A stretch of DNA of 64,000 bases from NCBI RefSeq assembly GCF_017696015.1, contig NZ_JAAORL010000002.1, positions 62,001-126,000 on the forward strand. The letters run 5' to 3'. The notes under the pieces were generated by a model. That model saw only the letters and a list, made by a program, of their open reading frames with translations, had not been told where the DNA came from and did no database searches. Made by a program: the position numbers and the translations under genes. This DNA is from Prochlorococcus marinus CUG1415. Lineage in GTDB: Bacteria; Cyanobacteriota; Cyanobacteriia; PCC-6307; Cyanobiaceae. Shown piece by piece: positions 1 through 64,000 of the stretch; the stretch's first letter is position 1; each line of letters begins with the position of its first letter.

Positions 1-1539
1 CCAGTTGTTCCAACTGCTATTCCAGAACCAGAATATATTTCCCATAGCAACAAACTTTTTAAAGAACTAAGGCTAAGCTCAAATCTTACTAAAGACCAGA
101 ATTTTTGTCGTTTTTTCTCAGGTGATATTTCTGTTGCTAATTATCCAATGAGTTCTGTTGGTTGGGCAACAGGTTATGCATTATCTATTTACGGGACTGA
201 ATATACCCAACAATGTCCCTATGGCACTGGCAATGGTTATGGCGATGGCAGAGCAATTTCTGTTTTTGAAGGTTTATTCAATGGTAAAAGAATGGAAATG
301 CAACTTAAAGGAGGAGGTCCAACTCCCTACTGTCGTGGAGCAGATGGTAGAGCTGTCTTAAGGTCTAGCGTTCGAGAATTTCTCGCACAGGAATTAATGG
401 ATGCCTTGGGAATCCCTACCTCAAGATCTTTAACACTTTATGTCTCACGTTCAGAAATAGTTAGAAGACCGTGGTATTCCAAAGGGTCCAGATATTTTGA
501 ACCTGATATCATGATTGATAATCAAGCAGCAATTACTACGAGAGTCGCTCCATCTTTTTTACGTGTAGGCCAGATTGAACTTTTTGCAAGAAGAGTTCGC
601 GATAATGCGCATGATGAGGCCCTCAATGAACTAAAGATGATAGTTCAACATCTAATTGATAGAAATTATAAAGATGAAATTGAATATGAGATTTCGATTC
701 AAAGTAAAGTAATAAAACTGGCTTCTTTATACAGATCAAGACTTATATCACTTATAGCCAACTGGATGAGAGTTGGTTATTGCCAGGGTAATTTCAATAG
801 TGATAATTGTGCTGCTGGAGGTTATACCTTGGATTATGGCCCCTTTGGATTCTGTGAATTATTTGATCCAAGATTTCAACCATGGACAGGTGGAGGTGAA
901 CATTTCTCATTTTTTAACCAGCCTTCTGCAGCGGCAATCAACTTTAAAACATTCTGTTCCTCTCTTAGTCCGTTAATTTCACAAAGGAAACAAGATCAAG
1001 AAAAGTTAGATCAAATCGAAAAAGACTTTTCTGAATTAATGAATAAGGAATTGATGAAAATGTGGGCAAACAAGCTTGGTTTAGAACATTACAACGAAAC
1101 TCTAATAAATGAATTTTTTAATCTCATGGTTATTTCAAAAGCAGACTATACAATTTTGTTCCGTAAACTCTCTGAAATCCCTGATAACTTAGATTCTTTA
1201 AAAGATTGTTTCTATTTACCAATTAATGACGAGCTCAATAATAGGTGGGAAGTATGGCTTGAAAACTGGCAAACAGTGTTGAAGAAAGAGGGAAATATTA
1301 AAGCAAAATCGGCATCAATGAAATCCCTTAATCCAGTCTATACTTGGCGCGAATGGATGGTCGTTCCTGCATATGAAGAAGCTGAAAAGGGAAATTATAA
1401 GAAAATAAAAGAGTTACAGGATATCTTTAGCAATCCATATGTAGAACAACCCGCAGAAATAGATCAAAAATATAATCGACTAAAGCCAAGCCAGTATTTT
1501 AACTATGGAGGAGTATCTCATTACAGTTGTTCTTCGTAA
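1..1539 (+). CDS. selO: Protein adenylyltransferase SelO/YdiU family (5' end missing)
   Basis: The reading frame is open from base 1, so the N-terminus lies upstream of the window; the first ATG inside is at 148. SelO enzymes have a pseudokinase fold and transfer AMP from ATP to hydroxyl side chains of proteins in redox homeostasis. Family landmarks are visible: GDGRAISVFE, GGGPTPYCRGADGRA with REFL, the TRVAPSFLRVGQIE block, and NSDN...TLDYGPFGF, whose Asn and Asp match the metal-binding residues of the family. The protein ends in CSS, the place where animal SelO has Cys-Sec-Ser-Ser and bacterial homologues keep a redox cysteine. No truncation is seen apart from the window edge. The next gene converges on it. 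Confidence 0.9.
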   Translation, partial: PVVPTAIPEPEYISHSNKLFKELRLSSNLTKDQNFCRFFSGDISVANYPMSSVGWATGYALSIYGTEYTQQCPYGTGNGYGDGRAISVFEGLFNGKRMEMQLKGGGPTPYCRGADGRAVLRSSVREFLAQELMDALGIPTSRSLTLYVSRSEIVRRPWYSKGSRYFEPDIMIDNQAAITTRVAPSFLRVGQIELFARRVRDNAHDEALNELKMIVQHLIDRNYKDEIEYEISIQSKVIKLASLYRSRLISLIANWMRVGYCQGNFNSDNCAAGGYTLDYGPFGFCELFDPRFQPWTGGGEHFSFFNQPSAAAINFKTFCSSLSPLISQRKQDQEKLDQIEKDFSELMNKELMKMWANKLGLEHYNETLINEFFNLMVISKADYTILFRKLSEIPDNLDSLKDCFYLPINDELNNRWEVWLENWQTVLKKEGNIKAKSASMKSLNPVYTWREWMVVPAYEEAEKGNYKKIKELQDIFSNPYVEQPAEIDQKYNRLKPSQYFNYGGVSHYSCSS

Positions 1540-1583
1540 AAGGTAAATCCTAAAAATGCAGATTGAATAACTTAGAGAAAATT

Positions 1584-2024
1584 TTATTCATTTATGGCCG
1601 TAGGCATTCCAACTACTGATACAACTCCCACATGAAGTATGGCCGCCTTCTTTCCAACATTTTTCACATAGTGGGTGCCCCCATTATTACTCTCTATAAA
1701 TGCATCACCCGCTTTAAAGAAATTAATTTCTTCACCCCTAACATGTTTTAATCTTCCTCTGGTGACATGAATCAACATTGGGGAAGGATGAGTATGAATT
1801 GGAGTTTTCAAGCCAACTGGAATCTTGACTTTTAAGAGTCTTAATTCAGGCTTACCCTCGAGATAATTAAAATTTTTACCACTAAGTCCTTTTGAACTTT
1901 GAATAATAGGTATAACTTCAATCTTTTCTTCAGCAAGAGAAGGTTGTGGCAAAGCTAAAGTCCCAATAAAAAGGAAACAAAATGGAATAAATGTTTTTAT
2001 TTGCATTAGATATTTAAGTTTCAC
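1584..2024 (-). CDS. Secreted single-domain cupin protein
   Basis: This 146-residue protein has an N-terminal signal peptide (hydrophobic residues about 10-25, likely cleavage after Ala31 in PSLA-EE). A small cupin beta-barrel follows. The metal-binding cupin motif 1 is visible as HTHPSPMLIHVTRG and motif 2 as GDAFIESNNGGTHYV. This points to an exported metal-binding cupin, probably periplasmic; the substrate is unknown. Met7 (position 2006) is an alternative start and would give a more typical signal peptide. It converges with selO, leaving about 45 bases between them. Confidence 0.75.
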   Translation of the reverse strand: MKLKYLMQIKTFIPFCFLFIGTLALPQPSLAEEKIEVIPIIQSSKGLSGKNFNYLEGKPELRLLKVKIPVGLKTPIHTHPSPMLIHVTRGRLKHVRGEEINFFKAGDAFIESNNGGTHYVKNVGKKAAILHVGVVSVVGMPTAINE

Positions 2025-2059
2025 TAATAATAGGTAGTTTGCACAAATAATAAACTAAT

Positions 2060-2221
2060 TTATTTCTTATATAACTTTTCTAATTGCTTAATTTCCTCTC
2101 TTAAATCCTTACCTCTCTTATTTAATTTATTATTTTTAATAACTATTGGGATAATCCACCAGGCTTGAAGACCTAAAAAGATAAATACTAGGATCAATAA
2201 TTCAAAAGTACCAGGCTGCAT
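2060..2221 (-). CDS. Small single-pass membrane protein (53 aa), unknown function
   Basis: A short frame starting MQPGTFELLILVFIFLG and ending in a Lys/Glu-rich tail (REEIKQLEKLYKK). It has one transmembrane helix at about residues 7-30 with a WWIIP end, then a basic amphipathic cytoplasmic tail that could form a short coiled coil. The one-helix-plus-charged-tail layout is typical of the many small membrane proteins of marine picocyanobacteria. No function can be assigned. Confidence 0.55.
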   Translation of the reverse strand: MQPGTFELLILVFIFLGLQAWWIIPIVIKNNKLNKRGKDLREEIKQLEKLYKK

Positions 2222-2294
2222 TTGATAAATAACCCTTCATTGTTAATAACATTATTCTAAAAGTTATTAAACATTCATGAGATTTGGAATTTTT

Positions 2295-2477
2295 CTAGGC
2301 TGCCTCTAATTCAATATTAAGTTCAATTCCCTTTGAAATAATTGCTTCTTTAAATTCAATAAGTTTAGAAATTATTCTTTGCTTCTCAGGATCAGTTTTG
2401 TGGATATCATCTACAACTTCCTGCATTGCAAGTGTTACTTTTTGTAGTTTGATTTCTAGATCTTCCCTGTAATTCAT
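2295..2477 (-). CDS. Small conserved-type protein of unknown function (60 aa)
   Basis: A 60-residue soluble protein, almost entirely predicted helix, rich in Lys, Glu and Ile (MNYREDLEIKLQKVTLAMQ). It has no signal peptide, membrane segment or cysteine. It could form a helical hairpin or a small dimer. Its composition is coding-like and no overlapping frame competes with it. I do not recognise a family. Confidence 0.55.
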   Translation of the reverse strand: MNYREDLEIKLQKVTLAMQEVVDDIHKTDPEKQRIISKLIEFKEAIISKGIELNIELEAA

Positions 2478-2627
2478 AAGCTTAAAGAAATTATCTTATT
2501 TATTAAAAAACAAAATAATTATTAGTAAATAAGTACTTAACCTTAAAAGGATTGACAGCAAAACAGGGAGGATATAATTTATAGTACAAACGTATCAATA
2601 ATTAACTAGCCGATTATAAGATAAATT

Positions 2628-2897
2628 ATGGAGCCTAAGTACTCATTTGGTTGTAGCACTAGCAAACCCAACGGATGTCTACTAAATCCCGAAGGCAGCA
2701 GAATGATCTTTTTCGAAGAATGCAAAAATTCTCCTAAACCTAATTTAAAAATTCATACTCATCTTTTCTACACAAATCACCTTGGAGAACCAGGAGGGTA
2801 CAAATCCTCTGAAAAACTCAACATAAATTCAGCTTGGAAAAAGTGGCACGAACTTCACCGAAAAGGATGGACAGAAGTATCGCACAATTACGGATAA
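2628..2897 (+). CDS. Small cyanobacterial protein, DUF1651-like
   Basis: An 89-residue protein with no signal peptide. The C-terminal part, AWKKWHELHRKGWTEV, with Trp residues around a GW pair, resembles the small picocyanobacterial DUF1651 family; this is from memory of the pattern, not a search. The N-terminus holds two cysteines in GCSTSKPNGC. An AT-rich stretch with a -10-like box (TATAAT, about 2573) lies upstream. Function unknown. Confidence 0.5.
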   Translation: MEPKYSFGCSTSKPNGCLLNPEGSRMIFFEECKNSPKPNLKIHTHLFYTNHLGEPGGYKSSEKLNINSAWKKWHELHRKGWTEVSHNYG

Positions 2898-3064
2898 GGG
2901 ATCCCTCCAATAAAAAGTATTTTTGTTTATTTGAAAACTTTCAATCCTATTCATGTACAACTACAAATTAAATCAGGGTTTGAAAACAATGTAATCGTAG
3001 ATACCAACTGCTTTTTTATTAATTGATTATAAATTAAGAACACGAGTTAACCCGTTCCAATTTG

Positions 3065-3116
3065 TTGACTCTGAGGTTTTAACCGTTGACTCCTTATCTA
3101 CTTCTAGTTTTGACTC
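3065..3116. repeat. Three direct copies of TTGACTC
   Basis: TTGACTC occurs at 3065, 3086 and 3110 in the gap between the DUF1651-like gene and a 45-residue frame. The spacing (21 and 24 bases) is close to two helical turns. This could be a regulator-binding array or degenerate -35 elements; nothing further can be shown. Confidence 0.35.
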
Positions 3117-3159
3117 GCTAGATTCAAGATTCAAAAACGGTATTTATATAACTTAAATC

Positions 3160-3297
3160 ATGGAAAAAAAAATCGCAAAGAAATACGCCGATCTTATAGT
3201 CCAGGCTAATAATTCAACTGGCAGAAAAGAATCTTTTTCATTAATTAAACAAGCAACAAAATTAAAAACCAAACTTGATCAATACGAAATGATGTAG
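3160..3297 (+). CDS. Very small basic protein (45 aa), unknown function
   Basis: The frame starts MEKKIAKKYADLIVQANNST and ends QYEMM. It is lysine-rich and predicted helical, with no membrane segment. A convincing intrinsic terminator follows 16 bases after the stop, which supports it as a transcribed unit. No family recognised. Confidence 0.55.
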   Translation: MEKKIAKKYADLIVQANNSTGRKESFSLIKQATKLKTKLDQYEMM

Positions 3298-3313
3298 TTT
3301 CTTAATTATCGAT

Positions 3314-3354
3314 AGGAGTTTCAAGATGAGGTAGAAACTAGCTCCTTTTTTTTT
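3314..3354 (+). terminator. Rho-independent terminator
   Basis: AGGAG plus TTTC pairs with GAAA plus CTCCT around a loop of about 12 bases, followed by a run of nine T. It ends the transcript of the 45-residue frame upstream. Confidence 0.7.
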
Positions 3355-3410
3355 ATCTTGCTATACAAATACTAAGAGATGATTTAACTTCTCTGCTTTA
3401 ATAAATTATC

Positions 3411-3701
3411 GTGGAATTAACTGAGCTAATTAAGGATTACGTTGCTACAGAATTATTATCAAGTATTGAAATTGACTTTCTAGAAGGAGAATTATGGGAA
3501 ACTACTCAACATATTGCAGAAATAAATACAGTCATAAAAGCTCCAAAAAATATATGTAAGAAATTAGGACTAGATGAAAATTCTTGTTGGCAATTATGTT
3601 GTGCAGCCGTTCTTGACTCCTCAAGACCATTAAAGAATGGACAAAAAAGAGTTGATGACTTTAAAAAATTAATTAATCGATATGAAATTAACTACATATA
3701 A
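3411..3701 (+). CDS. Conserved-type hypothetical protein (96 aa)
   Basis: Starts with GTG. This soluble, mainly helical protein contains a cysteine cluster, ENSCWQLCCAAVLDSSRP. There is no signal peptide. Its end overlaps the upstream extension of the next frame, but the next gene most likely starts at 3715, after this stop, so the two genes are 13 bases apart and probably co-transcribed with the amidotransferase. No family recognised. Confidence 0.6.
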   Translation: MELTELIKDYVATELLSSIEIDFLEGELWETTQHIAEINTVIKAPKNICKKLGLDENSCWQLCCAAVLDSSRPLKNGQKRVDDFKKLINRYEINYI

Positions 3702-3714
3702 ACCAAAAGACTCA

Positions 3715-4011
3715 ATGATACGTTTACTTATTGCATCAATTCTTTTTTTTATTCCACTAGGAGGTTTTGCTGATGAAAAGCAAAGAGAAATTGAGAATGA
3801 AGCTTTAAATCTTGTTATTAAAAAATATGGAAAAGGCTTAGAAAATAGTTTAAAAGGAACGCGAGTAACTCCCAGTTATCGAAGTTGGTATGAAAATGAT
3901 TGTTTTGTAAGTATTGCAGCAGGTACTTACCAAGAAGATACTTGGTCGGCAATGAAGTGGTTTAGCGTTAATGTCTGTTCTGAATCAGCTGAAATAATGG
4001 AAAGTGAATGA
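3715..4011 (+). CDS. Small secreted protein of unknown function (98 aa)
   Basis: The start at 3715 (MIRLLIASILFFIPLGGF) was chosen over an ATG at 3682 because it gives a clean signal peptide with cleavage near GFA-DE and avoids overlap with the upstream gene. The mature part is small, with two cysteines (NDCFVSI and NVCSES) that could form a disulfide. Its stop overlaps the ATG of the amidotransferase gene (ATGA), so the two are translationally linked. Function unknown. Confidence 0.65.
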   Translation: MIRLLIASILFFIPLGGFADEKQREIENEALNLVIKKYGKGLENSLKGTRVTPSYRSWYENDCFVSIAAGTYQEDTWSAMKWFSVNVCSESAEIMESE

Positions 4012-4745
4012 AGGGAATAAGACGCCTATTAGTTCTTCAGCATTTAGAAATAGAAGGGCCAGGTCTTTTTGAACAATTTGCTAAAGAAAGAGATTTAAAA
4101 ATAGAAATTATTCGTTTAGATAACAAAAATGCTCTACCGCAAACAAAAAAAGGTGACTTAATTTTAATTATGGGTGGGCCAATGGGAGTTAAAGATATTG
4201 GAAGCGAAAGATATCCATGGCTTAAGTTAGAAAGAGATTTTATAAAAAAAGAATTAGAAAATGAGAGACCTATAATCGGTGTTTGCTTAGGTGCTCAGTT
4301 GCTTGCGAATGCGGCTGGAGGAGATGTAGAAATTCTTAAATGTGGATCACCTCCAAAAGCATTACCAGAAATTGGATGGTCTCAAATTTTTACTAATAAA
4401 TCAAATAAAGACTTTAAAGCACTGTTTGAAGAACCTTTTCATGTACTGCATTGGCATGGAGATAGGATTTTATTACCTGATAAAGCAGTACTCATTGCTA
4501 GTAGTGCGCGTTGTAAGGAACAGTTTTTTAGGATTGGTAATTTTGCTTACGGATTACAATTCCATATAGAGACGACGGGGAGAATGATAAATAACTGGAT
4601 TAAAGAAGATAAAGAGTTTGTCCTTGAGGGATTAGGATCAAATGGTCAGGAAATTTTAAAAGAAGAGAATAAAAAATATATTGATAAAACTTTTTTAAAA
4701 AGAAAGCTTCTAATAAGTAGATTATTTGAATTATTAGATAATTAA
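4008..4745 (+). CDS. Class-I glutamine amidotransferase domain protein
   Basis: A 245-residue stand-alone class-I amidotransferase, resembling the GuaA glutaminase domain and the YfeJ-type enzymes. The catalytic nucleophile lies in GVCLGAQLLANAAGG, the oxyanion segment in IMGGPMGV, and the His-Glu pair in LQFHIETT. No synthetase domain is fused or adjacent, so the acceptor of the ammonia (or another gamma-glutamyl substrate) is unknown. The start codon overlaps the stop of the secreted protein gene upstream. Confidence 0.85.
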   Translation: MKGIRRLLVLQHLEIEGPGLFEQFAKERDLKIEIIRLDNKNALPQTKKGDLILIMGGPMGVKDIGSERYPWLKLERDFIKKELENERPIIGVCLGAQLLANAAGGDVEILKCGSPPKALPEIGWSQIFTNKSNKDFKALFEEPFHVLHWHGDRILLPDKAVLIASSARCKEQFFRIGNFAYGLQFHIETTGRMINNWIKEDKEFVLEGLGSNGQEILKEENKKYIDKTFLKRKLLISRLFELLDN

Positions 4746-4768
4746 AAAGGGAATAATTAATCATCCAG

Positions 4769-4793
4769 TAAAAAAGGGCTTGATAAAGCCCTG
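4769..4793 (-). terminator. Rho-independent terminator of the minus-strand hli gene
   Basis: Read on the minus strand, AGGGCTT pairs with AAGCCCT around a 4-base loop and is followed by a T run. It lies just after the stop of the hli gene at 4818-4946 and also separates it from the converging amidotransferase gene. Confidence 0.75.
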
Positions 4794-4817
4794 AAAAAAA
4801 TTTAAAAAGGATTTTTA

Positions 4818-4946
4818 CTAGAAAATTCCTGGAAGAATTTGACCAGTAAAATAATAAGCTCCTACAAGAGCAAACATTCCAAGCATTGCGGCTTTACCAT
4901 TAAGCTTTTCAGCTTTTTCGGTCATGATTTTTTTTGCGAATTCCAT
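4818..4946 (-). CDS. hli: High-light-inducible protein (HLIP), 42 aa
   Basis: A one-helix Chl a/b-binding-like protein of the thylakoid membrane. It has the family core AEKLNGKAAMLGM...TGQILPGIF, in which Glu and Asn/Arg-type positions ligate chlorophyll; here Lys replaces the usual Arg in NGR. HLIPs dissipate excess energy and serve during photosystem assembly under light stress. The gene is monocistronic with its own terminator and diverges from the three-gene hli operon to its right. Confidence 0.88.
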   Translation of the reverse strand: MEFAKKIMTEKAEKLNGKAAMLGMFALVGAYYFTGQILPGIF

Positions 4947-5250
4947 AATAAAGTGAAATAGTTTATATCTAAAAACTAATTATTCAAATTTCAGAATGAT
5001 GTAGTTTTTTCTACCAAATTGATATCTTTCTAAAGATTTATAAATTAATAATTAAAAACCGCATTGAACTCTTAAAATCTTGCGAACCAATCTGTAAAGC
5101 GTAGCGAGCCCAGAAAACAACTATTCAACAAAATATGTAACGTCTATGCTACAATAATGTAATAAATATCTTCAATACAACTTAATTTCGGCTTAATACT
5201 TTACATTTGTTAATAGTAGTGTTACATTAATTAACAATTATACAACTTCA
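4947..5250. other. Divergent intergenic region between two hli units
   Basis: No gene is seen. It must hold divergent promoters for the minus-strand hli gene and the plus-strand hli operon. TACAAT at 5150 is a possible -10 box for the plus-strand operon, implying a leader of about 90 bases; no clear -35 box accompanies it. Confidence 0.4.
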
Positions 5251-5457
5251 ATGGCTAATTCAAACGTTACTACTGAATCAGGCGGCAGGCAGAACATGTT
5301 TCCTACTGAGACACGTCCTTACATAGATGAGTCTGTTTCTTACGACAGCTACCCACAAAATGCAGAAAAAGTTAACGGTCGTTGGGCAATGATTGGCCTT
5401 GTTGCCTTAGTAGGTGCTTACGTTTCAACCGGACAAATTATTCCTGGCATTTTTTAA
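5251..5457 (+). CDS. hli: High-light-inducible protein with a polar N-terminal extension (68 aa)
   Basis: The C-terminal half is a standard HLIP helix (AEKVNGRWAMIGLVALVGAY then TGQIIPGIF). It is preceded by about 36 polar residues rich in Ser, Thr and Tyr. It is the first gene of a three-hli operon and its stop codon overlaps the start of the next gene (TAATG). It is probably thylakoid-located, binds chlorophyll and carotenoid, and is stress induced, as known for the family. Confidence 0.9.
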   Translation: MANSNVTTESGGRQNMFPTETRPYIDESVSYDSYPQNAEKVNGRWAMIGLVALVGAYVSTGQIIPGIF

Positions 5458-5717
5458 TGAGTCCACTTACAGGTTTCTTAGCCGTAATTGTATTCTTTAC
5501 AGCCATCCTCGTTGCTTATTTAACCAAGCAATTCCAAAACGAAAATTTAAACTATTCATCTTCTAATCAAATGAAAAACACAAACACAAAAGTCAAAATA
5601 ATCGAAAAAGAAAAAGTTGTTGCTGAAACTCTTAACGGCAGATTCGCAATGCTTGGATTAATTGCTGCTGTTGGAGCATACCTAACAACAGGTCAAATAA
5701 TTCCTGGTTTCGTTTAA
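5457..5717 (+). CDS. hli: Two-helix HLIP-type protein (86 aa)
   Basis: The ATG at 5457 overlaps the stop of the preceding hli gene. Residues 1-24 (MSPLTGFLAVIVFFTAILVAY) form an extra transmembrane helix, followed by a polar linker and a complete HLIP core (AETLNGRFAMLGLIAAVGAY, TGQIIPGFV). A frame extending upstream to 5382 exists, but it would lie inside the previous gene. The added helix is unusual next to ordinary one-helix HLIPs and could fix the topology or mediate pairing. Confidence 0.85.
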   Translation: MSPLTGFLAVIVFFTAILVAYLTKQFQNENLNYSSSNQMKNTNTKVKIIEKEKVVAETLNGRFAMLGLIAAVGAYLTTGQIIPGFV

Positions 5718-5752
5718 AAACCTACTATTTAACATTTCTACAAATCAGAAAA

Positions 5753-5881
5753 ATGGAAAATTCAAAACCAACTTATTGGCAAAACGCCGAGAGAACTAAT
5801 GGAAGAATGGCAATGATGGGCTTATTTGCATTAGTTGTAAATTATGGCTTATTCGGCTGGATAATCCCAGGAATTTTTTAA
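5753..5881 (+). CDS. hli: High-light-inducible protein (42 aa)
   Basis: Third gene of the hli operon, 35 bases after the previous stop. It is short, with the core AERTNGRMAMMGLFALVVNY and the end IIPGIF; the usual TGQ before IPG is replaced by FGW. The stop TAA ends one base before the ATG of the next small gene, indicating co-translation. Confidence 0.87.
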   Translation: MENSKPTYWQNAERTNGRMAMMGLFALVVNYGLFGWIIPGIF

Positions 5882-5882
5882 A

Positions 5883-6062
5883 ATGAATTTAGGCTTACTT
5901 TTTCTTAAAGTAAATACTTTGGGAGTTATAACTCTTTCTGAACTTGATTGGATAACTAACCATCAATCTGAATTTTCAAGGTTAGATATGGCTTTAGTTA
6001 TTAAGATCGGCCGTCTTATGGATTCTAGAGTAATAGAAATTGATAATAGATTGCCTGTTTAA
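5883..6062 (+). CDS. Small protein downstream of the hli operon (59 aa)
   Basis: Starts one base after the third hli stop: MNLGLLFLKVNTLGVITLSE, ending EIDNRLPV. It is mixed hydrophobic without a clear membrane helix. Position and terminator make it the last gene of the hli operon, so a role in the same light-stress response is likely but inferred. No family recognised. Confidence 0.65.
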   Translation: MNLGLLFLKVNTLGVITLSELDWITNHQSEFSRLDMALVIKIGRLMDSRVIEIDNRLPV

Positions 6063-6090
6063 TTTTAATTTAAAAAAATGATCGTCATGA

Positions 6091-6126
6091 GTGTTTGTCA
6101 ATAGGGATACTGACAAACACTTTTTT
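6091..6126 (+). terminator. Rho-independent terminator of the hli operon
   Basis: A perfect 10-bp stem, GTGTTTGTCA / TGACAAACAC, with a 10-base loop and six T residues, placed 28 bases after the last gene of the operon. Confidence 0.85.
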
Positions 6127-6143
6127 ATGAGTAAAAATATTTG

Positions 6144-6181
6144 TAAAAAAAGAGATTGTTTCTTAGCTAAAAACAATCTCT
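6144..6181 (-). terminator. Rho-independent terminator (minus strand)
   Basis: On the minus strand GAGATTGTTT pairs with AAACAATCTC and is followed by seven T. It would end transcripts coming from the minus-strand small genes at 6275-7155. Confidence 0.7.
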
Positions 6182-6274
6182 CAATTACCTAATTCTTACA
6201 TGAAAATTTCAAGTAAGCTTTCAGATCTTAACTGATTTGTTTTTATAGTAAATCCGTAAAAATGCTTTTGTAAT

Positions 6275-6490
6275 TTATCTTTTTAAACCACCTCTTTTTA
6301 TCCAAAGGAACCATGTAACCCAAATAGGAGGGAGGAATCTTATTAAAAAAGAAATTTTATACATATAAAATGGGGCATTTTCACTTTGAAATAAATTCAT
6401 CAAAAAGGAAGATATAGTTACCCAAAGTAAAATTATTAATATATTTGCTCCCAACAAAGCGAACTTATTTTGTTTGAATATTTTTGGCAT
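6275..6490 (-). CDS. Small membrane protein (71 aa), unknown function
   Basis: Two hydrophobic helices (about residues 11-31 and 45-63), a basic N-terminus and a basic C-terminal end (IKRGGLKR). It is the last of three minus-strand genes for small hydrophobic proteins and lies upstream of a clear minus-strand terminator. No family recognised. Confidence 0.55.
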   Translation of the reverse strand: MPKIFKQNKFALLGANILIILLWVTISSFLMNLFQSENAPFYMYKISFLIRFLPPIWVTWFLWIKRGGLKR

Positions 6491-6544
6491 AAGTTTTTTT
6501 TTATTATTAATTTTAAATAACCTTGGGAAGTAAATTATACATTT

Positions 6545-6796
6545 TCAAAAAAACTTTAAATTTAAAATCCATATCCAAATAAAAAAAATACTAAATTTTA
6601 ATCCCTCTCCAAATAATATTCCGAAAGTAATAGGAGGCGAAAATATTAAAAAAAGAATAGAGAATAAACTAAATAAAGCAAATGATCCTCTTAAAAAATA
6701 ATTCTTTCTTTTTGTTCTTCTTAGATTTTTTAAGGTATTCCACTCCCATTGAATAATCCTGTAGAACTTTTCTGATAATAAAAATAAATACTTCAT
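6545..6796 (-). CDS. Small basic membrane protein (83 aa), unknown function
   Basis: A basic, Trp-containing N-terminal region (EWNTLKNLRRTKRKNYF) is followed by two closely spaced hydrophobic segments (residues about 38-60 and 66-82). The end, WIWILNLKFF, is very hydrophobic. Likely an integral membrane protein co-transcribed with its neighbours. Function unknown. Confidence 0.5.
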   Translation of the reverse strand: MKYLFLLSEKFYRIIQWEWNTLKNLRRTKRKNYFLRGSFALFSLFSILFLIFSPPITFGILFGEGLKFSIFFIWIWILNLKFF

Positions 6797-6849
6797 TAAT
6801 ATTATTAATTTCTATCGGCTTTTCTTATTTATAAAATTAATTTCACCTG

Positions 6850-7155
6850 TTAGCAATAAACCTTATCCCCTTCTTCAGAAAGATAGTAAATTTTATTTTC
6901 TGAACTTACGAAGAAAGTTAATCCCTTATATTGTGATCTTTTAAATTTATCTAATCTAAGTTTGTGTAAATCCCAATTATCAGTACTTATGTCAGGATTA
7001 AATTCTTGTTCTTTTAAGAAAGGTACATAAGTAGGACTAATTGTTGTTTTTCTGTCTAAAAATTTTTTTCGCTTTGAATAAAAAAACGAGAGAAATAAAA
7101 CTACTAAAAAAACAATAAGAAAAAAAAGAATTAATAATATATTTGTCATTGTCAA
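6850..7155 (-). CDS. Membrane-anchored small protein (101 aa), unknown function
   Basis: An N-terminal transmembrane anchor (residues about 5-28) precedes a basic stretch SKRKKFLDRK and a soluble C-terminal domain of about 65 residues (DNWDLHKLRLDKFKRSQYKG, ending EEGDKVYC). The positive-inside rule suggests the domain is cytoplasmic. No family recognised. Confidence 0.6.
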   Translation of the reverse strand: MTMTNILLILFFLIVFLVVLFLSFFYSKRKKFLDRKTTISPTYVPFLKEQEFNPDISTDNWDLHKLRLDKFKRSQYKGLTFFVSSENKIYYLSEEGDKVYC

Positions 7156-7290
7156 TTTTTCTAATTTGAAAAACTTTATTTGAGAATCAAGAACTTTTCA
7201 CAATAAATTTCTTAGTAAGTAAAAAATCCTATTTTTATATTCTTGTATTTTTGAATACTTATCAAGGGGTTACCTAAATCAGATTATAAA

Positions 7291-7452
7291 ATGAGTCGCA
7301 TTTTCAACATGACTCAAAATTCCATGAATACTCCTTATGCAAAAAGAGTAGCTGAAAAATTTAGAGAGGCTCAAAACTATTTAAAAACTAATGGTTTTAG
7401 TAGATCAACTAAACATTTATTAAAAGATATTGAAAGTACCTTTGAGAAATAA
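7291..7452 (+). CDS. Small basic protein (53 aa), unknown function
   Basis: The frame begins MSRIFNMTQNSMNTPYAKRV and ends KDIESTFEK. It is helical and lysine-rich with no cysteine or membrane segment. Met7 (7309) is an alternative start. Coding-like composition and isolation from other frames support it; no function can be given. Confidence 0.55.
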   Translation: MSRIFNMTQNSMNTPYAKRVAEKFREAQNYLKTNGFSRSTKHLLKDIESTFEK

Positions 7453-7520
7453 TAGTTAATTTATTGATTATCTTTTTTAGAATGATGATTATATTAGATC
7501 TTTCAAAAAGATAGCTAGTT

Positions 7521-8123
7521 TTAATAGCTTTGATAAGAAAACTTTTGCCCTCCAATACTTGCTTCATACATTAAGCCACCCTTAGAAAATGTGAAAACTG
7601 CTGCCCCATTACTATAGTCTGCAGAAGCATTTGCTCCTCCTGTAATCAATGCTGCGCTAGCTGATGCATCAAATTCAAAATTACCTTTAGTAAATCTATT
7701 TAGATCGCTTTTGTTTTGAAAAAAGATTATTTGGCTAAAAGCTTGAGCCCCTAACTGAAACCCAATAGAAAGTTGAGTCAAACTAGCAGAACCGATAACC
7801 TTGTGCTTTTCAAATACCTCACCATTTCCTCTGGCTCCTCCTATCCCAATACCAACTTTACCCACATTAGGAAAGACCGCATATCCCACAGCTTCTTTAA
7901 AATATGGTTTTAATCTTTTTATTTTCTTGAATTTTTTTAAAGCATCTATTGTTTTAAAATTAGCTTTTCTTTCTAAATCTGAATTTTTTTTGATTTTCCA
8001 TCCTATTAATAATAAATCATTTGTATTAGAAAAATATAATTTAGGATTAGCCTTTATAGGTTGATGAGAAAAGCAAAAGATTGAATAAAAAATGACTGAA
8101 GCCAGTATATTAAATAGTTTCAT
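7521..8123 (-). CDS. Secreted SYLF/Ysc84-domain lipid-binding protein
   Basis: A signal peptide (residues about 1-26) precedes a full SYLF domain. Its hallmarks are GYAVFPNVGKVGIGIGGARG, SIGFQLGAQAFSQIIFF, FEFDASASAALITGG and GLMYEASIGGQKF. SYLF domains bind phosphoinositides and other anionic lipids in eukaryotes; bacterial secreted forms are thought to associate with membranes. The start codon lies just after the stop of the small gene 8128-8307, so the two are probably one transcript. Confidence 0.85.
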   Translation of the reverse strand: MKLFNILASVIFYSIFCFSHQPIKANPKLYFSNTNDLLLIGWKIKKNSDLERKANFKTIDALKKFKKIKRLKPYFKEAVGYAVFPNVGKVGIGIGGARGNGEVFEKHKVIGSASLTQLSIGFQLGAQAFSQIIFFQNKSDLNRFTKGNFEFDASASAALITGGANASADYSNGAAVFTFSKGGLMYEASIGGQKFSYQSY

Positions 8124-8127
8124 AAAT

Positions 8128-8307
8128 TTAGGCCGCTAACCCTTCTTCATTATCAAAGTAATGGCTTTTAATCATTCCTTGAGCATCCAAACCATCAACA
8201 ATCTTTCTTGATACAAAATCAAAATCATCTGAACCTGAAGGGTCAAAAAGATCTGCCAAAATCGTTGCGACTAAAAAATCGTCAAAACTTGAGGCTTTTT
8301 TAAGCAT
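8128..8307 (-). CDS. Small acidic protein (59 aa), unknown function
   Basis: Reads MLKKASSFDDFLVATILADL and ends NEEGLAA. It is acidic, with many Asp residues, and predicted helical. It ends four bases before the start of the SYLF-protein gene and is probably translated from the same mRNA. Not recognised. Confidence 0.55.
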   Translation of the reverse strand: MLKKASSFDDFLVATILADLFDPSGSDDFDFVSRKIVDGLDAQGMIKSHYFDNEEGLAA

Positions 8308-8449
8308 TAAATATTAAAGAAATTATTAACCCACTTTTATCTTATTTTTAGAAAATAAGAAAGGGCTTCCTAGATAAAAACTTTAAAAATTCAACATTAG
8401 ATTTATAAATAAAAACTTGATAAATTAGAATAACTTAAATTTAAACTTT

Positions 8450-8659
8450 ATGAAGTTATTTCTTGTATCCATGCTGATATTCAGTCTTTTTGATCCTATA
8501 TTCTCAGAAGAAAATAAAAAATATAAAAAGGAAGATTTTGAAAAAATTAAAATAATGAAAATCGAATACTTAAATAAAAAACTAATTTGTGTAAATAATT
8601 CTCAGAATTTTAGACAATTAAAGAAATGTTGGAAAAAGAAGAAACAAAAAATTAATTAG
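8450..8659 (+). CDS. Small secreted basic protein (69 aa)
   Basis: A signal peptide (MKLFLVSMLIFSLFDPIFS) is followed by a very lysine-rich mature peptide of about 50 residues with two cysteines (LICVNN and KKCWKK), which could form one disulfide. The last eight bases overlap the 3' end of the converging gene. Function unknown. Confidence 0.55.
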   Translation: MKLFLVSMLIFSLFDPIFSEENKKYKKEDFEKIKIMKIEYLNKKLICVNNSQNFRQLKKCWKKKKQKIN

Positions 8660-8885
8660 TATTTATAGGATCTATATCTTCTAAACCCTTTTTTAATTCT
8701 TCTACTAATTTTGATTTACCTACAGCTATTAATTTTAATGTGTCTTGATACATTTTGGTTTGTAAATCTGCAGCGTTAATCCCTGCTACTAATTGTTTAA
8801 CTGATTCAGGCAATGAATCCATATAATAATCTGAACCTTCAAATTTCAATTTTCTTTTTTGTTCAGTAGCTCCAGAATCTGTCAT
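8652..8885 (-). CDS. Small conserved cyanobacterial-type protein (77 aa), possibly DUF6447
   Basis: The features KFEGSDYYMDSLPESVKQLV and ADLQTKMYQDTLKLIAVGK resemble the small cyanobacterial DUF6447 pattern as I remember it; a profile search would settle it. Soluble, mostly helical, no signal peptide. It converges with and slightly overlaps the secreted basic protein gene. Confidence 0.6.
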   Translation of the reverse strand: MTDSGATEQKRKLKFEGSDYYMDSLPESVKQLVAGINAADLQTKMYQDTLKLIAVGKSKLVEELKKGLEDIDPINTN

Positions 8886-8990
8886 TATTTAGTTAGTATT
8901 TTTCTAAAGATTATTATAACTAATTTGAATTGAGTTAATAATGTCATTAAATCTGCAAATTTCTATTCAAATTAAAGAGCTTTTTAATTA

Positions 8991-9440
8991 ATGCATTGTC
9001 ATAAAATAGAAAAAAATAATGGTTTCACATTAATAGAATTAGTAATAGTAATAGGAGTATTGGGAATACTTTCAATAATTGCTATACCATCTTTCTTAAC
9101 TGTTATTGAAAAGACTGCAGATAGAGTTGTTAGGACTAGTCTTTTGCAATCTTTTAAAGAATGTCAAATAGATATCATTAGTGATGAAAAAGTTCCAACT
9201 TTCAAGCTAGATATGGGAACTGTTAGAAGAAATGGCTTTTATACATTTTACCAACAATATGATTACATTCCAAGAAAAGATGGATCGATACCTCCAACTA
9301 AACTTGGGAACTGTATTGGACCTTTAGGACCTCATAGATTAGGGGTAAGAAAAGTAAAAGGTAAAAATAAAAATGGAGAGCTATGGATAAATTTAAGTAC
9401 CGGAGAAAGAACTGTGAAAGGACAATTAAAGTGGGATTAA
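8991..9440 (+). CDS. Type IV pilin-like / pseudopilin protein
   Basis: A class III signal peptide is clear: a short basic leader (MHCHKIEKNN), then GFTLIELVIVIGVLGILSII. Cleavage is expected between Gly11 and Phe12, and Glu5 of the mature form is present. The rest is a globular domain of about 105 residues with two cysteines (KECQID and GNCIGP), likely a disulfide. No pilin peptidase or assembly ATPase is nearby, so it depends on genes elsewhere. It converges with the giant secreted protein gene. Confidence 0.85.
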   Translation: MHCHKIEKNNGFTLIELVIVIGVLGILSIIAIPSFLTVIEKTADRVVRTSLLQSFKECQIDIISDEKVPTFKLDMGTVRRNGFYTFYQQYDYIPRKDGSIPPTKLGNCIGPLGPHRLGVRKVKGKNKNGELWINLSTGERTVKGQLKWD

Positions 9441-9483
9441 TTTAAAAAGATAAGTTGTAATTTTTTCAAAAACATCTTTGACT

Positions 9484-12400
9484 TTAAATAGAAACTTTTA
9501 CTTGTTCTTGAGTATCTAATTCGGGTTCTTCATAAAAAGAAGCTAATAATTGATTATTTAAATCTTCAAATATAGGTTGTTTTTCATAATCAATATCACT
9601 GCCTCCTAAGGTATCCAAATTATTAAGCTCATATCCAGAATCTAAAGATATTCTCTCGAAGGAATCAAATTCTTGATTTCCTAAGATCAATTCATCTTCG
9701 AAGAATGAATCATTTTCTTGAATATTCTCTAAATCTTCTGATGTAAAAATTGCTTGAACAAATTCTCTTGTTACTCCATCAGTACCTTCATAAGAACCTT
9801 TGGCATTTATCGTATTACCCTCTATTTCATCATCCATAATCTCAGCTAACAGTGAAATGGATTCGATTCCAACTTCATTTAAAGTTGAAAGTTCCCCAGA
9901 GTTAGAAATTCCATTAGAGTTAAGATCTTGCCATATCATTACTTGTTCAAATAATTCATCTTGATAGTTAATTAAATCATCGTTATTAGAATCAATACTA
10001 TTTAATGAATCTAATGAAGAAATAAATGCCCCAGAATTAAAGTGTTCTGAAAATACTTCTGACATATCATTTATAAATCCATCATTATTTATATCCATAA
10101 CAAGTAATCCATCATCAGGAGCAGTCCATCCTGTAATCTCTAAATCACCATCAACATCAACATCAAATAAAACTTTTTCTTTTGTACTTATTAGTTCAAT
10201 ACCATCATTATCAAGATCAAATATTAGAGGGTCATTACCATCACAGTTATTCTCATACCAAGCGATAGTATCATCATTCGCAGAAGCAGAAATGATATCT
10301 AAATCTCCATCTCCGTCTATATCTGCTATTGTTACTGCTCTGGCGCCATCAGCACTTGTTGCTATATCAGTAGCAGTCCAAGCTGGATCTGCTGCTCCAT
10401 TATTCTCATACCACGCAATTGTATCGTCATTGAATGATGCGGATATAATATCTAAATCTCCATCTCCATCCATATCTGCAGCTTTAACTGACCATGCTCC
10501 ATCAGCACTTGTTGCTATATCTGCTGCTGTAAATGTTGGATTTGCGGCGCCATCATTTTCATACCAGGCAATGGTGTCATCATTTTCAGAAGATGAAAGA
10601 ATATCCATATCTCCGTCTCCATCCATATCAGCCACATAAAGACTTGTCGCATGATCTGCACTTGTTGCTATATCAGCTGCTGTAAATGTTGGATTTGCAG
10701 CCCCATCATTTTCATACCAAGCAATGGTGTCATCTAATTGAGAAGCAGAAACAATATCTAAATCGCCATCACCATCCATATCTGCGATATGAACTCCCAA
10801 AGCATAATCTGCATTTGTAGCTATATCAGCCGCTGTGAAACTTGGGTCAGCTGCTCCATTATTTTCATACCAGGCAATGGTGTCATCATTGATAGAAGCA
10901 GATACGATATCTAGATCGCCATCACCATCTAAATCTGCCACGTAAACATCATGAGCTCCGTCAGCACTTGTTGCTAATATTTCATTACTAAAAGTAGGAT
11001 TTGCAGCCCCGTCATTCTCTAACCAACCAACAACATCATTACCACTTCCAGCTCCAACAATATCTAAATCACCATCGCCATCTAAATCTACAATATGAAT
11101 ATTTCTAGCTTCTGTAGCACTAGTGTAAATATTTGCTGCTGTAAATGTTGGATTTGCTGCTCCATCATTTTCATACCAGGCAATTGTGTCATCCAACGGA
11201 GAAGCTGAAACTATATCCAAATCTCCATCTCCATCCATATCTGCAACTTTTACATCTTGTGCACCGTCAGCACTTGTTGCTATGTCTGAAGCGGTGAAAG
11301 TTAAAGCATCATCATCAGTGATTGTTAATCTTGCTGTAGTTACATAGTTATTAGAATCTGATAATCCATCAGTTGGCGAGACAAAAGCATTTGAAGGCCT
11401 GGTGAATTTTACAGTTACAACTTCTTCTGCTTCTGAAATTGAATCTGCAAGAACTGGAATGGTAAATGTTCCTGACGTAGCCCCTGCAGAAATTTTTAAA
11501 GTACCAGAAGTTGATGTGTAATCAGATCCCGCTGTAGCTGTTTGATCAACATTATGCAAAGCAATTTTATGATCATTGTGAGAGCTTGAAACAACATCTA
11601 AATAACCATCATTATCAACATCTCCTATTGCGATGTTATGAGGCTTATCAAATTCACTTGAAAAAAGATTCTGACCACTCCATGATGGATCAGCTGCTCC
11701 ATTATTAAGCCAATAAGAAATCGAATCAGCATCTTGGGCTGTCACCATAACATCTAAATCGCCATCTTTATCTAGATCTAAAACTTCAATATCTCTTGCT
11801 CCATCAATCGATGTTGCAATATTTGCAGCAGACCATGTTGGATCTGCTGCTCCATTATTCTCATACCAGCGAACAGTATCATCAGTAAATGATGCGATAA
11901 CAATATCCATATCTCCATCAGCATCCATATCATCAACATGAATTCCATGAGCACCTGAAACATTGGTTGCGATATTTGTTGCTGCGAAAGAAGGATCTGC
12001 TGCTCCGTTATTTTCATACCAGGCAACTGTACTATCATTTACTGATGTTGAGATAATATCTAGATCACCATCACTATCCATATCTGCGATGAATACCTCA
12101 TGAGGATTATCCGCACTCGTTGCAATTACAGTTGTTGCAAAAGTAGGATCTGCTGCTCCATTATTTTCAAACCAAGTAATTTCATCGTCATTACCAGAAG
12201 CAGAAATTATATCTAAATCTCCATCTCCATCTATGTCTCCGACATGAATATCATTTGCTCCATCTGTACCTGTACTAATTACTGTTTTAGTGAATGAAGG
12301 ATTAGCAGCTCCGTCATTTTCATACCAAGCAATGCTATCTCCGTAATACATCGCACCAACAAAATCAAGATCTCCATCTCCATCTATATCTGCGATATGT

Positions 12401-15400
12401 ATTCCTTTTGCACCATCAGCGGAGGTATCTATGCTTGCTTGCGACCAAGAGCTACCATTATTTTCTAACCATCCAAACGTATCATTAGTTAAACCTGCAT
12501 AAACAATATCTAGATCTCCATCTCCATCCATATCACCAAGTTGTACTTCTTCTGCATTAGTTACATTGCTAACAAGTGTTTCCCCTGTAAATGTTGTGCT
12601 TGTAGTATCAATAGTTTCATAATTTAAAGTTATATCCCTAGGTGATGCATTAGATAGATTCACAGTAAATGTTGCATTAGCTGCATTTTCATTAGAAGTA
12701 GTTACATCTGCGATTGATAAAACATGATTTTGTGCGGGACCAAGATTCTCATACCAAACGATAGTGTCGTCATTGTGAGATGCAGAAGCCGCATCAATAT
12801 CTCCATCACCATCAATATCTGCAAAAAATACATTTTCCGCACCATTAGGGAGAGAAGTAGTTTTATCTATTAATGTCCAAGTTGGATTGGCTGCCCCATC
12901 ACTTGAATACCAGGCAACTAAATCAGTTGCTCCAGCACCATTTAATCCATCATTACCAGTAATTCCAATATCTAAATCTCCGTCAAAATCAACGTCTGCA
13001 ACATCTAATCCAATTGGAGTATCAAAGCTTGTAATAATATCTGAGGCAGTAAATGTAGGATCTGCTGCTCCATTACTCTTAAATAAAACAACCTTATCTC
13101 CAATAGCTGCAGAAGCAAGAATATCTATATCTCCATCGGCATCCATATCCTCTGCATAAACATGATATGCACCATCAATATTGGTTGCTATATCCGCTGC
13201 AGTAAATGTAGGATTTGCTGCTCCATTATTTTCATACCAGGCAATAGTATCGTCGTTATAAGAAGAAGAAAGAATATCTATATCTCCATCTTTATCAAGG
13301 TCAATCAAGAAAACAGAAGTTGCTCCATCTGCATTAGTAGCTATATTTGCAGCTGCCCATGATGGATTAGACGCACCATCATTTTCATACCAGGCAATAG
13401 TGTCATCCAAAGATGAGGCAGAGACAATATCTAAGTCTCCATCACCATCCATATCAGCCACTTGTACGTCTTGTGCTCCATCTGCACTTGTGGCAATTAC
13501 AGCTTTAGTAAATGTCGGATCTGCAGCACCATTGTTTTCATACCATGCAATGCTGTCATCATTTTCTGAGGCAGAAAGAATATCTAAATCTCCATCACCA
13601 TCCATATCTGCAACAGTGATTTCTCTTACATGATCAGCATTGGTAGCAATAGTTGCCGCAGTAAAGGATGGATTAACGTTGCCATCATTTTCAAACCATC
13701 TAATAGTGTCATCATGAATAGAGCTGGCGACGATATCCATATCACCATCACTATCCATATCTGCTACATGGACGTCATAAGCACCATCTGCACTTGTGGA
13801 AATTATTGATTCTGTAAATGAAATTCCATCATCATCACTTATAAGAAGAACTCCACTACTGTCTCCAAGAGTTGCATTGGTGGGATTAGACAAAACAAGT
13901 TGAACTGACTCCTGCTGATTTTCTGTAATTTGATCTTCTTTTATTGCAACGGTGAATGTTTTTAATGTTTCTCCAGGACTAAAGGTTACGCTTCCACTTG
14001 TTGCTGTATAGTCATCGTCAACCTGAGCCATTACAGCAGTATCGTTATTACTAGCTACATCTGATTCATACCAAGTTATTCCTCCTGAACTAGCAGCTGA
14101 AAGGAAATCTATATCACCATCATTATCTAAGTCTCCGGATGCAACTTCATAAAACCCTTTGTTAGATATATCTATATCTCTTGCAGTCCAGCCAGGATTG
14201 GGGGCACCATCATTTTCATACCAGGCTACCTTTGTTGTCCCAGCTGTAACGGCAGAAATTATATCTAGATCGCCATCATTATCAACATCATCAACATGGA
14301 CACCAACCCCGTAAATAATGTGTTGACTTGTAGGCGAAGTATCTGGATATCCAACTATTGATTGAGCTGTCCAACTAGGATTTGCAGCTCCATCATTCTC
14401 ATACCAAACAACAGGATTACGATCATAATCAGCAGCAACAATATCTAAATCACCATCTCCATCTATATCTGCCAAATGGACATCCGTTTTACCTCCACTT
14501 CCGTCTAAAGAATTGACGATATCTGAGGAAGTAAAGCTTGGATTTGCTGCTCCATCATTTTCATACCAGGCTATTGCCCCATCTGTACGACTAGCAGAAA
14601 CAATATCTAAATCTCCATCATTATCAACATCTCCTATAAATACTTCCCTTGCTTCATCTGCATTAGTAGCAATTATTGATGTTGTAAATGTTGGATTTGC
14701 TGCTCCATCATTTTCATACCAAGCAATTTTATCGTCATTGTTAGATGCTGAAATAATATCTAAATCTCCATCACCATCTATATCCGCAATGTAAACATCA
14801 TGAGCATAATCTGCACTTGTAGTAATAACTGTTGTAGAAAAAGATGGATTTGCTGCTCCATCATTTTCATACCATCTAATAGTGTCAGTATGTTCATATG
14901 CAGCAACAATATCTAAGTCTCCATCACTATCAATATCGGCTACGTGTACGGCACTTTCATTACCTACTACCCCACGATCTGAGAAGGATGGATTTGCTGC
15001 TCCGTCATTTTCATACCATCCGCCTGATGAAATAATATCTAAATCGCCATCTCCATCTAAATCAGCAAGTACTATATCTTTAGCTGAATCATTACTTATT
15101 GCAGATGCTGTAAAAGTTGGGAATGAATCAGTTGCAGTTGTAGCGTAATCAACAGTTATAGTTTTTGCAGATGCAGCAGATAATCTTATATCTACTGTTG
15201 CATTAGCATTTTGTTCTTGTACTCCATATTGATCAGAACCGTTAATGTTATTGAAACTTAAAGTTGGGGCTGCATCATCATCAGTAATAGTTAATGTCGC
15301 TGTTGAATCACTAATACTTGCATTAGATGCATTGGATAAAGTTATCGTTGCAGTCTCATTAACTTCATCAAGTGAATCAGCTAAAACTGGAACATTAAAT

Positions 15401-18400
15401 GTTCCTGATGTTGCTCCCGCAGAAATAGTTAATGTTCCAGATGTTGCTGTGTAGTCAGATCCTGCTGTCGCTGTTCCATTTGATGTTGCATAATCAAGAG
15501 TTATATCTTGACTAGATGCATTGGAAAGGCTCACTGTAAATGTTGCATTGGATGCATTCTCATTTGACGTGGTTAAATCTGCAATTGTAATACTCGGAGT
15601 TGCATCGTCATCAGTGATAGTTAATGTAGCTGTTGAATCACTGATACTTGCATTAGTGGGATTAGTTAAGGTTATATTTACCGTTTCATTATTTTCATCG
15701 AGTGAGTCGGCAAGAACTGGTACATTAAATGTGCCAGAGGTTGCTCCTGCAGATATTGTTAATGTTCCTGATGTTGCCGTATAGTCTGCTCCCGCCGTTG
15801 CTGTTCCATTAGAGGTTGCATAAGCAACAGTGACATCTTCATCAGTAGTTTGATTTAAACTTACAGTTATTGATGCATTGGCGGCATTTTCATTAGAAGT
15901 CGTTACATCACTTATAGAAATTCTTGTAGCACCGACATTTTCATACCAAGCTATTGTGTCATCAATATAAGAAGAAGAAACAATATCAAGATCTCCGTCT
16001 CCATCTAAGTCAGCAACGAATACACTATTAGCATTGTCAGCATTAGTAGCTATATCAACAGCAGTAAAGCTTGGATCATTTGCGCCATCATTTATGTACC
16101 ATGCAATAGTATCATCGTTAATTGATGCAGAGGCAACATCCAAATCTCCATCACCATCTATATCTGCAGCAAACACACTACCAGCACCATCTGCGCTTGT
16201 AGCAATTACTCTCTTAGTCCAACTGGGATTAGCAGCGCCATCACTTTCATACCAAGCTATTGTGTCATCCAGTTCAGATGCTGAAATAATATCCATATCA
16301 CCATCACCATCTAAATCAACGAGGAAGATATCATTTGCACCATCTGCATTAGTTACAATATCTGCAGAAGTCCAAGATGGATTTGCCGCACCATCATTTT
16401 CATACCAGGCAATTGTGTCATCTAAATAAGAGGCAGAAACTATATCCATATCTCCATCTCCATCCATATCTGCAACATAAACATCATGCGCACCGTCTGC
16501 GCTTGTAGCTATATCTGCAGAAGCCCAAGAAGGATTAGCCGCTCCATTATTTTCATACCAAGCTATTGTGTCATCAAAATAGGAACCAGAAACTATATCT
16601 AAATCCCCATCTCCATCCATATCAGCTACAAATACTCGTTGTGCTCCATTAGCACTGGTTGCTATATCTGCAGCTGTCCAACTAGGATCTGCTGCTCCGT
16701 TATTTTCATACCAGGCAATTGTGCTGTCTTCTCTAGAGGCAGAAACTATATCTAAATCTCCATCGCCATCAATATCTGCAACGTGTACATCTTCTGCTCC
16801 ATTAGCACTGGTTGCGACTACAGACTTAGTAAATGTTGGATTTGCAGATCCATTATTTTCATACCAGGCAATTGTGTCATCTTCGATTGATGCAGAAACT
16901 ATATCTAAATCCCCATCTCCATCCATATCAGCTACATAAACATTTTCAGCTCCATTAGCATTTGTAACTATATCTCTTGCTATAAAACCAATTTGGTCAT
17001 TGGCATTAATAGAGATTTTGGCAGATTCATTAGTTAAAGTGGCATTAGTCGGGTTAGTAAGACTTAAAGTAAAATCTTCTATATTTTCAGGTAATTTATC
17101 GTTTGTAATTGGGATAATTATTGTTGCTGTTGTCGTACCAGGTTCAAAAGTTAATACTCCACTTACTGAGCTATAGTCTTCTCCACTTTGTGCAATCCTA
17201 TTAGCAGGAATATTATTTGATGTTCCCAAATTTTCATACCAAGCAATAGTATCGTCCTTGAATGAAGCAGAAACCCCATCTAAATCTCCATCTCCATCTA
17301 AATCTGCAGTAAATATACTCTCAACTCCATTTTTTGGATTAATTGTACTTTCGACAAATGTCCAACTTGGAGATGAAGCTCCATCACTAGAGAACCATGC
17401 AACCTTATCTGCAGAAGTTGCAGCAAGAAGTCCATCATGTGCTGCAATACCAATGTCTAAATCTCCATCTCCATCAATATCATTTACATCTACAGCGAAT
17501 GGCTTTATAGAAGTAATAATATCTGAGGCATTGAATGTAGGATTTGCTGCTCCATTGTTTTTCAATAAAACAACTTTATCTTCAAGGATAGAAGCTGCCA
17601 GAATATCAATATCTCCATCCGCATCCATATCTTGTGCATAAACAAAATATGCACCATCAATATTGGTGGCAATATCTGCTGCTGTAAATGTTGGATTTGC
17701 TGCTCCATCATTTTCATACCAGGCAATTGTGTCATCGTGATAAGAAGAGGAAAGAATATCAATATCTCCATCACTATCTAAGTCAACTAAGAAAACTGAA
17801 GTTGCACCATCTGCACTTGTAGCAATATCTGCCGCAGTAAATGATGGATTTGCTGCTCCATCATTTTCATACCAGGCAATTGTGTCATCAAGAGGCGATG
17901 CAGAAATAATATCTAAATCTCCATCTCCATCAATATCCGCAAGTTTTACATCATGCGCTCCATCTGCATTTGTGGCAATATCTGCTGCTGTAAATGTTGG
18001 ATTTGCTGCTCCATCATTTTCATACCAGGCAATTGTGTCATCGTCTGCAGAGGCAGAAACAATGTCTAAATCTCCATCTCCATCAATATCAACAACAGTA
18101 ATCCCTCTTGCCCCGTCTGCGGTTGTTGCTATTACTGCAGAAGTAAAAGATGGATTTTCATTGCCATTGTTTTCAAACCATCTAATAGTGTCATCATTCA
18201 TAGAACTGGCGATAATATCCATATCACCGTCTCTATCAATATCAGCCACATGAACGTCATAGGCTCCATCAACACTTGTGGTGATTATTGATTCGGCAAA
18301 ATTTAATTGATTATTAGACGTCGTATATTCAACAGTAACTGTGTTTGTTGTTTCCTCTGAAAGCGTAACCGTCAAAGCAAGATTGCCATCACTTTCTGAG

Positions 18401-19098
18401 ACGACAACATCTTGAATTGATATGGCAGGAATAATTGGTTTCTTTACTTGTTCCTTGGGAAGAAAAACAAAATTTTCTTCAATTGAAGTCTCAAAAGATT
18501 CCTCAATTGATATATCTATCGAACTTGAGGAAAAAGAAGTTTCAGCAAAGAATCCAGTATCCGGATTAAAGACTAAGTTATAATAGTTTCTCTCTGAGTA
18601 TGAAAAATCAATATCCCGATCAAAAGATAATTTTTCATCCCTTGTATAAAATAAATCTGATTCTTCGCTACTTATAAATAAAGTTTCCTGATTAGAAAAA
18701 TCTAAAGATTCTGAGTAAGAGATATCAAGATCTATATCATAAATTATTGTTTGTGTGTAATATCCGGTAAGTGCATCATATGAAAAATTTTCAAAAATAT
18801 TATCGCCATAAGAAAAATTTATGTCTCTATCAAAAGAGAGTGATGATTTAGAGTCAAATAGTATATTAGTTAAGCTTTGTTCTCCTGTGAGAGGATCTTG
18901 GGAAGGTTGTGAGATAAATATTGTTGTATCTGTATCTATATCAAGAGATTCTGAATAATCTAGATTAATATCTAAACTTGAAAAATTAGTCTCAGAGAAT
19001 GAACCAGTAAAAGGAGAATAGTAAGATTGATTAAACTCTATTAAATCTAAATCAAATTCTAAATCAGATGAATATTTAGTATTAAAACTAGATTCCAC
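9484..19098 (-). CDS. Giant type I-secreted FG-GAP/VCBS and Calx-beta repeat protein (at least 3204 aa)
   Basis: A very large surface or extracellular protein without a Sec signal, encoded behind its own exporter genes. Residues 1-220 hold three imperfect copies of a TGxFxET...YSESLD-type repeat. From 227 on, Calx-beta domains alternate with FG-GAP/VCBS repeats of about 51 residues carrying the calcium-loop motif DxDGDGDLD and the end WYENDGAANP. There are 42 repeats in six blocks of seven. Five Calx-beta domains are seen; three are interrupted by a repeat block. Residues 2951-3204 are a DLDNDGIE domain common at the end of large RTX-type secreted proteins. No GGxGxDxUx nonapeptides are found. 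The start given is GTG, but the frame stays open for 52 more codons to an ATT codon at 19254 that has a good Shine-Dalgarno sequence. Likely roles are adhesion, a surface coat or interaction with other cells; this is inference. Confidence 0.88.
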   Translation of the reverse strand: MESSFNTKYSSDLEFDLDLIEFNQSYYSPFTGSFSETNFSSLDINLDYSESLDIDTDTTIFISQPSQDPLTGEQSLTNILFDSKSSLSFDRDINFSYGDNIFENFSYDALTGYYTQTIIYDIDLDISYSESLDFSNQETLFISSEESDLFYTRDEKLSFDRDIDFSYSERNYYNLVFNPDTGFFAETSFSSSSIDISIEESFETSIEENFVFLPKEQVKKPIIPAISIQDVVVSESDGNLALTVTLSEETTNTVTVEYTTSNNQLNFAESIITTSVDGAYDVHVADIDRDGDMDIIASSMNDDTIRWFENNGNENPSFTSAVIATTADGARGITVVDIDGDGDLDIVSASADDDTIAWYENDGAANPTFTAADIATNADGAHDVKLADIDGDGDLDIISASPLDDTIAWYENDGAANPSFTAADIATSADGATSVFLVDLDSDGDIDILSSSYHDDTIAWYENDGAANPTFTAADIATNIDGAYFVYAQDMDADGDIDILAASILEDKVVLLKNNGAANPTFNASDIITSIKPFAVDVNDIDGDGDLDIGIAAHDGLLAATSADKVAWFSSDGASSPSWTFVESTINPKNGVESIFTADLDGDGDLDGVSASFKDDTIAWYENLGTSNNIPANRIAQSGEDYSSVSGVLTFEPGTTTATIIIPITNDKLPENIEDFTLSLTNPTNATLTNESAKISINANDQIGFIARDIVTNANGAENVYVADMDGDGDLDIVSASIEDDTIAWYENNGSANPTFTKSVVATSANGAEDVHVADIDGDGDLDIVSASREDSTIAWYENNGAADPSWTAADIATSANGAQRVFVADMDGDGDLDIVSGSYFDDTIAWYENNGAANPSWASADIATSADGAHDVYVADMDGDGDMDIVSASYLDDTIAWYENDGAANPSWTSADIVTNADGANDIFLVDLDGDGDMDIISASELDDTIAWYESDGAANPSWTKRVIATSADGAGSVFAADIDGDGDLDVASASINDDTIAWYINDGANDPSFTAVDIATNADNANSVFVADLDGDGDLDIVSSSYIDDTIAWYENVGATRISISDVTTSNENAANASITVSLNQTTDEDVTVAYATSNGTATAGADYTATSGTLTISAGATSGTFNVPVLADSLDENNETVNITLTNPTNASISDSTATLTITDDDATPSITIADLTTSNENASNATFTVSLSNASSQDITLDYATSNGTATAGSDYTATSGTLTISAGATSGTFNVPVLADSLDEVNETATITLSNASNASISDSTATLTITDDDAAPTLSFNNINGSDQYGVQEQNANATVDIRLSAASAKTITVDYATTATDSFPTFTASAISNDSAKDIVLADLDGDGDLDIISSGGWYENDGAANPSFSDRGVVGNESAVHVADIDSDGDLDIVAAYEHTDTIRWYENDGAANPSFSTTVITTSADYAHDVYIADIDGDGDLDIISASNNDDKIAWYENDGAANPTFTTSIIATNADEAREVFIGDVDNDGDLDIVSASRTDGAIAWYENDGAANPSFTSSDIVNSLDGSGGKTDVHLADIDGDGDLDIVAADYDRNPVVWYENDGAANPSWTAQSIVGYPDTSPTSQHIIYGVGVHVDDVDNDGDLDIISAVTAGTTKVAWYENDGAPNPGWTARDIDISNKGFYEVASGDLDNDGDIDFLSAASSGGITWYESDVASNNDTAVMAQVDDDYTATSGSVTFSPGETLKTFTVAIKEDQITENQQESVQLVLSNPTNATLGDSSGVLLISDDDGISFTESIISTSADGAYDVHVADMDSDGDMDIVASSIHDDTIRWFENDGNVNPSFTAATIATNADHVREITVADMDGDGDLDILSASENDDSIAWYENNGAADPTFTKAVIATSADGAQDVQVADMDGDGDLDIVSASSLDDTIAWYENDGASNPSWAAANIATNADGATSVFLIDLDKDGDIDILSSSYNDDTIAWYENNGAANPTFTAADIATNIDGAYHVYAEDMDADGDIDILASAAIGDKVVLFKSNGAADPTFTASDIITSFDTPIGLDVADVDFDGDLDIGITGNDGLNGAGATDLVAWYSSDGAANPTWTLIDKTTSLPNGAENVFFADIDGDGDIDAASASHNDDTIVWYENLGPAQNHVLSIADVTTSNENAANATFTVNLSNASPRDITLNYETIDTTSTTFTGETLVSNVTNAEEVQLGDMDGDGDLDIVYAGLTNDTFGWLENNGSSWSQASIDTSADGAKGIHIADIDGDGDLDFVGAMYYGDSIAWYENDGAANPSFTKTVISTGTDGANDIHVGDIDGDGDLDIISASGNDDEITWFENNGAADPTFATTVIATSADNPHEVFIADMDSDGDLDIISTSVNDSTVAWYENNGAADPSFAATNIATNVSGAHGIHVDDMDADGDMDIVIASFTDDTVRWYENNGAADPTWSAANIATSIDGARDIEVLDLDKDGDLDVMVTAQDADSISYWLNNGAADPSWSGQNLFSSEFDKPHNIAIGDVDNDGYLDVVSSSHNDHKIALHNVDQTATAGSDYTSTSGTLKISAGATSGTFTIPVLADSISEAEEVVTVKFTRPSNAFVSPTDGLSDSNNYVTTARLTITDDDALTFTASDIATSADGAQDVKVADMDGDGDLDIVSASPLDDTIAWYENDGAANPTFTAANIYTSATEARNIHIVDLDGDGDLDIVGAGSGNDVVGWLENDGAANPTFSNEILATSADGAHDVYVADLDGDGDLDIVSASINDDTIAWYENNGAADPSFTAADIATNADYALGVHIADMDGDGDLDIVSASQLDDTIAWYENDGAANPTFTAADIATSADHATSLYVADMDGDGDMDILSSSENDDTIAWYENDGAANPTFTAADIATSADGAWSVKAADMDGDGDLDIISASFNDDTIAWYENNGAADPAWTATDIATSADGARAVTIADIDGDGDLDIISASANDDTIAWYENNCDGNDPLIFDLDNDGIELISTKEKVLFDVDVDGDLEITGWTAPDDGLLVMDINNDGFINDMSEVFSEHFNSGAFISSLDSLNSIDSNNDDLINYQDELFEQVMIWQDLNSNGISNSGELSTLNEVGIESISLLAEIMDDEIEGNTINAKGSYEGTDGVTREFVQAIFTSEDLENIQENDSFFEDELILGNQEFDSFERISLDSGYELNNLDTLGGSDIDYEKQPIFEDLNNQLLASFYEEPELDTQEQVKVSI
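10249..11304 (-). repeat. Repeat block 6: seven FG-GAP units
   Basis: Encodes residues about 2599-2950 of the giant protein: seven units of about 51 residues (153 bp) each. It follows directly after the end of the fifth Calx-beta domain and leads into the C-terminal domain. Seven units fit one closed seven-bladed propeller. Confidence 0.8.
11545..12594 (-). repeat. Repeat block 5: seven FG-GAP units inserted in a Calx-beta domain
   Basis: Encodes residues about 2169-2518. It is preceded by the first half of a Calx-beta domain (SIADVTTSNENAANATF to NYETIDTTSTT) and followed by the second half (TATAGSDYTSTSGTLKI to TITDDDA). The block therefore splits one domain. Confidence 0.8.
12730..13827 (-). 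repeat. Repeat block 4: seven FG-GAP units, close copy of block 1
   Basis: Encodes residues about 1758-2123. Unit by unit it matches block 1, including the atypical units five (IATNIDGAY, VVL.K.NGA) and six (a longer unit with an insertion before VAW). It lies between Calx-beta domains and does not split one. Confidence 0.8.
14050..15126 (-). repeat. Repeat block 3: seven divergent FG-GAP units inserted in a Calx-beta domain
   Basis: Encodes residues about 1325-1683. Units vary from 46 to 61 residues, the least regular block. The Calx-beta half before it ends VDYATTATDS and the half after it begins VDDDYTATSGSVTF, so the block is an insertion in that domain. Confidence 0.78.
15925..16986 (-). 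repeat. Repeat block 2: seven FG-GAP units
   Basis: Encodes residues about 705-1058, seven regular units of 48-51 residues. It follows the end of the first Calx-beta domain and precedes two intact, nearly identical Calx-beta domains (residues about 1059-1276). Confidence 0.8.
17212..18300 (-). repeat. Repeat block 1: seven FG-GAP units inserted in a Calx-beta domain
   Basis: Encodes residues about 267-629. The preceding Calx-beta half (ISIQDVVVSESDG to VEYTTSNNQLN) is completed after the block (SGEDYSSVSGVLTFEPG to ISINANDQIG). Unit six is longer (57 residues), as in block 4. Confidence 0.8.
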
Positions 19099-19251
19099 AA
19101 AAACTGTTCCTTCGCTATCAAATGTATTTTGCGGTTGGTCATTCTCTTGATTATTTTCAATATTTTTATCATTATTGTTCCACGGTAAAATATTCTGAAT
19201 CCTCTCAAGAAATCCAGGATTAGAATTTGAAGATTTACCTGCTGAATCTGT

Positions 19252-19266
19252 AATCGTTAAGCTCCT
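19252..19266 (-). promoter_or_regulatory. Shine-Dalgarno AGGAG with ATT candidate start for the giant gene
   Basis: AGGAG (19262-19266) is followed by 7 bases and then ATT (19252-19254), in frame with the giant protein. The 52 codons to the GTG at 19098 contain no stop and encode a protein-like segment (SAGKSSNSNPGFLERIQ). No ATG, GTG or TTG in this frame lies between the upstream stop and 19098. Confidence 0.5.
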
Positions 19267-19363
19267 ATTAAGAACCTAAAACTTAAATATATCTTATTAA
19301 AAAATTTTTAAGTTAAGTAAAAATTACTTAAACAATAATATAAAACTTTATTTTTGATTCTTT

Positions 19364-20356
19364 TTAATTTTTAATACCTTTGAGGGAATCAAATGCCCTA
19401 TCAATAGAATCAGTAAGAAGACTAATAACAGGCTTATCTCTCACTTTAAGATTAACAGATACGCTTTGACCAGATCTTACTTTGTAGGTATTTCCATTTT
19501 TCATCAAATATTGTTCAGAAAGACTTATGTAGGCAGGGAATCGTGGTTCTGGATTCTGATAATCAGATGGAAGTACTTCATCTCCAACAAATTTCAAATT
19601 CCCTTTAATAGATCCAAATTGAGTAAAGGGATAAGCATCTACTCTAATATCTGCTTCCATTTGATTTCTTACGAACCCAACATCATTATTTGATAAGAAA
19701 ACTTTTGCCTCAACATCACCATCAGGAACTATATTCATCAAATTTTCACCCAAAGTAGACGCATATCCAATGCTTTGTGGGATTAGATTAAATACTTTAC
19801 CTTTAACTGGAGAGAGAATTATAGTCTTTCTTTTGTCAAAATTGATTTCTTTAATTTTTGCTTGAATTTGTTTAACTTCAAAATTCACTTCATTAACTTT
19901 TTTCTCCTGTTGTAAATATTGGATCATCTGAATTCCACCTATTTCAGCAAGAGTTGCAACTTCTTTGAGGATATCTTCTTCTAACTTCTTAGAAATAATT
20001 AATTCTTCAAGTTTTGCCTTCAAGCTTTCCTCTCTAGCTAACAAAACGTTTGAATCAAATTCAATAAGCTTTTCTCCAGTATTAACCAATCTCCCTTCGC
20101 TTACATAAATTTTACTAATAATTCCTGAAATTGGAGATTTAATTGGTCTCTCTGCACCAATTGCTTGAAGTTCTCCTCTAGCAATAACAACCTCATCAAT
20201 TCTTGAGATACAGGAGAAAATCAACCCAAATCCAAAACTACCTGCTATTGACCAAACCAGAGCTTTTGTCCACTTTGGAGGTTGTTTATAAACTAGATCT
20301 TGTCCAGTAGAATTTAAAAAGTAATCATCAGAATTAACATTCATATCTTTGGTCAT
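19364..20356 (-). CDS. Type I secretion membrane fusion protein, HlyD family
   Basis: Inner-membrane adaptor linking the ABC exporter to TolC. A single transmembrane helix at residues about 31-50 is followed by the first half of a lipoyl-like domain (ELQAIGAERPIKSPISGII). Then come a short coiled-coil hairpin (about 100-150), the second lipoyl half (TIILSPVKGKVFNLIP) and a beta-barrel with the conserved VKVRDKPV-type end. At 330 residues it is shorter than E. coli HlyD (about 478) because the coiled coil is short. It starts 5 bases after the exporter gene. Confidence 0.88.
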   Translation of the reverse strand: MTKDMNVNSDDYFLNSTGQDLVYKQPPKWTKALVWSIAGSFGFGLIFSCISRIDEVVIARGELQAIGAERPIKSPISGIISKIYVSEGRLVNTGEKLIEFDSNVLLAREESLKAKLEELIISKKLEEDILKEVATLAEIGGIQMIQYLQQEKKVNEVNFEVKQIQAKIKEINFDKRKTIILSPVKGKVFNLIPQSIGYASTLGENLMNIVPDGDVEAKVFLSNNDVGFVRNQMEADIRVDAYPFTQFGSIKGNLKFVGDEVLPSDYQNPEPRFPAYISLSEQYLMKNGNTYKVRSGQSVSVNLKVRDKPVISLLTDSIDRAFDSLKGIKN

Positions 20357-20361
20357 AATAT

Positions 20362-23280
20362 CTAATTTACTCTTTCATCAAAAAGGGCCTTGTAACGACC
20401 AGCCAAAGACATAAGGTCATTATGGGAACCATTTTCAACTATATTTCCATCATACAAATAAAAAATTTGGTCAGCCTCAATAAAATTATTTAATCTGTGA
20501 CTAATAAAAATTACTGTTTTATTATCTGATATTTTTAATAAATTTTGTAGTATTTTCTTTTCTGATTTTATATCGAGAGAACTTGTAGCCTCATCTAATA
20601 ACAATAATTTTGGACTTTGCAAAAACATTCTTGCCATTGCAATTCTCTGACGTTGTCCACCAGATAAATTTGTACCTCTTTCTCCAACTTCTGTACTATA
20701 ACCAGAGGTTAATGCCTGAATAAAGTCATGAGCATCTGCTAATTTTGCGGCTTTAGAGATCTCATCAAAATCAGCTTCTGGCTTCGCTAAAGCAATATTT
20801 TGTTGAACGGTTCCTTTAAACAAAATACTATCTTGTGGAACCACTCCAATCTGTGATCTATATGAATATAAGTTTACTTTTGAGATGTCAAAATCATCAA
20901 TTCTAATGATTCCATTTGTTGGGATTAAAATCTGATTTATGAGTTTAAGCAAAGTACTCTTTCCTGAACCGCTCTCACCAACAACTCCAATAAAACTTCC
21001 AGCTGGAATCTGAAAATTTATATTTTTTAAAATCAATTTACTTGTATTAGAAAATTGAAAATTTACATTTTCAAAAGCAACCTTTCCATCTATTGGTGGC
21101 ATTGGAGGAAGATCCCGACCAATTATTTCAATTTCTTGAGGGGTATCAATAATATCCGAAATTCTCTCGAGAGATAAAGCTATCTCTTGGAAGTTTTGGG
21201 ACATCGTGGTTAACCTCAAAATTGGACCTGTGACATATCCAGACAAAATTCTAAATGCAATTAATTGCCCAATTGTTAATTTCCCTTGTAATACAAGGAC
21301 TGCTCCTGCCCAAATAACTAAAAGGCCCGAAAGTTGTGAAAGAAAATTGCTTGCAGATCCAGATATAGATTTAGTTAAAGTATTTCTGAATCCTGCCTTC
21401 ATCTGTTTCCCATATAATTGCCCCCATTTCCATTCACTGGGGATCTCAATACCCTGGCCTTTAATTGTATCCACGCTTGAAATCGTCTCAACCATATGAC
21501 TTTGCAAGTTAGAGTTAGCTATATTTTTTTCTCTAATTTGACGCCTTATAATTGGTGATATAGATAGAGTTAGTAATACAAAAAATGGAATAACCGCAAG
21601 AGATATAAACGTTAGTTGAATTGAATAAATCATCATTACCGCAATATAAATTATTGAAAAAACAACATCCAAGACAAGAGTAAGTGCTGTTCCGGTAAGA
21701 AATTCCCTTATTTTTTCAAGTTCACTAATTCTACTACTAGTTTCTCCTACTGTTCGTTTTGAGAAATAAGCCGAGGGCAGTCTAAGTAAATGATTAATAA
21801 TTTTCCCCCCAAGGGATAGATCTATTCTATTTGAAGTATCAGAAAATAAATATGTTCTCAAAGAAGATAATAAAGCCTGAGCTAAAGCCATTGCAATTAG
21901 AAGAGTTCCTAAAACATTGAGGCTTGAGAGATTGCCTTGATTTATTACCGCATCAATTATTTGCTGTATCAAAAGAGGATTAAAAAGTGCTAATAGTTGA
22001 ACAAAAAAGCTCGCTACAACAACTTGTAATAAAGGAACTTTATGTTTCTTTATTGCGGGTAAAAACCAGTAGAATCCAAATCTATTTTTAGGAGAACTTG
22101 GTGTCTTTTCTAAGTAAAGAAACTTCAATTCATTTTTAATGATAATATTTTCTAATTGATCAATCTCTATCCAGTATGGTTTGCGAGATGGATCTCCAAT
22201 ATAAAATTGATTATTTTTATATTTCCAAAGAATTAAAGGTCTATTCTCAAAGATAAAAACAGATGGCAGTGGAATTCTTTTAATTAGACTTTTTGAATCT
22301 GGCTTCAAGGGGGTTGTTCTTAAACCAAGAAAGTTTATTAAAGCTGCTAATTTTGAAATATTTATTTCTTCCCTATCAGAAAAATTATTTTGATCATCGA
22401 TTATTCTTTTTAAGATATCTTTTTTAAAAGGCAAATCAAAAAATCGTGATAACATTCTCAAACAAGCTATGGTACTTTGACTGACTCCCGCTCCATTGAA
22501 ATGAGGAAAGCTATCTTGATAATTTATGACGCCAAACATATCAGCAAGAGCTTCTTTTTTATCATTTAAATTTTTCTGATTTTCATAACCTGTAGTCTCC
22601 TTGAGCTTCGATCCAAATGATATTTTTTTATTATTTGAAAATATAGAAAGTTTTGCAGTATCTATAATCCTCGCTGGTAAATTTCCAATTACTTCTAACT
22701 TATCTCCATTACTCACAACATCCCCTTCTTTATAATTCTTGATATTATTTGAGGTTATTAGGAATTCCTTGAAATTGCTTTTAAGAATATGTTTACCAGG
22801 TTTAAATAATTGAATCTTAATTTCTTGATTTTCATTAAAGTTTTTAAGATTTTCAATTAAATCAATATTCTTAATTTTTAATTTATTTTCTAATTTAATC
22901 AAAATATTTAAAAACTCATATTTAGTAAAATCATCAAAAAATTGAAAATTAGCCTTATTATTTGCCAAAAAATTCAGGAAATAATCTGTTTGAAGATAAT
23001 TCGCTTCAAGTTTGCTTGACGCTCTTAAAGAAGTTCCTCTTGTACCACAAAGTATCTGTTCTAACCCAACAATATCACCGGTTTTATATATTTTTATAGT
23101 TGATATTCCTTTATTTTTATCTTTATAAATTAATCTCAATTCTCCTTTTATTAAATGCAAAAGTCCCTTTGGATTTGAATCAAAGTCGCAAAAAACCTGA
23201 CCTATGGAAAATTCAACTTTTTCAGCTTTTTGATGAAATAAATCTTTTAGTTCTTTTGGTATTTGATCAAATCTTTTCAT
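20362..23280 (-). CDS. HlyB-type ABC exporter with N-terminal cNMP-binding-like and C39-like domains
   Basis: A 972-residue ATPase/permease of a type I secretion system. Residues about 15-120 form a CRP-like cyclic-nucleotide-binding domain (IGQVFCDFDSNPKGLLHLIKG, YKTGDIVGLEQILCG). Residues about 255-395 are a C39-peptidase-like domain in which the catalytic Cys position is Ser (GVSQSTIACLRML) and the His position is lost (RPLILWKYKNNQFYIGDP). It should therefore bind but not cleave the substrate. A six-helix membrane domain follows, then the nucleotide-binding domain with Walker A GESGSGKSTLL, signature LSGGQRQRIAMAR, Walker B LLLLDEATSSLD and the H-loop ISHR. The layout resembles HetC-type cyanobacterial exporters. 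It starts 8 bases after tolC. Confidence 0.9.
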   Translation of the reverse strand: MKRFDQIPKELKDLFHQKAEKVEFSIGQVFCDFDSNPKGLLHLIKGELRLIYKDKNKGISTIKIYKTGDIVGLEQILCGTRGTSLRASSKLEANYLQTDYFLNFLANNKANFQFFDDFTKYEFLNILIKLENKLKIKNIDLIENLKNFNENQEIKIQLFKPGKHILKSNFKEFLITSNNIKNYKEGDVVSNGDKLEVIGNLPARIIDTAKLSIFSNNKKISFGSKLKETTGYENQKNLNDKKEALADMFGVINYQDSFPHFNGAGVSQSTIACLRMLSRFFDLPFKKDILKRIIDDQNNFSDREEINISKLAALINFLGLRTTPLKPDSKSLIKRIPLPSVFIFENRPLILWKYKNNQFYIGDPSRKPYWIEIDQLENIIIKNELKFLYLEKTPSSPKNRFGFYWFLPAIKKHKVPLLQVVVASFFVQLLALFNPLLIQQIIDAVINQGNLSSLNVLGTLLIAMALAQALLSSLRTYLFSDTSNRIDLSLGGKIINHLLRLPSAYFSKRTVGETSSRISELEKIREFLTGTALTLVLDVVFSIIYIAVMMIYSIQLTFISLAVIPFFVLLTLSISPIIRRQIREKNIANSNLQSHMVETISSVDTIKGQGIEIPSEWKWGQLYGKQMKAGFRNTLTKSISGSASNFLSQLSGLLVIWAGAVLVLQGKLTIGQLIAFRILSGYVTGPILRLTTMSQNFQEIALSLERISDIIDTPQEIEIIGRDLPPMPPIDGKVAFENVNFQFSNTSKLILKNINFQIPAGSFIGVVGESGSGKSTLLKLINQILIPTNGIIRIDDFDISKVNLYSYRSQIGVVPQDSILFKGTVQQNIALAKPEADFDEISKAAKLADAHDFIQALTSGYSTEVGERGTNLSGGQRQRIAMARMFLQSPKLLLLDEATSSLDIKSEKKILQNLLKISDNKTVIFISHRLNNFIEADQIFYLYDGNIVENGSHNDLMSLAGRYKALFDERVN

Positions 23281-23288
23281 GAAGAATT

Positions 23289-25547
23289 TTATTTTGTATA
23301 AAGATTAAATTTCTTCCCATCCCAACAATAAATTTTATTTTTTTCAATTATAAAATCTTGGCAATTAATATCAGATGTTATTTGTTTGATTTGCTCTTGA
23401 GAATATCCATTAAAATCTAGATTTACTTGTTCGAGTTCTTCTATTCCTTCTTCAATTTCTGATTTAAGTTCTTCCTCTTCCTCTTTTACTTCTTCAATTT
23501 CTGATTTAAGTTCTTCCTCTTCCTCTTTTACTTCTTCAATTTCTGATTTAAGTTCTTCCTCTTCCTCTTTTACTTCTTTTACTTCTTCAATTTCTGATTT
23601 AAGTTCTTCCTCTTCCTCTTTTACTTCTTCAATTTCTGATTTAAGTTCTTCCTCTTCCTCTTTTACTTCTTTTACTTCTTCAATTTCTGATTTAAGTTCT
23701 TCCTCTTCCTCTTTTACTTCTTTTACTTCTTTAACTTTCACACCTTTACTATTTAATTCATTTATATCTCGATTTACTTCTTTCCCCCAAGGTAAAAATC
23801 TCTTTAAAAATTTAAAAAATCCTGAAGAATTATCAGATGATTCATTTTTAAATTCAATAATCTCTTTTTCCTCTTCAGAAATCCTGTCCGATTTCAATGT
23901 TTCATTAGAGGATTTCTCTTCTGATTTATTAATATCTTTTACATCTTTTATTTCATTAATCTTTTTTGTATCTTTTTTCTCTTCAATTAATTTTTCTGAT
24001 TTAATTTCCTCATTATTAAATTTATTAGTATTCATTTCAAATTTATTAAATTCTTGAAAGTCAATCTCACAGAGCTCATATTGGATATCTGAAACTATAT
24101 CTAAATTAGAGACATCTCCTATTTGATCAAAATTATTACTACATGGAGTTATTTTTAAATCTCCAGATATTCTTTTAAGAGAAATAAGATTGTTATTGTA
24201 AAAAGATACTGCATCAATAAAAGAGTTTCTGGCAAATAGTAGATCTCTTTGATTATTTATAATTTCTCTTTGATTAGTAACTCCTGCTTCAAATCTTTTA
24301 TATGATATATTTAAAATTTCTTTTTGTTTGATTACTTGAATATATGAATTTAAAATATTTTGTTTTGCAGAAGATAATTTCGTAAAAGCGTTCTCTAAAT
24401 TTTCAAATATCCTAGTATTTTCTTTTTTATACTTCGCTTTAAATTCTTTTTTTCTACTAATATTTTTTTGTTTTAATTCTTTGGATCTCCCTGCATCAAA
24501 TATTCTCCATTGTGAAGTCAAAGCTATAGTGTTATTAAAATTTCTTCTGTAATCATTATTTTCAACTGGAGGAGATACTTCTTCTTGTCCAAACTTATAA
24601 GAACCAGAAAGAGTATTAACAATACTAAATTTCGGCTTAATCAGGGCATTAGATTTTTTTATTTGCTTATCAGCTAATTTTATTTCTAGATCTAGTTCCT
24701 TGAGTTTTTGATTATATAGAATAGCATTTTTTTTAGTCTTTTCTAAAGAGTTATTCCAGAGACCCTTAATACTAATTTGATCATTTGTAATTGCCAAATA
24801 ATTATCACTTAAACCAAGCGTATTAGAGAGTAATCTAATAGCTTCAGCTTCGTCTCTATAGAAATTATTAAGTAAAACTTTATCTCTCAATAATTGTGTT
24901 TCTGCTTCAAAAACCTCTAAACGAGGAGCCAACATTGCTTTATTTTTTATAATGGTTGACTCTAGACTCTTTTTGGAAGAATTAACCATAATTTTAGATG
25001 TATTAATTTTTGCCCTTGCAGTTTGAAGTTGATAATATTGACTTTGAGCTTTTAAATTCAAGTCTTCTATAATCATTTTTAAAGCATTTTTGGCTTTATC
25101 TACACCCAATCTTTTAATGGCAATTTCAGGCTTCCTTTCAGGATCAATTATGTCCCATTTTATTAAAGTTGAAAGTGATGTTTCAAGTTGATTAGTTTCG
25201 AAATCAGTTGCTGCATTATATCTAGGATTTCTATACTCATCTCCTATTAAATAAGATGGTAGTCCATTAGACTGAAGATCAATTGTTGGATATTTAAGTT
25301 TTAAGGTTGCCTTTAAATCATATGCAGCCTGATTAAACCTCTCAATTGCAGCAGCATATTCCAGATTATTGTTTACCAATAAATCTCTTAAATTTTCATA
25401 ACTAATTTCCTTTAATTCCTTAGATTTAGACAAATAAGGATTTTCATGCTTATTATTCTGTTCAACCTGAGTAGGTTTTTGCTCCGACCTAACATTAATG
25501 AAAAGGCTACTTAATATTATTAATTTTATAAAAATAAAACTTTTCAT
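23289..25547 (-). CDS. TolC-family outer membrane protein with acidic tandem-repeat tail
   Basis: First gene of the secretion operon. It has a signal peptide (residues 1-21) and two outer-membrane-efflux repeats over residues about 50-465, with the usual long coiled-coil helices (LKATLKLKYPTIDLQSNGLP, RFEAGVTNQREIINNQRDL). A C-terminal extension of nearly 280 residues is not part of ordinary TolC (about 420-490 residues). It is rich in Glu and Lys and contains six tandem copies of EEEEELKSEIEEVK at about residues 606-700. It ends with a small two-cysteine segment (INCQDF, IYCWDGKKFNLYTK) like a short folded cap. The tail probably lies in the periplasm. Confidence 0.85.
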   Translation of the reverse strand: MKSFIFIKLIILSSLFINVRSEQKPTQVEQNNKHENPYLSKSKELKEISYENLRDLLVNNNLEYAAAIERFNQAAYDLKATLKLKYPTIDLQSNGLPSYLIGDEYRNPRYNAATDFETNQLETSLSTLIKWDIIDPERKPEIAIKRLGVDKAKNALKMIIEDLNLKAQSQYYQLQTARAKINTSKIMVNSSKKSLESTIIKNKAMLAPRLEVFEAETQLLRDKVLLNNFYRDEAEAIRLLSNTLGLSDNYLAITNDQISIKGLWNNSLEKTKKNAILYNQKLKELDLEIKLADKQIKKSNALIKPKFSIVNTLSGSYKFGQEEVSPPVENNDYRRNFNNTIALTSQWRIFDAGRSKELKQKNISRKKEFKAKYKKENTRIFENLENAFTKLSSAKQNILNSYIQVIKQKEILNISYKRFEAGVTNQREIINNQRDLLFARNSFIDAVSFYNNNLISLKRISGDLKITPCSNNFDQIGDVSNLDIVSDIQYELCEIDFQEFNKFEMNTNKFNNEEIKSEKLIEEKKDTKKINEIKDVKDINKSEEKSSNETLKSDRISEEEKEIIEFKNESSDNSSGFFKFLKRFLPWGKEVNRDINELNSKGVKVKEVKEVKEEEEELKSEIEEVKEVKEEEEELKSEIEEVKEEEEELKSEIEEVKEVKEEEEELKSEIEEVKEEEEELKSEIEEVKEEEEELKSEIEEGIEELEQVNLDFNGYSQEQIKQITSDINCQDFIIEKNKIYCWDGKKFNLYTK
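23449..23730 (-). repeat. Tandem 42/51-bp repeat encoding an acidic tail
   Basis: Six near-perfect copies of a unit coding EVKEEEEELKSEIE (42 bp) or EVKEVKEEEEELKSEIE (51 bp). The units differ only by duplication of a 9-bp EVK step, as expected for slippage or unequal recombination. Copy number is likely to vary between strains. Confidence 0.85.
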
Positions 25548-25669
25548 TAAATCAACACTTTTAATTAATAAATAATTTTAATATTTTTAATTCAATAAAT
25601 TCTATTAAACAATAGATGATTAAACTAAATCAAGTATATGTTTAAATCTTAAAAAAAACACATTTTAAT

Positions 25670-26386
25670 ATGGATTTTGGGTTAAATATAAACAGTAAAG
25701 AATTGGCCAAACTTGGCATTTTAGAAACCTTTTTCAAGAGAAAACTTAAATATAAATACACAAAAATTTTACAAAAATCTATTAATAATAAACAACAATT
25801 AAAAATAATTAATGACTGGAAAAAGAAGAATTCAATAAACTCAAATTCAGAACTTGAGCAATGGTTATATCTTTATGAATTAAATATGGATGAATGGATT
25901 AATTTTATAAATTCTGATTATCTTTGGACATATTGGTGTATGGACAAATATAAAGATGAACTAAATCAATACTTTATTAAAAGAAAAGATTATATAGATC
26001 TTTATTACTACACAATAATAAAGCTCAAAAATAAAGAATTCGCAGATGAAATCTATATAAGGTTAAAAGAGAAAGAATCAACATTTGAGGAAATAGTAAA
26101 TAACTTTTCACCTGATAATGAAAATTTTCATGCCGAACAAATAGGGCCTATTCCAATTAATAAGATGGAAGATGCAATAGCTTCTCTTATCAAGATAGGA
26201 AATTTGAATCAATTATTCGAGCCAAAATTATCAAATGGATTTTGGTTCATTTTAAGAAAAGATAATGTTTTGAAAGCAGAATTTAATTACAATCAAAAAA
26301 TCAAATTATCTCTAGAGCTAGGCGAAAAATTACTTCACAATAAATTTATAGAAAATCAAAAAAAAAGGGGCTTTAATTTTTCTTGA
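25670..26386 (+). CDS. Parvulin-like peptidyl-prolyl isomerase
   Basis: A 238-residue protein with no Sec signal. Residues about 110-205 fit the PrsA/SurA-type parvulin pattern: EIYIRLKEKESTFEEIVNNFS, then QIGPIPINKMEDAIASLIKIG, then a GFWFILRKDN strand. The N-terminal 100 residues are helical, as in cyanobacterial parvulins linked to HlyB/HlyD genes. It is divergent from tolC with a 122-bp shared upstream region, so a role in folding or delivering the giant substrate is likely (inference from context). Confidence 0.7.
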   Translation: MDFGLNINSKELAKLGILETFFKRKLKYKYTKILQKSINNKQQLKIINDWKKKNSINSNSELEQWLYLYELNMDEWINFINSDYLWTYWCMDKYKDELNQYFIKRKDYIDLYYYTIIKLKNKEFADEIYIRLKEKESTFEEIVNNFSPDNENFHAEQIGPIPINKMEDAIASLIKIGNLNQLFEPKLSNGFWFILRKDNVLKAEFNYNQKIKLSLELGEKLLHNKFIENQKKRGFNFS

Positions 26387-26736
26387 AAATTTAAATTTAT
26401 TCCCCAACCCTCTTTTGCTAGAGGATACTTTTACAACATTGGCAATATTTACAATTCATTTATGATTAGGATGATATTTTAGATGGAAATTAAATTACTA
26501 ATCAACTGCAACTTTTGTTTATTACTGTTACTAGTCCAGTATTAGTTCAATTAGTAAAAAAGTGGAATTTGATAACTTTAACTTAGTCTTTTTTTAAGTG
26601 AACCATATTTAAATAAATACCTTTTATTCAAAAAGAATAGTTAATGAAATTACATAAATCTCAAAATTATTAAAAAATGGATTTAGGAGATAAACAAAAA
26701 ATTTACCAATTTTATTAAAAATACATTTGAAAAATA
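26387..26736. other. Intergenic region without a recognisable gene
   Basis: About 350 bases, very AT-rich. No coding frame longer than about 20 codons with coding-like content, no clear terminator hairpin and no tRNA were found. It presumably carries the promoter of the TPR lipoprotein gene. Confidence 0.4.
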
Positions 26737-27636
26737 ATGGTTAAATTATTCACAGACAAAGGATATAATAAGACTTGCAAAAATATTAATATAGTTATTC
26801 TAAAAAAAATAAAACAAATTTTTAATGTCCCAATAAAGACATTTCTTTCAATAATCTTTTTAGCTGTAACTTCTGGCTGCTCTATTTTTTCTGAAGGTAA
26901 AGATTTATCTAAAGAACTAAATAATAAATTGAACAGAGAAATCATACGTAATTTCTCTAAGGCAATATCAAAAGATCCTGTTAATTTTTTATTTTATTTA
27001 GAAAGAGGCAGAGCAAAACATGATTACGGAGATTATTTGGGAGCAATAAAGGATTTTAATAATTCATTTAGTCTCAATCCTGATGTAAAAATATTTTTTT
27101 ATATGGCCAATTCAAAATACGCTTATGGAGATCATAATGGAGCAATAAAAGATTACGAAAAATTAATCTTAAAAAAGTATTTTAAGGATCAAGTTTTTTA
27201 TAATATCGCCAGCTCTCATTTGATACTCTTTAACTATTTAGAAGCAATAGAAAACTACACTAAATCTATTGAATACGATCAAGATGATGAAAATGCCTAT
27301 TTAAATAGAGGAAACGCAAAATTCGAACTTAGTGATTACTTAGGCTCTATAAAAGACTATAAAAAATCTATCGATATCAATAAAAAATCCTATATAGCAT
27401 TCAATAATATGGGAGTTAGTAAATTTAAATTAAAAAAGTATAAGAGCGCCTTAAAAGATTTTAAAAAGTCTCTGAAACTTAATTCTAATAATTACAATAC
27501 TTTTTATAATAAATCTATTACTCATTTTGAATTAAAAGAATTTAAAAAAGCTTGTATTGACTTAAAAAAGTCAAACAAGCTAGGTAAAGAAATATTCAAA
27601 GAAGAATTTTCAAAAATATGTTTTAAAAATTTTTAA
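26737..27636 (+). CDS. TPR-repeat lipoprotein
   Basis: A lipobox VTSGC (Cys48) follows a hydrophobic stretch after an unusually long basic N-region; the true start may be internal. After it come about six tetratricopeptide repeats, recognisable as RGRAKHDYGDYLGAIKDFNN, NRGNAKFELSDYLGSIKDY and NMGVSKFKLKKYKSALKDF. TPR arrays bind peptides or partner proteins, here probably on the periplasmic face. Its position beside the type I secretion genes suggests an accessory role, but nothing in its sequence proves this. Confidence 0.78.
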   Translation: MVKLFTDKGYNKTCKNINIVILKKIKQIFNVPIKTFLSIIFLAVTSGCSIFSEGKDLSKELNNKLNREIIRNFSKAISKDPVNFLFYLERGRAKHDYGDYLGAIKDFNNSFSLNPDVKIFFYMANSKYAYGDHNGAIKDYEKLILKKYFKDQVFYNIASSHLILFNYLEAIENYTKSIEYDQDDENAYLNRGNAKFELSDYLGSIKDYKKSIDINKKSYIAFNNMGVSKFKLKKYKSALKDFKKSLKLNSNNYNTFYNKSITHFELKEFKKACIDLKKSNKLGKEIFKEEFSKICFKNF

Positions 27637-27658
27637 ATATTGAGTAATAAATAATTCT

Positions 27659-27976
27659 CTATTCGGCTATTAATGCCTCAAGTTCTGCTATTTCAGCTGC
27701 TAAGTTAGAAGTATCTTCTCCTGCGGCTGCCTTTTTAGACAATTGTCTTTTCTTGAAACTTAGTTTAGCTTTGGCTTGCTTTGCTTTTTTGGCTTTCTTT
27801 GCGGCTGGAGATGAACCACCACCACCACCACCACAAGCAATTAGATTATCGCTAGATAATTCATACTTAAAATTCTCCGTAAGATTATTTGCAAGAATTT
27901 CATTGCCTACAATTAAACTAAATGGAATGGCAATTAATGCTCCAAGAGTTAATTTTAAAGCTTTGTTTAACTTCAT
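27659..27976 (-). CDS. Small secreted protein with Cys-polyGly and Lys/Ala-rich segments (105 aa)
   Basis: A signal peptide (KLTLGALIAIPFSLIVG, cleavage near ILA-NN) is followed by a short spacer and then ACGGGGGGSSPAAKKAKKAK, then a basic Lys/Ala/Gln-rich region and an acidic helical end (EIAELEALIAE). The cysteine followed by six glycines is not a lipobox, because it is about 17 residues beyond the predicted cleavage site. No family recognised. It converges with the TPR lipoprotein gene and may belong functionally to the secretion or surface cluster. Confidence 0.6.
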   Translation of the reverse strand: MKLNKALKLTLGALIAIPFSLIVGNEILANNLTENFKYELSSDNLIACGGGGGGSSPAAKKAKKAKQAKAKLSFKKRQLSKKAAAGEDTSNLAAEIAELEALIAE

Positions 27977-28092
27977 TAGATAAGATAAAATTTTATGTAT
28001 TTTATAATTTTAGCTATACATTTCTTAGTAAAAAATTGATAAAAAACATATAAGTTAATATTTTTTGTATCAAATTTAGCTAAAAAATTTAT

Positions 28093-29367
28093 CTAATTTA
28101 TTATCTCTAAGATATCTTCAGAGAGTTTAGAACTTAATTTACTCGCTGCAAATTCAGTAAAATGGCTATAGTCTAAAAACCAACTGCTCTCTTCAGCCTC
28201 TAGCGAATAATCAAAATAAATTATCTTCCTATTCTTTTCTATCTCTTTAGATAAAGTTTCTCTATAATCTTTTTCAATTAAGTACATCTCCCTCTCTAAT
28301 ATTTTTGGAGGAAAAATGGGATTTCCAACAAGATGTTTAATACCAATCAAATATTTATAATTTTGCCCATTTAATTGTTCCTCTGATAAAGAACTAAAGT
28401 AATTTGGTGCATATACATATATATATTTGCTATCCAAATTAAGATTAGCAGTAGAACTTATATTCCTTAATGTAGATTGTATTGCATAATTTTTTATCTT
28501 CTCATATTCTTGATAATCTATATTAAGTCTCTGTTGCAAGACCTCTCTAAGATTTTTATTTTTTATATTAGTTTCTAGTTTTATTGTTAACTGTTTCTTT
28601 TCATAAATTCCTGGATTCACTTTATTTCTAGATTTAAAATCATCTATATAAGAAAGGAAATTACTGCTTTTTCTTATCGAATTTGAAAATGCAATGAATC
28701 CACTTCTTATATTTCCTAGCGAACTACTAGTTAAAGAATTTATGTAATCAATATTATTTTTATCAATCATCATGCCATTAGCAAAACTATATTCGTTTCT
28801 ATATCCATTATTTTCAGATAAAAGCCTTATAAAATTCCAGAAATCTTGGATACCTCCAAAACTTACTATTAGACCCAAAGGTGGTAAGTCATCATTAAAG
28901 GGTTCAGAATTTAAATATCTAAAAGTCTCTACATGTTCCTGCCAGGTATTAAAACCTGAATAGGCAGCATTTATAAGATCAATTTTAGGATTTTCATTTC
29001 TTAAGTTTTTTTCTAACTGACTAGCAAAAGTTTTCTTATTATCAAATCCATAAAGTCCTTCTCCCATAGCGACACTATTTCCAAGAAGTAAAATGCCATA
29101 TGTATCCTTTTGATTTTTGTCATGTTCGAATGGAGTCTTTATAAAACCATTTCGATCACAAATTAAAAATTTGTAATTTTCGGGATTATTGTACTTATTT
29201 TCACAATTTTCTCTCCAACCAGTTAAAGAATCATATTTTGTTCCACTAATAATTTTAGTATTTGATTTATTTATAAATAAGAAGGTTATTTCTAAAATAG
29301 AGATTATTATTGGAATCAAAATGCTTGTATAAAAGATAAATTTTATAATTTCACTTCTACTCTTCAT
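28093..29367 (-). CDS. Membrane-anchored SGNH/GDSL-like hydrolase family protein
   Basis: An N-terminal transmembrane anchor (residues about 9-32) precedes an extracytoplasmic domain with SGNH-type blocks: block I GILLLGNSVAMGEGL with Ser as the presumed nucleophile, a middle block IVSFGGIQDFWN, and a C-terminal DYSHFTEFAA supplying Asp and His. Such proteins often remove or transfer acyl groups on polysaccharides. The neighbouring carbamoyltransferase fits a surface-polymer modification role. The exact substrate is unknown. Confidence 0.7.
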   Translation of the reverse strand: MKSRSEIIKFIFYTSILIPIIISILEITFLFINKSNTKIISGTKYDSLTGWRENCENKYNNPENYKFLICDRNGFIKTPFEHDKNQKDTYGILLLGNSVAMGEGLYGFDNKKTFASQLEKNLRNENPKIDLINAAYSGFNTWQEHVETFRYLNSEPFNDDLPPLGLIVSFGGIQDFWNFIRLLSENNGYRNEYSFANGMMIDKNNIDYINSLTSSSLGNIRSGFIAFSNSIRKSSNFLSYIDDFKSRNKVNPGIYEKKQLTIKLETNIKNKNLREVLQQRLNIDYQEYEKIKNYAIQSTLRNISSTANLNLDSKYIYVYAPNYFSSLSEEQLNGQNYKYLIGIKHLVGNPIFPPKILEREMYLIEKDYRETLSKEIEKNRKIIYFDYSLEAEESSWFLDYSHFTEFAASKLSSKLSEDILEIIN

Positions 29368-29456
29368 TAGAAAAAATATAAATTTATTACTTATATATTT
29401 TAAAAATAAATATTAAATCTAACAATTCAAAATTCTTCAAATCTTATCAAAAAGAG

Positions 29457-29621
29457 CTAAATCGCGATATAAGTAAATGGAACAATTACTTGTACTACGC
29501 TTATTATTAAAATTACAATTATCGCCAACAAAATTGCTGTTATCAAAGCAGCCTGAATAGGTGTTGCATTTTTCCAGGCAGATAAAGTGATGTGTTTTAA
29601 AAATCGAATAAAACTAAACAT
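29457..29621 (-). CDS. Small single-pass membrane protein (54 aa)
   Basis: Reads MFSFIRFLKHITLSAWKNAT, then a long hydrophobic helix (about residues 22-50) ending YIAI. It resembles SecE or other one-helix accessory subunits in size and layout, but no conserved motif allows a name. It lies 9 bases downstream of the carbamoyltransferase stop on the same strand and is probably co-transcribed with it. Confidence 0.55.
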   Translation of the reverse strand: MFSFIRFLKHITLSAWKNATPIQAALITAILLAIIVILIISVVQVIVPFTYIAI

Positions 29622-29630
29622 TTTAAATTC

Positions 29631-31367
29631 TTAAGCTTTTCTTTTTAACAATCCTAAGTCACTTAAAAGATAACGTAATTTTGTTCTAGAACAAACCATA
29701 AGTCCATCAACCAAGTCAAAGCAAGTAGGATCTCCACTAACATTTAATGAAGAGTTAGCCAGTATATCAATTCCCATAGGTTCTAAAATAGATAATAACT
29801 TGTCTAGAGAAGAGTTATTTTCCACAATTTGAATACGTGCTGTTCCATCAACATGCGTTGTTGGGAATTCTAAAGAAACATTATTATCAAGACATTTGCA
29901 TGTTGCACTCATAGATTTATAGCAATCATAAATTTCAGGCCTTAATTTATAATATTTTTCCGCGATTTCATATCTCATTGCTGGAGCAGTTGGTCTAAAG
30001 GGACTTCTATTCTTAATTACAGTATTTAAGTTTTTTACAGCATCTTTATTTTTTCCATCACATATTAGTGATCGGTTACCTAGTGCCCTTGGACCTGTTT
30101 CACTACACGATAAAACTGTACCAATAACTTCTCCTGAACCTATAAGTTCAGCAGCTCTTAAAAAAGCATCATCTTCATCCCTCTCTAAAATAGAAAATTC
30201 ATTATGAATAATTTGCTCTGTTAGAAATCCATCATTTCTTATTTCTTGTAGAGAAGGAAATAAAGAGGGCTTAGAAATATTTAAATTACTATAGGAATTC
30301 GATTTTATATAGCAATAAAAAGCTGCTCCAATGGCACACCCAGCGTCTCCAGGGCTTGGCGGTATAATTATTTCATCTACAAAAGGCAGTTGCGCAAGAC
30401 TATCAATTGATGCTGAATTCATAGAAACTCCTCCTGAAAAAAGAAATCTTCTAGAGTTAGTTATTTTATGGGCATGGATAAAAATTTTTTCAAGCAGATA
30501 AATTGTTAAATCTTGAGCTCCACGTGCTATATCTGCACATCTTTGAAAATCACTATCTCCCGGGATAAGTTGAACAAAAGGATTACGAGCAGGTCCTAAT
30601 AATTCCTCTAATTTACTACTGAATGAGTTAGATGTTGAAACATGATAATCAAAATAAGTCATATCAGAAATTATTTTATTAGAGGTGGAATCCCAATCCA
30701 TTAGCCTCCTTAGTAACTTTGCTGACTTACTTTTTGAATCTCCAAAAGAAGCTAATCCCATAACTTTATATTCACCTTCATTAATTGCGAAACCTAAGTA
30801 ATCGGTAATACTTGAATAGAAAAGCCCTAGAGATACAGGATATGGGCATTCCCACAACTCATTAATCTCAGTCGGATCAACTATTTGACTAATTGAAGCC
30901 GTGCTTCTATCTCCAAAACCATCAACAACTACAGAGCAAATATCTTTTTTAGAATTAGAATATGCAAGAGCAGTTATTGTATGAGATAAATGGTGGTCAG
31001 AATAAATTAATTTAGTCTCTAATCCTTTAAAAGATTTTGCAAAATCATAGTAACAAGAAACTGATGAACGATTAAAGTTACGAAACTGATGAGTAAGTAG
31101 TGCTAGGCTTCTTGGCATATGCAAAGAAGCTTCTTTTACGATATGCAAGAATGCACTTAAGGGTCTTTCATAGAAAGCAACTCTTTCAATGTCTTTGACC
31201 TTAAGGTTATTAGTATCTAATAATTTTTTTATTGACCTCCTAGGGAAGGATTTATCCCCCTTGATTCGACTTAGAGACTCTTCTCTATGGAAATCAATAA
31301 GTTTTCCATTTTTATCAACTAATGCAGCAGATGATTCATGATTATATCCAGTAATACCAATAAACAT
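29631..31367 (-). CDS. Carbamoyltransferase of the NodU/CmcH family
   Basis: This 578-residue protein has the two-part family fold. The N-terminal Kae1-like domain begins GITGYNHESSAALV and contains the metal-binding YSDHHLSHT and the nucleotide-binding FSGGVSMNSA. The C-terminal YrdC-like domain contains GPRALGNRSLICDG and RSPFRPTAPA. The family transfers a carbamoyl group from carbamoyl phosphate to hydroxyls of sugars or antibiotics. Next to an SGNH-like hydrolase, a cell-surface glycan acceptor is plausible. Confidence 0.9.
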   Translation of the reverse strand: MFIGITGYNHESSAALVDKNGKLIDFHREESLSRIKGDKSFPRRSIKKLLDTNNLKVKDIERVAFYERPLSAFLHIVKEASLHMPRSLALLTHQFRNFNRSSVSCYYDFAKSFKGLETKLIYSDHHLSHTITALAYSNSKKDICSVVVDGFGDRSTASISQIVDPTEINELWECPYPVSLGLFYSSITDYLGFAINEGEYKVMGLASFGDSKSKSAKLLRRLMDWDSTSNKIISDMTYFDYHVSTSNSFSSKLEELLGPARNPFVQLIPGDSDFQRCADIARGAQDLTIYLLEKIFIHAHKITNSRRFLFSGGVSMNSASIDSLAQLPFVDEIIIPPSPGDAGCAIGAAFYCYIKSNSYSNLNISKPSLFPSLQEIRNDGFLTEQIIHNEFSILERDEDDAFLRAAELIGSGEVIGTVLSCSETGPRALGNRSLICDGKNKDAVKNLNTVIKNRSPFRPTAPAMRYEIAEKYYKLRPEIYDCYKSMSATCKCLDNNVSLEFPTTHVDGTARIQIVENNSSLDKLLSILEPMGIDILANSSLNVSGDPTCFDLVDGLMVCSRTKLRYLLSDLGLLKRKA

Positions 31368-31387
31368 TTTTAATAATTACACTTACT

Positions 31388-32083
31388 TTAGAGAATAGAG
31401 TTAGATGAAATATTCATAAGATTTTTACCTTCTCTTTTAAATTCATTTAAATTCAATTTCCTAGCAATAGTTCCTGCTAAATAGGCCATAGATTCATATA
31501 TAGGGGTCAAAAGCCTATCAAGAAACTTTAAATTTGCATCATATATTTTTCTTGCTTTATTATTTACTGTCTCTCTCATACGGTAAATCATTAACTGCCA
31601 AGGTTGTAGAGCAGGATAGTGATTCAAGAAATATTTTTTAGCCATTCCATGATGCCGCAACTCATCTGCCATAATGTTTGAAATTATTTTTCCTTCATCA
31701 GTAATTTGGCCAACCAAAGTTAATATGTTTTCAAAAGATGATCTAGCTAAAAGTTCGTTTGTATAAACAAAAGCTATGAAGTCTTTTAATTTCATTGTAT
31801 CGATCAGAAAGCCTTTATTAGAGATGTAGCCTTTTGTTATTAATGAAGGAGGAGTGAATCTAAAATTTCTGGCTGTTTCAAGTGAAGCTCTCTTACCTCT
31901 TTTAGAAAGCATTTCAAAAAAAGACTTGGCATGATTAAATTCATCTTTAGCATGCATAAAATAACCGAAAGCTTGCTTTGGTGATTCGGTTGCCTTACAT
32001 GCTGCAAGCATTTCTAAAGCTGAAGCTAGCTCTGCATGTGCCGTTTCATAAAAAACAGGTAGTTCTGACTGAATCTTTTTCAT
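31388..32083 (-). CDS. Ferritin-like di-iron fold protein
   Basis: A 231-residue helical protein. Carboxylate and histidine ligands of a ferritin-like four-helix bundle are visible in pairs: HAELASALE and AKDEFNHAK in the first half, NELLARSSFE and ADELRHHGMAKK in the second. No rubredoxin or oxygenase-specific signature is present. The activity (oxidation, hydroxylation or metal storage) is open. It ends about 20 bases before the carbamoyltransferase start and could supply a modified substrate to it. Confidence 0.7.
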   Translation of the reverse strand: MKKIQSELPVFYETAHAELASALEMLAACKATESPKQAFGYFMHAKDEFNHAKSFFEMLSKRGKRASLETARNFRFTPPSLITKGYISNKGFLIDTMKLKDFIAFVYTNELLARSSFENILTLVGQITDEGKIISNIMADELRHHGMAKKYFLNHYPALQPWQLMIYRMRETVNNKARKIYDANLKFLDRLLTPIYESMAYLAGTIARKLNLNEFKREGKNLMNISSNSIL

Positions 32084-32089
32084 CTTGTT

Positions 32090-33181
32090 CTAAACATTAA
32101 ATAAAAACTCCATTACATCACCTTCATTTACTACATATTCTTTACCTTCACTCCTAAGCAAACCTTTATTTTTTGCATTAGCGATAGAACCTACATCAAT
32201 TAAATTTTGATATGAAATAGTCTGAGCTCTAATAAATCCTTTTTCAAAATCCGTATGAATTACTCCTGCTGCTTGTGGCGCAGTCATCCCATCTTTTATA
32301 GTCCATGCTTTTGTTTCCTTTTCTCCTGTAGTGAAATAAGTTTTTAATCCAAGTAATTTATAGGTTGATCTAATTAAAGAACTTAATCCACCTTCTTCTA
32401 CTCCTAAACCCATAAGGTAATCTTTTTTATCTTCTGGTTGTAGCTCTATTAATTCAGATTCAACTTGAGCAGAAATTTTTATACATTCTGTATTTTCATT
32501 ACTTGCAAAACTCTGCACTTTGGATGAGAAATCATTTCCTTCAGCTAAATCATTTTCATTCAAATTTGTTGCATAAATAATTGGTTTTGCGGTAAGGAAA
32601 CCTAATTGCTTAATTATTAAATTTTCTTCTTCGCTCAGAGATATTGACCTGACAGATAGTCCTTTATGTAGTTCTTCTTCAATTTTTTCTAATAAGGCAT
32701 CTTCTTTTGCTGCCTCTTTACTCGTTTTAACCTGTTTTTTAATTCTCTCTCTTCTTTTTTGAAGTTGAGATAAATCAGCCAAATTCAATTCCAAATTAAT
32801 AATTTCAATATCATCTAGGGGGTCCACCTTTCCGGAAACATGAATTACTTCATTATCTTCAAAGCACCTTACAACATGAACTATTGCATCAACTTCCCGT
32901 ATATTTGATAAAAATTTATTACCCAAACCTTCACCTTTACTTGCTCCTTTTACAAGACCTGCAATATCTACAAATTCAATTTTTGTTGGGATAATGTTTT
33001 CACTAGAACTTAAATTACCTAGTTCCTGCAACCTTTGATCTGGGACTGATACTATACCTTTATTAGGTTCAATAGTACAAAAAGGGAAATTGGCAGCTTG
33101 GGCTTTAGCATTCTCTACAAGTGCATTAAATAAAGTTGATTTTCCAACATTTGGTAATCCAATAATACCTGCTTTTAACAT
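32090..33181 (-). CDS. ychF: Ribosome-binding ATPase YchF
   Basis: Full-length (363 residues) Obg-family P-loop protein. G1 is GLPNVGKSTLFNAL, G3 is DIAGLVKGASKGEGLGN, and the NLNEND segment replaces canonical NKxD, as in YchF proteins, which prefer ATP. The C-terminal TGS domain is intact (FTTGEKETKAWTIKDGMTAPQAAG and FIRAQTISY). It is a near-universal translation-associated core gene. The ferritin-like gene follows 6 bases after its stop. Confidence 0.95.
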   Translation of the reverse strand: MLKAGIIGLPNVGKSTLFNALVENAKAQAANFPFCTIEPNKGIVSVPDQRLQELGNLSSSENIIPTKIEFVDIAGLVKGASKGEGLGNKFLSNIREVDAIVHVVRCFEDNEVIHVSGKVDPLDDIEIINLELNLADLSQLQKRRERIKKQVKTSKEAAKEDALLEKIEEELHKGLSVRSISLSEEENLIIKQLGFLTAKPIIYATNLNENDLAEGNDFSSKVQSFASNENTECIKISAQVESELIELQPEDKKDYLMGLGVEEGGLSSLIRSTYKLLGLKTYFTTGEKETKAWTIKDGMTAPQAAGVIHTDFEKGFIRAQTISYQNLIDVGSIANAKNKGLLRSEGKEYVVNEGDVMEFLFNV

Positions 33182-33325
33182 TTTAAAAAATTTGTGGAAA
33201 AATTATCAAAAAAACATCTTCTAGTAATATAGTATTTACTTAACCAATCTTGGATAAGTTAATTATAATCGTCTTGATTATTTATTTAGTTTCTAAATAT
33301 TCTCAATTGCTAGTCTTCAAAAGAA

Positions 33326-34387
33326 ATGCTTGATTTAATTAAAAAAAATATAAACCTAAGAAGTGGAATTATATTGCTTTCTTTAGCTATATTTTTTGTT
33401 TTCATAACAAATTCCTTCAAGAAAAATAAATCAAAAGATATCTCTGACTTTGTAGTTCAAGTTGAAAAAGGAATCCTATCTGATTCAATTAATACTAGTG
33501 GTGAAGTAAAAGCAATTAGAACAAGTAATATTGGGCCTAGGAAGCAAGGTGTAATTAAAGAAATTAAAGTAGAGGAGGGAGATCTTGTAGAAAAAGGTCA
33601 GGTTTTAGCTTCTCTTGATGATGAAGACTTCATATATAAAATTGAAGAATTTGAATTAAATGTAAAAAAACTAAAATCTGAATTTTTAAGGAGGGAATAC
33701 TTATATCAAGAAGGTGCAGTAAGCAAAGAAGATTATGAAGGCTATAAAAATAACTACAACATTAGTAGAGCCAAACTTAATGATGCAAAAGCTGAAAAAA
33801 GTTTCTATCTAATTAAAGCGCCCTATGGAGGAAAGATAACTGCAAAATATGCAGAGGTAGGATCTTATATTACTCCAAGTACAAATTTAAGTTCAGACTC
33901 TAAAACCAAAAATTTTATTTTTGAACTATCGGAGGGGCTCGAAATTGTTGCCAAAGTTCCTGAGAGTGACATTGGCAGAATAAAAACAGGTCAAGAAGCT
34001 TCTGTAAGAATTGAGGCTTATCCCTCAAAAAAATATACTGCCATAGTTAAAAAAATAGCTACAAGAGCTGTAAAAGATAATAATGTAACCTCATTTGAAG
34101 TAACTTTAAATTTTAAAAATATTTCTGAAGAAATTAAAATTGGAATGACTGCTGATCTTGAATTTAGAGTTGAAGGTAATGAAGAGAAAATCCTAGTGCC
34201 AACAGTTTCTATTGTCACAGAAAAAGGTGAAAAGGGAATTTTAAAAGTCGATGAAAACAATTCTCCAAAATTTGAAAAAATCGAAATTGGTATTAGTAGT
34301 GGAAATAAAACATCAGTTATTGATGGATTAGAACCTGGAGAGAAAATCTTTATTGATATTCCACCTTGGGCTAAGAAAAGAAAATGA
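33326..34387 (+). CDS. Periplasmic adaptor of an efflux system, HlyD/MacA-like
   Basis: A membrane anchor at residues about 14-30 is followed by a lipoyl half motif (RKQGVIKEIKVEEGDLVEKGQ), a short alpha-hairpin, the second lipoyl half (IKAPYGGKITAKYAEVGSYI) and a beta-barrel (VKIKIGMTADLEFRV-like). This is the RND/MacA-type adaptor family (353 residues). No transporter gene is adjacent, so its partner is elsewhere. Its stop overlaps the polA start (ATGA), a conserved type of arrangement in small genomes. Confidence 0.85.
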   Translation: MLDLIKKNINLRSGIILLSLAIFFVFITNSFKKNKSKDISDFVVQVEKGILSDSINTSGEVKAIRTSNIGPRKQGVIKEIKVEEGDLVEKGQVLASLDDEDFIYKIEEFELNVKKLKSEFLRREYLYQEGAVSKEDYEGYKNNYNISRAKLNDAKAEKSFYLIKAPYGGKITAKYAEVGSYITPSTNLSSDSKTKNFIFELSEGLEIVAKVPESDIGRIKTGQEASVRIEAYPSKKYTAIVKKIATRAVKDNNVTSFEVTLNFKNISEEIKIGMTADLEFRVEGNEEKILVPTVSIVTEKGEKGILKVDENNSPKFEKIEIGISSGNKTSVIDGLEPGEKIFIDIPPWAKKRK

Positions 34388-37314
34388 GTTTAAAAACTGA
34401 AAACTCTAAAAAACCAATTTTACTTTTAGTCGATGGACATTCACTTGCTTTTAGAAGCTTCTATGCATTTAGCAAAGGGATTGATGGAGGTTTAACTACA
34501 AAAGAGGGGTTCCCAACAAGTGTCACTTATGGATTTCTAAAAAGCCTTATGGATAATTGCAAAAATATTAGTCCTGAGGGTGTATGTATTACTTTTGATA
34601 CAGAAAAACCTACTTTCAGGCATGAATTAGATCCAAATTATAAGGCAAATAGAGATGTGGCACCTGATGTTTTTTTTCAGGATATTGAACAACTAGAAAT
34701 CATCTTAGAAGAAAGTCTTAATTTACCAATTTTTAAATGTCCAGGTTATGAAGCAGATGATCTCCTAGGAACGATTGCAAATGACGCTTCTTCTAAAGGA
34801 TGGTGCGTGAATATTCTTTCTGGAGATAGGGACTTATTTCAATTAGTTGATGATCAAAAAGATATTTATGTCCTTTATATGGGTGGTGGTCCATATGCGA
34901 AAAGTGGAAATCCAACCCTTATTAATGAAAATGGAGTAAAAGAAAAATTAGGTGTTGCCCCAGAAAGAGTAGTAGATCTAAAAGCTCTTACGGGTGATAG
35001 TTCTGATAATATTCCGGGTATTAAAGGGGTGGGTCCAAAAACTGCAATTAATTTGCTTAAAGAAAACTACACACTTGATGGAATCTATCAAGCTTTAGAT
35101 AAGATTCTACAGAATAATGATAAAAAATATAAAGGATGCATCAAAGGTTCAATTATAGAAAAACTCAAAAATGATAAGCATAATGCTTTTCTTTCCAGGG
35201 ATTTAGCAAAAATCAATACTGAAGTACCTTTAATATTAAGTGATGGTTATGAATTAAAAAATATAAATCAAGAACTTCTTTCAGAGTCATTGCAAAAACT
35301 AGAATTATCAACATTACTAAGGCAAATTGATATTTTCAATTCAACTTTTAGCAAAGGTGGTTTTGACAAAAACAATTTAGCTAAAGAGGATGAGAAAGAT
35401 TCAAAATTCTCTAGTAAAAATGAATTAGAAAATATTGAAAATAAAATTCCTAAAATCAAAGTAGCTGTTGTAAATGATTTTGAATTACTTGATAAATTAA
35501 TTCAAAGATTAGACAAGACCAATGGGATAGTTTCTTTAGATACAGAGACCAATAGTTTAAATCCAATCGATGCAGAGCTTGTCGGGATAGGGTTATGTCT
35601 TGGAGAAGAAACTGATGATTTATTTTATATACCTCTTGGTCATCAAACAAAAAAAGAGACTCCCAATCAATTATCAATTGAAGATGTTTTCTCAAAACTA
35701 AGAACTTGGATAGAAGATCCAAAAAAAGAAAAAGCACTCCAAAATTCTAAATTTGATAGGCAAATATTTTTTAATCATGGACTTGATCTTAAAGGCGTAA
35801 CCTTTGACACCTTGTTAGCAGACTACCTTCTAAATAATCAGGAGAAGCATGGGTTAAGTGAAATTAGTTTTAGATTATTTGGATTTAAGCCCCCTTCATT
35901 TAAAGAAACAGTTGGTAAAAATAAAGACTTTTCATTCGTTGATATTGATGAAGCAAGCATTTACTGCGGTTATGATGTATTTCTAACTTTTAAGATTGTC
36001 AAAAATTTTAAAGAAAGATTTTCAACAGAAAAAAATGAATTAATCAAATTGTTCGAAGAAATCGAGCTGCCCTTAGAGCCGGTATTGTCTCAAATGGAAA
36101 TGAATGGAATAACCATCGACATCCCTTATTTACATAAACTCTCAAAAGAACTAAAAAGTACCTTAGAAGATATTGAAAGTAAAGTTTATGAATTAGCAGA
36201 GGAGACTTTTAATCTATCTTCACCAAAACAACTTGGTGAGATCTTGTTTGAAAAATTAAATTTGGATAAGAAAAAATCACGGAAAACAAAAACAGGATGG
36301 AGTACAGATGCAGTAGTTCTTGAAAGATTAATCGACGAACATGAAATAATCCAACATTTAATAAAACACAGAACTCTTAGCAAATTACTTAGCACCTATA
36401 TTGATGCTCTTCCAAATCTTATTAACGAAAAGACAGGAAGAGTTCATACAAACTTTAATCAAGCTGCTACAGCTACTGGGAGACTAAGTAGTAGCAATCC
36501 TAATCTTCAAAATATCCCGATCAGGACTGAATTTAGTAGGAGAATCAGAAAAGCATTCTTGCCTGAAAAAAATTGGAAACTTTTATCAGCTGATTATTCT
36601 CAGATCGAATTAAGAATACTTGCTCACTTAGCGGATGAAGAAATACTAATTAATGCGTTTCATAAAAATGATGACATTCATTCTTTGACTGCAAGATTAA
36701 TTTTCGAGAAAGAAGAAATATCATCCGACGAAAGGAGAGTTGGGAAAACAATAAATTTTGGAGTTATCTATGGTATGGGGATAAAAAAGTTTGCCCGTTC
36801 AACAGGAGTAAGTACTCCAGAGGCAAAAGAATTCCTAATAAAATACAAAGAAAGATATTCAAAAATTTTCAAATTTCTTGAACTCCAAGAAAGGCTTGCC
36901 TTATCAAAAGGTTATGTAAAAACAATTTTTGGTCGAAAAAGAGAATTTAAGTTTGATAAAAATGGACTTGGAAGATTAATAGGGAAAGATCCTTACGAAA
37001 TTGACCTGCAATCTGCAAGAAGGGCTGGCATGGAAGCACAGTCATTAAGAGCCGCAGCTAATGCACCAATTCAGGGTTCAAGTGCAGACATTATTAAAAT
37101 TGCAATGGTTCAACTAAATAAGAAATTCATAGAAATGAATGTTCCCGCAAAAATGCTTTTACAAGTACATGATGAATTACTGTTTGAAGTTGAACTAGAT
37201 TCTTTGGAATTTACGACGAAATTAGTAAAGAAGACTATGGAAGATTGTGTAAAATTAAATGTGCCTCTTTTAGTTGATATTGGTATTGGAGACAATTGGA
37301 TGGAGACAAAATAA
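34384..37314 (+). CDS. polA: DNA polymerase I
   Basis: A complete 976-residue enzyme. The 5' nuclease domain (DGHSLAFRSFYAF, GDSSDNIPGIKGVGPKTA) is followed by a 3'-5' exonuclease domain with its acidic residues retained (LDTETNSLNP, DTLLADYLL, YCGYDVFLTF), so proofreading is expected. The polymerase domain shows motif A ADYSQIELRILAHLADE, motif B RRVGKTINFGVIYGMG and motif C QVHDELLFEV. It acts in repair and Okazaki fragment processing. It starts inside the stop of the adaptor gene and precedes cysS by 24 bases. Confidence 0.97.
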   Translation: MSLKTENSKKPILLLVDGHSLAFRSFYAFSKGIDGGLTTKEGFPTSVTYGFLKSLMDNCKNISPEGVCITFDTEKPTFRHELDPNYKANRDVAPDVFFQDIEQLEIILEESLNLPIFKCPGYEADDLLGTIANDASSKGWCVNILSGDRDLFQLVDDQKDIYVLYMGGGPYAKSGNPTLINENGVKEKLGVAPERVVDLKALTGDSSDNIPGIKGVGPKTAINLLKENYTLDGIYQALDKILQNNDKKYKGCIKGSIIEKLKNDKHNAFLSRDLAKINTEVPLILSDGYELKNINQELLSESLQKLELSTLLRQIDIFNSTFSKGGFDKNNLAKEDEKDSKFSSKNELENIENKIPKIKVAVVNDFELLDKLIQRLDKTNGIVSLDTETNSLNPIDAELVGIGLCLGEETDDLFYIPLGHQTKKETPNQLSIEDVFSKLRTWIEDPKKEKALQNSKFDRQIFFNHGLDLKGVTFDTLLADYLLNNQEKHGLSEISFRLFGFKPPSFKETVGKNKDFSFVDIDEASIYCGYDVFLTFKIVKNFKERFSTEKNELIKLFEEIELPLEPVLSQMEMNGITIDIPYLHKLSKELKSTLEDIESKVYELAEETFNLSSPKQLGEILFEKLNLDKKKSRKTKTGWSTDAVVLERLIDEHEIIQHLIKHRTLSKLLSTYIDALPNLINEKTGRVHTNFNQAATATGRLSSSNPNLQNIPIRTEFSRRIRKAFLPEKNWKLLSADYSQIELRILAHLADEEILINAFHKNDDIHSLTARLIFEKEEISSDERRVGKTINFGVIYGMGIKKFARSTGVSTPEAKEFLIKYKERYSKIFKFLELQERLALSKGYVKTIFGRKREFKFDKNGLGRLIGKDPYEIDLQSARRAGMEAQSLRAAANAPIQGSSADIIKIAMVQLNKKFIEMNVPAKMLLQVHDELLFEVELDSLEFTTKLVKKTMEDCVKLNVPLLVDIGIGDNWMETK

Positions 37315-37338
37315 ACCTTATGAAATACTTAATTTAAG

Positions 37339-38808
37339 ATGATCAAACTTTTTAATACTTTAAGCAAAAGAGTTGAGGTTTTTAAGCCTATTGATGATGT
37401 AGTAAAAATTTATTGTTGTGGAGTAACTGTTTATGATTTATGTCATCTTGGTCATGCCAGAAGTTATATAGCTTGGGATGTATTGAGAAGATTTTTAATT
37501 TACAGTGATTTCAAAGTGAAGTATGTTCAAAATTTTACAGATATTGATGACAAAATCTTAAAAAGAGCTAAAGAAGAAAGCAGTTCAATGAAGGAAGTAT
37601 CTGAAAAAAATATCATTGAATTTCATAAAGATATGGATTCTTTAGGAATAATGCGTCCGGATAGTATGCCAAGAGCAACGAATCATATATGCAATATCTG
37701 CTCCTTCATAACAATCCTTGAGGACAAAGGTTATGCATACTCTAGGGATGGAGATGTTTATTATTCTGTTTTTAAAAATAAAAATTATGGAAAGCTAAGT
37801 AATCAAAATATACAAGAACAAAATATCAATCAGCAAGGAAGAATGGCTAATAATGAAAATAGTAAAAAACTTAATCCGCAAGATTTTGCACTATGGAAAA
37901 AAGCCAAAGATGATGAACCATTTTTTGATTCACCATGGGGAAAAGGTAGGCCAGGATGGCATATTGAATGTTCGGCGATGGTTAAAGATGAATTAGGAGA
38001 TACTATTGATATTCATTTAGGTGGTTCTGATTTGATTTTTCCACATCATGAGAATGAAATCGCCCAATCAGAAGCAGCCAATGGCAAAAAGCTAGCGAAC
38101 TATTGGTTACACAATGGGATGGTCAATGTAAATGGACAAAAGATGAGTAAATCCCTTAAAAATTTTAAAACTATCAGAGAGCTAATTAATTCAGGTATAA
38201 GCCCTATGACTTTGCGATATTTTGTTATGACTGTGAATTATAGAAAACCACTTGATTTTACTGAAGAAGCTTTAAGGAGTGCTTCAGAAGCTTGGAAAAA
38301 CATTAATGTAGCCCTTTCTTTTATGGACCTTACAAAAGGTGCTTTTAGATCTATTAATAAAAATGAATCTATCGAAGAAGAATATAAAGAGAAAATAAGC
38401 TTTGAATTATCTCAAAAAAAGCTTAAATTTTCTGAGGCTCTGGGAAATGACCTTAATACAGCAGGTGCTATTGCAATTATTTACGATTTAGCAAAACCAT
38501 TAAAAAACTTTTTAAACCAATTTCAAAGGGTCGAAGGTTTTAAAATAGACCTAAATGAAAAATTCTTTCTACTTGAGAATTTTAAAACTCTTGAAAAGTT
38601 GACTGAGGTACTTGGTCTAAAAAAAGAAGTTTTAGTAAAAGAAAGTAAAATAACAGAAGAAGAAATATCAACGCTTATTAATGAAAGATTGAAAGCAAAA
38701 AAGGAAAAGAATTATACGAAGGCTGATGAAATTAGGAATTTGTTAAAAGAAAAAGGTATTGAACTTATTGATCAATCAAAGGATATAACAACATGGATAA
38801 GGGTCTAA
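37339..38808 (+). CDS. cysS: Cysteinyl-tRNA synthetase
   Basis: A class I synthetase of 489 residues with the HIGH motif as HLGHAR, the KMSKS motif as KMSKSLKNF, the zinc-binding cysteine region CCGVTVYD, GWHIECSAM and HPHHENEIAQSE-like segments, and a C-terminal anticodon domain. It charges tRNA-Cys. It probably shares a transcript with polA. Confidence 0.97.
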   Translation: MIKLFNTLSKRVEVFKPIDDVVKIYCCGVTVYDLCHLGHARSYIAWDVLRRFLIYSDFKVKYVQNFTDIDDKILKRAKEESSSMKEVSEKNIIEFHKDMDSLGIMRPDSMPRATNHICNICSFITILEDKGYAYSRDGDVYYSVFKNKNYGKLSNQNIQEQNINQQGRMANNENSKKLNPQDFALWKKAKDDEPFFDSPWGKGRPGWHIECSAMVKDELGDTIDIHLGGSDLIFPHHENEIAQSEAANGKKLANYWLHNGMVNVNGQKMSKSLKNFKTIRELINSGISPMTLRYFVMTVNYRKPLDFTEEALRSASEAWKNINVALSFMDLTKGAFRSINKNESIEEEYKEKISFELSQKKLKFSEALGNDLNTAGAIAIIYDLAKPLKNFLNQFQRVEGFKIDLNEKFFLLENFKTLEKLTEVLGLKKEVLVKESKITEEEISTLINERLKAKKEKNYTKADEIRNLLKEKGIELIDQSKDITTWIRV

Positions 38809-38890
38809 ATTTTAAGAAAAAAACCAATTTGAAATTTTTGTTTTTTAAATACACCTTTAAATGGGAAGATATTAGAAATATAAGAGAAAA

Positions 38891-40120
38891 TTGAAATACA
38901 TTACTGTGCTCGGTTCTACTGGTTCAATTGGGACTCAAACTCTCGAAATAGCTAGTGAGCAGCCTGATAAGTTTAAAGCCGTAGCTCTTTCGGCAGGAAG
39001 AAATATTAATTTATTAACCGAACAAGTTAAAACACATAAACCAGAAGTAGTTGCGATTGAGGATGAAAATCTTATAGAAGATTTAAAAGATAATATTAAT
39101 AACTTAAATTTGGATAGTGCTCCCTTGGTTTTGAGTGGGAAGGAGGGGATTAACACAGTTGCAGCATGGGATAAAGCAGATACTGTAGTTACAGGAATAG
39201 TAGGCTGTGCAGGCTTAATTCCAACAATGTCAGCAATTAATGCGGGTAAAAATATTGCACTTGCTAACAAAGAAACTTTAATTGCGGCAGGGCCAATTGT
39301 TATTCCTGCATTAAAGAAAAATAATAGTAGGCTTTTACCTGCTGATTCAGAACACTCTGCTATATTTCAATGTTTACAAGGATTACCCAATTATGAAAAT
39401 GCAGATTTTTCAACAGGAGAGATCCCTAAAGGTTTAAAAGCTATACATTTAACAGCTTCTGGTGGTGCTTTCAGAGATTGGGCAGTTGAGGATTTAAAGC
39501 ATGTCACAGTGGAAGATGCGACTTCACATCCTAATTGGGATATGGGGAAAAAAATAACTGTAGATTCTGCAACTCTTATGAATAAAGGATTAGAAGTTAT
39601 AGAAGCTCATTATTTATTTGGGACCTCTTACGAAAATATCGAAATAGTTATCCACCCTCAAAGTATTATTCATTCAATGATTGAGATGGAAGATTCTTCA
39701 GTATTAGCTCAATTAGGTTGGCCGGATATGAAACTACCTATTTTATATGCGATGAGTTGGCCTGAAAGATTTAAAACAAATTGGAAAAGATTAAACCTAA
39801 GTGAAATTGGAAAATTAACTTTTAAAGATCCAGACGAGTTTAAATATCCATGCATGGGACTTGCCTATGCCGCAGGAAAATCTTCTGGGACTATGCCTGC
39901 AGTCTTAAATGCTGCTAATGAAATGGCTGTTGAACAATTCCTTAAAGAAAAAATTTCTTTTCAAGAAATTCCGACATTTATAAGTAAAGCTTGCGAATCA
40001 CATATGGAGAATTTGAATTTGAGTCCCGAATTGGAGGATATTCTTGAAGTAGACAATTGGGCCAGACTTTTTGTTGAGCAAGAAATTAAAAAAGGAAAAA
40101 AATACGTAAGTATTGGATAA
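38891..40120 (+). CDS. dxr: 1-deoxy-D-xylulose 5-phosphate reductoisomerase
   Basis: Second enzyme of the MEP isoprenoid pathway, converting DXP to MEP with NADPH. It starts with TTG. The NADPH-binding [14 protein letters not shown] is at the N-terminus, then [10 protein letters not shown], the metal site [16 protein letters not shown] and [20 protein letters not shown]. Length 409 residues is normal. A ferredoxin-like gene follows 2 bases later, which is notable because the last MEP enzymes IspG and IspH use ferredoxin; a link is only speculative. Confidence 0.96.
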
Positions 40121-40122
40121 AA

Positions 40123-40467
40123 GTGAATATTAAAAAGCATATTCTACTATGCGCAACACCCACAAAACAGAAATGCTTTAAAGGCAATGAAGGTCAAAAA
40201 ACATGGGAATGTCTTAAAAAGACTTTAAAAAAATTTGAGAATGATCCCTCTACAAAAAACGTTCATATATTAAGATCAAAAGCCGACTGTTTAAGGATAT
40301 GTAAGAACGGCCCAATTCTTCTTGTTTGGCCAGATGGTATTTGGTACGAGAAAGTTTCTCCAGAAAAAATTTCAGAAATTTTTACCTCACATATTATTAA
40401 CGACAAGCCAATAGAAAAATGGATTTTTAAAAAAACACCATTTTTAAATAGTCCTAGATACTTATAA
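40123..40467 (+). CDS. Thioredoxin-like [2Fe-2S] ferredoxin domain protein
   Basis: Starts with GTG 2 bases after dxr. It has 114 residues with the cysteine pattern CATPTKQKC near the N-terminus and CLRICKNGPILLVWPDG, matching the thioredoxin-like (Shethna or NuoE-type) [2Fe-2S] family with ligands C-x7-C and C-x3-C. Probably a soluble electron carrier. Its end overlaps the converging hydrolase gene by 14 bases. Confidence 0.8.
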   Translation: MNIKKHILLCATPTKQKCFKGNEGQKTWECLKKTLKKFENDPSTKNVHILRSKADCLRICKNGPILLVWPDGIWYEKVSPEKISEIFTSHIINDKPIEKWIFKKTPFLNSPRYL

Positions 40468-41539
40468 ACCAGTTCTTTACGACTTCGTCTGACCAGCAGC
40501 CATTAATCGAGTGAAACCCATTATGACCTCCTTTCTCAGTTATAAGAATAGTAAATTTATCAATAAGTTCTTTTCTTAAATTCAAAGTATCCTTATATGG
40601 AACCCAAGGATCATCCTTGGCATGAATAAAAAGCATTTTAGGTAATTTTTTTATTGAGTTTTGGACTCTAAATATTGGAGAAGCTTTAATATAATAATCT
40701 TCTAAAGAATTAAATCCCCAACTAGGAGCTGTAAATTTCTGATCAAATTCCCTTATACTTTTTAAACTTCTAATTTTTTTTCTTAATTTCTCGTTATTAA
40801 GAAGTTTTCCTTCATCATTAAATCCTTCCCATAACTGATTTTTTAGTCGGTGAAGTAACCATTTTTGGTAGATATAATTTCTAGATTTTTCAATACAAAG
40901 ACTGCATGATGATAAATCTAAAGGACTACTTACGCAGGCTAGGCCATCTAAAAGTTTTTCTCCCTTGTTTTCATCGTAATCTAAGCAAGCATTTAAAAGA
41001 ATTGTGCCACCTAAAGATAATCCAACACCGTAGATTGGAAGATTATTCATTTTAATGAGATCTTTGAACTCTAAATTAATTAATTTTTTAAAATATTTTA
41101 TTGCTGTAATAACATCACTAGAGCATCTAGCACAATAATTTCCTTTAGCTAGATATCTCGCAGACCCAGACCCTCTTAAATTTAATTTAAGAACTCCAAA
41201 ACCATTATTTGCTAATTTCCTAGAGATTCTTCTTAACCCAAAACGTTTAGTTGAGCCCCCTAACCCATGTATAACGATAACAAAACCCCTGGGATAGCTT
41301 AAGTTTTCAGGTAATTCTAAAAATCCCAGAAGATAATCACATTCAAATTTTTCAGAAAGAATTTTATTAATAGGAAAGAATATTTTTTTATTTTTTTTTG
41401 ATTTACCAAAATCAATAACAAAAGTATCTCTCAAAGTTTGTAAGTCGCCACCTATCCAAGGAAAGACTTGTCGAAATGAATTATTTTTTAAGTAATCTGA
41501 AAAAATTGAAGATATACTATTATTTCTCCCCAACTCCAA
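40454..41539 (-). CDS. Alpha/beta hydrolase of the YheT family
   Basis: A 361-residue hydrolase with oxyanion loop VIHGLGGSTKRFG, nucleophile elbow GVGLSLGGTILLN (Ser), acid region HAKDDPWVPY and catalytic His in EKGGHNGFH. The overall pattern fits the YheT/ABHD1-3-like family, which acts on acyl esters. Its N-terminal end overlaps the end of pntB by 20 bases, so it is the last gene of the transhydrogenase operon. Confidence 0.85.
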   Translation of the reverse strand: MELGRNNSISSIFSDYLKNNSFRQVFPWIGGDLQTLRDTFVIDFGKSKKNKKIFFPINKILSEKFECDYLLGFLELPENLSYPRGFVIVIHGLGGSTKRFGLRRISRKLANNGFGVLKLNLRGSGSARYLAKGNYCARCSSDVITAIKYFKKLINLEFKDLIKMNNLPIYGVGLSLGGTILLNACLDYDENKGEKLLDGLACVSSPLDLSSCSLCIEKSRNYIYQKWLLHRLKNQLWEGFNDEGKLLNNEKLRKKIRSLKSIREFDQKFTAPSWGFNSLEDYYIKASPIFRVQNSIKKLPKMLFIHAKDDPWVPYKDTLNLRKELIDKFTILITEKGGHNGFHSINGCWSDEVVKNWFISI

Positions 41540-42959
41540 GATCCTTTAATTCTGCAATTAGATCATTTAATACCTTCTTTGCATCGCCAAAGACCATAGA
41601 AGTATTGGGCAGATCAAATAGATCATTTTTTATTCCGGAATAACCTGCACTCATACCTCGTTTAATTACAAATACCGTTCTTGCTTCCTGCACATCAAGA
41701 ACTGGCATGCCATATAAAGGAGAAGAACTATCATTTTTCGCCTGAGGATTAACTACATCATTTGCTCCTAAAACTAAAACAACATCCGTTGCTGGGAAAT
41801 CAGGATTCACAACATCCATTTCTTTAAGTTGTTCGTAAGGAACATCAGCTTCTGCTAAAAGTACATTCATATGTCCAGGCATCCTCCCTGCTACAGGATG
41901 TATTGCATAAACAACTTCAATACCACTTTGCTCTAGTTTTTTTGTCACTTCCCTTAAAGTATGTTGAGCCTGAGCTACCGCGAGACCATAACCAGGAACA
42001 ATTATTACCTTGTTTGCTGCCTCTAAAGTCAATGCACATTCTTCAACACTGCAAGAAGTTATATTTGTATATTCTCCTGATCCAGAAGAGGCCGTACTTT
42101 GCGCAGATAAAGATCCTCCAAAAAGTACTGAGACCAAAGATCTATTCATCCCCCTGCACATCACTTGAGTAAGTATTAGACCTGCTGCTCCAACCATTGC
42201 GCCTGCCACTATCAAAAGCTGACTATCTACAACAAAACCTGCTGCTGCTGCTGCGATCCCTGAATAACTATTTAATAAAGATATAACAACTGGCATATCA
42301 GCTCCACCAATTGGCAAAGTAACTCCTATACCTAATAAAGAAGAAACTATAACTAAAAGCCAAATAGAACTTATATTGCCGTTTATCAAGTCAAAAAACG
42401 CTATCAAGGAAGCAACTGCAAAAACAATATTTACAAAATGTCTAACTTTGCTCTGAGTCCATCCTGGAGTTGACAACCAACCCTGTAACTTTGCCATTGC
42501 GACAATTGAACCAGTGAAAGTTATTGCACCTACAAATATTGAAACAGATATAGAAACTTCGTTAATCATTGACTTAAAAAAATCAAGATTTGCTGCTCTA
42601 TTAGATATCGGGAAAATAGCTACTCCCAAGGCGACTAAAAGTGATGACATTCCACCACAACCATTAAACAATGCAACTGTTTCAGGCATGGAGGTCATCG
42701 GTACTTTTTTTGCAAGTATTGCTCCGAACAAACTACCAATGATTGATCCAATTATTATCCAAATCCAAGACTGAATAGCAATTCCAGATGTCCCCAGATA
42801 ATAGGATAGTAATCCTATTACTGATAAAGACATTGCAAATGCAGCTAATCTATTAGCATCCCTTGCTGATTTTACTTTTGACAATCCTTTTATTCCCAAA
42901 GCCAGTAAAAGTACAGCTAGAAGGTCAATAACGAATTTGATGATTTCAGGTAGAGTCAT
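41520..42959 (-). CDS. pntB: NAD(P) transhydrogenase subunit beta
   Basis: A 479-residue membrane protein of the proton-translocating transhydrogenase, exchanging hydride between NADH and NADP. About eight membrane helices in the first 270 residues are followed by the NADP(H)-binding domain III (VIIVPGYGLAVAQAQH, HPVAGRMPGHMNVLLAEADVPY, LGANDVVNPQAK, VIKRGMSAGYSG). It is the third of three consecutive pnt genes, 8 bases after the short alpha subunit. Confidence 0.96.
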   Translation of the reverse strand: MTLPEIIKFVIDLLAVLLLALGIKGLSKVKSARDANRLAAFAMSLSVIGLLSYYLGTSGIAIQSWIWIIIGSIIGSLFGAILAKKVPMTSMPETVALFNGCGGMSSLLVALGVAIFPISNRAANLDFFKSMINEVSISVSIFVGAITFTGSIVAMAKLQGWLSTPGWTQSKVRHFVNIVFAVASLIAFFDLINGNISSIWLLVIVSSLLGIGVTLPIGGADMPVVISLLNSYSGIAAAAAGFVVDSQLLIVAGAMVGAAGLILTQVMCRGMNRSLVSVLFGGSLSAQSTASSGSGEYTNITSCSVEECALTLEAANKVIIVPGYGLAVAQAQHTLREVTKKLEQSGIEVVYAIHPVAGRMPGHMNVLLAEADVPYEQLKEMDVVNPDFPATDVVLVLGANDVVNPQAKNDSSSPLYGMPVLDVQEARTVFVIKRGMSAGYSGIKNDLFDLPNTSMVFGDAKKVLNDLIAELKDLGVGEK

Positions 42960-42967
42960 ACTAAAAA

Positions 42968-43261
42968 TTACTTCTTATTTGATGGTTTACGGCTAAACAT
43001 TGCCAGCATTCGATCAGTTACAAAAAAGCCGCCCACTACATTGAAAAGAGCGAATCCAAGAGAAACTGAACCAATAATTAAAAGTGGTAAGTTGCCTTCT
43101 GCTTTTACAATTAAAGTCAATGCTGCCAGCATTGTGATTCCTGAAATTGCATTTGCTCCGCTCATTAGAGGTGTGTGAAGAGTAGGAGGAACTTTTCCAA
43201 TTAACTCAAGGCCTAATAAACTACCAAGTAAAAGGACCCAAAGAAGACTTATAAAAGACAT
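42968..43261 (-). CDS. pntA2: NAD(P) transhydrogenase alpha subunit, membrane part
   Basis: The split-off C-terminal membrane segment of the alpha subunit, 97 residues with three helices (SFISLLWVLLLGSLLGLELI, PTLHTPLMSGANAISGITM, GGFFVTDRMLAMF). The start at 43261 (MSFISLL) was chosen over an upstream start at 43315, because the latter overlaps pntA1 and adds a non-conserved basic leader. Cyanobacteria generally encode alpha as two genes. Confidence 0.92.
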   Translation of the reverse strand: MSFISLLWVLLLGSLLGLELIGKVPPTLHTPLMSGANAISGITMLAALTLIVKAEGNLPLLIIGSVSLGFALFNVVGGFFVTDRMLAMFSRKPSNKK

Positions 43262-43274
43262 AATTTTAAAAACC

Positions 43275-44405
43275 TCAATTTTCAAAAACTTTATTTTGAA
43301 GGACAACTCCTTCATCGCTTAATAAACAACCAGAAATGAGTTCATCCTCTTTATCTAATTTAATTACACCATCTTTTATAAATGGTGTAATCAAAGATGT
43401 TAAGTTCTTAGCATAAAGTGAACTTGCATCGTAAGGAACTGATGAGGGTAATTCGCCAGCCCCTATAAGTTTTACACCATCTTTGATAATAGTTTCATTT
43501 GATTTTGTTCCTTCGCAGTTACCTCCTTGAGAAACTGCCAAGTCAATCACTACTGCACCAGACCTCATTTTTTCAATCATTGAAGAGTCTATTAAAACAG
43601 GGGCCTTTTTACCTAGAACTTGCGCAGTACAAATAGCAACATCAGCTTCAGATAAATATTTAGTTAAAGTAGCCTTCTGTTTTGAAAGGAATTCAGGTGT
43701 TACGGCTTTTGCATAACCTCCTGCCTCTCCTGGCTTTTCGTCCACTTCAGGAAGTTCTATAAATCTTGCTCCTAAGGACTCTGCTTGTTCTTTAACAGCA
43801 GGTCTAATATCAGATACAAAAACTATTGCACCAAGTCTTTTTGCTGTAGCAACTGCCTGCAATCCTGCAACTCCTCCACCTAGAACCACTACTTTGGCAG
43901 GTTGGACTGTCCCTGCTGCAGTCATAAGCATTGGGAAATATCTATCTAACTCACTTGCCGCTAAAAGAACTGCTTTATATCCAGCAATATTAGCCTGTGA
44001 AGAAAGAACATCAGAAGATTGAGCTCTACTAATCCTCGGAAGCAACTCTAGTGATAAAGCTGAAATCTTATTACTATTTATAATTCTAAGAAGCTCTTTA
44101 TTACCATATGGGTTAAGGAGACCAAGAAGAACAGCTCCTTTCTTTAATTTAGTTAAATTATCCTCTGAAGGGGTTTGAACACAAAATATTAAGTCCGCTT
44201 CACCCCAAATTTTTTGATCTAGGTTATTAATTATTGTTCCACCCGATTCTTCATATGATAAGTCACTAAATCCTGATAATTTTCCTGCTGAACTTTCAAT
44301 ATAAACATCACATCCTAGGCTTTTTAATTTCTTTACCGCTTCTGGTGTAGCTGAAACTCTTCTTTCACCAGAGCATGTTTCGGAAGGAATAAGTATCTTT
44401 GTCAA
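43275..44405 (-). CDS. pntA1: NAD(P) transhydrogenase alpha subunit, NAD-binding part
   Basis: A 376-residue soluble domain I: KILIPSETCSGERRVSATPEAV at the N-terminus, RAQSSDVLSSQANIAGYKAV, and the NAD-binding GGGVAGLQAVATAKRLGA. It forms the complex with the small alpha and beta subunits encoded downstream. It is the first gene of the operon, 13 bases before the small subunit. Confidence 0.96.
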   Translation of the reverse strand: MTKILIPSETCSGERRVSATPEAVKKLKSLGCDVYIESSAGKLSGFSDLSYEESGGTIINNLDQKIWGEADLIFCVQTPSEDNLTKLKKGAVLLGLLNPYGNKELLRIINSNKISALSLELLPRISRAQSSDVLSSQANIAGYKAVLLAASELDRYFPMLMTAAGTVQPAKVVVLGGGVAGLQAVATAKRLGAIVFVSDIRPAVKEQAESLGARFIELPEVDEKPGEAGGYAKAVTPEFLSKQKATLTKYLSEADVAICTAQVLGKKAPVLIDSSMIEKMRSGAVVIDLAVSQGGNCEGTKSNETIIKDGVKLIGAGELPSSVPYDASSLYAKNLTSLITPFIKDGVIKLDKEDELISGCLLSDEGVVLQNKVFEN

Positions 44406-44533
44406 TTTATTTATTTTTTTAACATACTAAATATAAATTGAAGAAAGTCAAAAGTCTTGGATTTTTGTTAAAAATATATTTTCTTTTCTATAAAAAATAG
44501 CTATGTAGAATATATAAGTACTAAATAATCCAA

Positions 44534-45112
44534 ATGAGTATAAAAGCAATCGAATGTCCTGATGGAGTATGTCATAGTCATCATGGTGGTCATGCTGTTC
44601 CAAGACAAGCTATGCAAAAAAATCTAGAAAAGCATGGTAAAGATTGGTGCGAGAAATTAGCCGAGAGAATTTATGAAATGTCAGTTGATACTTATTCTCA
44701 GACAGTCATGCCCAGTCTACACTCTGCAGGTTGGCAAAGAAGGCATTTAGATTGGGAATTCAAGCTTGCAGAAAATGATTCTGAGCCTGATGAAGCTCTT
44801 GTTGAAGGAATTATCAATGCCACAGAAAGCTTTTTAAGGAGTAGTGAGGTGCATCGATTATTTATTCAGGAATTAGTCCAAGGAACATTTGAAGAAGCAA
44901 ATGACAAAAAAATAATTTCTAAAGCAATAAAATCTATCATTGAAGAAGAAATTGTTAGTTCACTAAGAGAAAAAAAAGAAACTCTTTTGAAGAAAATATC
45001 TGCAAAATTAATATCAGAAGAAAAAATTAGCGAAGAACTTGCAATAAATTCAGCCAAAGAGGGTTTCGAGGAAGTAGAAAGGCTACTTGCAAATCACAGC
45101 GAAGCAGTTTAA
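44534..45112 (+). CDS. Hypothetical protein with a Cys/His-rich N-terminus (192 aa)
   Basis: The N-terminus ECPDGVCHSHHGGHAVPRQ carries two Cys and four His, suggesting a metal site. The remainder is an acidic, mostly helical protein (residues about 30-190) with a conserved-looking LHSAGWQRRHLDWEF segment and a coiled-coil-like tail. No signal peptide. It diverges from pntA1. I do not recognise the family; it has the look of a conserved picocyanobacterial core protein. Confidence 0.65.
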   Translation: MSIKAIECPDGVCHSHHGGHAVPRQAMQKNLEKHGKDWCEKLAERIYEMSVDTYSQTVMPSLHSAGWQRRHLDWEFKLAENDSEPDEALVEGIINATESFLRSSEVHRLFIQELVQGTFEEANDKKIISKAIKSIIEEEIVSSLREKKETLLKKISAKLISEEKISEELAINSAKEGFEEVERLLANHSEAV

Positions 45113-45278
45113 CCCTAATTCTTTATATTTTCTTTATATTTTCTTTATAATTGCCTCAAAAATAAGCTCAAATATAAATTAAAAATTAAATTATTGTTTT
45201 GAAGTACAAAGTTGTAACTTATTAGACCATATATATATTATCTCTTGTGCTTATCTATTAAGAACTTTTTAAGTTTAA

Positions 45279-45503
45279 ATGGAAAATTTCATTAGAAAAA
45301 GGATTGATATATCGACCTGTTGGGCTACCAACAGAATTTCTGTAATGGATACTTTAGAAAAATATGAAGACAGTTATGCTATCTCAGAAGAATTTAGAGA
45401 GTGGATACTACATATTGGAGAAAAGAGTGAAAATATAAAAGATTCATTATTAATCTTCCCAAAGGAATTAAAAGAATCATTAGACCAAAAAGTCAGCGAT
45501 TAA
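45279..45503 (+). CDS. Small soluble protein (74 aa), unknown function
   Basis: A 74-residue acidic helical protein, MENFIRKRIDISTCWATNRI to LKESLDQKVSD. One cysteine, no signal peptide or membrane segment. It stands alone upstream of the NTRC fusion gene with 79 bases between. No family recognised. Confidence 0.55.
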   Translation: MENFIRKRIDISTCWATNRISVMDTLEKYEDSYAISEEFREWILHIGEKSENIKDSLLIFPKELKESLDQKVSD

Positions 45504-45582
45504 ATAATAAATCGATCGTGTGAAATCCGACCTACATTATTTGGGTTTATTTATTATTATTAGTAGTGGAATTAGAAAATAA

Positions 45583-46959
45583 ATGGAAAATAAAGAGAAA
45601 AATTCAAACGTAGAAAATGTTGTAATTATAGGCTCTGGCCCTGCAGGTTATACTGCAGCAATATATGCAGCACGAGCAAATCTTCAACCTTTGCTTGTAA
45701 CAGGATTTAATTCCGGTGGTATTCCAGGCGGTCAATTAATGACTACAACATTTGTTGAAAATTTTCCAGGATTCCCAGATGGAGTACTAGGTCCTGAATT
45801 GATGGATCTCATGAAGGCTCAAGCGGAAAGATGGGGTACAAATTTATACGAAAGTGATGTTGTCTCAATTAATACTGATTTACATCCCTTTGAAATAAAA
45901 ACTCTAGAAGGAACGATAAAAGCAAACTCAATTATTATTGCAACTGGAGCAAGTGCAAATAGATTAGGAGTAATAAATGAAGATAAATTCTGGAGCAAAG
46001 GAATAAGCGCTTGTGCAATTTGTGATGGAGCAACTCCACAATTCAGAGATGAAGAATTAGCTGTTATAGGAGGAGGAGACTCTGCATGTGAAGAAGCGGT
46101 ATACCTTACAAAATATGGAAGCAAAGTGCATTTAATTGTTAGATCAGAGAAATTAAGAGCTAGCGCCGCAATGGTTGATAGAGTAAAAGCTAATCCAAAA
46201 ATTGAAATCCACTGGGACACAAAAGTAGAAAAAGCTAATGGTTCTGAATGGCTTGAAAAAATAGAAACTATTCACTCGCAAGAAGGTAAAGGGGAAATTA
46301 ATATTAAGGGTCTTTTTTATGCAATAGGACATACACCTAATACTAAGTTCTTAGGCAAAAAAATTGATTTAGATAATAAAGGATATATTGCTTGCAAATC
46401 AGGGCGCCCAGAGACATCTATTGAAGGCATTTTTGCAGCAGGTGACGTTGTAGATTCAGAGTGGAGACAAGGAGTTACTGCTGCAGGGACAGGATGCATG
46501 GCAGCATTAGCTACTGAAAGGTGGCTATCCGAGAAGAACTTAGCAAAAACTATAGTCAGAGCAACCCCCGAACCAGAAAAAAAACTTAATTCATCAGATT
46601 TTAATGAAGAGGAAGTTAATGAAGATACTTTCGATTCAAACTCTGAATGGCAAAAAGGCAGTTATGCATTAAGGAAACTTTATCACGAGAGTAAAAAACC
46701 TCTCTTAGTTATTTTTAGTTCCCCAAGCTGCGGCCCATGTCATGTTTTGAAACCTCAATTAAAAAGGGTTATTAAAGAACTAGATGGTGCAGTGCTCGGC
46801 GTTGAAATAGATATTGATAAAGATCAAGATATTGCAAAACAAGCTGGTATTAACGGCACACCTACAGTTCAGCTTTTTAAAGAAAAATTATTAAAAAAAC
46901 AATGGCAAGGTGTCAAGCAAAGAAGTGAGTTTAAAGAAGCTATAAAAAATATTATCTAA
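45583..46959 (+). CDS. trxB: NADPH-dependent thioredoxin reductase-thioredoxin fusion (NTRC)
   Basis: Residues 1-320 are an FAD/NADPH thioredoxin reductase: GSGPAGYTAAIYAA, the redox pair in CAICDG (Cys144/Cys147), GGGDSACEEA and GIFAAGDV. After a linker comes a thioredoxin domain with the active site CGPC at about 383-386 and the cis-Pro segment NGTPTVQLF. The fusion is typical of plants and cyanobacteria and reduces 2-Cys peroxiredoxins and other photosynthetic targets with NADPH. It converges with infA. Confidence 0.93.
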   Translation: MENKEKNSNVENVVIIGSGPAGYTAAIYAARANLQPLLVTGFNSGGIPGGQLMTTTFVENFPGFPDGVLGPELMDLMKAQAERWGTNLYESDVVSINTDLHPFEIKTLEGTIKANSIIIATGASANRLGVINEDKFWSKGISACAICDGATPQFRDEELAVIGGGDSACEEAVYLTKYGSKVHLIVRSEKLRASAAMVDRVKANPKIEIHWDTKVEKANGSEWLEKIETIHSQEGKGEINIKGLFYAIGHTPNTKFLGKKIDLDNKGYIACKSGRPETSIEGIFAAGDVVDSEWRQGVTAAGTGCMAALATERWLSEKNLAKTIVRATPEPEKKLNSSDFNEEEVNEDTFDSNSEWQKGSYALRKLYHESKKPLLVIFSSPSCGPCHVLKPQLKRVIKELDGAVLGVEIDIDKDQDIAKQAGINGTPTVQLFKEKLLKKQWQGVKQRSEFKEAIKNII

Positions 46960-46972
46960 AGTAACTGTTTAG

Positions 46973-47239
46973 TTATCTATTCCTTTTAGGATTATTTTTG
47001 TTAGTTGCAGGTCTAGCACCACCACCTGCATTCCTTTCTCGATAAGTTATCCTCCCTCTAGAAAGATCATATGGGCTTATCTCAACTAATACTTTGTCCC
47101 CAGCCAATAATTTAATTCTAAATTTAGTCAATTTACCTGCAGCTCTGCATAAACATTGATGTCCTTCAGGTTGCTCTAAGGTAACCAAATAAAATCCATT
47201 TCCCTGCTCTTTTTCTATTACACCTGAAGTTTCAATCAT
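46973..47239 (-). CDS. infA: Translation initiation factor IF-1 family protein
   Basis: An 88-residue S1/OB-fold protein with the IF-1 pattern GVIEKEQGNGFYLVTLEQPEG, LAGDKVLVEISPYDLSRGRI and TYRE. A basic Gly/Asn/Lys tail of about 17 residues extends beyond the usual end. The core sequence is somewhat divergent from the usual IF-1 (for example HQCLCRAAGKL), so a second, IF-1-like copy is possible in this genome. It assists initiation complex formation on the 30S subunit. Confidence 0.85.
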   Translation of the reverse strand: MIETSGVIEKEQGNGFYLVTLEQPEGHQCLCRAAGKLTKFRIKLLAGDKVLVEISPYDLSRGRITYRERNAGGGARPATNKNNPKRNR

Positions 47240-47331
47240 TAATTAATTTTTTGCTAAATTTATATTATCAGAAAAAGATTGGTCAAAATTGATTTAAGAA
47301 AAATTACCAACTGAAAAATATGTAATTCACT

Positions 47332-47544
47332 TTAAATTGAAAATTTAATTTCATTAATTATTTGAAGTTGACCATAGTAAAAATTAGCCTTCGCAATTTT
47401 TCCAGGATCTTCTAATTGATCAAAAAAAACAAAGCCAAGGCCTTCCCATAATGAAGATCCGCAGACGTTATTCAATTCATTCTTTGCATCTTTTGCAAAA
47501 TTATCTAGTTTTCGTTCTAGATTTTTAGACCTGGAAACAGACAT
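47332..47544 (-). CDS. Small soluble protein (70 aa), unknown function
   Basis: Basic N-terminal helix (RSKNLERKLDNFAKDAKNEL), then a Trp/Phe-rich segment (SSLWEGLGFVFFDQLEDPGK) and a final YYGQLQIINEIKFSI. No signal peptide. It lies between infA and ycf39 on the same strand. Not recognised. Confidence 0.55.
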   Translation of the reverse strand: MSVSRSKNLERKLDNFAKDAKNELNNVCGSSLWEGLGFVFFDQLEDPGKIAKANFYYGQLQIINEIKFSI

Positions 47545-47598
47545 AACAAATAATAGGTATATGGTACAAATATACTATAAAAGACTAGAATTGCAATA

Positions 47599-48561
47599 TT
47601 AAAAAGGTAATCTCTTTTTTTCCTCAATATTTAGATCTGCTTCCATTTCCCTTAATCTTTTCAGTATTTGTTGGTAATAGTCTTTGATATAAATCTCTAG
47701 TGATGTAATATCTTCTTTTTTTAGATCCAATATTTCGTAGGTTTTGCTCATGTCAGCATCTAATGATTCTCCACTACTGGTTACTTCTGCAAAAGCTAAT
47801 CTTTCAGCTACATTTAAAGAATCTTGGAAAAAAGAAACTACTTTTTGAGTCACAGTAATAAGGAAGGGGGAAACTCTAAAAATTTTAGCTTTTTTTTCGC
47901 TAGTTTTTTCACATAGGGATATAACTTCGTTTGAATCCCATGCTTTGGGACCAACTAATGGCAATGATGTTCTATAAGTTTTTGGATTATTTACTGCTGC
48001 GACAATAAATTTAGCCATATCTTGAGTATTCATATAAGCAATTTTCGTTTTAGTTCCACTTATCCATACTGCTTGACTATCTAAGACTGGGATAGCAAAT
48101 TGACCTATAACTCCTTGCATAAAAGCTGCACATTTGAAGATTGTATATTCTAGGTCAGAATTCTCAAGAAGTTTTTCAGTACAATATATAATATCCATTA
48201 ATGGAACATTTCTAAATTTTTCTGTTAGAAGTATTGAAAGAAATATTACTCTTTTTACATTTAAGGATTCACAAGCATTGAATAAATTGAGTTTTCCATT
48301 CCAATCTATTTCATAAATACTTCTAGGATCATCCGGTCTACTAGTTGCCGCATCAATAACAACTTCAATATCTTGCAATGAATATTCAATATCGGAATAA
48401 TTTAATAAATTGCCTTTTGTTAATTCACAACCCCACTCTTGTAGAAAAGAAGCTTTTTTTGGATTTCTCACAAAACATCTTACTTGATGTCCATCTTCTA
48501 TAGCTTGCTTTGCTATTTGCCTTCCAAGAGTACCTGTTGCTCCTACTAAAAGAATCTTCAT
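47599..48561 (-). CDS. ycf39: Ycf39-type NAD(P)-binding photosystem II assembly factor
   Basis: An atypical short-chain dehydrogenase, 320 residues, with the dinucleotide motif LVGATGTLGRQIAKQA at the N-terminus, RCFVRNPKKASFLQEWG, VIDAATSRPDD and YTIFKCAAFMQGVI. In cyanobacteria Ycf39 works with high-light-inducible proteins in delivering chlorophyll to newly made D1, consistent with the hli genes in this window. petM lies just upstream on the same strand. Confidence 0.9.
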   Translation of the reverse strand: MKILLVGATGTLGRQIAKQAIEDGHQVRCFVRNPKKASFLQEWGCELTKGNLLNYSDIEYSLQDIEVVIDAATSRPDDPRSIYEIDWNGKLNLFNACESLNVKRVIFLSILLTEKFRNVPLMDIIYCTEKLLENSDLEYTIFKCAAFMQGVIGQFAIPVLDSQAVWISGTKTKIAYMNTQDMAKFIVAAVNNPKTYRTSLPLVGPKAWDSNEVISLCEKTSEKKAKIFRVSPFLITVTQKVVSFFQDSLNVAERLAFAEVTSSGESLDADMSKTYEILDLKKEDITSLEIYIKDYYQQILKRLREMEADLNIEEKKRLPF

Positions 48562-48618
48562 ATTTAGGATTTACTTAACCTGTAGAACATAACTCACTTT
48601 GTTATCTATTCGTGAGAA

Positions 48619-48717
48619 TCAATCTCCCTGAAACTTTAATAATAATGCACCACCAACCAATCCTATTGGGATCAGTATCCAGAAAACTGCCGCAATACTA
48701 AAAATTTCTTTAGCCAT
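48619..48717 (-). CDS. petM: Cytochrome b6f complex subunit PetM
   Basis: A 32-residue one-helix protein, [20 protein letters not shown] followed by [12 protein letters not shown], which matches the well-conserved cyanobacterial PetM pattern nearly residue for residue. It is a peripheral small subunit of the thylakoid cytochrome b6f complex. Confidence 0.93.
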
Positions 48718-48792
48718 AGTAAAATTTAATGATTACTATAATTTACATTCAATATACAATTATTTGTCAAAAAAGTAGATAATGCAAATATC

Positions 48793-49755
48793 TTGAAAAT
48801 TTTTGAATATATGAATCCCAATTTTAAAGAAGAAAATATTAATTATCCTAATTACTGGAATTGGAATGGTTTTAAAATTTGTTGGAGTGTTATAGGCGAA
48901 GAAAATAAAATTCCAATTATCTTTCTCCACGGATTTGGTGCTAGTCGAAAACATTGGAGAAACAATTTAGAATATTTCGCAAAAAGGAATTGTGCTTCTT
49001 ATTCTTTAGATTTAATAGGGTTTGGAGATTCAGATCAACCTGGAATAAGACAAATTGGTAGATTAAATAATGAGATTTGGTGTAACCAAGTGAAAGACTT
49101 TATTGCACAGGTCATAAGACCAAAGAATTCTGGTAAAGTCATTCTTATTGGCAATTCCCTTGGATCATTAGTGGCTTTAACATGTGCTGTTTCATTAGAG
49201 GACCAGATTGCAACAGTTATTGCATCGCCTCTACCAGATCAAATTCAGGAAAAAAACAAGAAAATAACAAAGAATCAATTATTGAAAAAATTTAAAGATA
49301 GATTCATAACAATATTTTTTATATTTTTCCCTTTAGAGATTATTTTATTTTTAATAACCAAATTAGGGGTTATAAGACTGGGTCTAAATTATGCCTATTT
49401 CAAAAAAGATAATATTGATCACGAACTAATAGATTTAGTAATAAAACCAGTCTTAAGGAGTACTTCAGCTAGATCATTAAGAGCAATGTGTATTGGAATG
49501 TCTTCAAGAGATGAAAAATTTCAAGCCTCCTACCTTTTAAGAAAACTTAGCGCCTCAAAAAAAGTTCCTTTTTTATTAATTTGGGGAGATAAAGATAATT
49601 TCATACCTTTGTTTATTGGTAAAAAGATTGCAAATTTCTATAGATGGGTAAAATTAAAAATAGTATCCGATTCAGGACATTGTATCCATGATGAAGACCC
49701 TTCAGTATTCAATAGAATCTCTTATGAATGGATTAGAGATTTAAAAACCTTTTAA
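48793..49755 (+). CDS. Alpha/beta hydrolase
   Basis: Starts with TTG at 48793; an ATG at 48811 (MNPNFKEEN) is an alternative. The 320-residue fold shows the oxyanion loop FLHGFGASRKHW, DLIGFGDSDQPG, nucleophile elbow IGNSLGSLVAL (Ser about 122), acid region WGDKDNF and catalytic His in SDSGHCIHDEDP. It has a hydrophobic lid segment (IFFIFFPLEIILFLI). Related cyanobacterial enzymes are linked to pigment or lipid ester metabolism, but the substrate cannot be told. ilvH follows 3 bases later. Confidence 0.85.
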   Translation: MKIFEYMNPNFKEENINYPNYWNWNGFKICWSVIGEENKIPIIFLHGFGASRKHWRNNLEYFAKRNCASYSLDLIGFGDSDQPGIRQIGRLNNEIWCNQVKDFIAQVIRPKNSGKVILIGNSLGSLVALTCAVSLEDQIATVIASPLPDQIQEKNKKITKNQLLKKFKDRFITIFFIFFPLEIILFLITKLGVIRLGLNYAYFKKDNIDHELIDLVIKPVLRSTSARSLRAMCIGMSSRDEKFQASYLLRKLSASKKVPFLLIWGDKDNFIPLFIGKKIANFYRWVKLKIVSDSGHCIHDEDPSVFNRISYEWIRDLKTF

Positions 49756-49758
49756 AAT

Positions 49759-50283
49759 ATGAAACATACACTATCAGTACTTGTAGAAGACGAATCCGGA
49801 GCTTTGAGTAGAATCTCAGGTCTCTTTGCCAGAAGGGGATTCAACATAGATAGCCTCGCAGTAGGACCTGCAGAATCCAAAGGGATTTCACGGTTAACAA
49901 TGGTTGTAGAAGGTGACGATGAAACTCTTCAACAAATGACTAAGCAACTAAATAAGTTATTTAATGTTCTTGGAGTTGTAGATTTTACTAATCTCCCAGC
50001 TGTTGAGAGGGAATTGATGTTACTAAAAGTTTCATCGAAAGAAGATACCAGAAGTAAAATCTTAGATATAGTTCAGATATTCCGTGCAAAAGTTGTTGAT
50101 GTTTCAGATATAGCCTTAACACTTGAAGTAGTGGGAGATCCTGGGAAGTTAGTTGCTTTAGAGAAATTACTAGAACCCTACGGCATTCTTGAAATAGCAA
50201 GAACTGGAAAGGTCGCTCTTAAACGTTCTTCAGGAGTGAATACAGAAATGTTAAAAATCAACAAATATTCTCTAGAAATTTAA
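49759..50283 (+). CDS. ilvH: Acetolactate synthase small (regulatory) subunit
   Basis: A 174-residue protein with an N-terminal ACT domain ([29 protein letters not shown]) that binds valine for feedback control, and the conserved C-terminal domain ([36 protein letters not shown]). It activates the catalytic subunit encoded elsewhere, in branched-chain amino acid synthesis. Its last bases overlap the converging cyclophilin gene. Confidence 0.96.
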
Positions 50284-50891
50284 TTATATATTTTGATTTC
50301 TTTTATATAGTCTTCTTTCTTGATTTCTTCGAGTACATCAAATCCTTTAATAATTCTTCCAAAAATTGAATATCTTCCGTCTAGTTCTGGAATCTTATTA
50401 GTTACAAAAAAAAATTCAGTAGAGGAAGAGTTATTCTTACTAGTCTTAACCATAGCTATTGAACCACTCTCAAAAGTATTAACTAAATTTTCAGTTTCAT
50501 TAGGATTTTTTATTTGATAGTTGTATCTTGGTTTAATTTCTTCTTTGAATTTTATTTCTAATGGTATTGAAGGACTTGTCTTATTTAGGGTTTGATTTCG
50601 TTCAATATAAAATTTATTTTCAGGATTAACACCTCCGTGTATAAATTTTAGTTGGGTATAATTTATTATTTTATAAAATTTTTGATTTACATAAATATTA
50701 TTTTCTATGTTTTCTAGAAAGTTTGATACTGTTACTGGGTTATCTTTACCAAACAATTCAACCTCAAAATCACCTTTTGAAGTTTTAAAATTAACTATTT
50801 TATTAACTTTATTACAAGTTAATTTATTTTTTTGGCAGTAATAATTTGAATCAATCTTATTTCTAAAACTACAAGATGATACCAAAAACAA
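50280..50891 (-). CDS. Cyclophilin-type peptidyl-prolyl isomerase, probable lipoprotein
   Basis: The cyclophilin core is recognisable though shortened: [66 protein letters not shown] and [22 protein letters not shown] lipobox VSSC is present, but from the TTG start at 50891 only six residues precede the Cys. Reading on in frame to an ATA at 50936 gives a complete signal (KKNFLLKPLSFF then LFLVSSC), with GGAGG 7 bases upstream. The true coding region is therefore probably 50280-50936. It folds extracytoplasmic proteins. Confidence 0.82.
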
Positions 50892-50932
50892 AATCTGAAA
50901 AAAAGATAATGGTTTTAATAAAAAATTTTTTT

Positions 50933-51490
50933 TTATTTTAAACCCTCCAAATTAACATTCAAGAATTTCGCCAGCCGCGCTCCTTCTTCTTCAACTTGAA
51001 GTAGTGGTTTAAGTTCACCTCCTTCGCTTAAAGGGAGTGGTTTTTTTCTACCTTTGAGTACTAAAGCTATTCTTCTTCTAGGATTAAATCCCTCACTTAT
51101 GTCTAACTTAACTGATTTAATTTCATCGAAATTAAATTTAACTTCAATTTCTTTAAATAACCCTTTTCTTTTTATTTCTACAGATTTTGATGCTTTATCA
51201 AAAGAATTGCTTCCTGAACCGAAGTCTATATAAACCAAATACCATAAATAAAAATTTAATAAATTGGCTATTACTCCATAGGCTCCCATTATTATTCCTT
51301 GCGGTATGAACAATAAAGTTGACGGATTCCCGAGAGGTAATAAATCCCTTCCTGTGTAACTAGATAAAGAGGCCAAAAGAAAACCAATACCCCCAATTGT
51401 TAGCATTCCACCGATAATGTAATTAGAAATTTTTCTTGACCCTCCAATTTTTTGTTCGATTTTATCGAAAGACGTGATTTCTGAATTCAT
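50933..51490 (-). CDS. ycf4: Photosystem I assembly protein Ycf4
   Basis: A 185-residue thylakoid membrane protein with two N-terminal helices (YIIGGMLTIGGIGFLLASLS and FIPQGIIMGAYGVIANLLNF). The conserved soluble part includes VEIKRKGLFKEIEVKF, RRRIALVLKGRKKPLPL and EEEGARLAKFL. It acts as a scaffold in photosystem I assembly. It diverges from psbD with about 180 bases between. Confidence 0.95.
   Translation of the reverse strand: MNSEITSFDKIEQKIGGSRKISNYIIGGMLTIGGIGFLLASLSSYTGRDLLPLGNPSTLLFIPQGIIMGAYGVIANLLNFYLWYLVYIDFGSGSNSFDKASKSVEIKRKGLFKEIEVKFNFDEIKSVKLDISEGFNPRRRIALVLKGRKKPLPLSEGGELKPLLQVEEEGARLAKFLNVNLEGLK
50934..50948 (-). promoter_or_regulatory. Shine-Dalgarno GGAGG with ATA candidate start overlapping the ycf4 stop
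   Basis: GGAGG (50944-50948) lies 7 bases before ATA (50934-50936). ATA overlaps the ycf4 stop as ATAA, the same geometry as the common ATGA coupling. It would add a complete lipoprotein signal to the cyclophilin. Confidence 0.5.
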
Positions 51491-51667
51491 TTTTATTTTT
51501 AAGGCCTAATTCAAATAATTTAACAAACTAAGGGAGTATTCTTACCTAATTTTTAATAAAAAAGTCAGGAAAGCTTTACAAGGCATTTCAGATATACAAA
51601 TTTTTCCCCACATTACTCTCAATCTTTGTTACAGTCACACCGTATCCCGAAGCTAAAACTATTTCTC

Positions 51668-52744
51668 ATGACGATAGCAGTTGGGAGCGCTCCACAAAGA
51701 GGATGGTTTGACATCCTCGATGACTGGTTAAAGCGCGACCGCTTTGTATTTATTGGTTGGTCCGGACTACTTTTACTTCCTTGTGCATATCTTGCTATAG
51801 GTGGTTGGTTCGTAGGAACAACATTTGTTACCTCTTGGTACACTCACGGAGTTGCAAGCTCATACCTTGAAGGTTGTAACTTTTTAACAGCAGCTGTAAG
51901 TACCCCTGGTGATGCCATGGGACACAGTCTTCTATTTTTATGGGGTCCTGAAGCCCAAGGTAGTTTCGTTAGATGGCTACAACTTGGTGGGCTTTGGAAC
52001 TTCGTTGCATTACATGGAGTATTTGGCCTTATTGGTTTTATGCTTCGTCAGTTTGAAATTGCTGGCCTTGTTGGAATTAGACCATACAATGCATTAGCTT
52101 TCTCAGCAGTAATTGCAGTATTCACAAGTATTTTCCTTATTTATCCTTTAGGACAGCATAGTTGGTTCTTCGCACCTTCATTCGGTGTAGCAGCAATCTT
52201 CCGTTATATCCTGTTCATTCAAGGTTTTCATAATATCACTCTCAACCCATTCCATATGATGGGAGTAGCTGGAATTCTTGGTGGTGCTCTACTTTGCGCT
52301 ATTCATGGAGCTACAGTACAAAACACATTGTATGAAGACACAAGTATTTATACAGATGGAAAGGTTCAAAGTTCAACATTTAGAGCTTTTGACCCCACTC
52401 AAGAAGAAGAAACTTATTCAATGATTACAGCAAATAGATTCTGGAGTCAAATCTTCGGTATTGCTTTTTCAAACAAGCGTTTCTTACACTTTTTGATGCT
52501 ATTTGTACCTGTTATGGGTATGTGGACATCTTCAATTGGTATTGTCGGCTTAGCACTAAACTTAAGAGCTTATGATTTCGTAAGCCAAGAGATCCGTGCA
52601 GCAGAAGATCCTGAATTTGAAACTTTCTATACAAAAAATATACTTTTGAACGAAGGTATGCGAGCATGGATGTCTTCTGTGGATCAACCACACGAAAATT
52701 TTGTATTCCCTGAGGAGGTTCTTCCACGTGGAAACGCCCTTTAA
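51668..52744 (+). CDS. psbD: Photosystem II D2 protein
   Basis: Reaction-centre subunit D2, 358 residues. The start at 51668 ([14 protein letters not shown]) was chosen over an upstream ATG at 51626 because it gives the conserved D2 N-terminus. The five helices and the chlorophyll, quinone and iron ligands are intact ([47 protein letters not shown]). The last 17 bases overlap psbC, the standard cyanobacterial arrangement. Confidence 0.98.
52713..52718 (+). promoter_or_regulatory. Shine-Dalgarno of psbC inside psbD
   Basis: AGGAGG lies 9 bases before the GTG at 52728 and fixes that codon as the psbC start. An ATG further upstream in the frame (52701) precedes this site and would give a non-conserved extension. 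Confidence 0.85.
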
Positions 52745-54110
52745 TAATTTATTAAGAGCTCCAAACCAAAGTATTGAAGAGACTGGTTATGCCTGGTATG
52801 TAGGTAACGCTAGACTAATCAATTTATCTGGACGTTTATTAGGAGCTCACATCGCTCACGCAGGACTTATAGTCTTCTGGGCAGGTGCAATGATGCTCTA
52901 TGAGGTTAATCATTTTACTTTTGATAAACCAATGTGGGAGCAAGCCCTAATCTGCATGCCTCATGTAGCTATGTTTGGCTATGGCATAGGACCTGGTGGT
53001 GAAGTTACTGATATCATGCCTTTTTTCCAAGTAGGTGTGGTACATTTAATAGCTTCAGCAGTCCTTGGATTTGGTGGAATTTACCACTCATTAGCTGGTC
53101 CAGAAAAGCTTGAGCAAGATTTCCCTTTCTTCTCTACTGATTGGAGAGATAAAAATCAAATGACCAACATTCTTGGTTACCATTTGATAGTTCTAGGTGT
53201 AGGTGCATTAGCTTGGTCAGTAAACTGGTGTTTTATTGGCGGTGCATATGATACTTGGGCACCTGGAGGTGGAGAAGTACGACTAATAAATCCAACTTTG
53301 GATCCAAGTGTGATTTTTGGTTATCTTTTTAGATCACCATGGGGAGGTGCCGGTTCTCTAATCGGTGTTAACTCCATTGAAGACATAGTTGGTGGCCACG
53401 TATATGTTGGTGTAATTGAAATCCTTGGAGGTATATTCCATATATTTACAAAACCTTTTGGATGGGCAAGAAGAGCATTCATCTGGAACGGTGAAGGACT
53501 TTTAAGTTATGCACTAGGTGGTATATGTGTAGCAAGTTTTATTGCATCCACATTTATATGGTTTAACAATACTGCTTACCCATCTGAATTTTATGGCCCT
53601 ACAAATGCTGAAGCCTCACAGGCCCAAAGCTTTACTTTCCTAGTGAGAGACCAAAGAATTGGAGCCAATGTAGGCACAACAATGGGACCAACAGGTTTAG
53701 GTAAGTATCTCATGAGATCTCCTACAGGTGAAATTATATTTGGTGGTGAAACAATGAGATTTTGGGATTTCAGAGGACCATGGTTAGAGCCTCTTAGAGG
53801 ACCTAATGGATTAAGCCTTGAGAAAATCCAAAACGATATTCAGCCATGGCAAGTTAGAAGAGCTGCTGAATATATGACTCATGCTCCTAACGCTTCTATC
53901 AACTCAGTTGGTGGAATTATTACAGAGCCTAATGCTGTTAACTTCGTCAACCTAAGACAATGGTTAGCTTCAGCTCAATTCTTCCTAGGATGGTTTACAT
54001 TCATCGGTCACCTTTGGCATGCTGGACGTGCTAGAGCTGCCGCTGCTGGTTTCGAGAAAGGAATCGACAGAAAGAGTGAACCCGCTTTAGAAATGCCTGA
54101 CTTAGATTAA
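52728..54110 (+). CDS. psbC: Photosystem II CP43 antenna protein
   Basis: Inner antenna subunit with six membrane helices and a large lumenal loop, 460 residues from GTG ([14 protein letters not shown]). Conserved blocks include [38 protein letters not shown], the lumenal [20 protein letters not shown] with the Arg that contacts the manganese cluster region, and [20 protein letters not shown]. It overlaps psbD and is co-transcribed with it. Confidence 0.98.
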
Positions 54111-54133
54111 ACTCTAAGCCATAATAAAAAAAG

Positions 54134-54160
54134 CCCTATCTTTTGATAGGGTTTTTTTTT
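54134..54160 (+). terminator. Rho-independent terminator of psbDC
   Basis: CCCTATC pairs with GATAGGG around a 4-base loop, followed by nine T; an A run precedes the stem, so it could also act for the converging maf gene. Confidence 0.88.
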
Positions 54161-54171
54161 ATTCAATTTTT

Positions 54172-54783
54172 TTATTTATATAAATTTTTTCTGAGCCATG
54201 GCAAACTTAACCCCATTACATTACTAAAACAACCTTCTATTTTTTCAATATATTTACCTCCTATACCCTCCAAAGCAAATCCTCCAGCGCAATATAAAGG
54301 TTCATTGGTATCTACATAAATCTTTATCTCCCAATCATCCAATTTGGAAAAATAAATTCTTGAACTTATTGTTTTTCTAATAGTTTTAGTGATTTTAAAA
54401 ATATTTAAAGTTGAATCAAAGTTTCCAATTAAAAGAGTATGACCAGTATGTAAAAAGCCAAATTCTCCTGACATTTTTGTCCATCTACTAAATGCCTCTT
54501 CTTTATTAGCTGGTTTTCCATAGGCTTCCCCTTTAAACTCAAAGATTGAGTCACATCCAAGAATTTCCAAAGAACTATCGTTAAATTTTCTAGGCAATGA
54601 AATTTTTTGAATATTTTCAGATAGAGTTAAAGCCTTTTGAAATGATAACTCTAAAGCTAAATTAGAAATATTCTCGTCTTTTATTGAAGACTCATCGAAA
54701 TCACTTGAAAACTGAAGAAAGTCAATTTGACAATTTTCTAGTAATTTTTTTCTAGATTGAGAAGCAGAGGCTAGAATTAACAC
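54172..54783 (-). CDS. Maf-family nucleotide pyrophosphatase
   Basis: A 203-residue protein with [18 protein letters not shown] at the N-terminus, the SDFDES segment and [22 protein letters not shown], matching the Maf/HAM1-like fold that hydrolyses non-canonical or canonical NTPs to NMP and pyrophosphate. It serves in nucleotide-pool cleaning or division control. It converges with psbC. Confidence 0.92.
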
Positions 54784-54849
54784 AAAATTTTTATTGAATT
54801 ATAGTTGAATATATCAATTTATAAATTTCAAAATTAATATAAATTTCTT

Positions 54850-56379
54850 ATGGAAAGTGAAAAAAAGTTGAATGCAATAAAAAAACCAATAATGGTCTTG
54901 GGAACTTCTAGTGGTGCAGGCAAATCATTAACAGTTACAGCTATTTGCAGGATTCTTAAAAATTTAGGTGAAGAGCCAATACCTTTTAAAGGCCAAAATA
55001 TGAGTAACAATGCTTGGGTTGATCGGGAAGGGGGGGAGATGGCATATTCACAAGCACTTCAAGCTTTTGCTTGTGGTATTCATCCTTGTTCAGAGATGAA
55101 TCCTATTTTATTAAAACCACAAGGTAATTCAATAAGTGAGGTTATTCACCTTGGCAGAAATATAGGAACCACAACCGCAAAAAATTATTACAAAGATTGG
55201 TTTATTCCTGGATGGGAAATAATCAAAAAAAGTTTAAAATCTATTTATAAAAAAAATCCAAATTGTCGTTTAATTATCGAAGGAGCTGGCAGTCCAGTAG
55301 AAATGAATTTAATTCATAGAGACCTTACTAATTTAAGAATAGCTAAGTATTTAAGGGCAAATTGCATTTTAATTACTGATATTGAAAGAGGTGGCGTATT
55401 TGCACAAATAATCGGGACTCTTGAATTAATGAAACCTGAAGAAAGGAAACTTATTAAGGGAATTATTATAAATAGATTCAGAGGAGACCTTTCATTATTT
55501 GAAGAAGGTAAAAAATGGATAGAGAATAAAACTCAAATCCCTGTTATTGGAACTATTCCTTGGTTAAACGATTCATTTCCTCCAGAAGATTCTTTGGATT
55601 TATTAGAAAAAAATTCACGTTTCAATAATCCTGAGATCAAAGTTGGAATTATAAAATTGCCATCTATAAGTAACTTCTCAGATTTTGACCCATTAGAAAA
55701 TGAAGAATCAATATTAATTGAATGGCTTGGAAAATCGCAAAATTTGAGGAAATATGATTTTATTATTCTGCCTGGTAGTAAACAAACTATTAAAGATCAA
55801 ATATTTCTTGAAAAGACTGGTTTGTCTAAGGATATAAGGGAATATTCAAATAATATGGGAAATATTATTGGAATATGTGGCGGTTTACAAATGTTAGGGA
55901 CAACACTTGAAGATCCTTATTTTAAAGAGGGATCCAAAAGTTATTCTGAACAAAAAATCAAAGGGATTGGATTACTACCATTAAAAACGACTTTCTTTGA
56001 AAAAAAGTTAACCCGTCAAATCAAATCTGAATCTATATGGCCATGCCAATCAAACATTAATGGATTTGAAATTCATAATGGCCAAACTGTATTGGATAAC
56101 ATGCAAAGCTCATTAAAGATTAATCCCATTTTCAAAGATTTAGATCTAGGTTGGTACAAAGAAAATAATAAAGGTGGAACTATTGCAGGTACATACATTC
56201 ATGGGATCTTTGAAAATGATATTTGGAGAGACCAATATATTAACTTAATAAGGAAGAGTAAAAATTTACCAATGTTAAATAAAAAATCAATATCTTATAA
56301 AAAGAAGAGAGAATCCATTATTAATAATCTTGCGAATGAATTCGATAAACATTTAAATCTCACATCATTTTTAATTTGA
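54850..56379 (+). CDS. cobQ: Cobyric acid synthase
   Basis: A 509-residue enzyme of adenosylcobalamin synthesis that amidates four side chains with glutamine. The N-terminal P-loop domain (VLGTSSGAGKSLTVTA, FKGQNMSNNAWV) and the C-terminal glutaminase (GICGGLQMLGTTLEDP with Cys, GTYIHGIFEND with His) are both intact. Prochlorococcus makes pseudocobalamin, so retention is expected. The ferredoxin gene starts inside its stop. Confidence 0.96.
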   Translation: MESEKKLNAIKKPIMVLGTSSGAGKSLTVTAICRILKNLGEEPIPFKGQNMSNNAWVDREGGEMAYSQALQAFACGIHPCSEMNPILLKPQGNSISEVIHLGRNIGTTTAKNYYKDWFIPGWEIIKKSLKSIYKKNPNCRLIIEGAGSPVEMNLIHRDLTNLRIAKYLRANCILITDIERGGVFAQIIGTLELMKPEERKLIKGIIINRFRGDLSLFEEGKKWIENKTQIPVIGTIPWLNDSFPPEDSLDLLEKNSRFNNPEIKVGIIKLPSISNFSDFDPLENEESILIEWLGKSQNLRKYDFIILPGSKQTIKDQIFLEKTGLSKDIREYSNNMGNIIGICGGLQMLGTTLEDPYFKEGSKSYSEQKIKGIGLLPLKTTFFEKKLTRQIKSESIWPCQSNINGFEIHNGQTVLDNMQSSLKINPIFKDLDLGWYKENNKGGTIAGTYIHGIFENDIWRDQYINLIRKSKNLPMLNKKSISYKKKRESIINNLANEFDKHLNLTSFLI

Positions 56380-56627
56380 AAGAAACAAATATAAAAGTCA
56401 TATGGCCAAATAAGAATGAAACCTTTGTTTCAGAGGGAGATGATTGGTTATCTTCTGCTGAAAAAGCAGGTTTAGAAATTCCGACTGGTTGTCTGACAGG
56501 AAGTTGTGGAGCCTGTGAAATAGATGTAAATGGTGAAACAGTAAGGGCTTGTATCACTCAAATTAAAAATAATAAAAAATGTAAGTTACAGGTTTCTTTA
56601 ACTACAGACCCCTTTTGGGAAAACTAA
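56376..56627 (+). CDS. [2Fe-2S] plant-type ferredoxin
   Basis: Starts with TTG overlapping the cobQ stop (TTGA). It is 83 residues, somewhat shorter than photosynthetic PetF. The cluster-binding pattern C-x4-C-x2-C is in GCLTGSCGACEIDV and the fourth Cys is in VRACI. Coupling to cobQ suggests a specialised electron donor rather than the main photosynthetic ferredoxin (inference). Confidence 0.88.
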   Translation: MKETNIKVIWPNKNETFVSEGDDWLSSAEKAGLEIPTGCLTGSCGACEIDVNGETVRACITQIKNNKKCKLQVSLTTDPFWEN

Positions 56628-56633
56628 ATTTCA

Positions 56634-57200
56634 CTAAACATTACCTATTATTAGAAAAAGAAATAGATAATAAAAAAATGATCCTAAAAATGTGTAGATT
56701 AAAATCACCTTCTTCTTGATTTTTGAACAGGCAATAATATAACTTCCCAAAACATGAGGAAGGATTGGGAAAGATCTTATTATTAAAATATAGAAAGATC
56801 TAAAACTAACATTTGCAAAAATTTTATCCAAATTATTTTTTTCTTTTTTTCTCAAAAACAATATATTTCTAAAAAGTCTGGATTTAATTTTTCTCAAGAT
56901 AAGAACTTGAATTACACTTAAAATAGTTAAAGCAGGAGAAAAAAATAAAATATAATATAACCCAAAAATCTTTATTAATATAAAGTCAAAAATAATTGAG
57001 AAAGGAAGGCCTAAAAATATAGAAATCATATTTAAGGCTATCAAATATCTGTATTGAATATTACTAAGTAGGGATTCAATATCATAGTTATACTTAAATA
57101 TTAGAGCCAAAAAGTAAACCACTAAATAGGTAAAAAATATTTTAAAAATTACTGATTTAAAATTCAGGTCTTTTCTATTCATATAAGATGACCGTCCCAA
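56634..57200 (-). CDS. VTT/TMEM64-like membrane protein
   Basis: A 188-residue protein with about five membrane helices. The segments LGLPFSIIFDFILIKIFG and IIRSFPILPHVLGSYIIA resemble the DedA/TVP38 (VTT) family, where Arg and Pro in the second segment are conserved. These proteins are proposed scramblases or transporters. Met7 (57182) is a possible alternative start. It converges with the ferredoxin gene. Confidence 0.55.
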   Translation of the reverse strand: MGRSSYMNRKDLNFKSVIFKIFFTYLVVYFLALIFKYNYDIESLLSNIQYRYLIALNMISIFLGLPFSIIFDFILIKIFGLYYILFFSPALTILSVIQVLILRKIKSRLFRNILFLRKKEKNNLDKIFANVSFRSFYILIIRSFPILPHVLGSYIIACSKIKKKVILIYTFLGSFFYYLFLFLIIGNV

Positions 57201-57207
57201 ATGATTA

Positions 57208-57393
57208 TCAAAAAAATAGAGCGTGTGATATTAAATCACATCCAATAGGGGCAATTATATAACCATACAGGAAGTCTTTATAAGGAGGATTCATATTATC
57301 ATCAACCATATCCAAAACAACATTTTTGTTTTTTATAGTAAACTCTTTGAATAATATAGGAAAGTTAATACAAGGACTTAGTTTGCATAACAA
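57208..57393 (-). CDS. Possible small protein (61 aa)
   Basis: A frame reading MLCKLSPCINFPILFKEF to CDLISHALFF. Composition is coding-like in the middle (VVLDMVDDNMNPPYKDFLYG), but there is no recognisable family or clear ribosome site. It could be a real small gene between the VTT-like and rhomboid genes or a chance frame. Confidence 0.3.
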   Translation of the reverse strand: MLCKLSPCINFPILFKEFTIKNKNVVLDMVDDNMNPPYKDFLYGYIIAPIGCDLISHALFF

Positions 57394-57456
57394 AGCCTCT
57401 ATTACAAGAAAACTATATTGAATATATTATTTTGATCAAAGAATAATTAATCTTTT

Positions 57457-58062
57457 TTAGATTAAGAATAAAAAACATCCCGCAATAAATCCACTTATAT
57501 GACCCAATAAGCTTACTCCTGGGAATAAAGAGAAAATAAATCCTATAAGACATATGGTATTTGTCATTTTTTGAACTTCATAATTAGATTTTAAACCAAT
57601 TTTTTTACCTAAAAAATAGCTCTTTCCATAAAAAGAAGTTAATAATAAGAATCCAAAAAAAGCATAAATTATGCCACTAAATCCTAAAGCGGCATAATTC
57701 GGATAGGTATTAAAAAAATATGATAAGATCTTCTCGTAAAACCAAATAATAAAAAAATTTAAAAAAGAACAAATTAAAATAAATTTCAGATAAAACAAAC
57801 TGCTTTTAATTCCAAGTCTCATCAGAAAATATCTAGTGATAATTATTCCACCAAGATTACTTAATAAATGATTTAAATCTGCATGGACTAGGATTGATGT
57901 GAAAATCCTATAAGGTTGATCACTAATTAATCTTGGTACAAAGTATAAAAATTCTTTATCAAGAATTCCAATTAAATCTGTAAAAATAAAAAATGAGATT
58001 AAAATAGATGCGCATACAATGTATTGCCAATCATATTTAGATATTGAATTATTAAGAGACAT
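57457..58062 (-). CDS. Rhomboid-family intramembrane serine protease
   Basis: A 201-residue six-helix protein. The catalytic pair is present: Ser129 in GFSG and His188 in LLGHISGF, with the supporting HADLNHLLSNLGG motif (first His of the HxxxN type, residues 60-69). Rhomboids cleave transmembrane helices of membrane proteins. The substrate is unknown. It marks the left edge of the tRNA-adjacent variable region. Confidence 0.85.
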   Translation of the reverse strand: MSLNNSISKYDWQYIVCASILISFFIFTDLIGILDKEFLYFVPRLISDQPYRIFTSILVHADLNHLLSNLGGIIITRYFLMRLGIKSSLFYLKFILICSFLNFFIIWFYEKILSYFFNTYPNYAALGFSGIIYAFFGFLLLTSFYGKSYFLGKKIGLKSNYEVQKMTNTICLIGFIFSLFPGVSLLGHISGFIAGCFLFLI

Positions 58063-58182
58063 AAATAAAAATATCTTTATTCAAATTACCAGAACATTTT
58101 ATCTACGATAATAAATTTTTAATGCTCTTACAGTCGATTTTTCAGGGGGTGAATTTATTGATATGAATAATATGTAAGCAAA

Positions 58183-58320
58183 TTAATGATTTTCGTACAT
58201 TTTTCTATAATCATTATGCAATTTTTCAGTTGCTAATCTTCTTTTCTTCATCGCATCTCTAATCAAATCCATTTCATGGGATTTTTGATTGAGGATAGTG
58301 AAAGGAGTAATGAGTTTCAT
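58183..58320 (-). CDS. Very small basic protein (45 aa)
   Basis: Reads MKLITPFTILNQKSHEMDLI to DYRKMYENH; basic and helical. It lies about 50 bases downstream of another small minus-strand gene and probably shares its transcript. No family recognised. Confidence 0.5.
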   Translation of the reverse strand: MKLITPFTILNQKSHEMDLIRDAMKKRRLATEKLHNDYRKMYENH

Positions 58321-58368
58321 AAGAACTCCTGTATTTACACTAATATTATCCTACTTTTCACTTGAAAT

Positions 58369-58572
58369 TCATAGGGTATTTCTACCAGAGTATTCGTGCT
58401 TTATTTCTCTCACTACTATCTTTCCATATTCAGTTGGAGTAATAAAATTTTTAATCACTTCACCTAAAAAGTAATTTCCCTCACCCTCAGGAGAAAGTAC
58501 AATCTCTCCCTTCTTTATTTTTTTAGAGATCATCCAAAGGAATCCACCAACACTCATAAAAATAAAACCCAA
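58369..58572 (-). CDS. Small membrane-anchored protein (67 aa)
   Basis: A hydrophobic N-terminus (MGFIFMSVGGFLWMI) is followed by a basic turn (SKKIKKG) and a soluble domain (NYFLGEVIKNFITPTEYGK). It is probably a membrane-anchored cytoplasmic peptide. Function unknown. Confidence 0.45.
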   Translation of the reverse strand: MGFIFMSVGGFLWMISKKIKKGEIVLSPEGEGNYFLGEVIKNFITPTEYGKIVVREIKHEYSGRNTL

Positions 58573-58660
58573 CTATACAGAAATTTATATTTCTTAGAAC
58601 TCTTCTCTATCAATGCAATTTGAATTAGAACTCAAAAAATCAAGAGTGTAAATTATCCTA

Positions 58661-58680
58661 TTAAACCGTAGAGGGTGTTA
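58661..58680. repeat. Degenerate copy of the tRNA-Ser 3' end
   Basis: CCGTAGAGGGTGTT resembles the copy at 59507 (CGGAGAGGGTGTT) with one mismatch, and both resemble the 3' end of the tRNA-Ser gene read on the plus strand. Possible relic of an attachment site. Confidence 0.35.
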
Positions 58681-58821
58681 GTGGAGATGGATACATGAGA
58701 CACTCTCAGACACTTACTGAAACTGGTATTATCGAGAATAAGTAAAATTACACCAAAATTCCCTCCAACACTTCTTGTTATTTATTGACACGATATTTAA
58801 AATAAGAAAAAGAGTAGTGGT

Positions 58822-59231
58822 ATGACTAAGTGGGATGATAATTCTTGGCAGAAAGATTTCTTGAACATGAAATCTCATTCTCCTTCAGATGCAAAACTCT
58901 TGATGGGAGGTGTAAAAGGTTTGAAAGATGCTTGGCGATTAGGTGTTCTGCACGTTGAATACGAAAGGCTGAAGAGAAAACAGGAAGAACAGCAACAGCA
59001 ATTAAAGAAAAAATAAATTGGCAAAAAGAATTATTAGAAAGTGGAAGATTTAACGATAAATTTTCCAAGAATCTATTAGAGCATGGTGCAAAAAATTTTA
59101 TGCAAGGTATCTATTTTGGGTATATGTATTCCAGATAGAGAAAGATCAGAGGTTTAGATAAAGATGATCCAATAGAAAATACGGGACAAATGCAATCATC
59201 ATTCAATGATTTTGAGAAGAAAATCAAATAA
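58822..59231 (+). pseudogene. Decayed gene: frameshift plus amber stop
   Basis: The first frame runs 58822-59016 (64 residues, MTKWDDNSWQKDFLNMKSHS to a Gln/Lys-rich end) and stops in an A-rich tract. The -1 frame continues without a break from there (INWQKELLESGRFNDKFSKN to GYMYSR), meets TAG at 59136, and continues in the same frame (RKIRGLDKDDPIENTGQ to EKKIK) to TAA at 59229. Joined, the pieces make one plausible protein of about 135 residues. The best explanation is a gene lost by two mutations. The first 64 residues may still be made. The family is not recognised. Confidence 0.6.
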
Positions 59232-59399
59232 GAATATTTATAAATTACTTTTTATATTGTCTGACCATTTTTCCCAACAATAAGTTTTCCCATATCTATA
59301 TTTTACCTACTTTTTCTTTTTGCTAATAAGAAGTTGCGATAAGGGATCTTAAGCAAAAACTCCCGCCAACACATCCGCCAACGCAGGATTAAAACTCTA

Positions 59400-59563
59400 T
59401 GAACATCTCTTGGCACCTATGAACAGGTACATAACGCAAATTGATTGGTATCACTAATTGCTGAATATCCTGAACAAATATGAACAGGTATGAACACAAG
59501 AAAAAACGGAGAGGGTGTTCATAGAAACAGTTTCAAATGAACAGTCCTGAACAAGTATGAACA
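59400..59563 (+). repeat. Phased TGAACA decamer arrays
   Basis: TGAACA occurs at 59400, 59420, 59471, 59481, 59491, 59538, 59548 and 59558. The last six form two triplets with exact 10-bp spacing, and the first pair is 20 bp apart with a degenerate copy between. The consensus unit is TGAACARGTA. The inverted form TGTTCA is at 59516. Spacing of one helical turn indicates protein binding on one DNA face. Confidence 0.75.
59503..59517. other. Candidate attachment core: 15-bp copy of the tRNA-Ser 3' end
   Basis: AAAACGGAGAGGGTG is identical to 60585-60599, which spans the last bases of the tRNA-Ser gene and four bases beyond it. It sits between two TGAACA triplets. Integrases of the tyrosine family commonly use tRNA 3' ends as the core site, leaving such copies. 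Confidence 0.55.
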
Positions 59564-59587
59564 AGTGTTTAATAAAAAAATTTAAAG

Positions 59588-59609
59588 ATCACAAACATAT
59601 CACAAACAG
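59588..59609 (+). repeat. Tandem 11-bp repeat ATCACAAACAT/G
   Basis: Two adjacent copies of ATCACAAACA followed by T or G, just to the right of the TGAACA arrays. Near-helical spacing again suggests a binding site. Confidence 0.45.
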
Positions 59610-59720
59610 ACAAGACCCAAAACTGGACTAAACTCAATCAAGTTAATTTATTTTTTTGTTAAAAATATTTTCATATAATCATTTCTAGGGGTTTGACAAA
59701 ACCTAAAACTTTAAATATCT

Positions 59721-59730
59721 GGAGAGGGTG
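59721..59730. repeat. Short copy of the tRNA-Ser 3' end
   Basis: GGAGAGGGTG is identical to 60590-60599 at the tRNA end. At 10 bases it is short, but it is the third such copy within 2 kb of the tRNA gene. Confidence 0.35.
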
Positions 59731-59849
59731 ATAGTCGATTTGGAAGGACATGTCTGGGCATGGTACAAATCAAACAATTCCATTCGTTTTTCCATGGGAC
59801 ACTTTGATTTTTTTTACTAAGACTTTTATATCTCATATATTTCAAAAAA

Positions 59850-60434
59850 TCATACTGCAGCAATAAGAGAGATGGTAAAAATCACTAAAAACAATGCAAT
59901 TATTAATACACTTGCAATCCAATATCCAACGATATGATTTTTTTTAGTTGGATATCTTAAATAATATTCTTTCCCCTCAATAGAAATTATTGACGACCTA
60001 GTAAGAAATATAACTACAAAAACACCGCCTATATATGGCACAGAAACTAAAAATATCCATTTCCAAGACATGCCAACATCTCTAATTCTTCTAACAGTTA
60101 GTGGAAGAGCAACCCAAATACTTCCAAAAAACAACAACAAACCTATTAAAGAGATGATATACATAGGTATTGATATGGCAACTGAAAAACTAGAATTAAC
60201 CCCACTAGTAAGTGCAATAGCAGAAAGAAACAAGACATAAGATATTACAGTGACAATCGAATTTAAAATTACAAAATGCCAATATTCCTTTCTGGTTGTC
60301 TTTCCTTTAAAATCAAAAGGTCTTTTCCAAGCAGAGAAATAAGAAGTAAGCATAAAAAAAATTATTTCTGTAATTTTAGTCCTTGAAGATATAAAAGTCA
60401 CTGATAAAAAATCTCTAGGAATAATCTTATTCAA
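59850..60434 (-). CDS. DUF805 family membrane protein
   Basis: The DUF805 pattern is clear: YFSAWKRPFDFKGKTTRKEYW, then four helices and LPLTVRRIRDVGMSWKW before the last helices. The start in the family would be at about Met28 (60353); the longer frame adds a non-conserved leader. Family members are integral membrane proteins of unknown function, common in mobile and accessory regions. It lies between the tRNA-Ser gene and the attachment-like site, so it is probably cargo of the island. Confidence 0.82.
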   Translation of the reverse strand: MNKIIPRDFLSVTFISSRTKITEIIFFMLTSYFSAWKRPFDFKGKTTRKEYWHFVILNSIVTVISYVLFLSAIALTSGVNSSFSVAISIPMYIISLIGLLLFFGSIWVALPLTVRRIRDVGMSWKWIFLVSVPYIGGVFVVIFLTRSSIISIEGKEYYLRYPTKKNHIVGYWIASVLIIALFLVIFTISLIAAV

Positions 60435-60588
60435 TTAACTGGGATTTTTATCGTATAAACGTAATGCAGAGGAATTCTATTGCACTCAAAATTTCACCAA
60501 CTTGTGCCTATTAGTTGAAATGTCTTTAATATGACTTGGAAATCTCCCCTTCTCGCACTGCATAGCATCGCAATTAGTTTTAGCAAAA

Positions 60589-60673
60589 CGGAGAGGGTGG
60601 GATTCGAACCCACGAATAGTTGCCTATTAAACGATTTCGAATCGTTCGCTTTCGACCACTCAGCCACCTCTCC
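60589..60673 (-). tRNA. tRNA-Ser (anticodon CGA)
   Basis: An 85-base class II tRNA on the minus strand. The acceptor arms GGAGAGG and CCTCTCC pair over 7 bp. D-arm GGCTGAGTGGTCGAAAGC, anticodon stem AACGA/TCGTT with loop TTCGAAA (anticodon CGA, codon UCG), a variable arm AATAGGCAACTATT, and the T-arm GTGGGTTCGAATCCCAC are all present. CCA is not encoded. Its 3' end faces the island, as expected for an integration target. Confidence 0.95.
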
Positions 60674-60736
60674 TCCTTTTATTAAGTATGAACATAATCT
60701 AAGAGAAGTTAAGATATAACTTAATATCTTAAATTT

Positions 60737-61759
60737 TTAATCCCATCCTGCATCTTTCATCATTCTTATTGCAACAGAGTTATATTCACCAAGGTCTTCT
60801 ACAGTAACCATATCAGGAGTAAATTCTCCAAAGTCTTTAACAATGGGATTTTGATTAACCTCTTTCAAGGGATGTTCAAAAGTTGGAGCAGCTAAACCTT
60901 TACTTCCTTCAGGAGAGGCCAAGAATTCAAGCAAAGCAATAGCTTCATATTTATTTTTTGCATATTTTGCAACACCGCCAGCACTTATATTTACATGTGC
61001 AGGATTAGGAGTAAGGACTGTTGTTTTTTTTGCATATAAAGCATCTCTTCTTCCATTAACACCTGCTAACATTCTTGCAACATAATAATGATTAACAATT
61101 CCTACTCCACATTTTCTCTTGGAAACTGCTCTAATTATTGCAATATCTCCTGGGAAGAATGGTTGGGAAACGTTCGAAATCATTCCGCTTAACCAATCTT
61201 TAGTTTTTGATTCACCTTTGTTAATTATTTGATTAGCAACTAAAGATTGATTATATGGACTTTTTCTATTTCTCAAACATACTTTTCCTTTTAGAGAAGG
61301 ATCAGCTAAATCAGCGTAATCATTAATCTTGCTTACATCTACTACTTTTGGATTAGCAACCATAACTCTTACTCTTCTGGTTAATGCATACCATTCCTTT
61401 TTTGGATCTTTCAATCCAACAGGAACATCATTTTCTAAATTAGAAGATCCTATTGGTTGAAGTAATCCAGCCTTGGCTGCATTAGTAATTCTTGCGGCAT
61501 CTACTAGCAATATTAAATCTGCTTGAGAATTCTTACCTTCTCGTTTTAATCTTTCAATTAAAGATATACCTGCCGCTTCTATAAGCCTAACTTTAATTCC
61601 AGTTTCTTCTGCAAATTTTTTATAAACACTTCTATCTGTGTTGTAATGTCTACCCGAATAAACTTTGACTTCTTTTTCTGTTGAATTAACTGGAATATTT
61701 ATATTCATTAAAAATGTACATGTTAGTGCTGTGTAAAAAAATTTTCTGAGTTTTTGCAC
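60737..61759 (-). CDS. futA: Periplasmic Fe(III)-binding protein, FutA/IdiA type
   Basis: A signal peptide (residues about 1-26) leads into a class-II binding-protein fold: VKVYSGRHYNTDRSVYKKF, ADLILLVDAARITNAAKAGLLQP, RVRVMVANPKVVDV, GKVCLRNRKSPYNQSLVA and the paired tyrosines in GIVNHYYVARM, which with the early Tyr ligate iron. Length 340 is normal. It feeds the Fut ABC transporter encoded elsewhere, and IdiA-like forms also protect photosystem II. The PiuC-type gene is divergent, suggesting joint iron control. Confidence 0.93.
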   Translation of the reverse strand: MQKLRKFFYTALTCTFLMNINIPVNSTEKEVKVYSGRHYNTDRSVYKKFAEETGIKVRLIEAAGISLIERLKREGKNSQADLILLVDAARITNAAKAGLLQPIGSSNLENDVPVGLKDPKKEWYALTRRVRVMVANPKVVDVSKINDYADLADPSLKGKVCLRNRKSPYNQSLVANQIINKGESKTKDWLSGMISNVSQPFFPGDIAIIRAVSKRKCGVGIVNHYYVARMLAGVNGRRDALYAKKTTVLTPNPAHVNISAGGVAKYAKNKYEAIALLEFLASPEGSKGLAAPTFEHPLKEVNQNPIVKDFGEFTPDMVTVEDLGEYNSVAIRMMKDAGWD

Positions 61760-61861
61760 TTTTTCAAATTAGTATCTATGGTTACTTTATCTCTAACTAC
61801 CCAACAGGGGCTCTAAAAGACATTTTCTATACTTAACTTTGTATCATTTTTTATATAAGCA

Positions 61862-62527
61862 ATGAATTATTTAACTCATCAATTACTAAATCCTAAAGAA
61901 ATAAATCTTTTAAAGAAGAATTTATTTTTAAAAGATTTACCATGGGAAGATGGCAAAAAAACTGCTGGTAATCACGCCGCAAAAGTTAAAGATAATCTTC
62001 AACTCGATAGAAGTTCTAATATTTCAAAAAAATATACTGAATTAATTGAAAAAAAAATACTTAATGATGTTTTAATAAAGAGTTTTACCGTACCTAAAAG
62101 AATTCACGGAACAATGTTCACTAAATCATTACAAGGAATGAAATATGGCAGACATATAGATAATGCTTTTATGTCTACTGGCAGGGCTGATTTATCATTC
62201 ACTATATTTCTCAATGAGAAAGATAAATATGCAGGTGGTGAATTATTAATTGAAGGCCTTAATTCAGAAAATAAATTCAAACTTGATTCAGGAGGTATCG
62301 TTATATATCCCAGTACTTATTTACACTCAGTACAAGAAGTAATTAGTGGTGAAAGAATAGTTGTTATTGGATGGATAGAAAGTTATGTAAAAAGTATCGA
62401 GGAAAGAGAATATTTATTTGACCTAGATGCTGGAGCAAGAACTTTACTTGCTAGGCATGGCAGATCTGATGAACTAGACCTTATCTTTAAATCCTATTCA
62501 AACTTGCTTCGTACATTAGGAGATTGA
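61862..62527 (+). CDS. piuC: PiuC-type Fe(II)/2-oxoglutarate dioxygenase (PKHD-type hydroxylase)
   Basis: A 221-residue enzyme with the iron ligands His98 and Asp100 in GRHIDNAF and His155 in YLHSVQEV, and the 2-oxoglutarate-binding Arg165 in SGERIVVIGWIES. RADLSFTIFLNEKDKYAGGEL is typical of the PiuC family, which is found with iron-uptake genes. The substrate is not known; proposed roles involve siderophore or iron uptake. No convincing Fur box is visible in the 100-bp divergent promoter region. Confidence 0.9.
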   Translation: MNYLTHQLLNPKEINLLKKNLFLKDLPWEDGKKTAGNHAAKVKDNLQLDRSSNISKKYTELIEKKILNDVLIKSFTVPKRIHGTMFTKSLQGMKYGRHIDNAFMSTGRADLSFTIFLNEKDKYAGGELLIEGLNSENKFKLDSGGIVIYPSTYLHSVQEVISGERIVVIGWIESYVKSIEEREYLFDLDAGARTLLARHGRSDELDLIFKSYSNLLRTLGD

Positions 62528-62597
62528 TAAGAAACATTTTATACATTAAATAGAAAATAAAAATTAAATTGATTAAGATTAAAAAAAAAGTTATCTA

Positions 62598-62837
62598 ATG
62601 CCTAAAAAAAGTTCTATATCAATTTTCTTAGCTGCAACAAGTGCACTAACTATTGCAACAACTGAAACAAATACTATAAATGCAGGGGAAAATGATCTAG
62701 GAGGCTTAAAGGAATGGAATACTGATATGCATGTAGATGCTGATTTTGTACTAGATGCAGAAGCTCAAAGAATTGCTGATGAAGCAGCAAAATCTAGTAT
62801 GTGTATTCCTATTGGGGAAGGAGAGAATTGTTGGTAA
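62598..62837 (+). CDS. Small secreted acidic protein (79 aa)
   Basis: An N-terminal signal-like segment (KKSSISIFLAATSALTIATT, cleavage near NAG-EN) is followed by a mature acidic peptide of about 50 residues (DLGGLKEWNTDMHVDADFVL) ending in two cysteines (SMCIPIGEGENCW), which may form a disulfide. It is followed by a strong bidirectional terminator. Function unknown; context suggests iron stress. Confidence 0.6.
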   Translation: MPKKSSISIFLAATSALTIATTETNTINAGENDLGGLKEWNTDMHVDADFVLDAEAQRIADEAAKSSMCIPIGEGENCW

Positions 62838-62855
62838 ACAAAAAATTTAATAAAA

Positions 62856-62883
62856 AAAAAACCGCTAAATAAGCGGTTTTTTT
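62856..62883. terminator. Bidirectional rho-independent terminator
   Basis: AAAACCGCT and AGCGGTTTT pair around a short loop, with A and T runs on the two sides. It serves both the small secreted protein gene and the converging porin gene. Confidence 0.88.
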
Positions 62884-62907
62884 AGTAAAACATCTGAAAG
62901 ATATTTT

Positions 62908-64000
62908 TTAGAACTTAAAGGTTGTTTCAAGAACAGCACCACTTATATCACGGCCAGCTGTTCCGTTTCTATCTGTACCACCAAATATTGCTGGTGTAAC
63001 AGAAACAGAATCGTTAACCTTGTATGAATAATAAGCTTCCCAAGCAAATGGCTCTACATTTTCATTTTCAACAGTTTGAGGTTGACCAAAAGCAACACCA
63101 ATTCTATCGTCAGCATTAATCATATCTTTCCAGGTAAGACCTGCAAACCATGCATCTGTAGAGTCTGCTCCTGCTGGAGCATTATCAATCTTAGAAGTGT
63201 CATAACCCAATGTAATTTCAGGTGTAGCTGTACCACTTTCCTCAGGTCTCCACCAAGCCCTTAGACCAACGTTTGTACTGTTTAGGTTAGTACCGTTGCC
63301 AGCAGGTGTAGATCCAGCATGTCCTCTAGATGTAATACCATTAGCTGTTGAGAAATAATCATCATACCAACCATTGTATTTCATGTTAACGATTGCTGAA
63401 ACAGCATATTGAGGTTGTGTAAAACCAACTTGAGTTGCCCAGCTAGTTCTTGATTCATTAGTTAATAAACCCCTAGTACTTTCGTTTTGCTTGGAAACAA
63501 TGTTTGAGCTAACTGCAAATCCATTATCTGCGTTATATGCCCAACCTGCACCACTATCAGTACTAGCTCCATATGCAGCAGCGTTACCACCAAGGGTAAA
63601 TTGCTTTGTTACGGGCTTATAAATTGATGGAGTTGTTCCATGCATGTAGTAGTTTTCAATTTTTGGACCTACCCAAACAGTATTATTATCTCCAACGGGG
63701 AATGAGTACCAAATCTTGTCAACTTCTAAGGCGTCGTTGTTGCCATTAGCTGATGAAAGGTAAGTACCATAAGTCTTACTATCCATGAATTGAGAAGCAT
63801 TACCTGTCTTAAGACGGACGTATAAGTTATCGTCACCAGTAAAACTTGTATTTAAGTTAACTTGATAAGTGTAAGCAGCTTGTAAACTTTCAGATAATCC
63901 ACCTTCAGCTTGCTCAACTGCACCTATTTGGAAAACAGCCTTACCATCCATTGTGGTTGTATCGGAGAAGCCACCTGCTTCATATTCATTTTGTCTAACC
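62908..64000 (-). CDS. Cyanobacterial outer membrane porin (5' end beyond the window)
   Basis: The frame stays open past the first ATG at 63951 to the window edge (VRQNEYEAGGFSDTTTMDGK), so the N-terminus, probably with a signal peptide and SLH domain, is missing. The visible part is a beta-barrel of alternating polar and hydrophobic strands, rich in Gly, Asn and aromatic residues, ending ETTFKF with a terminal Phe typical of Bam substrates. The pattern fits the cyanobacterial Som/iron-uptake porin family. Its place next to futA and piuC fits a role in iron passage. Confidence 0.88.
   Translation of the reverse strand, partial: VRQNEYEAGGFSDTTTMDGKAVFQIGAVEQAEGGLSESLQAAYTYQVNLNTSFTGDDNLYVRLKTGNASQFMDSKTYGTYLSSANGNNDALEVDKIWYSFPVGDNNTVWVGPKIENYYMHGTTPSIYKPVTKQFTLGGNAAAYGASTDSGAGWAYNADNGFAVSSNIVSKQNESTRGLLTNESRTSWATQVGFTQPQYAVSAIVNMKYNGWYDDYFSTANGITSRGHAGSTPAGNGTNLNSTNVGLRAWWRPEESGTATPEITLGYDTSKIDNAPAGADSTDAWFAGLTWKDMINADDRIGVAFGQPQTVENENVEPFAWEAYYSYKVNDSVSVTPAIFGGTDRNGTAGRDISGAVLETTFKF

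Follow-up and report, generated by a model that had tools for sequence, protein, structure and literature searches.

The window analyzed here, 64,000 nucleotides of Prochlorococcus marinus CUG1415 DNA, contains a tRNA-Ser(CGA) gene on the minus strand (60589 to 60673), the integration target, whose 3′ end lies towards an array of short repeats. The hexamer TGAACA occurs there eight times on the plus strand (at 59400, 59420, 59471, 59481, 59491, 59538, 59548, and 59558) and once inverted, at 59516. A position search recovered exactly what an earlier note had described, namely, two exact triplets in 10-bp phase with two extra copies, 20 bp apart, on the left. Across the whole window the hexamer is not enriched (33 observed versus 42.8 expected). 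The phased triplet, at up to two mismatches, was found at these two places alone in the window and never in 100 shuffles, and the triplet pattern minus its first T, again at up to two mismatches, has only these two places in the 1.73-Mb genome.

The note had also placed an exact 15-bp copy of the tRNA end between the triplets, and this too was borne out. The sequence AAAACGGAGAGGGTG at 59503 to 59517 duplicates 60585 to 60599 exactly and consists of the final 11 bases of tRNA-Ser(CGA) and 4 flanking bases. Genome wide, GGAGAGGGTG is present six times and the backwards-read pattern three times; three of the six sit within 1.1 kb at this locus, one of them being the tRNA itself. When mismatches were allowed, further tRNA-end cores appeared at 58667 (CGTAGAGGGTG) and 59720 (TGGAGAGGGTG), each with one mismatch, so that these, the core at 59507, and the tRNA end at 60589 all run in one direction. 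A second repeat type lies near the array, as ATCACAAACA twice at 59588 to 59608 and CCGCCAAC twice at 59363 to 59382. An Rfam scan of 56000 to 64000 returned nothing above the cutoff except the tRNA, and 59340 to 59740 had no match among phage records.

The cores divide the stretch from 58667 to 60673 into three tandem elements on tRNA-Ser(CGA), E1 (840 bp), E2 (213 bp), and E3 (869 bp), each starting with one such tRNA-end copy. The core at 59507, within the 15-bp junction copy, is the seam between E1 and E2; the left TGAACA triplet is the right end of E1, and the right triplet (59538 to 59563) is the left end of E2. The note had read both triplets as parts of one candidate attachment site of a tRNA-inserted element. 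A tyrosine recombinase attachment structure is indeed present at tRNA-Ser, but it is the seam of two tandem elements and not a single site. Features are on the plus strand unless stated otherwise.

E1 opens with its one-mismatch core (58667 to 58677), followed by a phased triplet, AGACAC/AGACAC/TGAAAC in 10-bp phase (58698 to 58723), and by the distal arm repeats CACCAAAA and CTCCAACAC (58751 to 58771). Its cargo includes a 64-aa open reading frame (ORF) (58822 to 59016) with no Pfam match; a relative of this ORF stands left of the tRNA in 14 of 67 other oriented loci (74 to 98% identity; window excluded). A second cargo frame (59013 to 59234), which has an in-frame stop, is likely a pseudogene. 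At the position of that stop, relatives read through. The right end of E1 consists of the two distal arm repeats CCGCCAAC, 12 bp apart (59363 to 59382), and the near-core TGAACA cluster (59400 to 59496), whose final copy starts 16 bp from the core. In locus L047, TGAAAC stands left of the tRNA at the same 16-bp distance, and the arms of L135 (CCCGCCAACA) are related to the CCGCCAAC repeats. In L158 an E1-type left end, there with an exact core, precedes an E1-type ORF at an otherwise empty-type flank.

E2 (59507 to 59719) has no ORF of at least 60 aa, and its two arms are fused at one pair of ATCACAAACA repeats in 11-bp phase (59588 to 59608), which are likely integrase arm sites. The right (P) arm of E2 (59609 to 59719) has a counterpart in L042, where a similar sequence is located left of the tRNA. 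E3 begins with the one-mismatch core at 59720 to 59730 and encodes a 194-aa DUF805 (PF05656) protein on the minus strand (59850 to 60434); no arms were recognizable in E3. The largest ORFs in E1 to E3 are 80 to 194 aa long, and of the two scanned against Pfam the DUF805 protein alone matched. The stretch left of E1 (58544 to 58666), which has CCACCAACAC and ends in TATCCTATTAAAC, has the appearance of a right end (P arm) belonging to yet another, older outer element; in L042, L048, L052, and L171, comparable endings flank other cores or the tRNA on the left side.

We compared the region with 266 genomes of the genus by blastn. Because the search was run at E values up to 10, it gave some match in all 266, mostly by chance; homology was accepted only below an E value of about 1e-7, and weaker matches served the choice of loci for reading. 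The stretch right of the core was present at 85 to 92% identity in genomes G205, G207, G222, G232, and G299, the last without a recognizable core. In 20 fetched loci that we read, there were many tRNA-end copies followed by one order of parts spelled in different letters: three repeats in 10-bp phase begin about 20 bp from the core, and two repeats in 11- or 12-bp phase come after an A+T-rich spacer. Across 79 tRNA-Ser loci we counted 71 oriented cores (at most one mismatch, within 17.5 kb of the tRNA), compared with 1 on the opposite strand and 3 of the backwards-read pattern, and a few of the 71 are probably due to chance. Locus L043, where the tRNA was not recognized, was left out of this core and layout analysis.

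The layout was also seen statistically. Among 30 nonredundant cores, self-match at a lag of 10 in positions +28 to +58 was 0.42 versus 0.28 in controls (maximum among resamples, 0.343), and self-match at a lag of 11 or 12 in positions +75 to +105 was 0.468 versus 0.338 (maximum, 0.402), with 3,000 control stretches and 20,000 resamples. Where a stretch borders the tRNA or the next core on the left, it tends to contain the matching distal repeats. In 48 nonredundant elements, the two ends of the same element were more alike in their distal repeats (mean, 12.4) than permuted ends (mean, 9.2; maximum of 20,000 permutations, 11.97). For a single element such matching is weak: the element's own partner ranked fourth or better in 20 of the 48, and one of these 20 is an A+T-rich chance match. 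E1, whose ends are unlike in letters (CTCCAACAC versus CCGCCAAC), had its partner at rank 4 of 48. Short gene-free elements score like random ones (E2, rank 21), we think because their fused repeats lie outside the compared stretch.

The note had named arrays at unrelated places as evidence against its reading. What we found was a pattern tied to one tRNA gene: TCACAAACANATCACAAACA, the pattern of the E2 distal pair, occurs at five places in 4 of the 266 genomes, every one beside tRNA-Ser(CGA). The TGAACA triplets of G205, G207, and G232 likewise adjoin a tRNA-end copy. In a sample of 149 genomes, 90 of them from the genus and the array-bearing G205, G207, G232, and G160 lying outside it, the exact triplet had one match besides the window genome. 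That match is an intergenic array in G097, from another cyanobacterial family. In L003 (1501 to 1576), from a genome of another cyanobacterial family, TGTTCA, the reverse complement of TGAACA, is repeated eight times at an exact 10-bp spacing. L050 has six tandem core copies at one tRNA-Ser(CGA), with at least three arm types. Scans of IMG/VR with the two patterns yielded four stretches for one and three for the other; all of them lacked both a tRNA and a core and were set aside as chance matches or coding repeats.

Occupied and empty tRNA-Ser sites, whose comparison the note had suggested, both exist. By pattern, 70 of the 72 genus genomes that are at least 93% complete have tRNA-Ser(CGA), and 68 loci could be oriented (L043 and L161, with unrecognized tRNAs, were omitted). 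A core is held in 29 of the 68 by a stricter pattern within the left anchor and in 36 when one mismatch is allowed. Twelve sites are empty, with the rhomboid gene 489 to 527 bp from the tRNA and no core by either rule. We then took 46 core-bearing loci (these 36 main loci and 10 picked from earlier matches). In 10 of them, an empty-site match to the outer flank extends to 8 bp or less from a core; the other 36 gave no empty-site match ending at a core. The near-isogenic cases part at the core: L157, L144, and L143 are 99.8, 99.3, and 98.8% identical to the empty site L166 over 419 aligned bp and diverge from it after the core. L152 was dropped from this comparison; its flank match stops at a core, but in the empty site it stops 61 bp before the tRNA. 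The outer flank of the window itself matches an empty site at 75% over 147 bp only, ending 225 bp left of the core at 58667.

Some units in these arrays are, like E2, gene-free. Elements shorter than 350 bp make up 12 of 53 in the main loci and 15 of 71 in all loci, and those without an ORF of at least 60 aa make up 13 of 53 and 18 of 71. In several of them the left and right arms are joined at the distal repeats, present in two to four copies, and such fused arms with varying copy number are expected if recombination between matching repeats removed the interior. L145 and L047 each hold a gene-free unit of about 215 bp alone between the tRNA and an empty-type flank, the L047 contig ending soon beyond. 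Gene-free units could be scars, or they could be mobile in trans. We scanned 10 proteins from six loci, picked by size, against Pfam, and PADLOC was run on seven of these. Among the larger units, integrase-less ones at tRNA-Ser(CGA) carry type I restriction-modification systems (L054 and L056, which were chosen separately) or a type III system (L058), and TPR proteins and a trypsin-like protein are further cargo of larger units.

The note had supposed that the integrase is elsewhere or lost, which agrees with what we found. None is encoded in cis, a profile search (A1) of the window genome detected no tycheposon-type integrase, and the only two PF00589 proteins of this genome are located elsewhere than the array. 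In the genus, the same profile identified tycheposon-type integrases in 23 of 266 genomes and in 10 of 87 near-complete ones, fragments counted. Of the 36 main core-bearing loci, L102 alone has such an integrase in the fetched stretch, two of these stretches (L147 and L168) being shorter than 6 kb. Among array ORFs of at least 90 aa, integrase matches are confined to L097, L102, and L104. Pfam assigns Arm-DNA-bind_3 to the L102 integrase and, above the cutoff, the catalytic domain alone to the 444-aa integrase of L097. Relatives of the integrase alignment in IMG/VR amounted to five distant loci.

Integrase-bearing elements with a tRNA in the stretch have array-type ends. They sit at tRNA-Ser(CGA) (L097, L102, and L104), at tRNA-Ser(TGA) (L184, with an integrase of about 430 aa), and at tRNA-Ser(GCT) and tRNA-Asn. 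Arrays never linked to integrases would, according to the note, have spoken against its reading; elements of like layout do carry them at tRNA-Ser genes. A distal core was present in all 15 integrase loci compared (out of 23 examined), and in 10 of the 15 the integrase starts 457 to 571 bp from it. By eye, L092, L094, L097, L102, and L104 also encode a small resolvase-like serine recombinase of about 190 to 230 aa. A 359-aa integrase lies beside tRNA-Thr/tRNA-Tyr in L009 (G000:C1:371030-374494), flanked by a large reading frame, and a 359-aa open frame like it is found in many genus genomes among the matches listed.

These integrase-bearing elements allowed the two repeat types to be compared with the protein in a Mantel test. 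Near-duplicates inflated all four correlations in the set of 15 elements, and we therefore removed L104 and L190 and kept 13; L189, whose end is as in L188, was in neither set, and the core of L094 was assigned by a separate rule. Similarity in the first ~110 residues of the integrase tracked similarity in the distal repeats (r = 0.73; 0 of 10,000 permutations), and the rest of the protein did so less (r = 0.39; 32 of 10,000); the partial correlations were 0.69 and −0.21, respectively. For the near-core repeats the correlations were weak (0.30 for the N-terminal part and 0.21 for the rest; 105 and 420 of 10,000). The set of 13 is small, and shared descent adds to every correlation. Because N-terminal similarity tracks the distal repeats and the near-core repeats only weakly, the distal repeats (ATCACAAACA in E2, outside the interval the note had marked) are the probable integrase arm sites. 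The TGAACA triplets probably bind another protein, for example, an excision factor, by analogy with Xis in lambda (PMC4880445) and RdfS (PMC11963761). We regard these two roles as moderately supported.

The left end of E2 aligns with that of L184, and among the 13 integrase elements L184 is the best match to E2 in both repeat regions (near-core, 0.63; distal, 0.55, the 99.9% point of the random background). This link of E2 to the L184 integrase is suggestive; an integrase having exactly the E2 arms was not found in the search.

Judging from these comparisons, we consider it highly probable (about 0.88) that the interval from 59398 to 59570 is the junction of two elements that entered by site-specific integration and belong to a tandem array on tRNA-Ser(CGA). 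The comparison of loci indicates that such elements insert at the 3′ end of the tRNA gene, with a copy of about 11 bp of it left at the far end, and bear an ordered recombination site at their ends, and insertion with stacking is well supported as the mechanism. Many related genomes appear to carry similar stacks, made of pieces without an enzyme for their own movement. A tyrosine recombinase would bind the distal repeats through its N-terminal domain and the core through its catalytic part, and the phased TGAACA repeats would be the target of an accessory protein that binds cooperatively, most likely a recombination directionality factor. Every further insertion would use the restored tRNA end and shift older elements outward, and E3 would therefore be the youngest element and E1 an older one. 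The interior of E2 would have been lost when its two ends recombined at their matching arm repeats. Since the array holds no integrase, the enzyme would act, or once have acted, from elsewhere.

Whether such elements still move is a separate matter. We lean slightly towards the view that E1 to E3 are only fossils, dying tycheposon remnants that nothing moves now, with the gene-free units as scars like solo LTRs. The degenerate cores at 58667 and 59720, the stop within the E1 cargo frame, the lack of a tycheposon-type integrase in the window genome, and the joining of both arms at repeats of varying number in gene-free units all fit this view, but the core, triplet, and distal repeats of E2 are well matched to other genomes. 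The lone units of about 215 bp in L145 and L047 are compatible with fossils and with the tentative alternative that the cassettes are still mobilized in trans by incoming tycheposon integrases, as is thought for MITEs and CALINs. For mobilization in trans speaks the retention of cargo, such as the restriction-modification systems of L054, L056, and L058, although 35 of the 36 core-bearing main loci show no tycheposon-type integrase in the fetched stretch. In addition, an ICE integrates with no more than a 283-bp attP and the corresponding integrase (PMC11963761); that no integrase with exact E2 arms was found speaks against it.

The note had regarded the TGAACA triplets themselves as integrase arm sites, and they do stand in direct orientation to either side of the core; the arm sites P′1 to P′3 of lambda are closely spaced as well. 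This now seems improbable, given the stronger tracking of the integrase N terminus by the distal (0.73) than by the near-core (0.30) repeats; moreover, the right end of E1 and E2 have TGAACA in common but differ in their distal repeats. A conserved 389-aa tyrosine recombinase near hemH and pyrH (C1:497810) is encoded in the window genome, and a 389-aa open frame occurs in many genus genomes among the matches listed. We think it very unlikely to act on these sites, as one enzyme would leave the many arm types unexplained, and it could instead serve chromosome dimer resolution, the function of enzymes like it. Phased hexamers are also typical of operators, yet a regulatory array for a neighboring gene, with no relation to recombination, is scarcely credible; it was already disfavored by the comparison of occupied sites with the 12 empty sites, which have no core, and the repeats are tied to tRNA-end copies and element ends.

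Returning to the tandem array of integrated elements, we offer a broader and rather speculative reading, in which tRNA-Ser(CGA) would be an integron-like stockpile of integrase-less cassettes and ~210- to 300-bp "att-only" units, each with a two-code address, gathered and moved in trans by a code-matched tycheposon integrase. The two independent codes would be the distal repeats, for the integrase N terminus, and the phased near-core repeats, for an excision factor. Islands adjacent to tRNA genes differ greatly among Prochlorococcus genomes, and a readable end layout would allow these to be cut into single insertion events and put in order. It would also allow prediction of which integrase moves which cassette, integrase-less and gene-free ones included, and the covariation of integrase N terminus and arm repeat makes such predictions testable at the bench.

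Prochlorococcus tycheposons are reportedly tRNA-anchored elements with a tyrosine recombinase and cargo, features with which the integrase-bearing relatives described here fit. Like tycheposons, the elements in the window and its relatives have inserted at the 3′ end of a tRNA gene, and this end is repeated. The window elements differ in being 213 to 869 bp long and stacked, with neither a tyrosine recombinase of their own nor any other hallmark gene recognized in E1 to E3. The size of tycheposons is given as 4 to 200 kb in PMC10872708. As in lambda- or P4-type att sites, the core is identical to the target, the cores at 58667 and 59720 each carrying one mismatch, and arm repeats stand on both arms in the class as a whole, E2 having one fused pair. 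A literature search by title and start of abstract returned no description of these end repeats, which does not establish their absence from print.

The attP of ICEMlSymR7A, in the accessible portion of PMC11963761, is 283 bp long and has five arm-type motifs, and its RDF binds within attP. Unlike the window units, it is intact and functional, and its RDF has no consensus motif as far as that portion goes. MITEs and CALINs (PMC11389934) work alike in being element ends without an enzyme; their enzymes and sites differ from those of the array, for which action in trans is a candidate. A look for integron attC-type folding in the array gave a weak hairpin (z = −1.31). The Prochlorococcus MIT9313 tRNA-Met island, a putative P-SS2 site, has five 36-bp partial tRNA copies at a hypervariable locus (PMC2784084, in the part available). 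The copies there are longer, the tRNA is another one, there is a link to insertion sequences, and that part describes no arm layout, but repeated partial tRNA copies at a hypervariable tRNA locus are shared with the array. The additive flexible genomic islands of Methylophilaceae contain several 20-bp copies of a tRNA-Lys end and variable cargo of 330 bp to 42 kb; unlike in the array, no arm-site layout is described for them in the accessible text of PMC10872708. What they and the array have in common is repeated tRNA-end copies that separate variable cargo.
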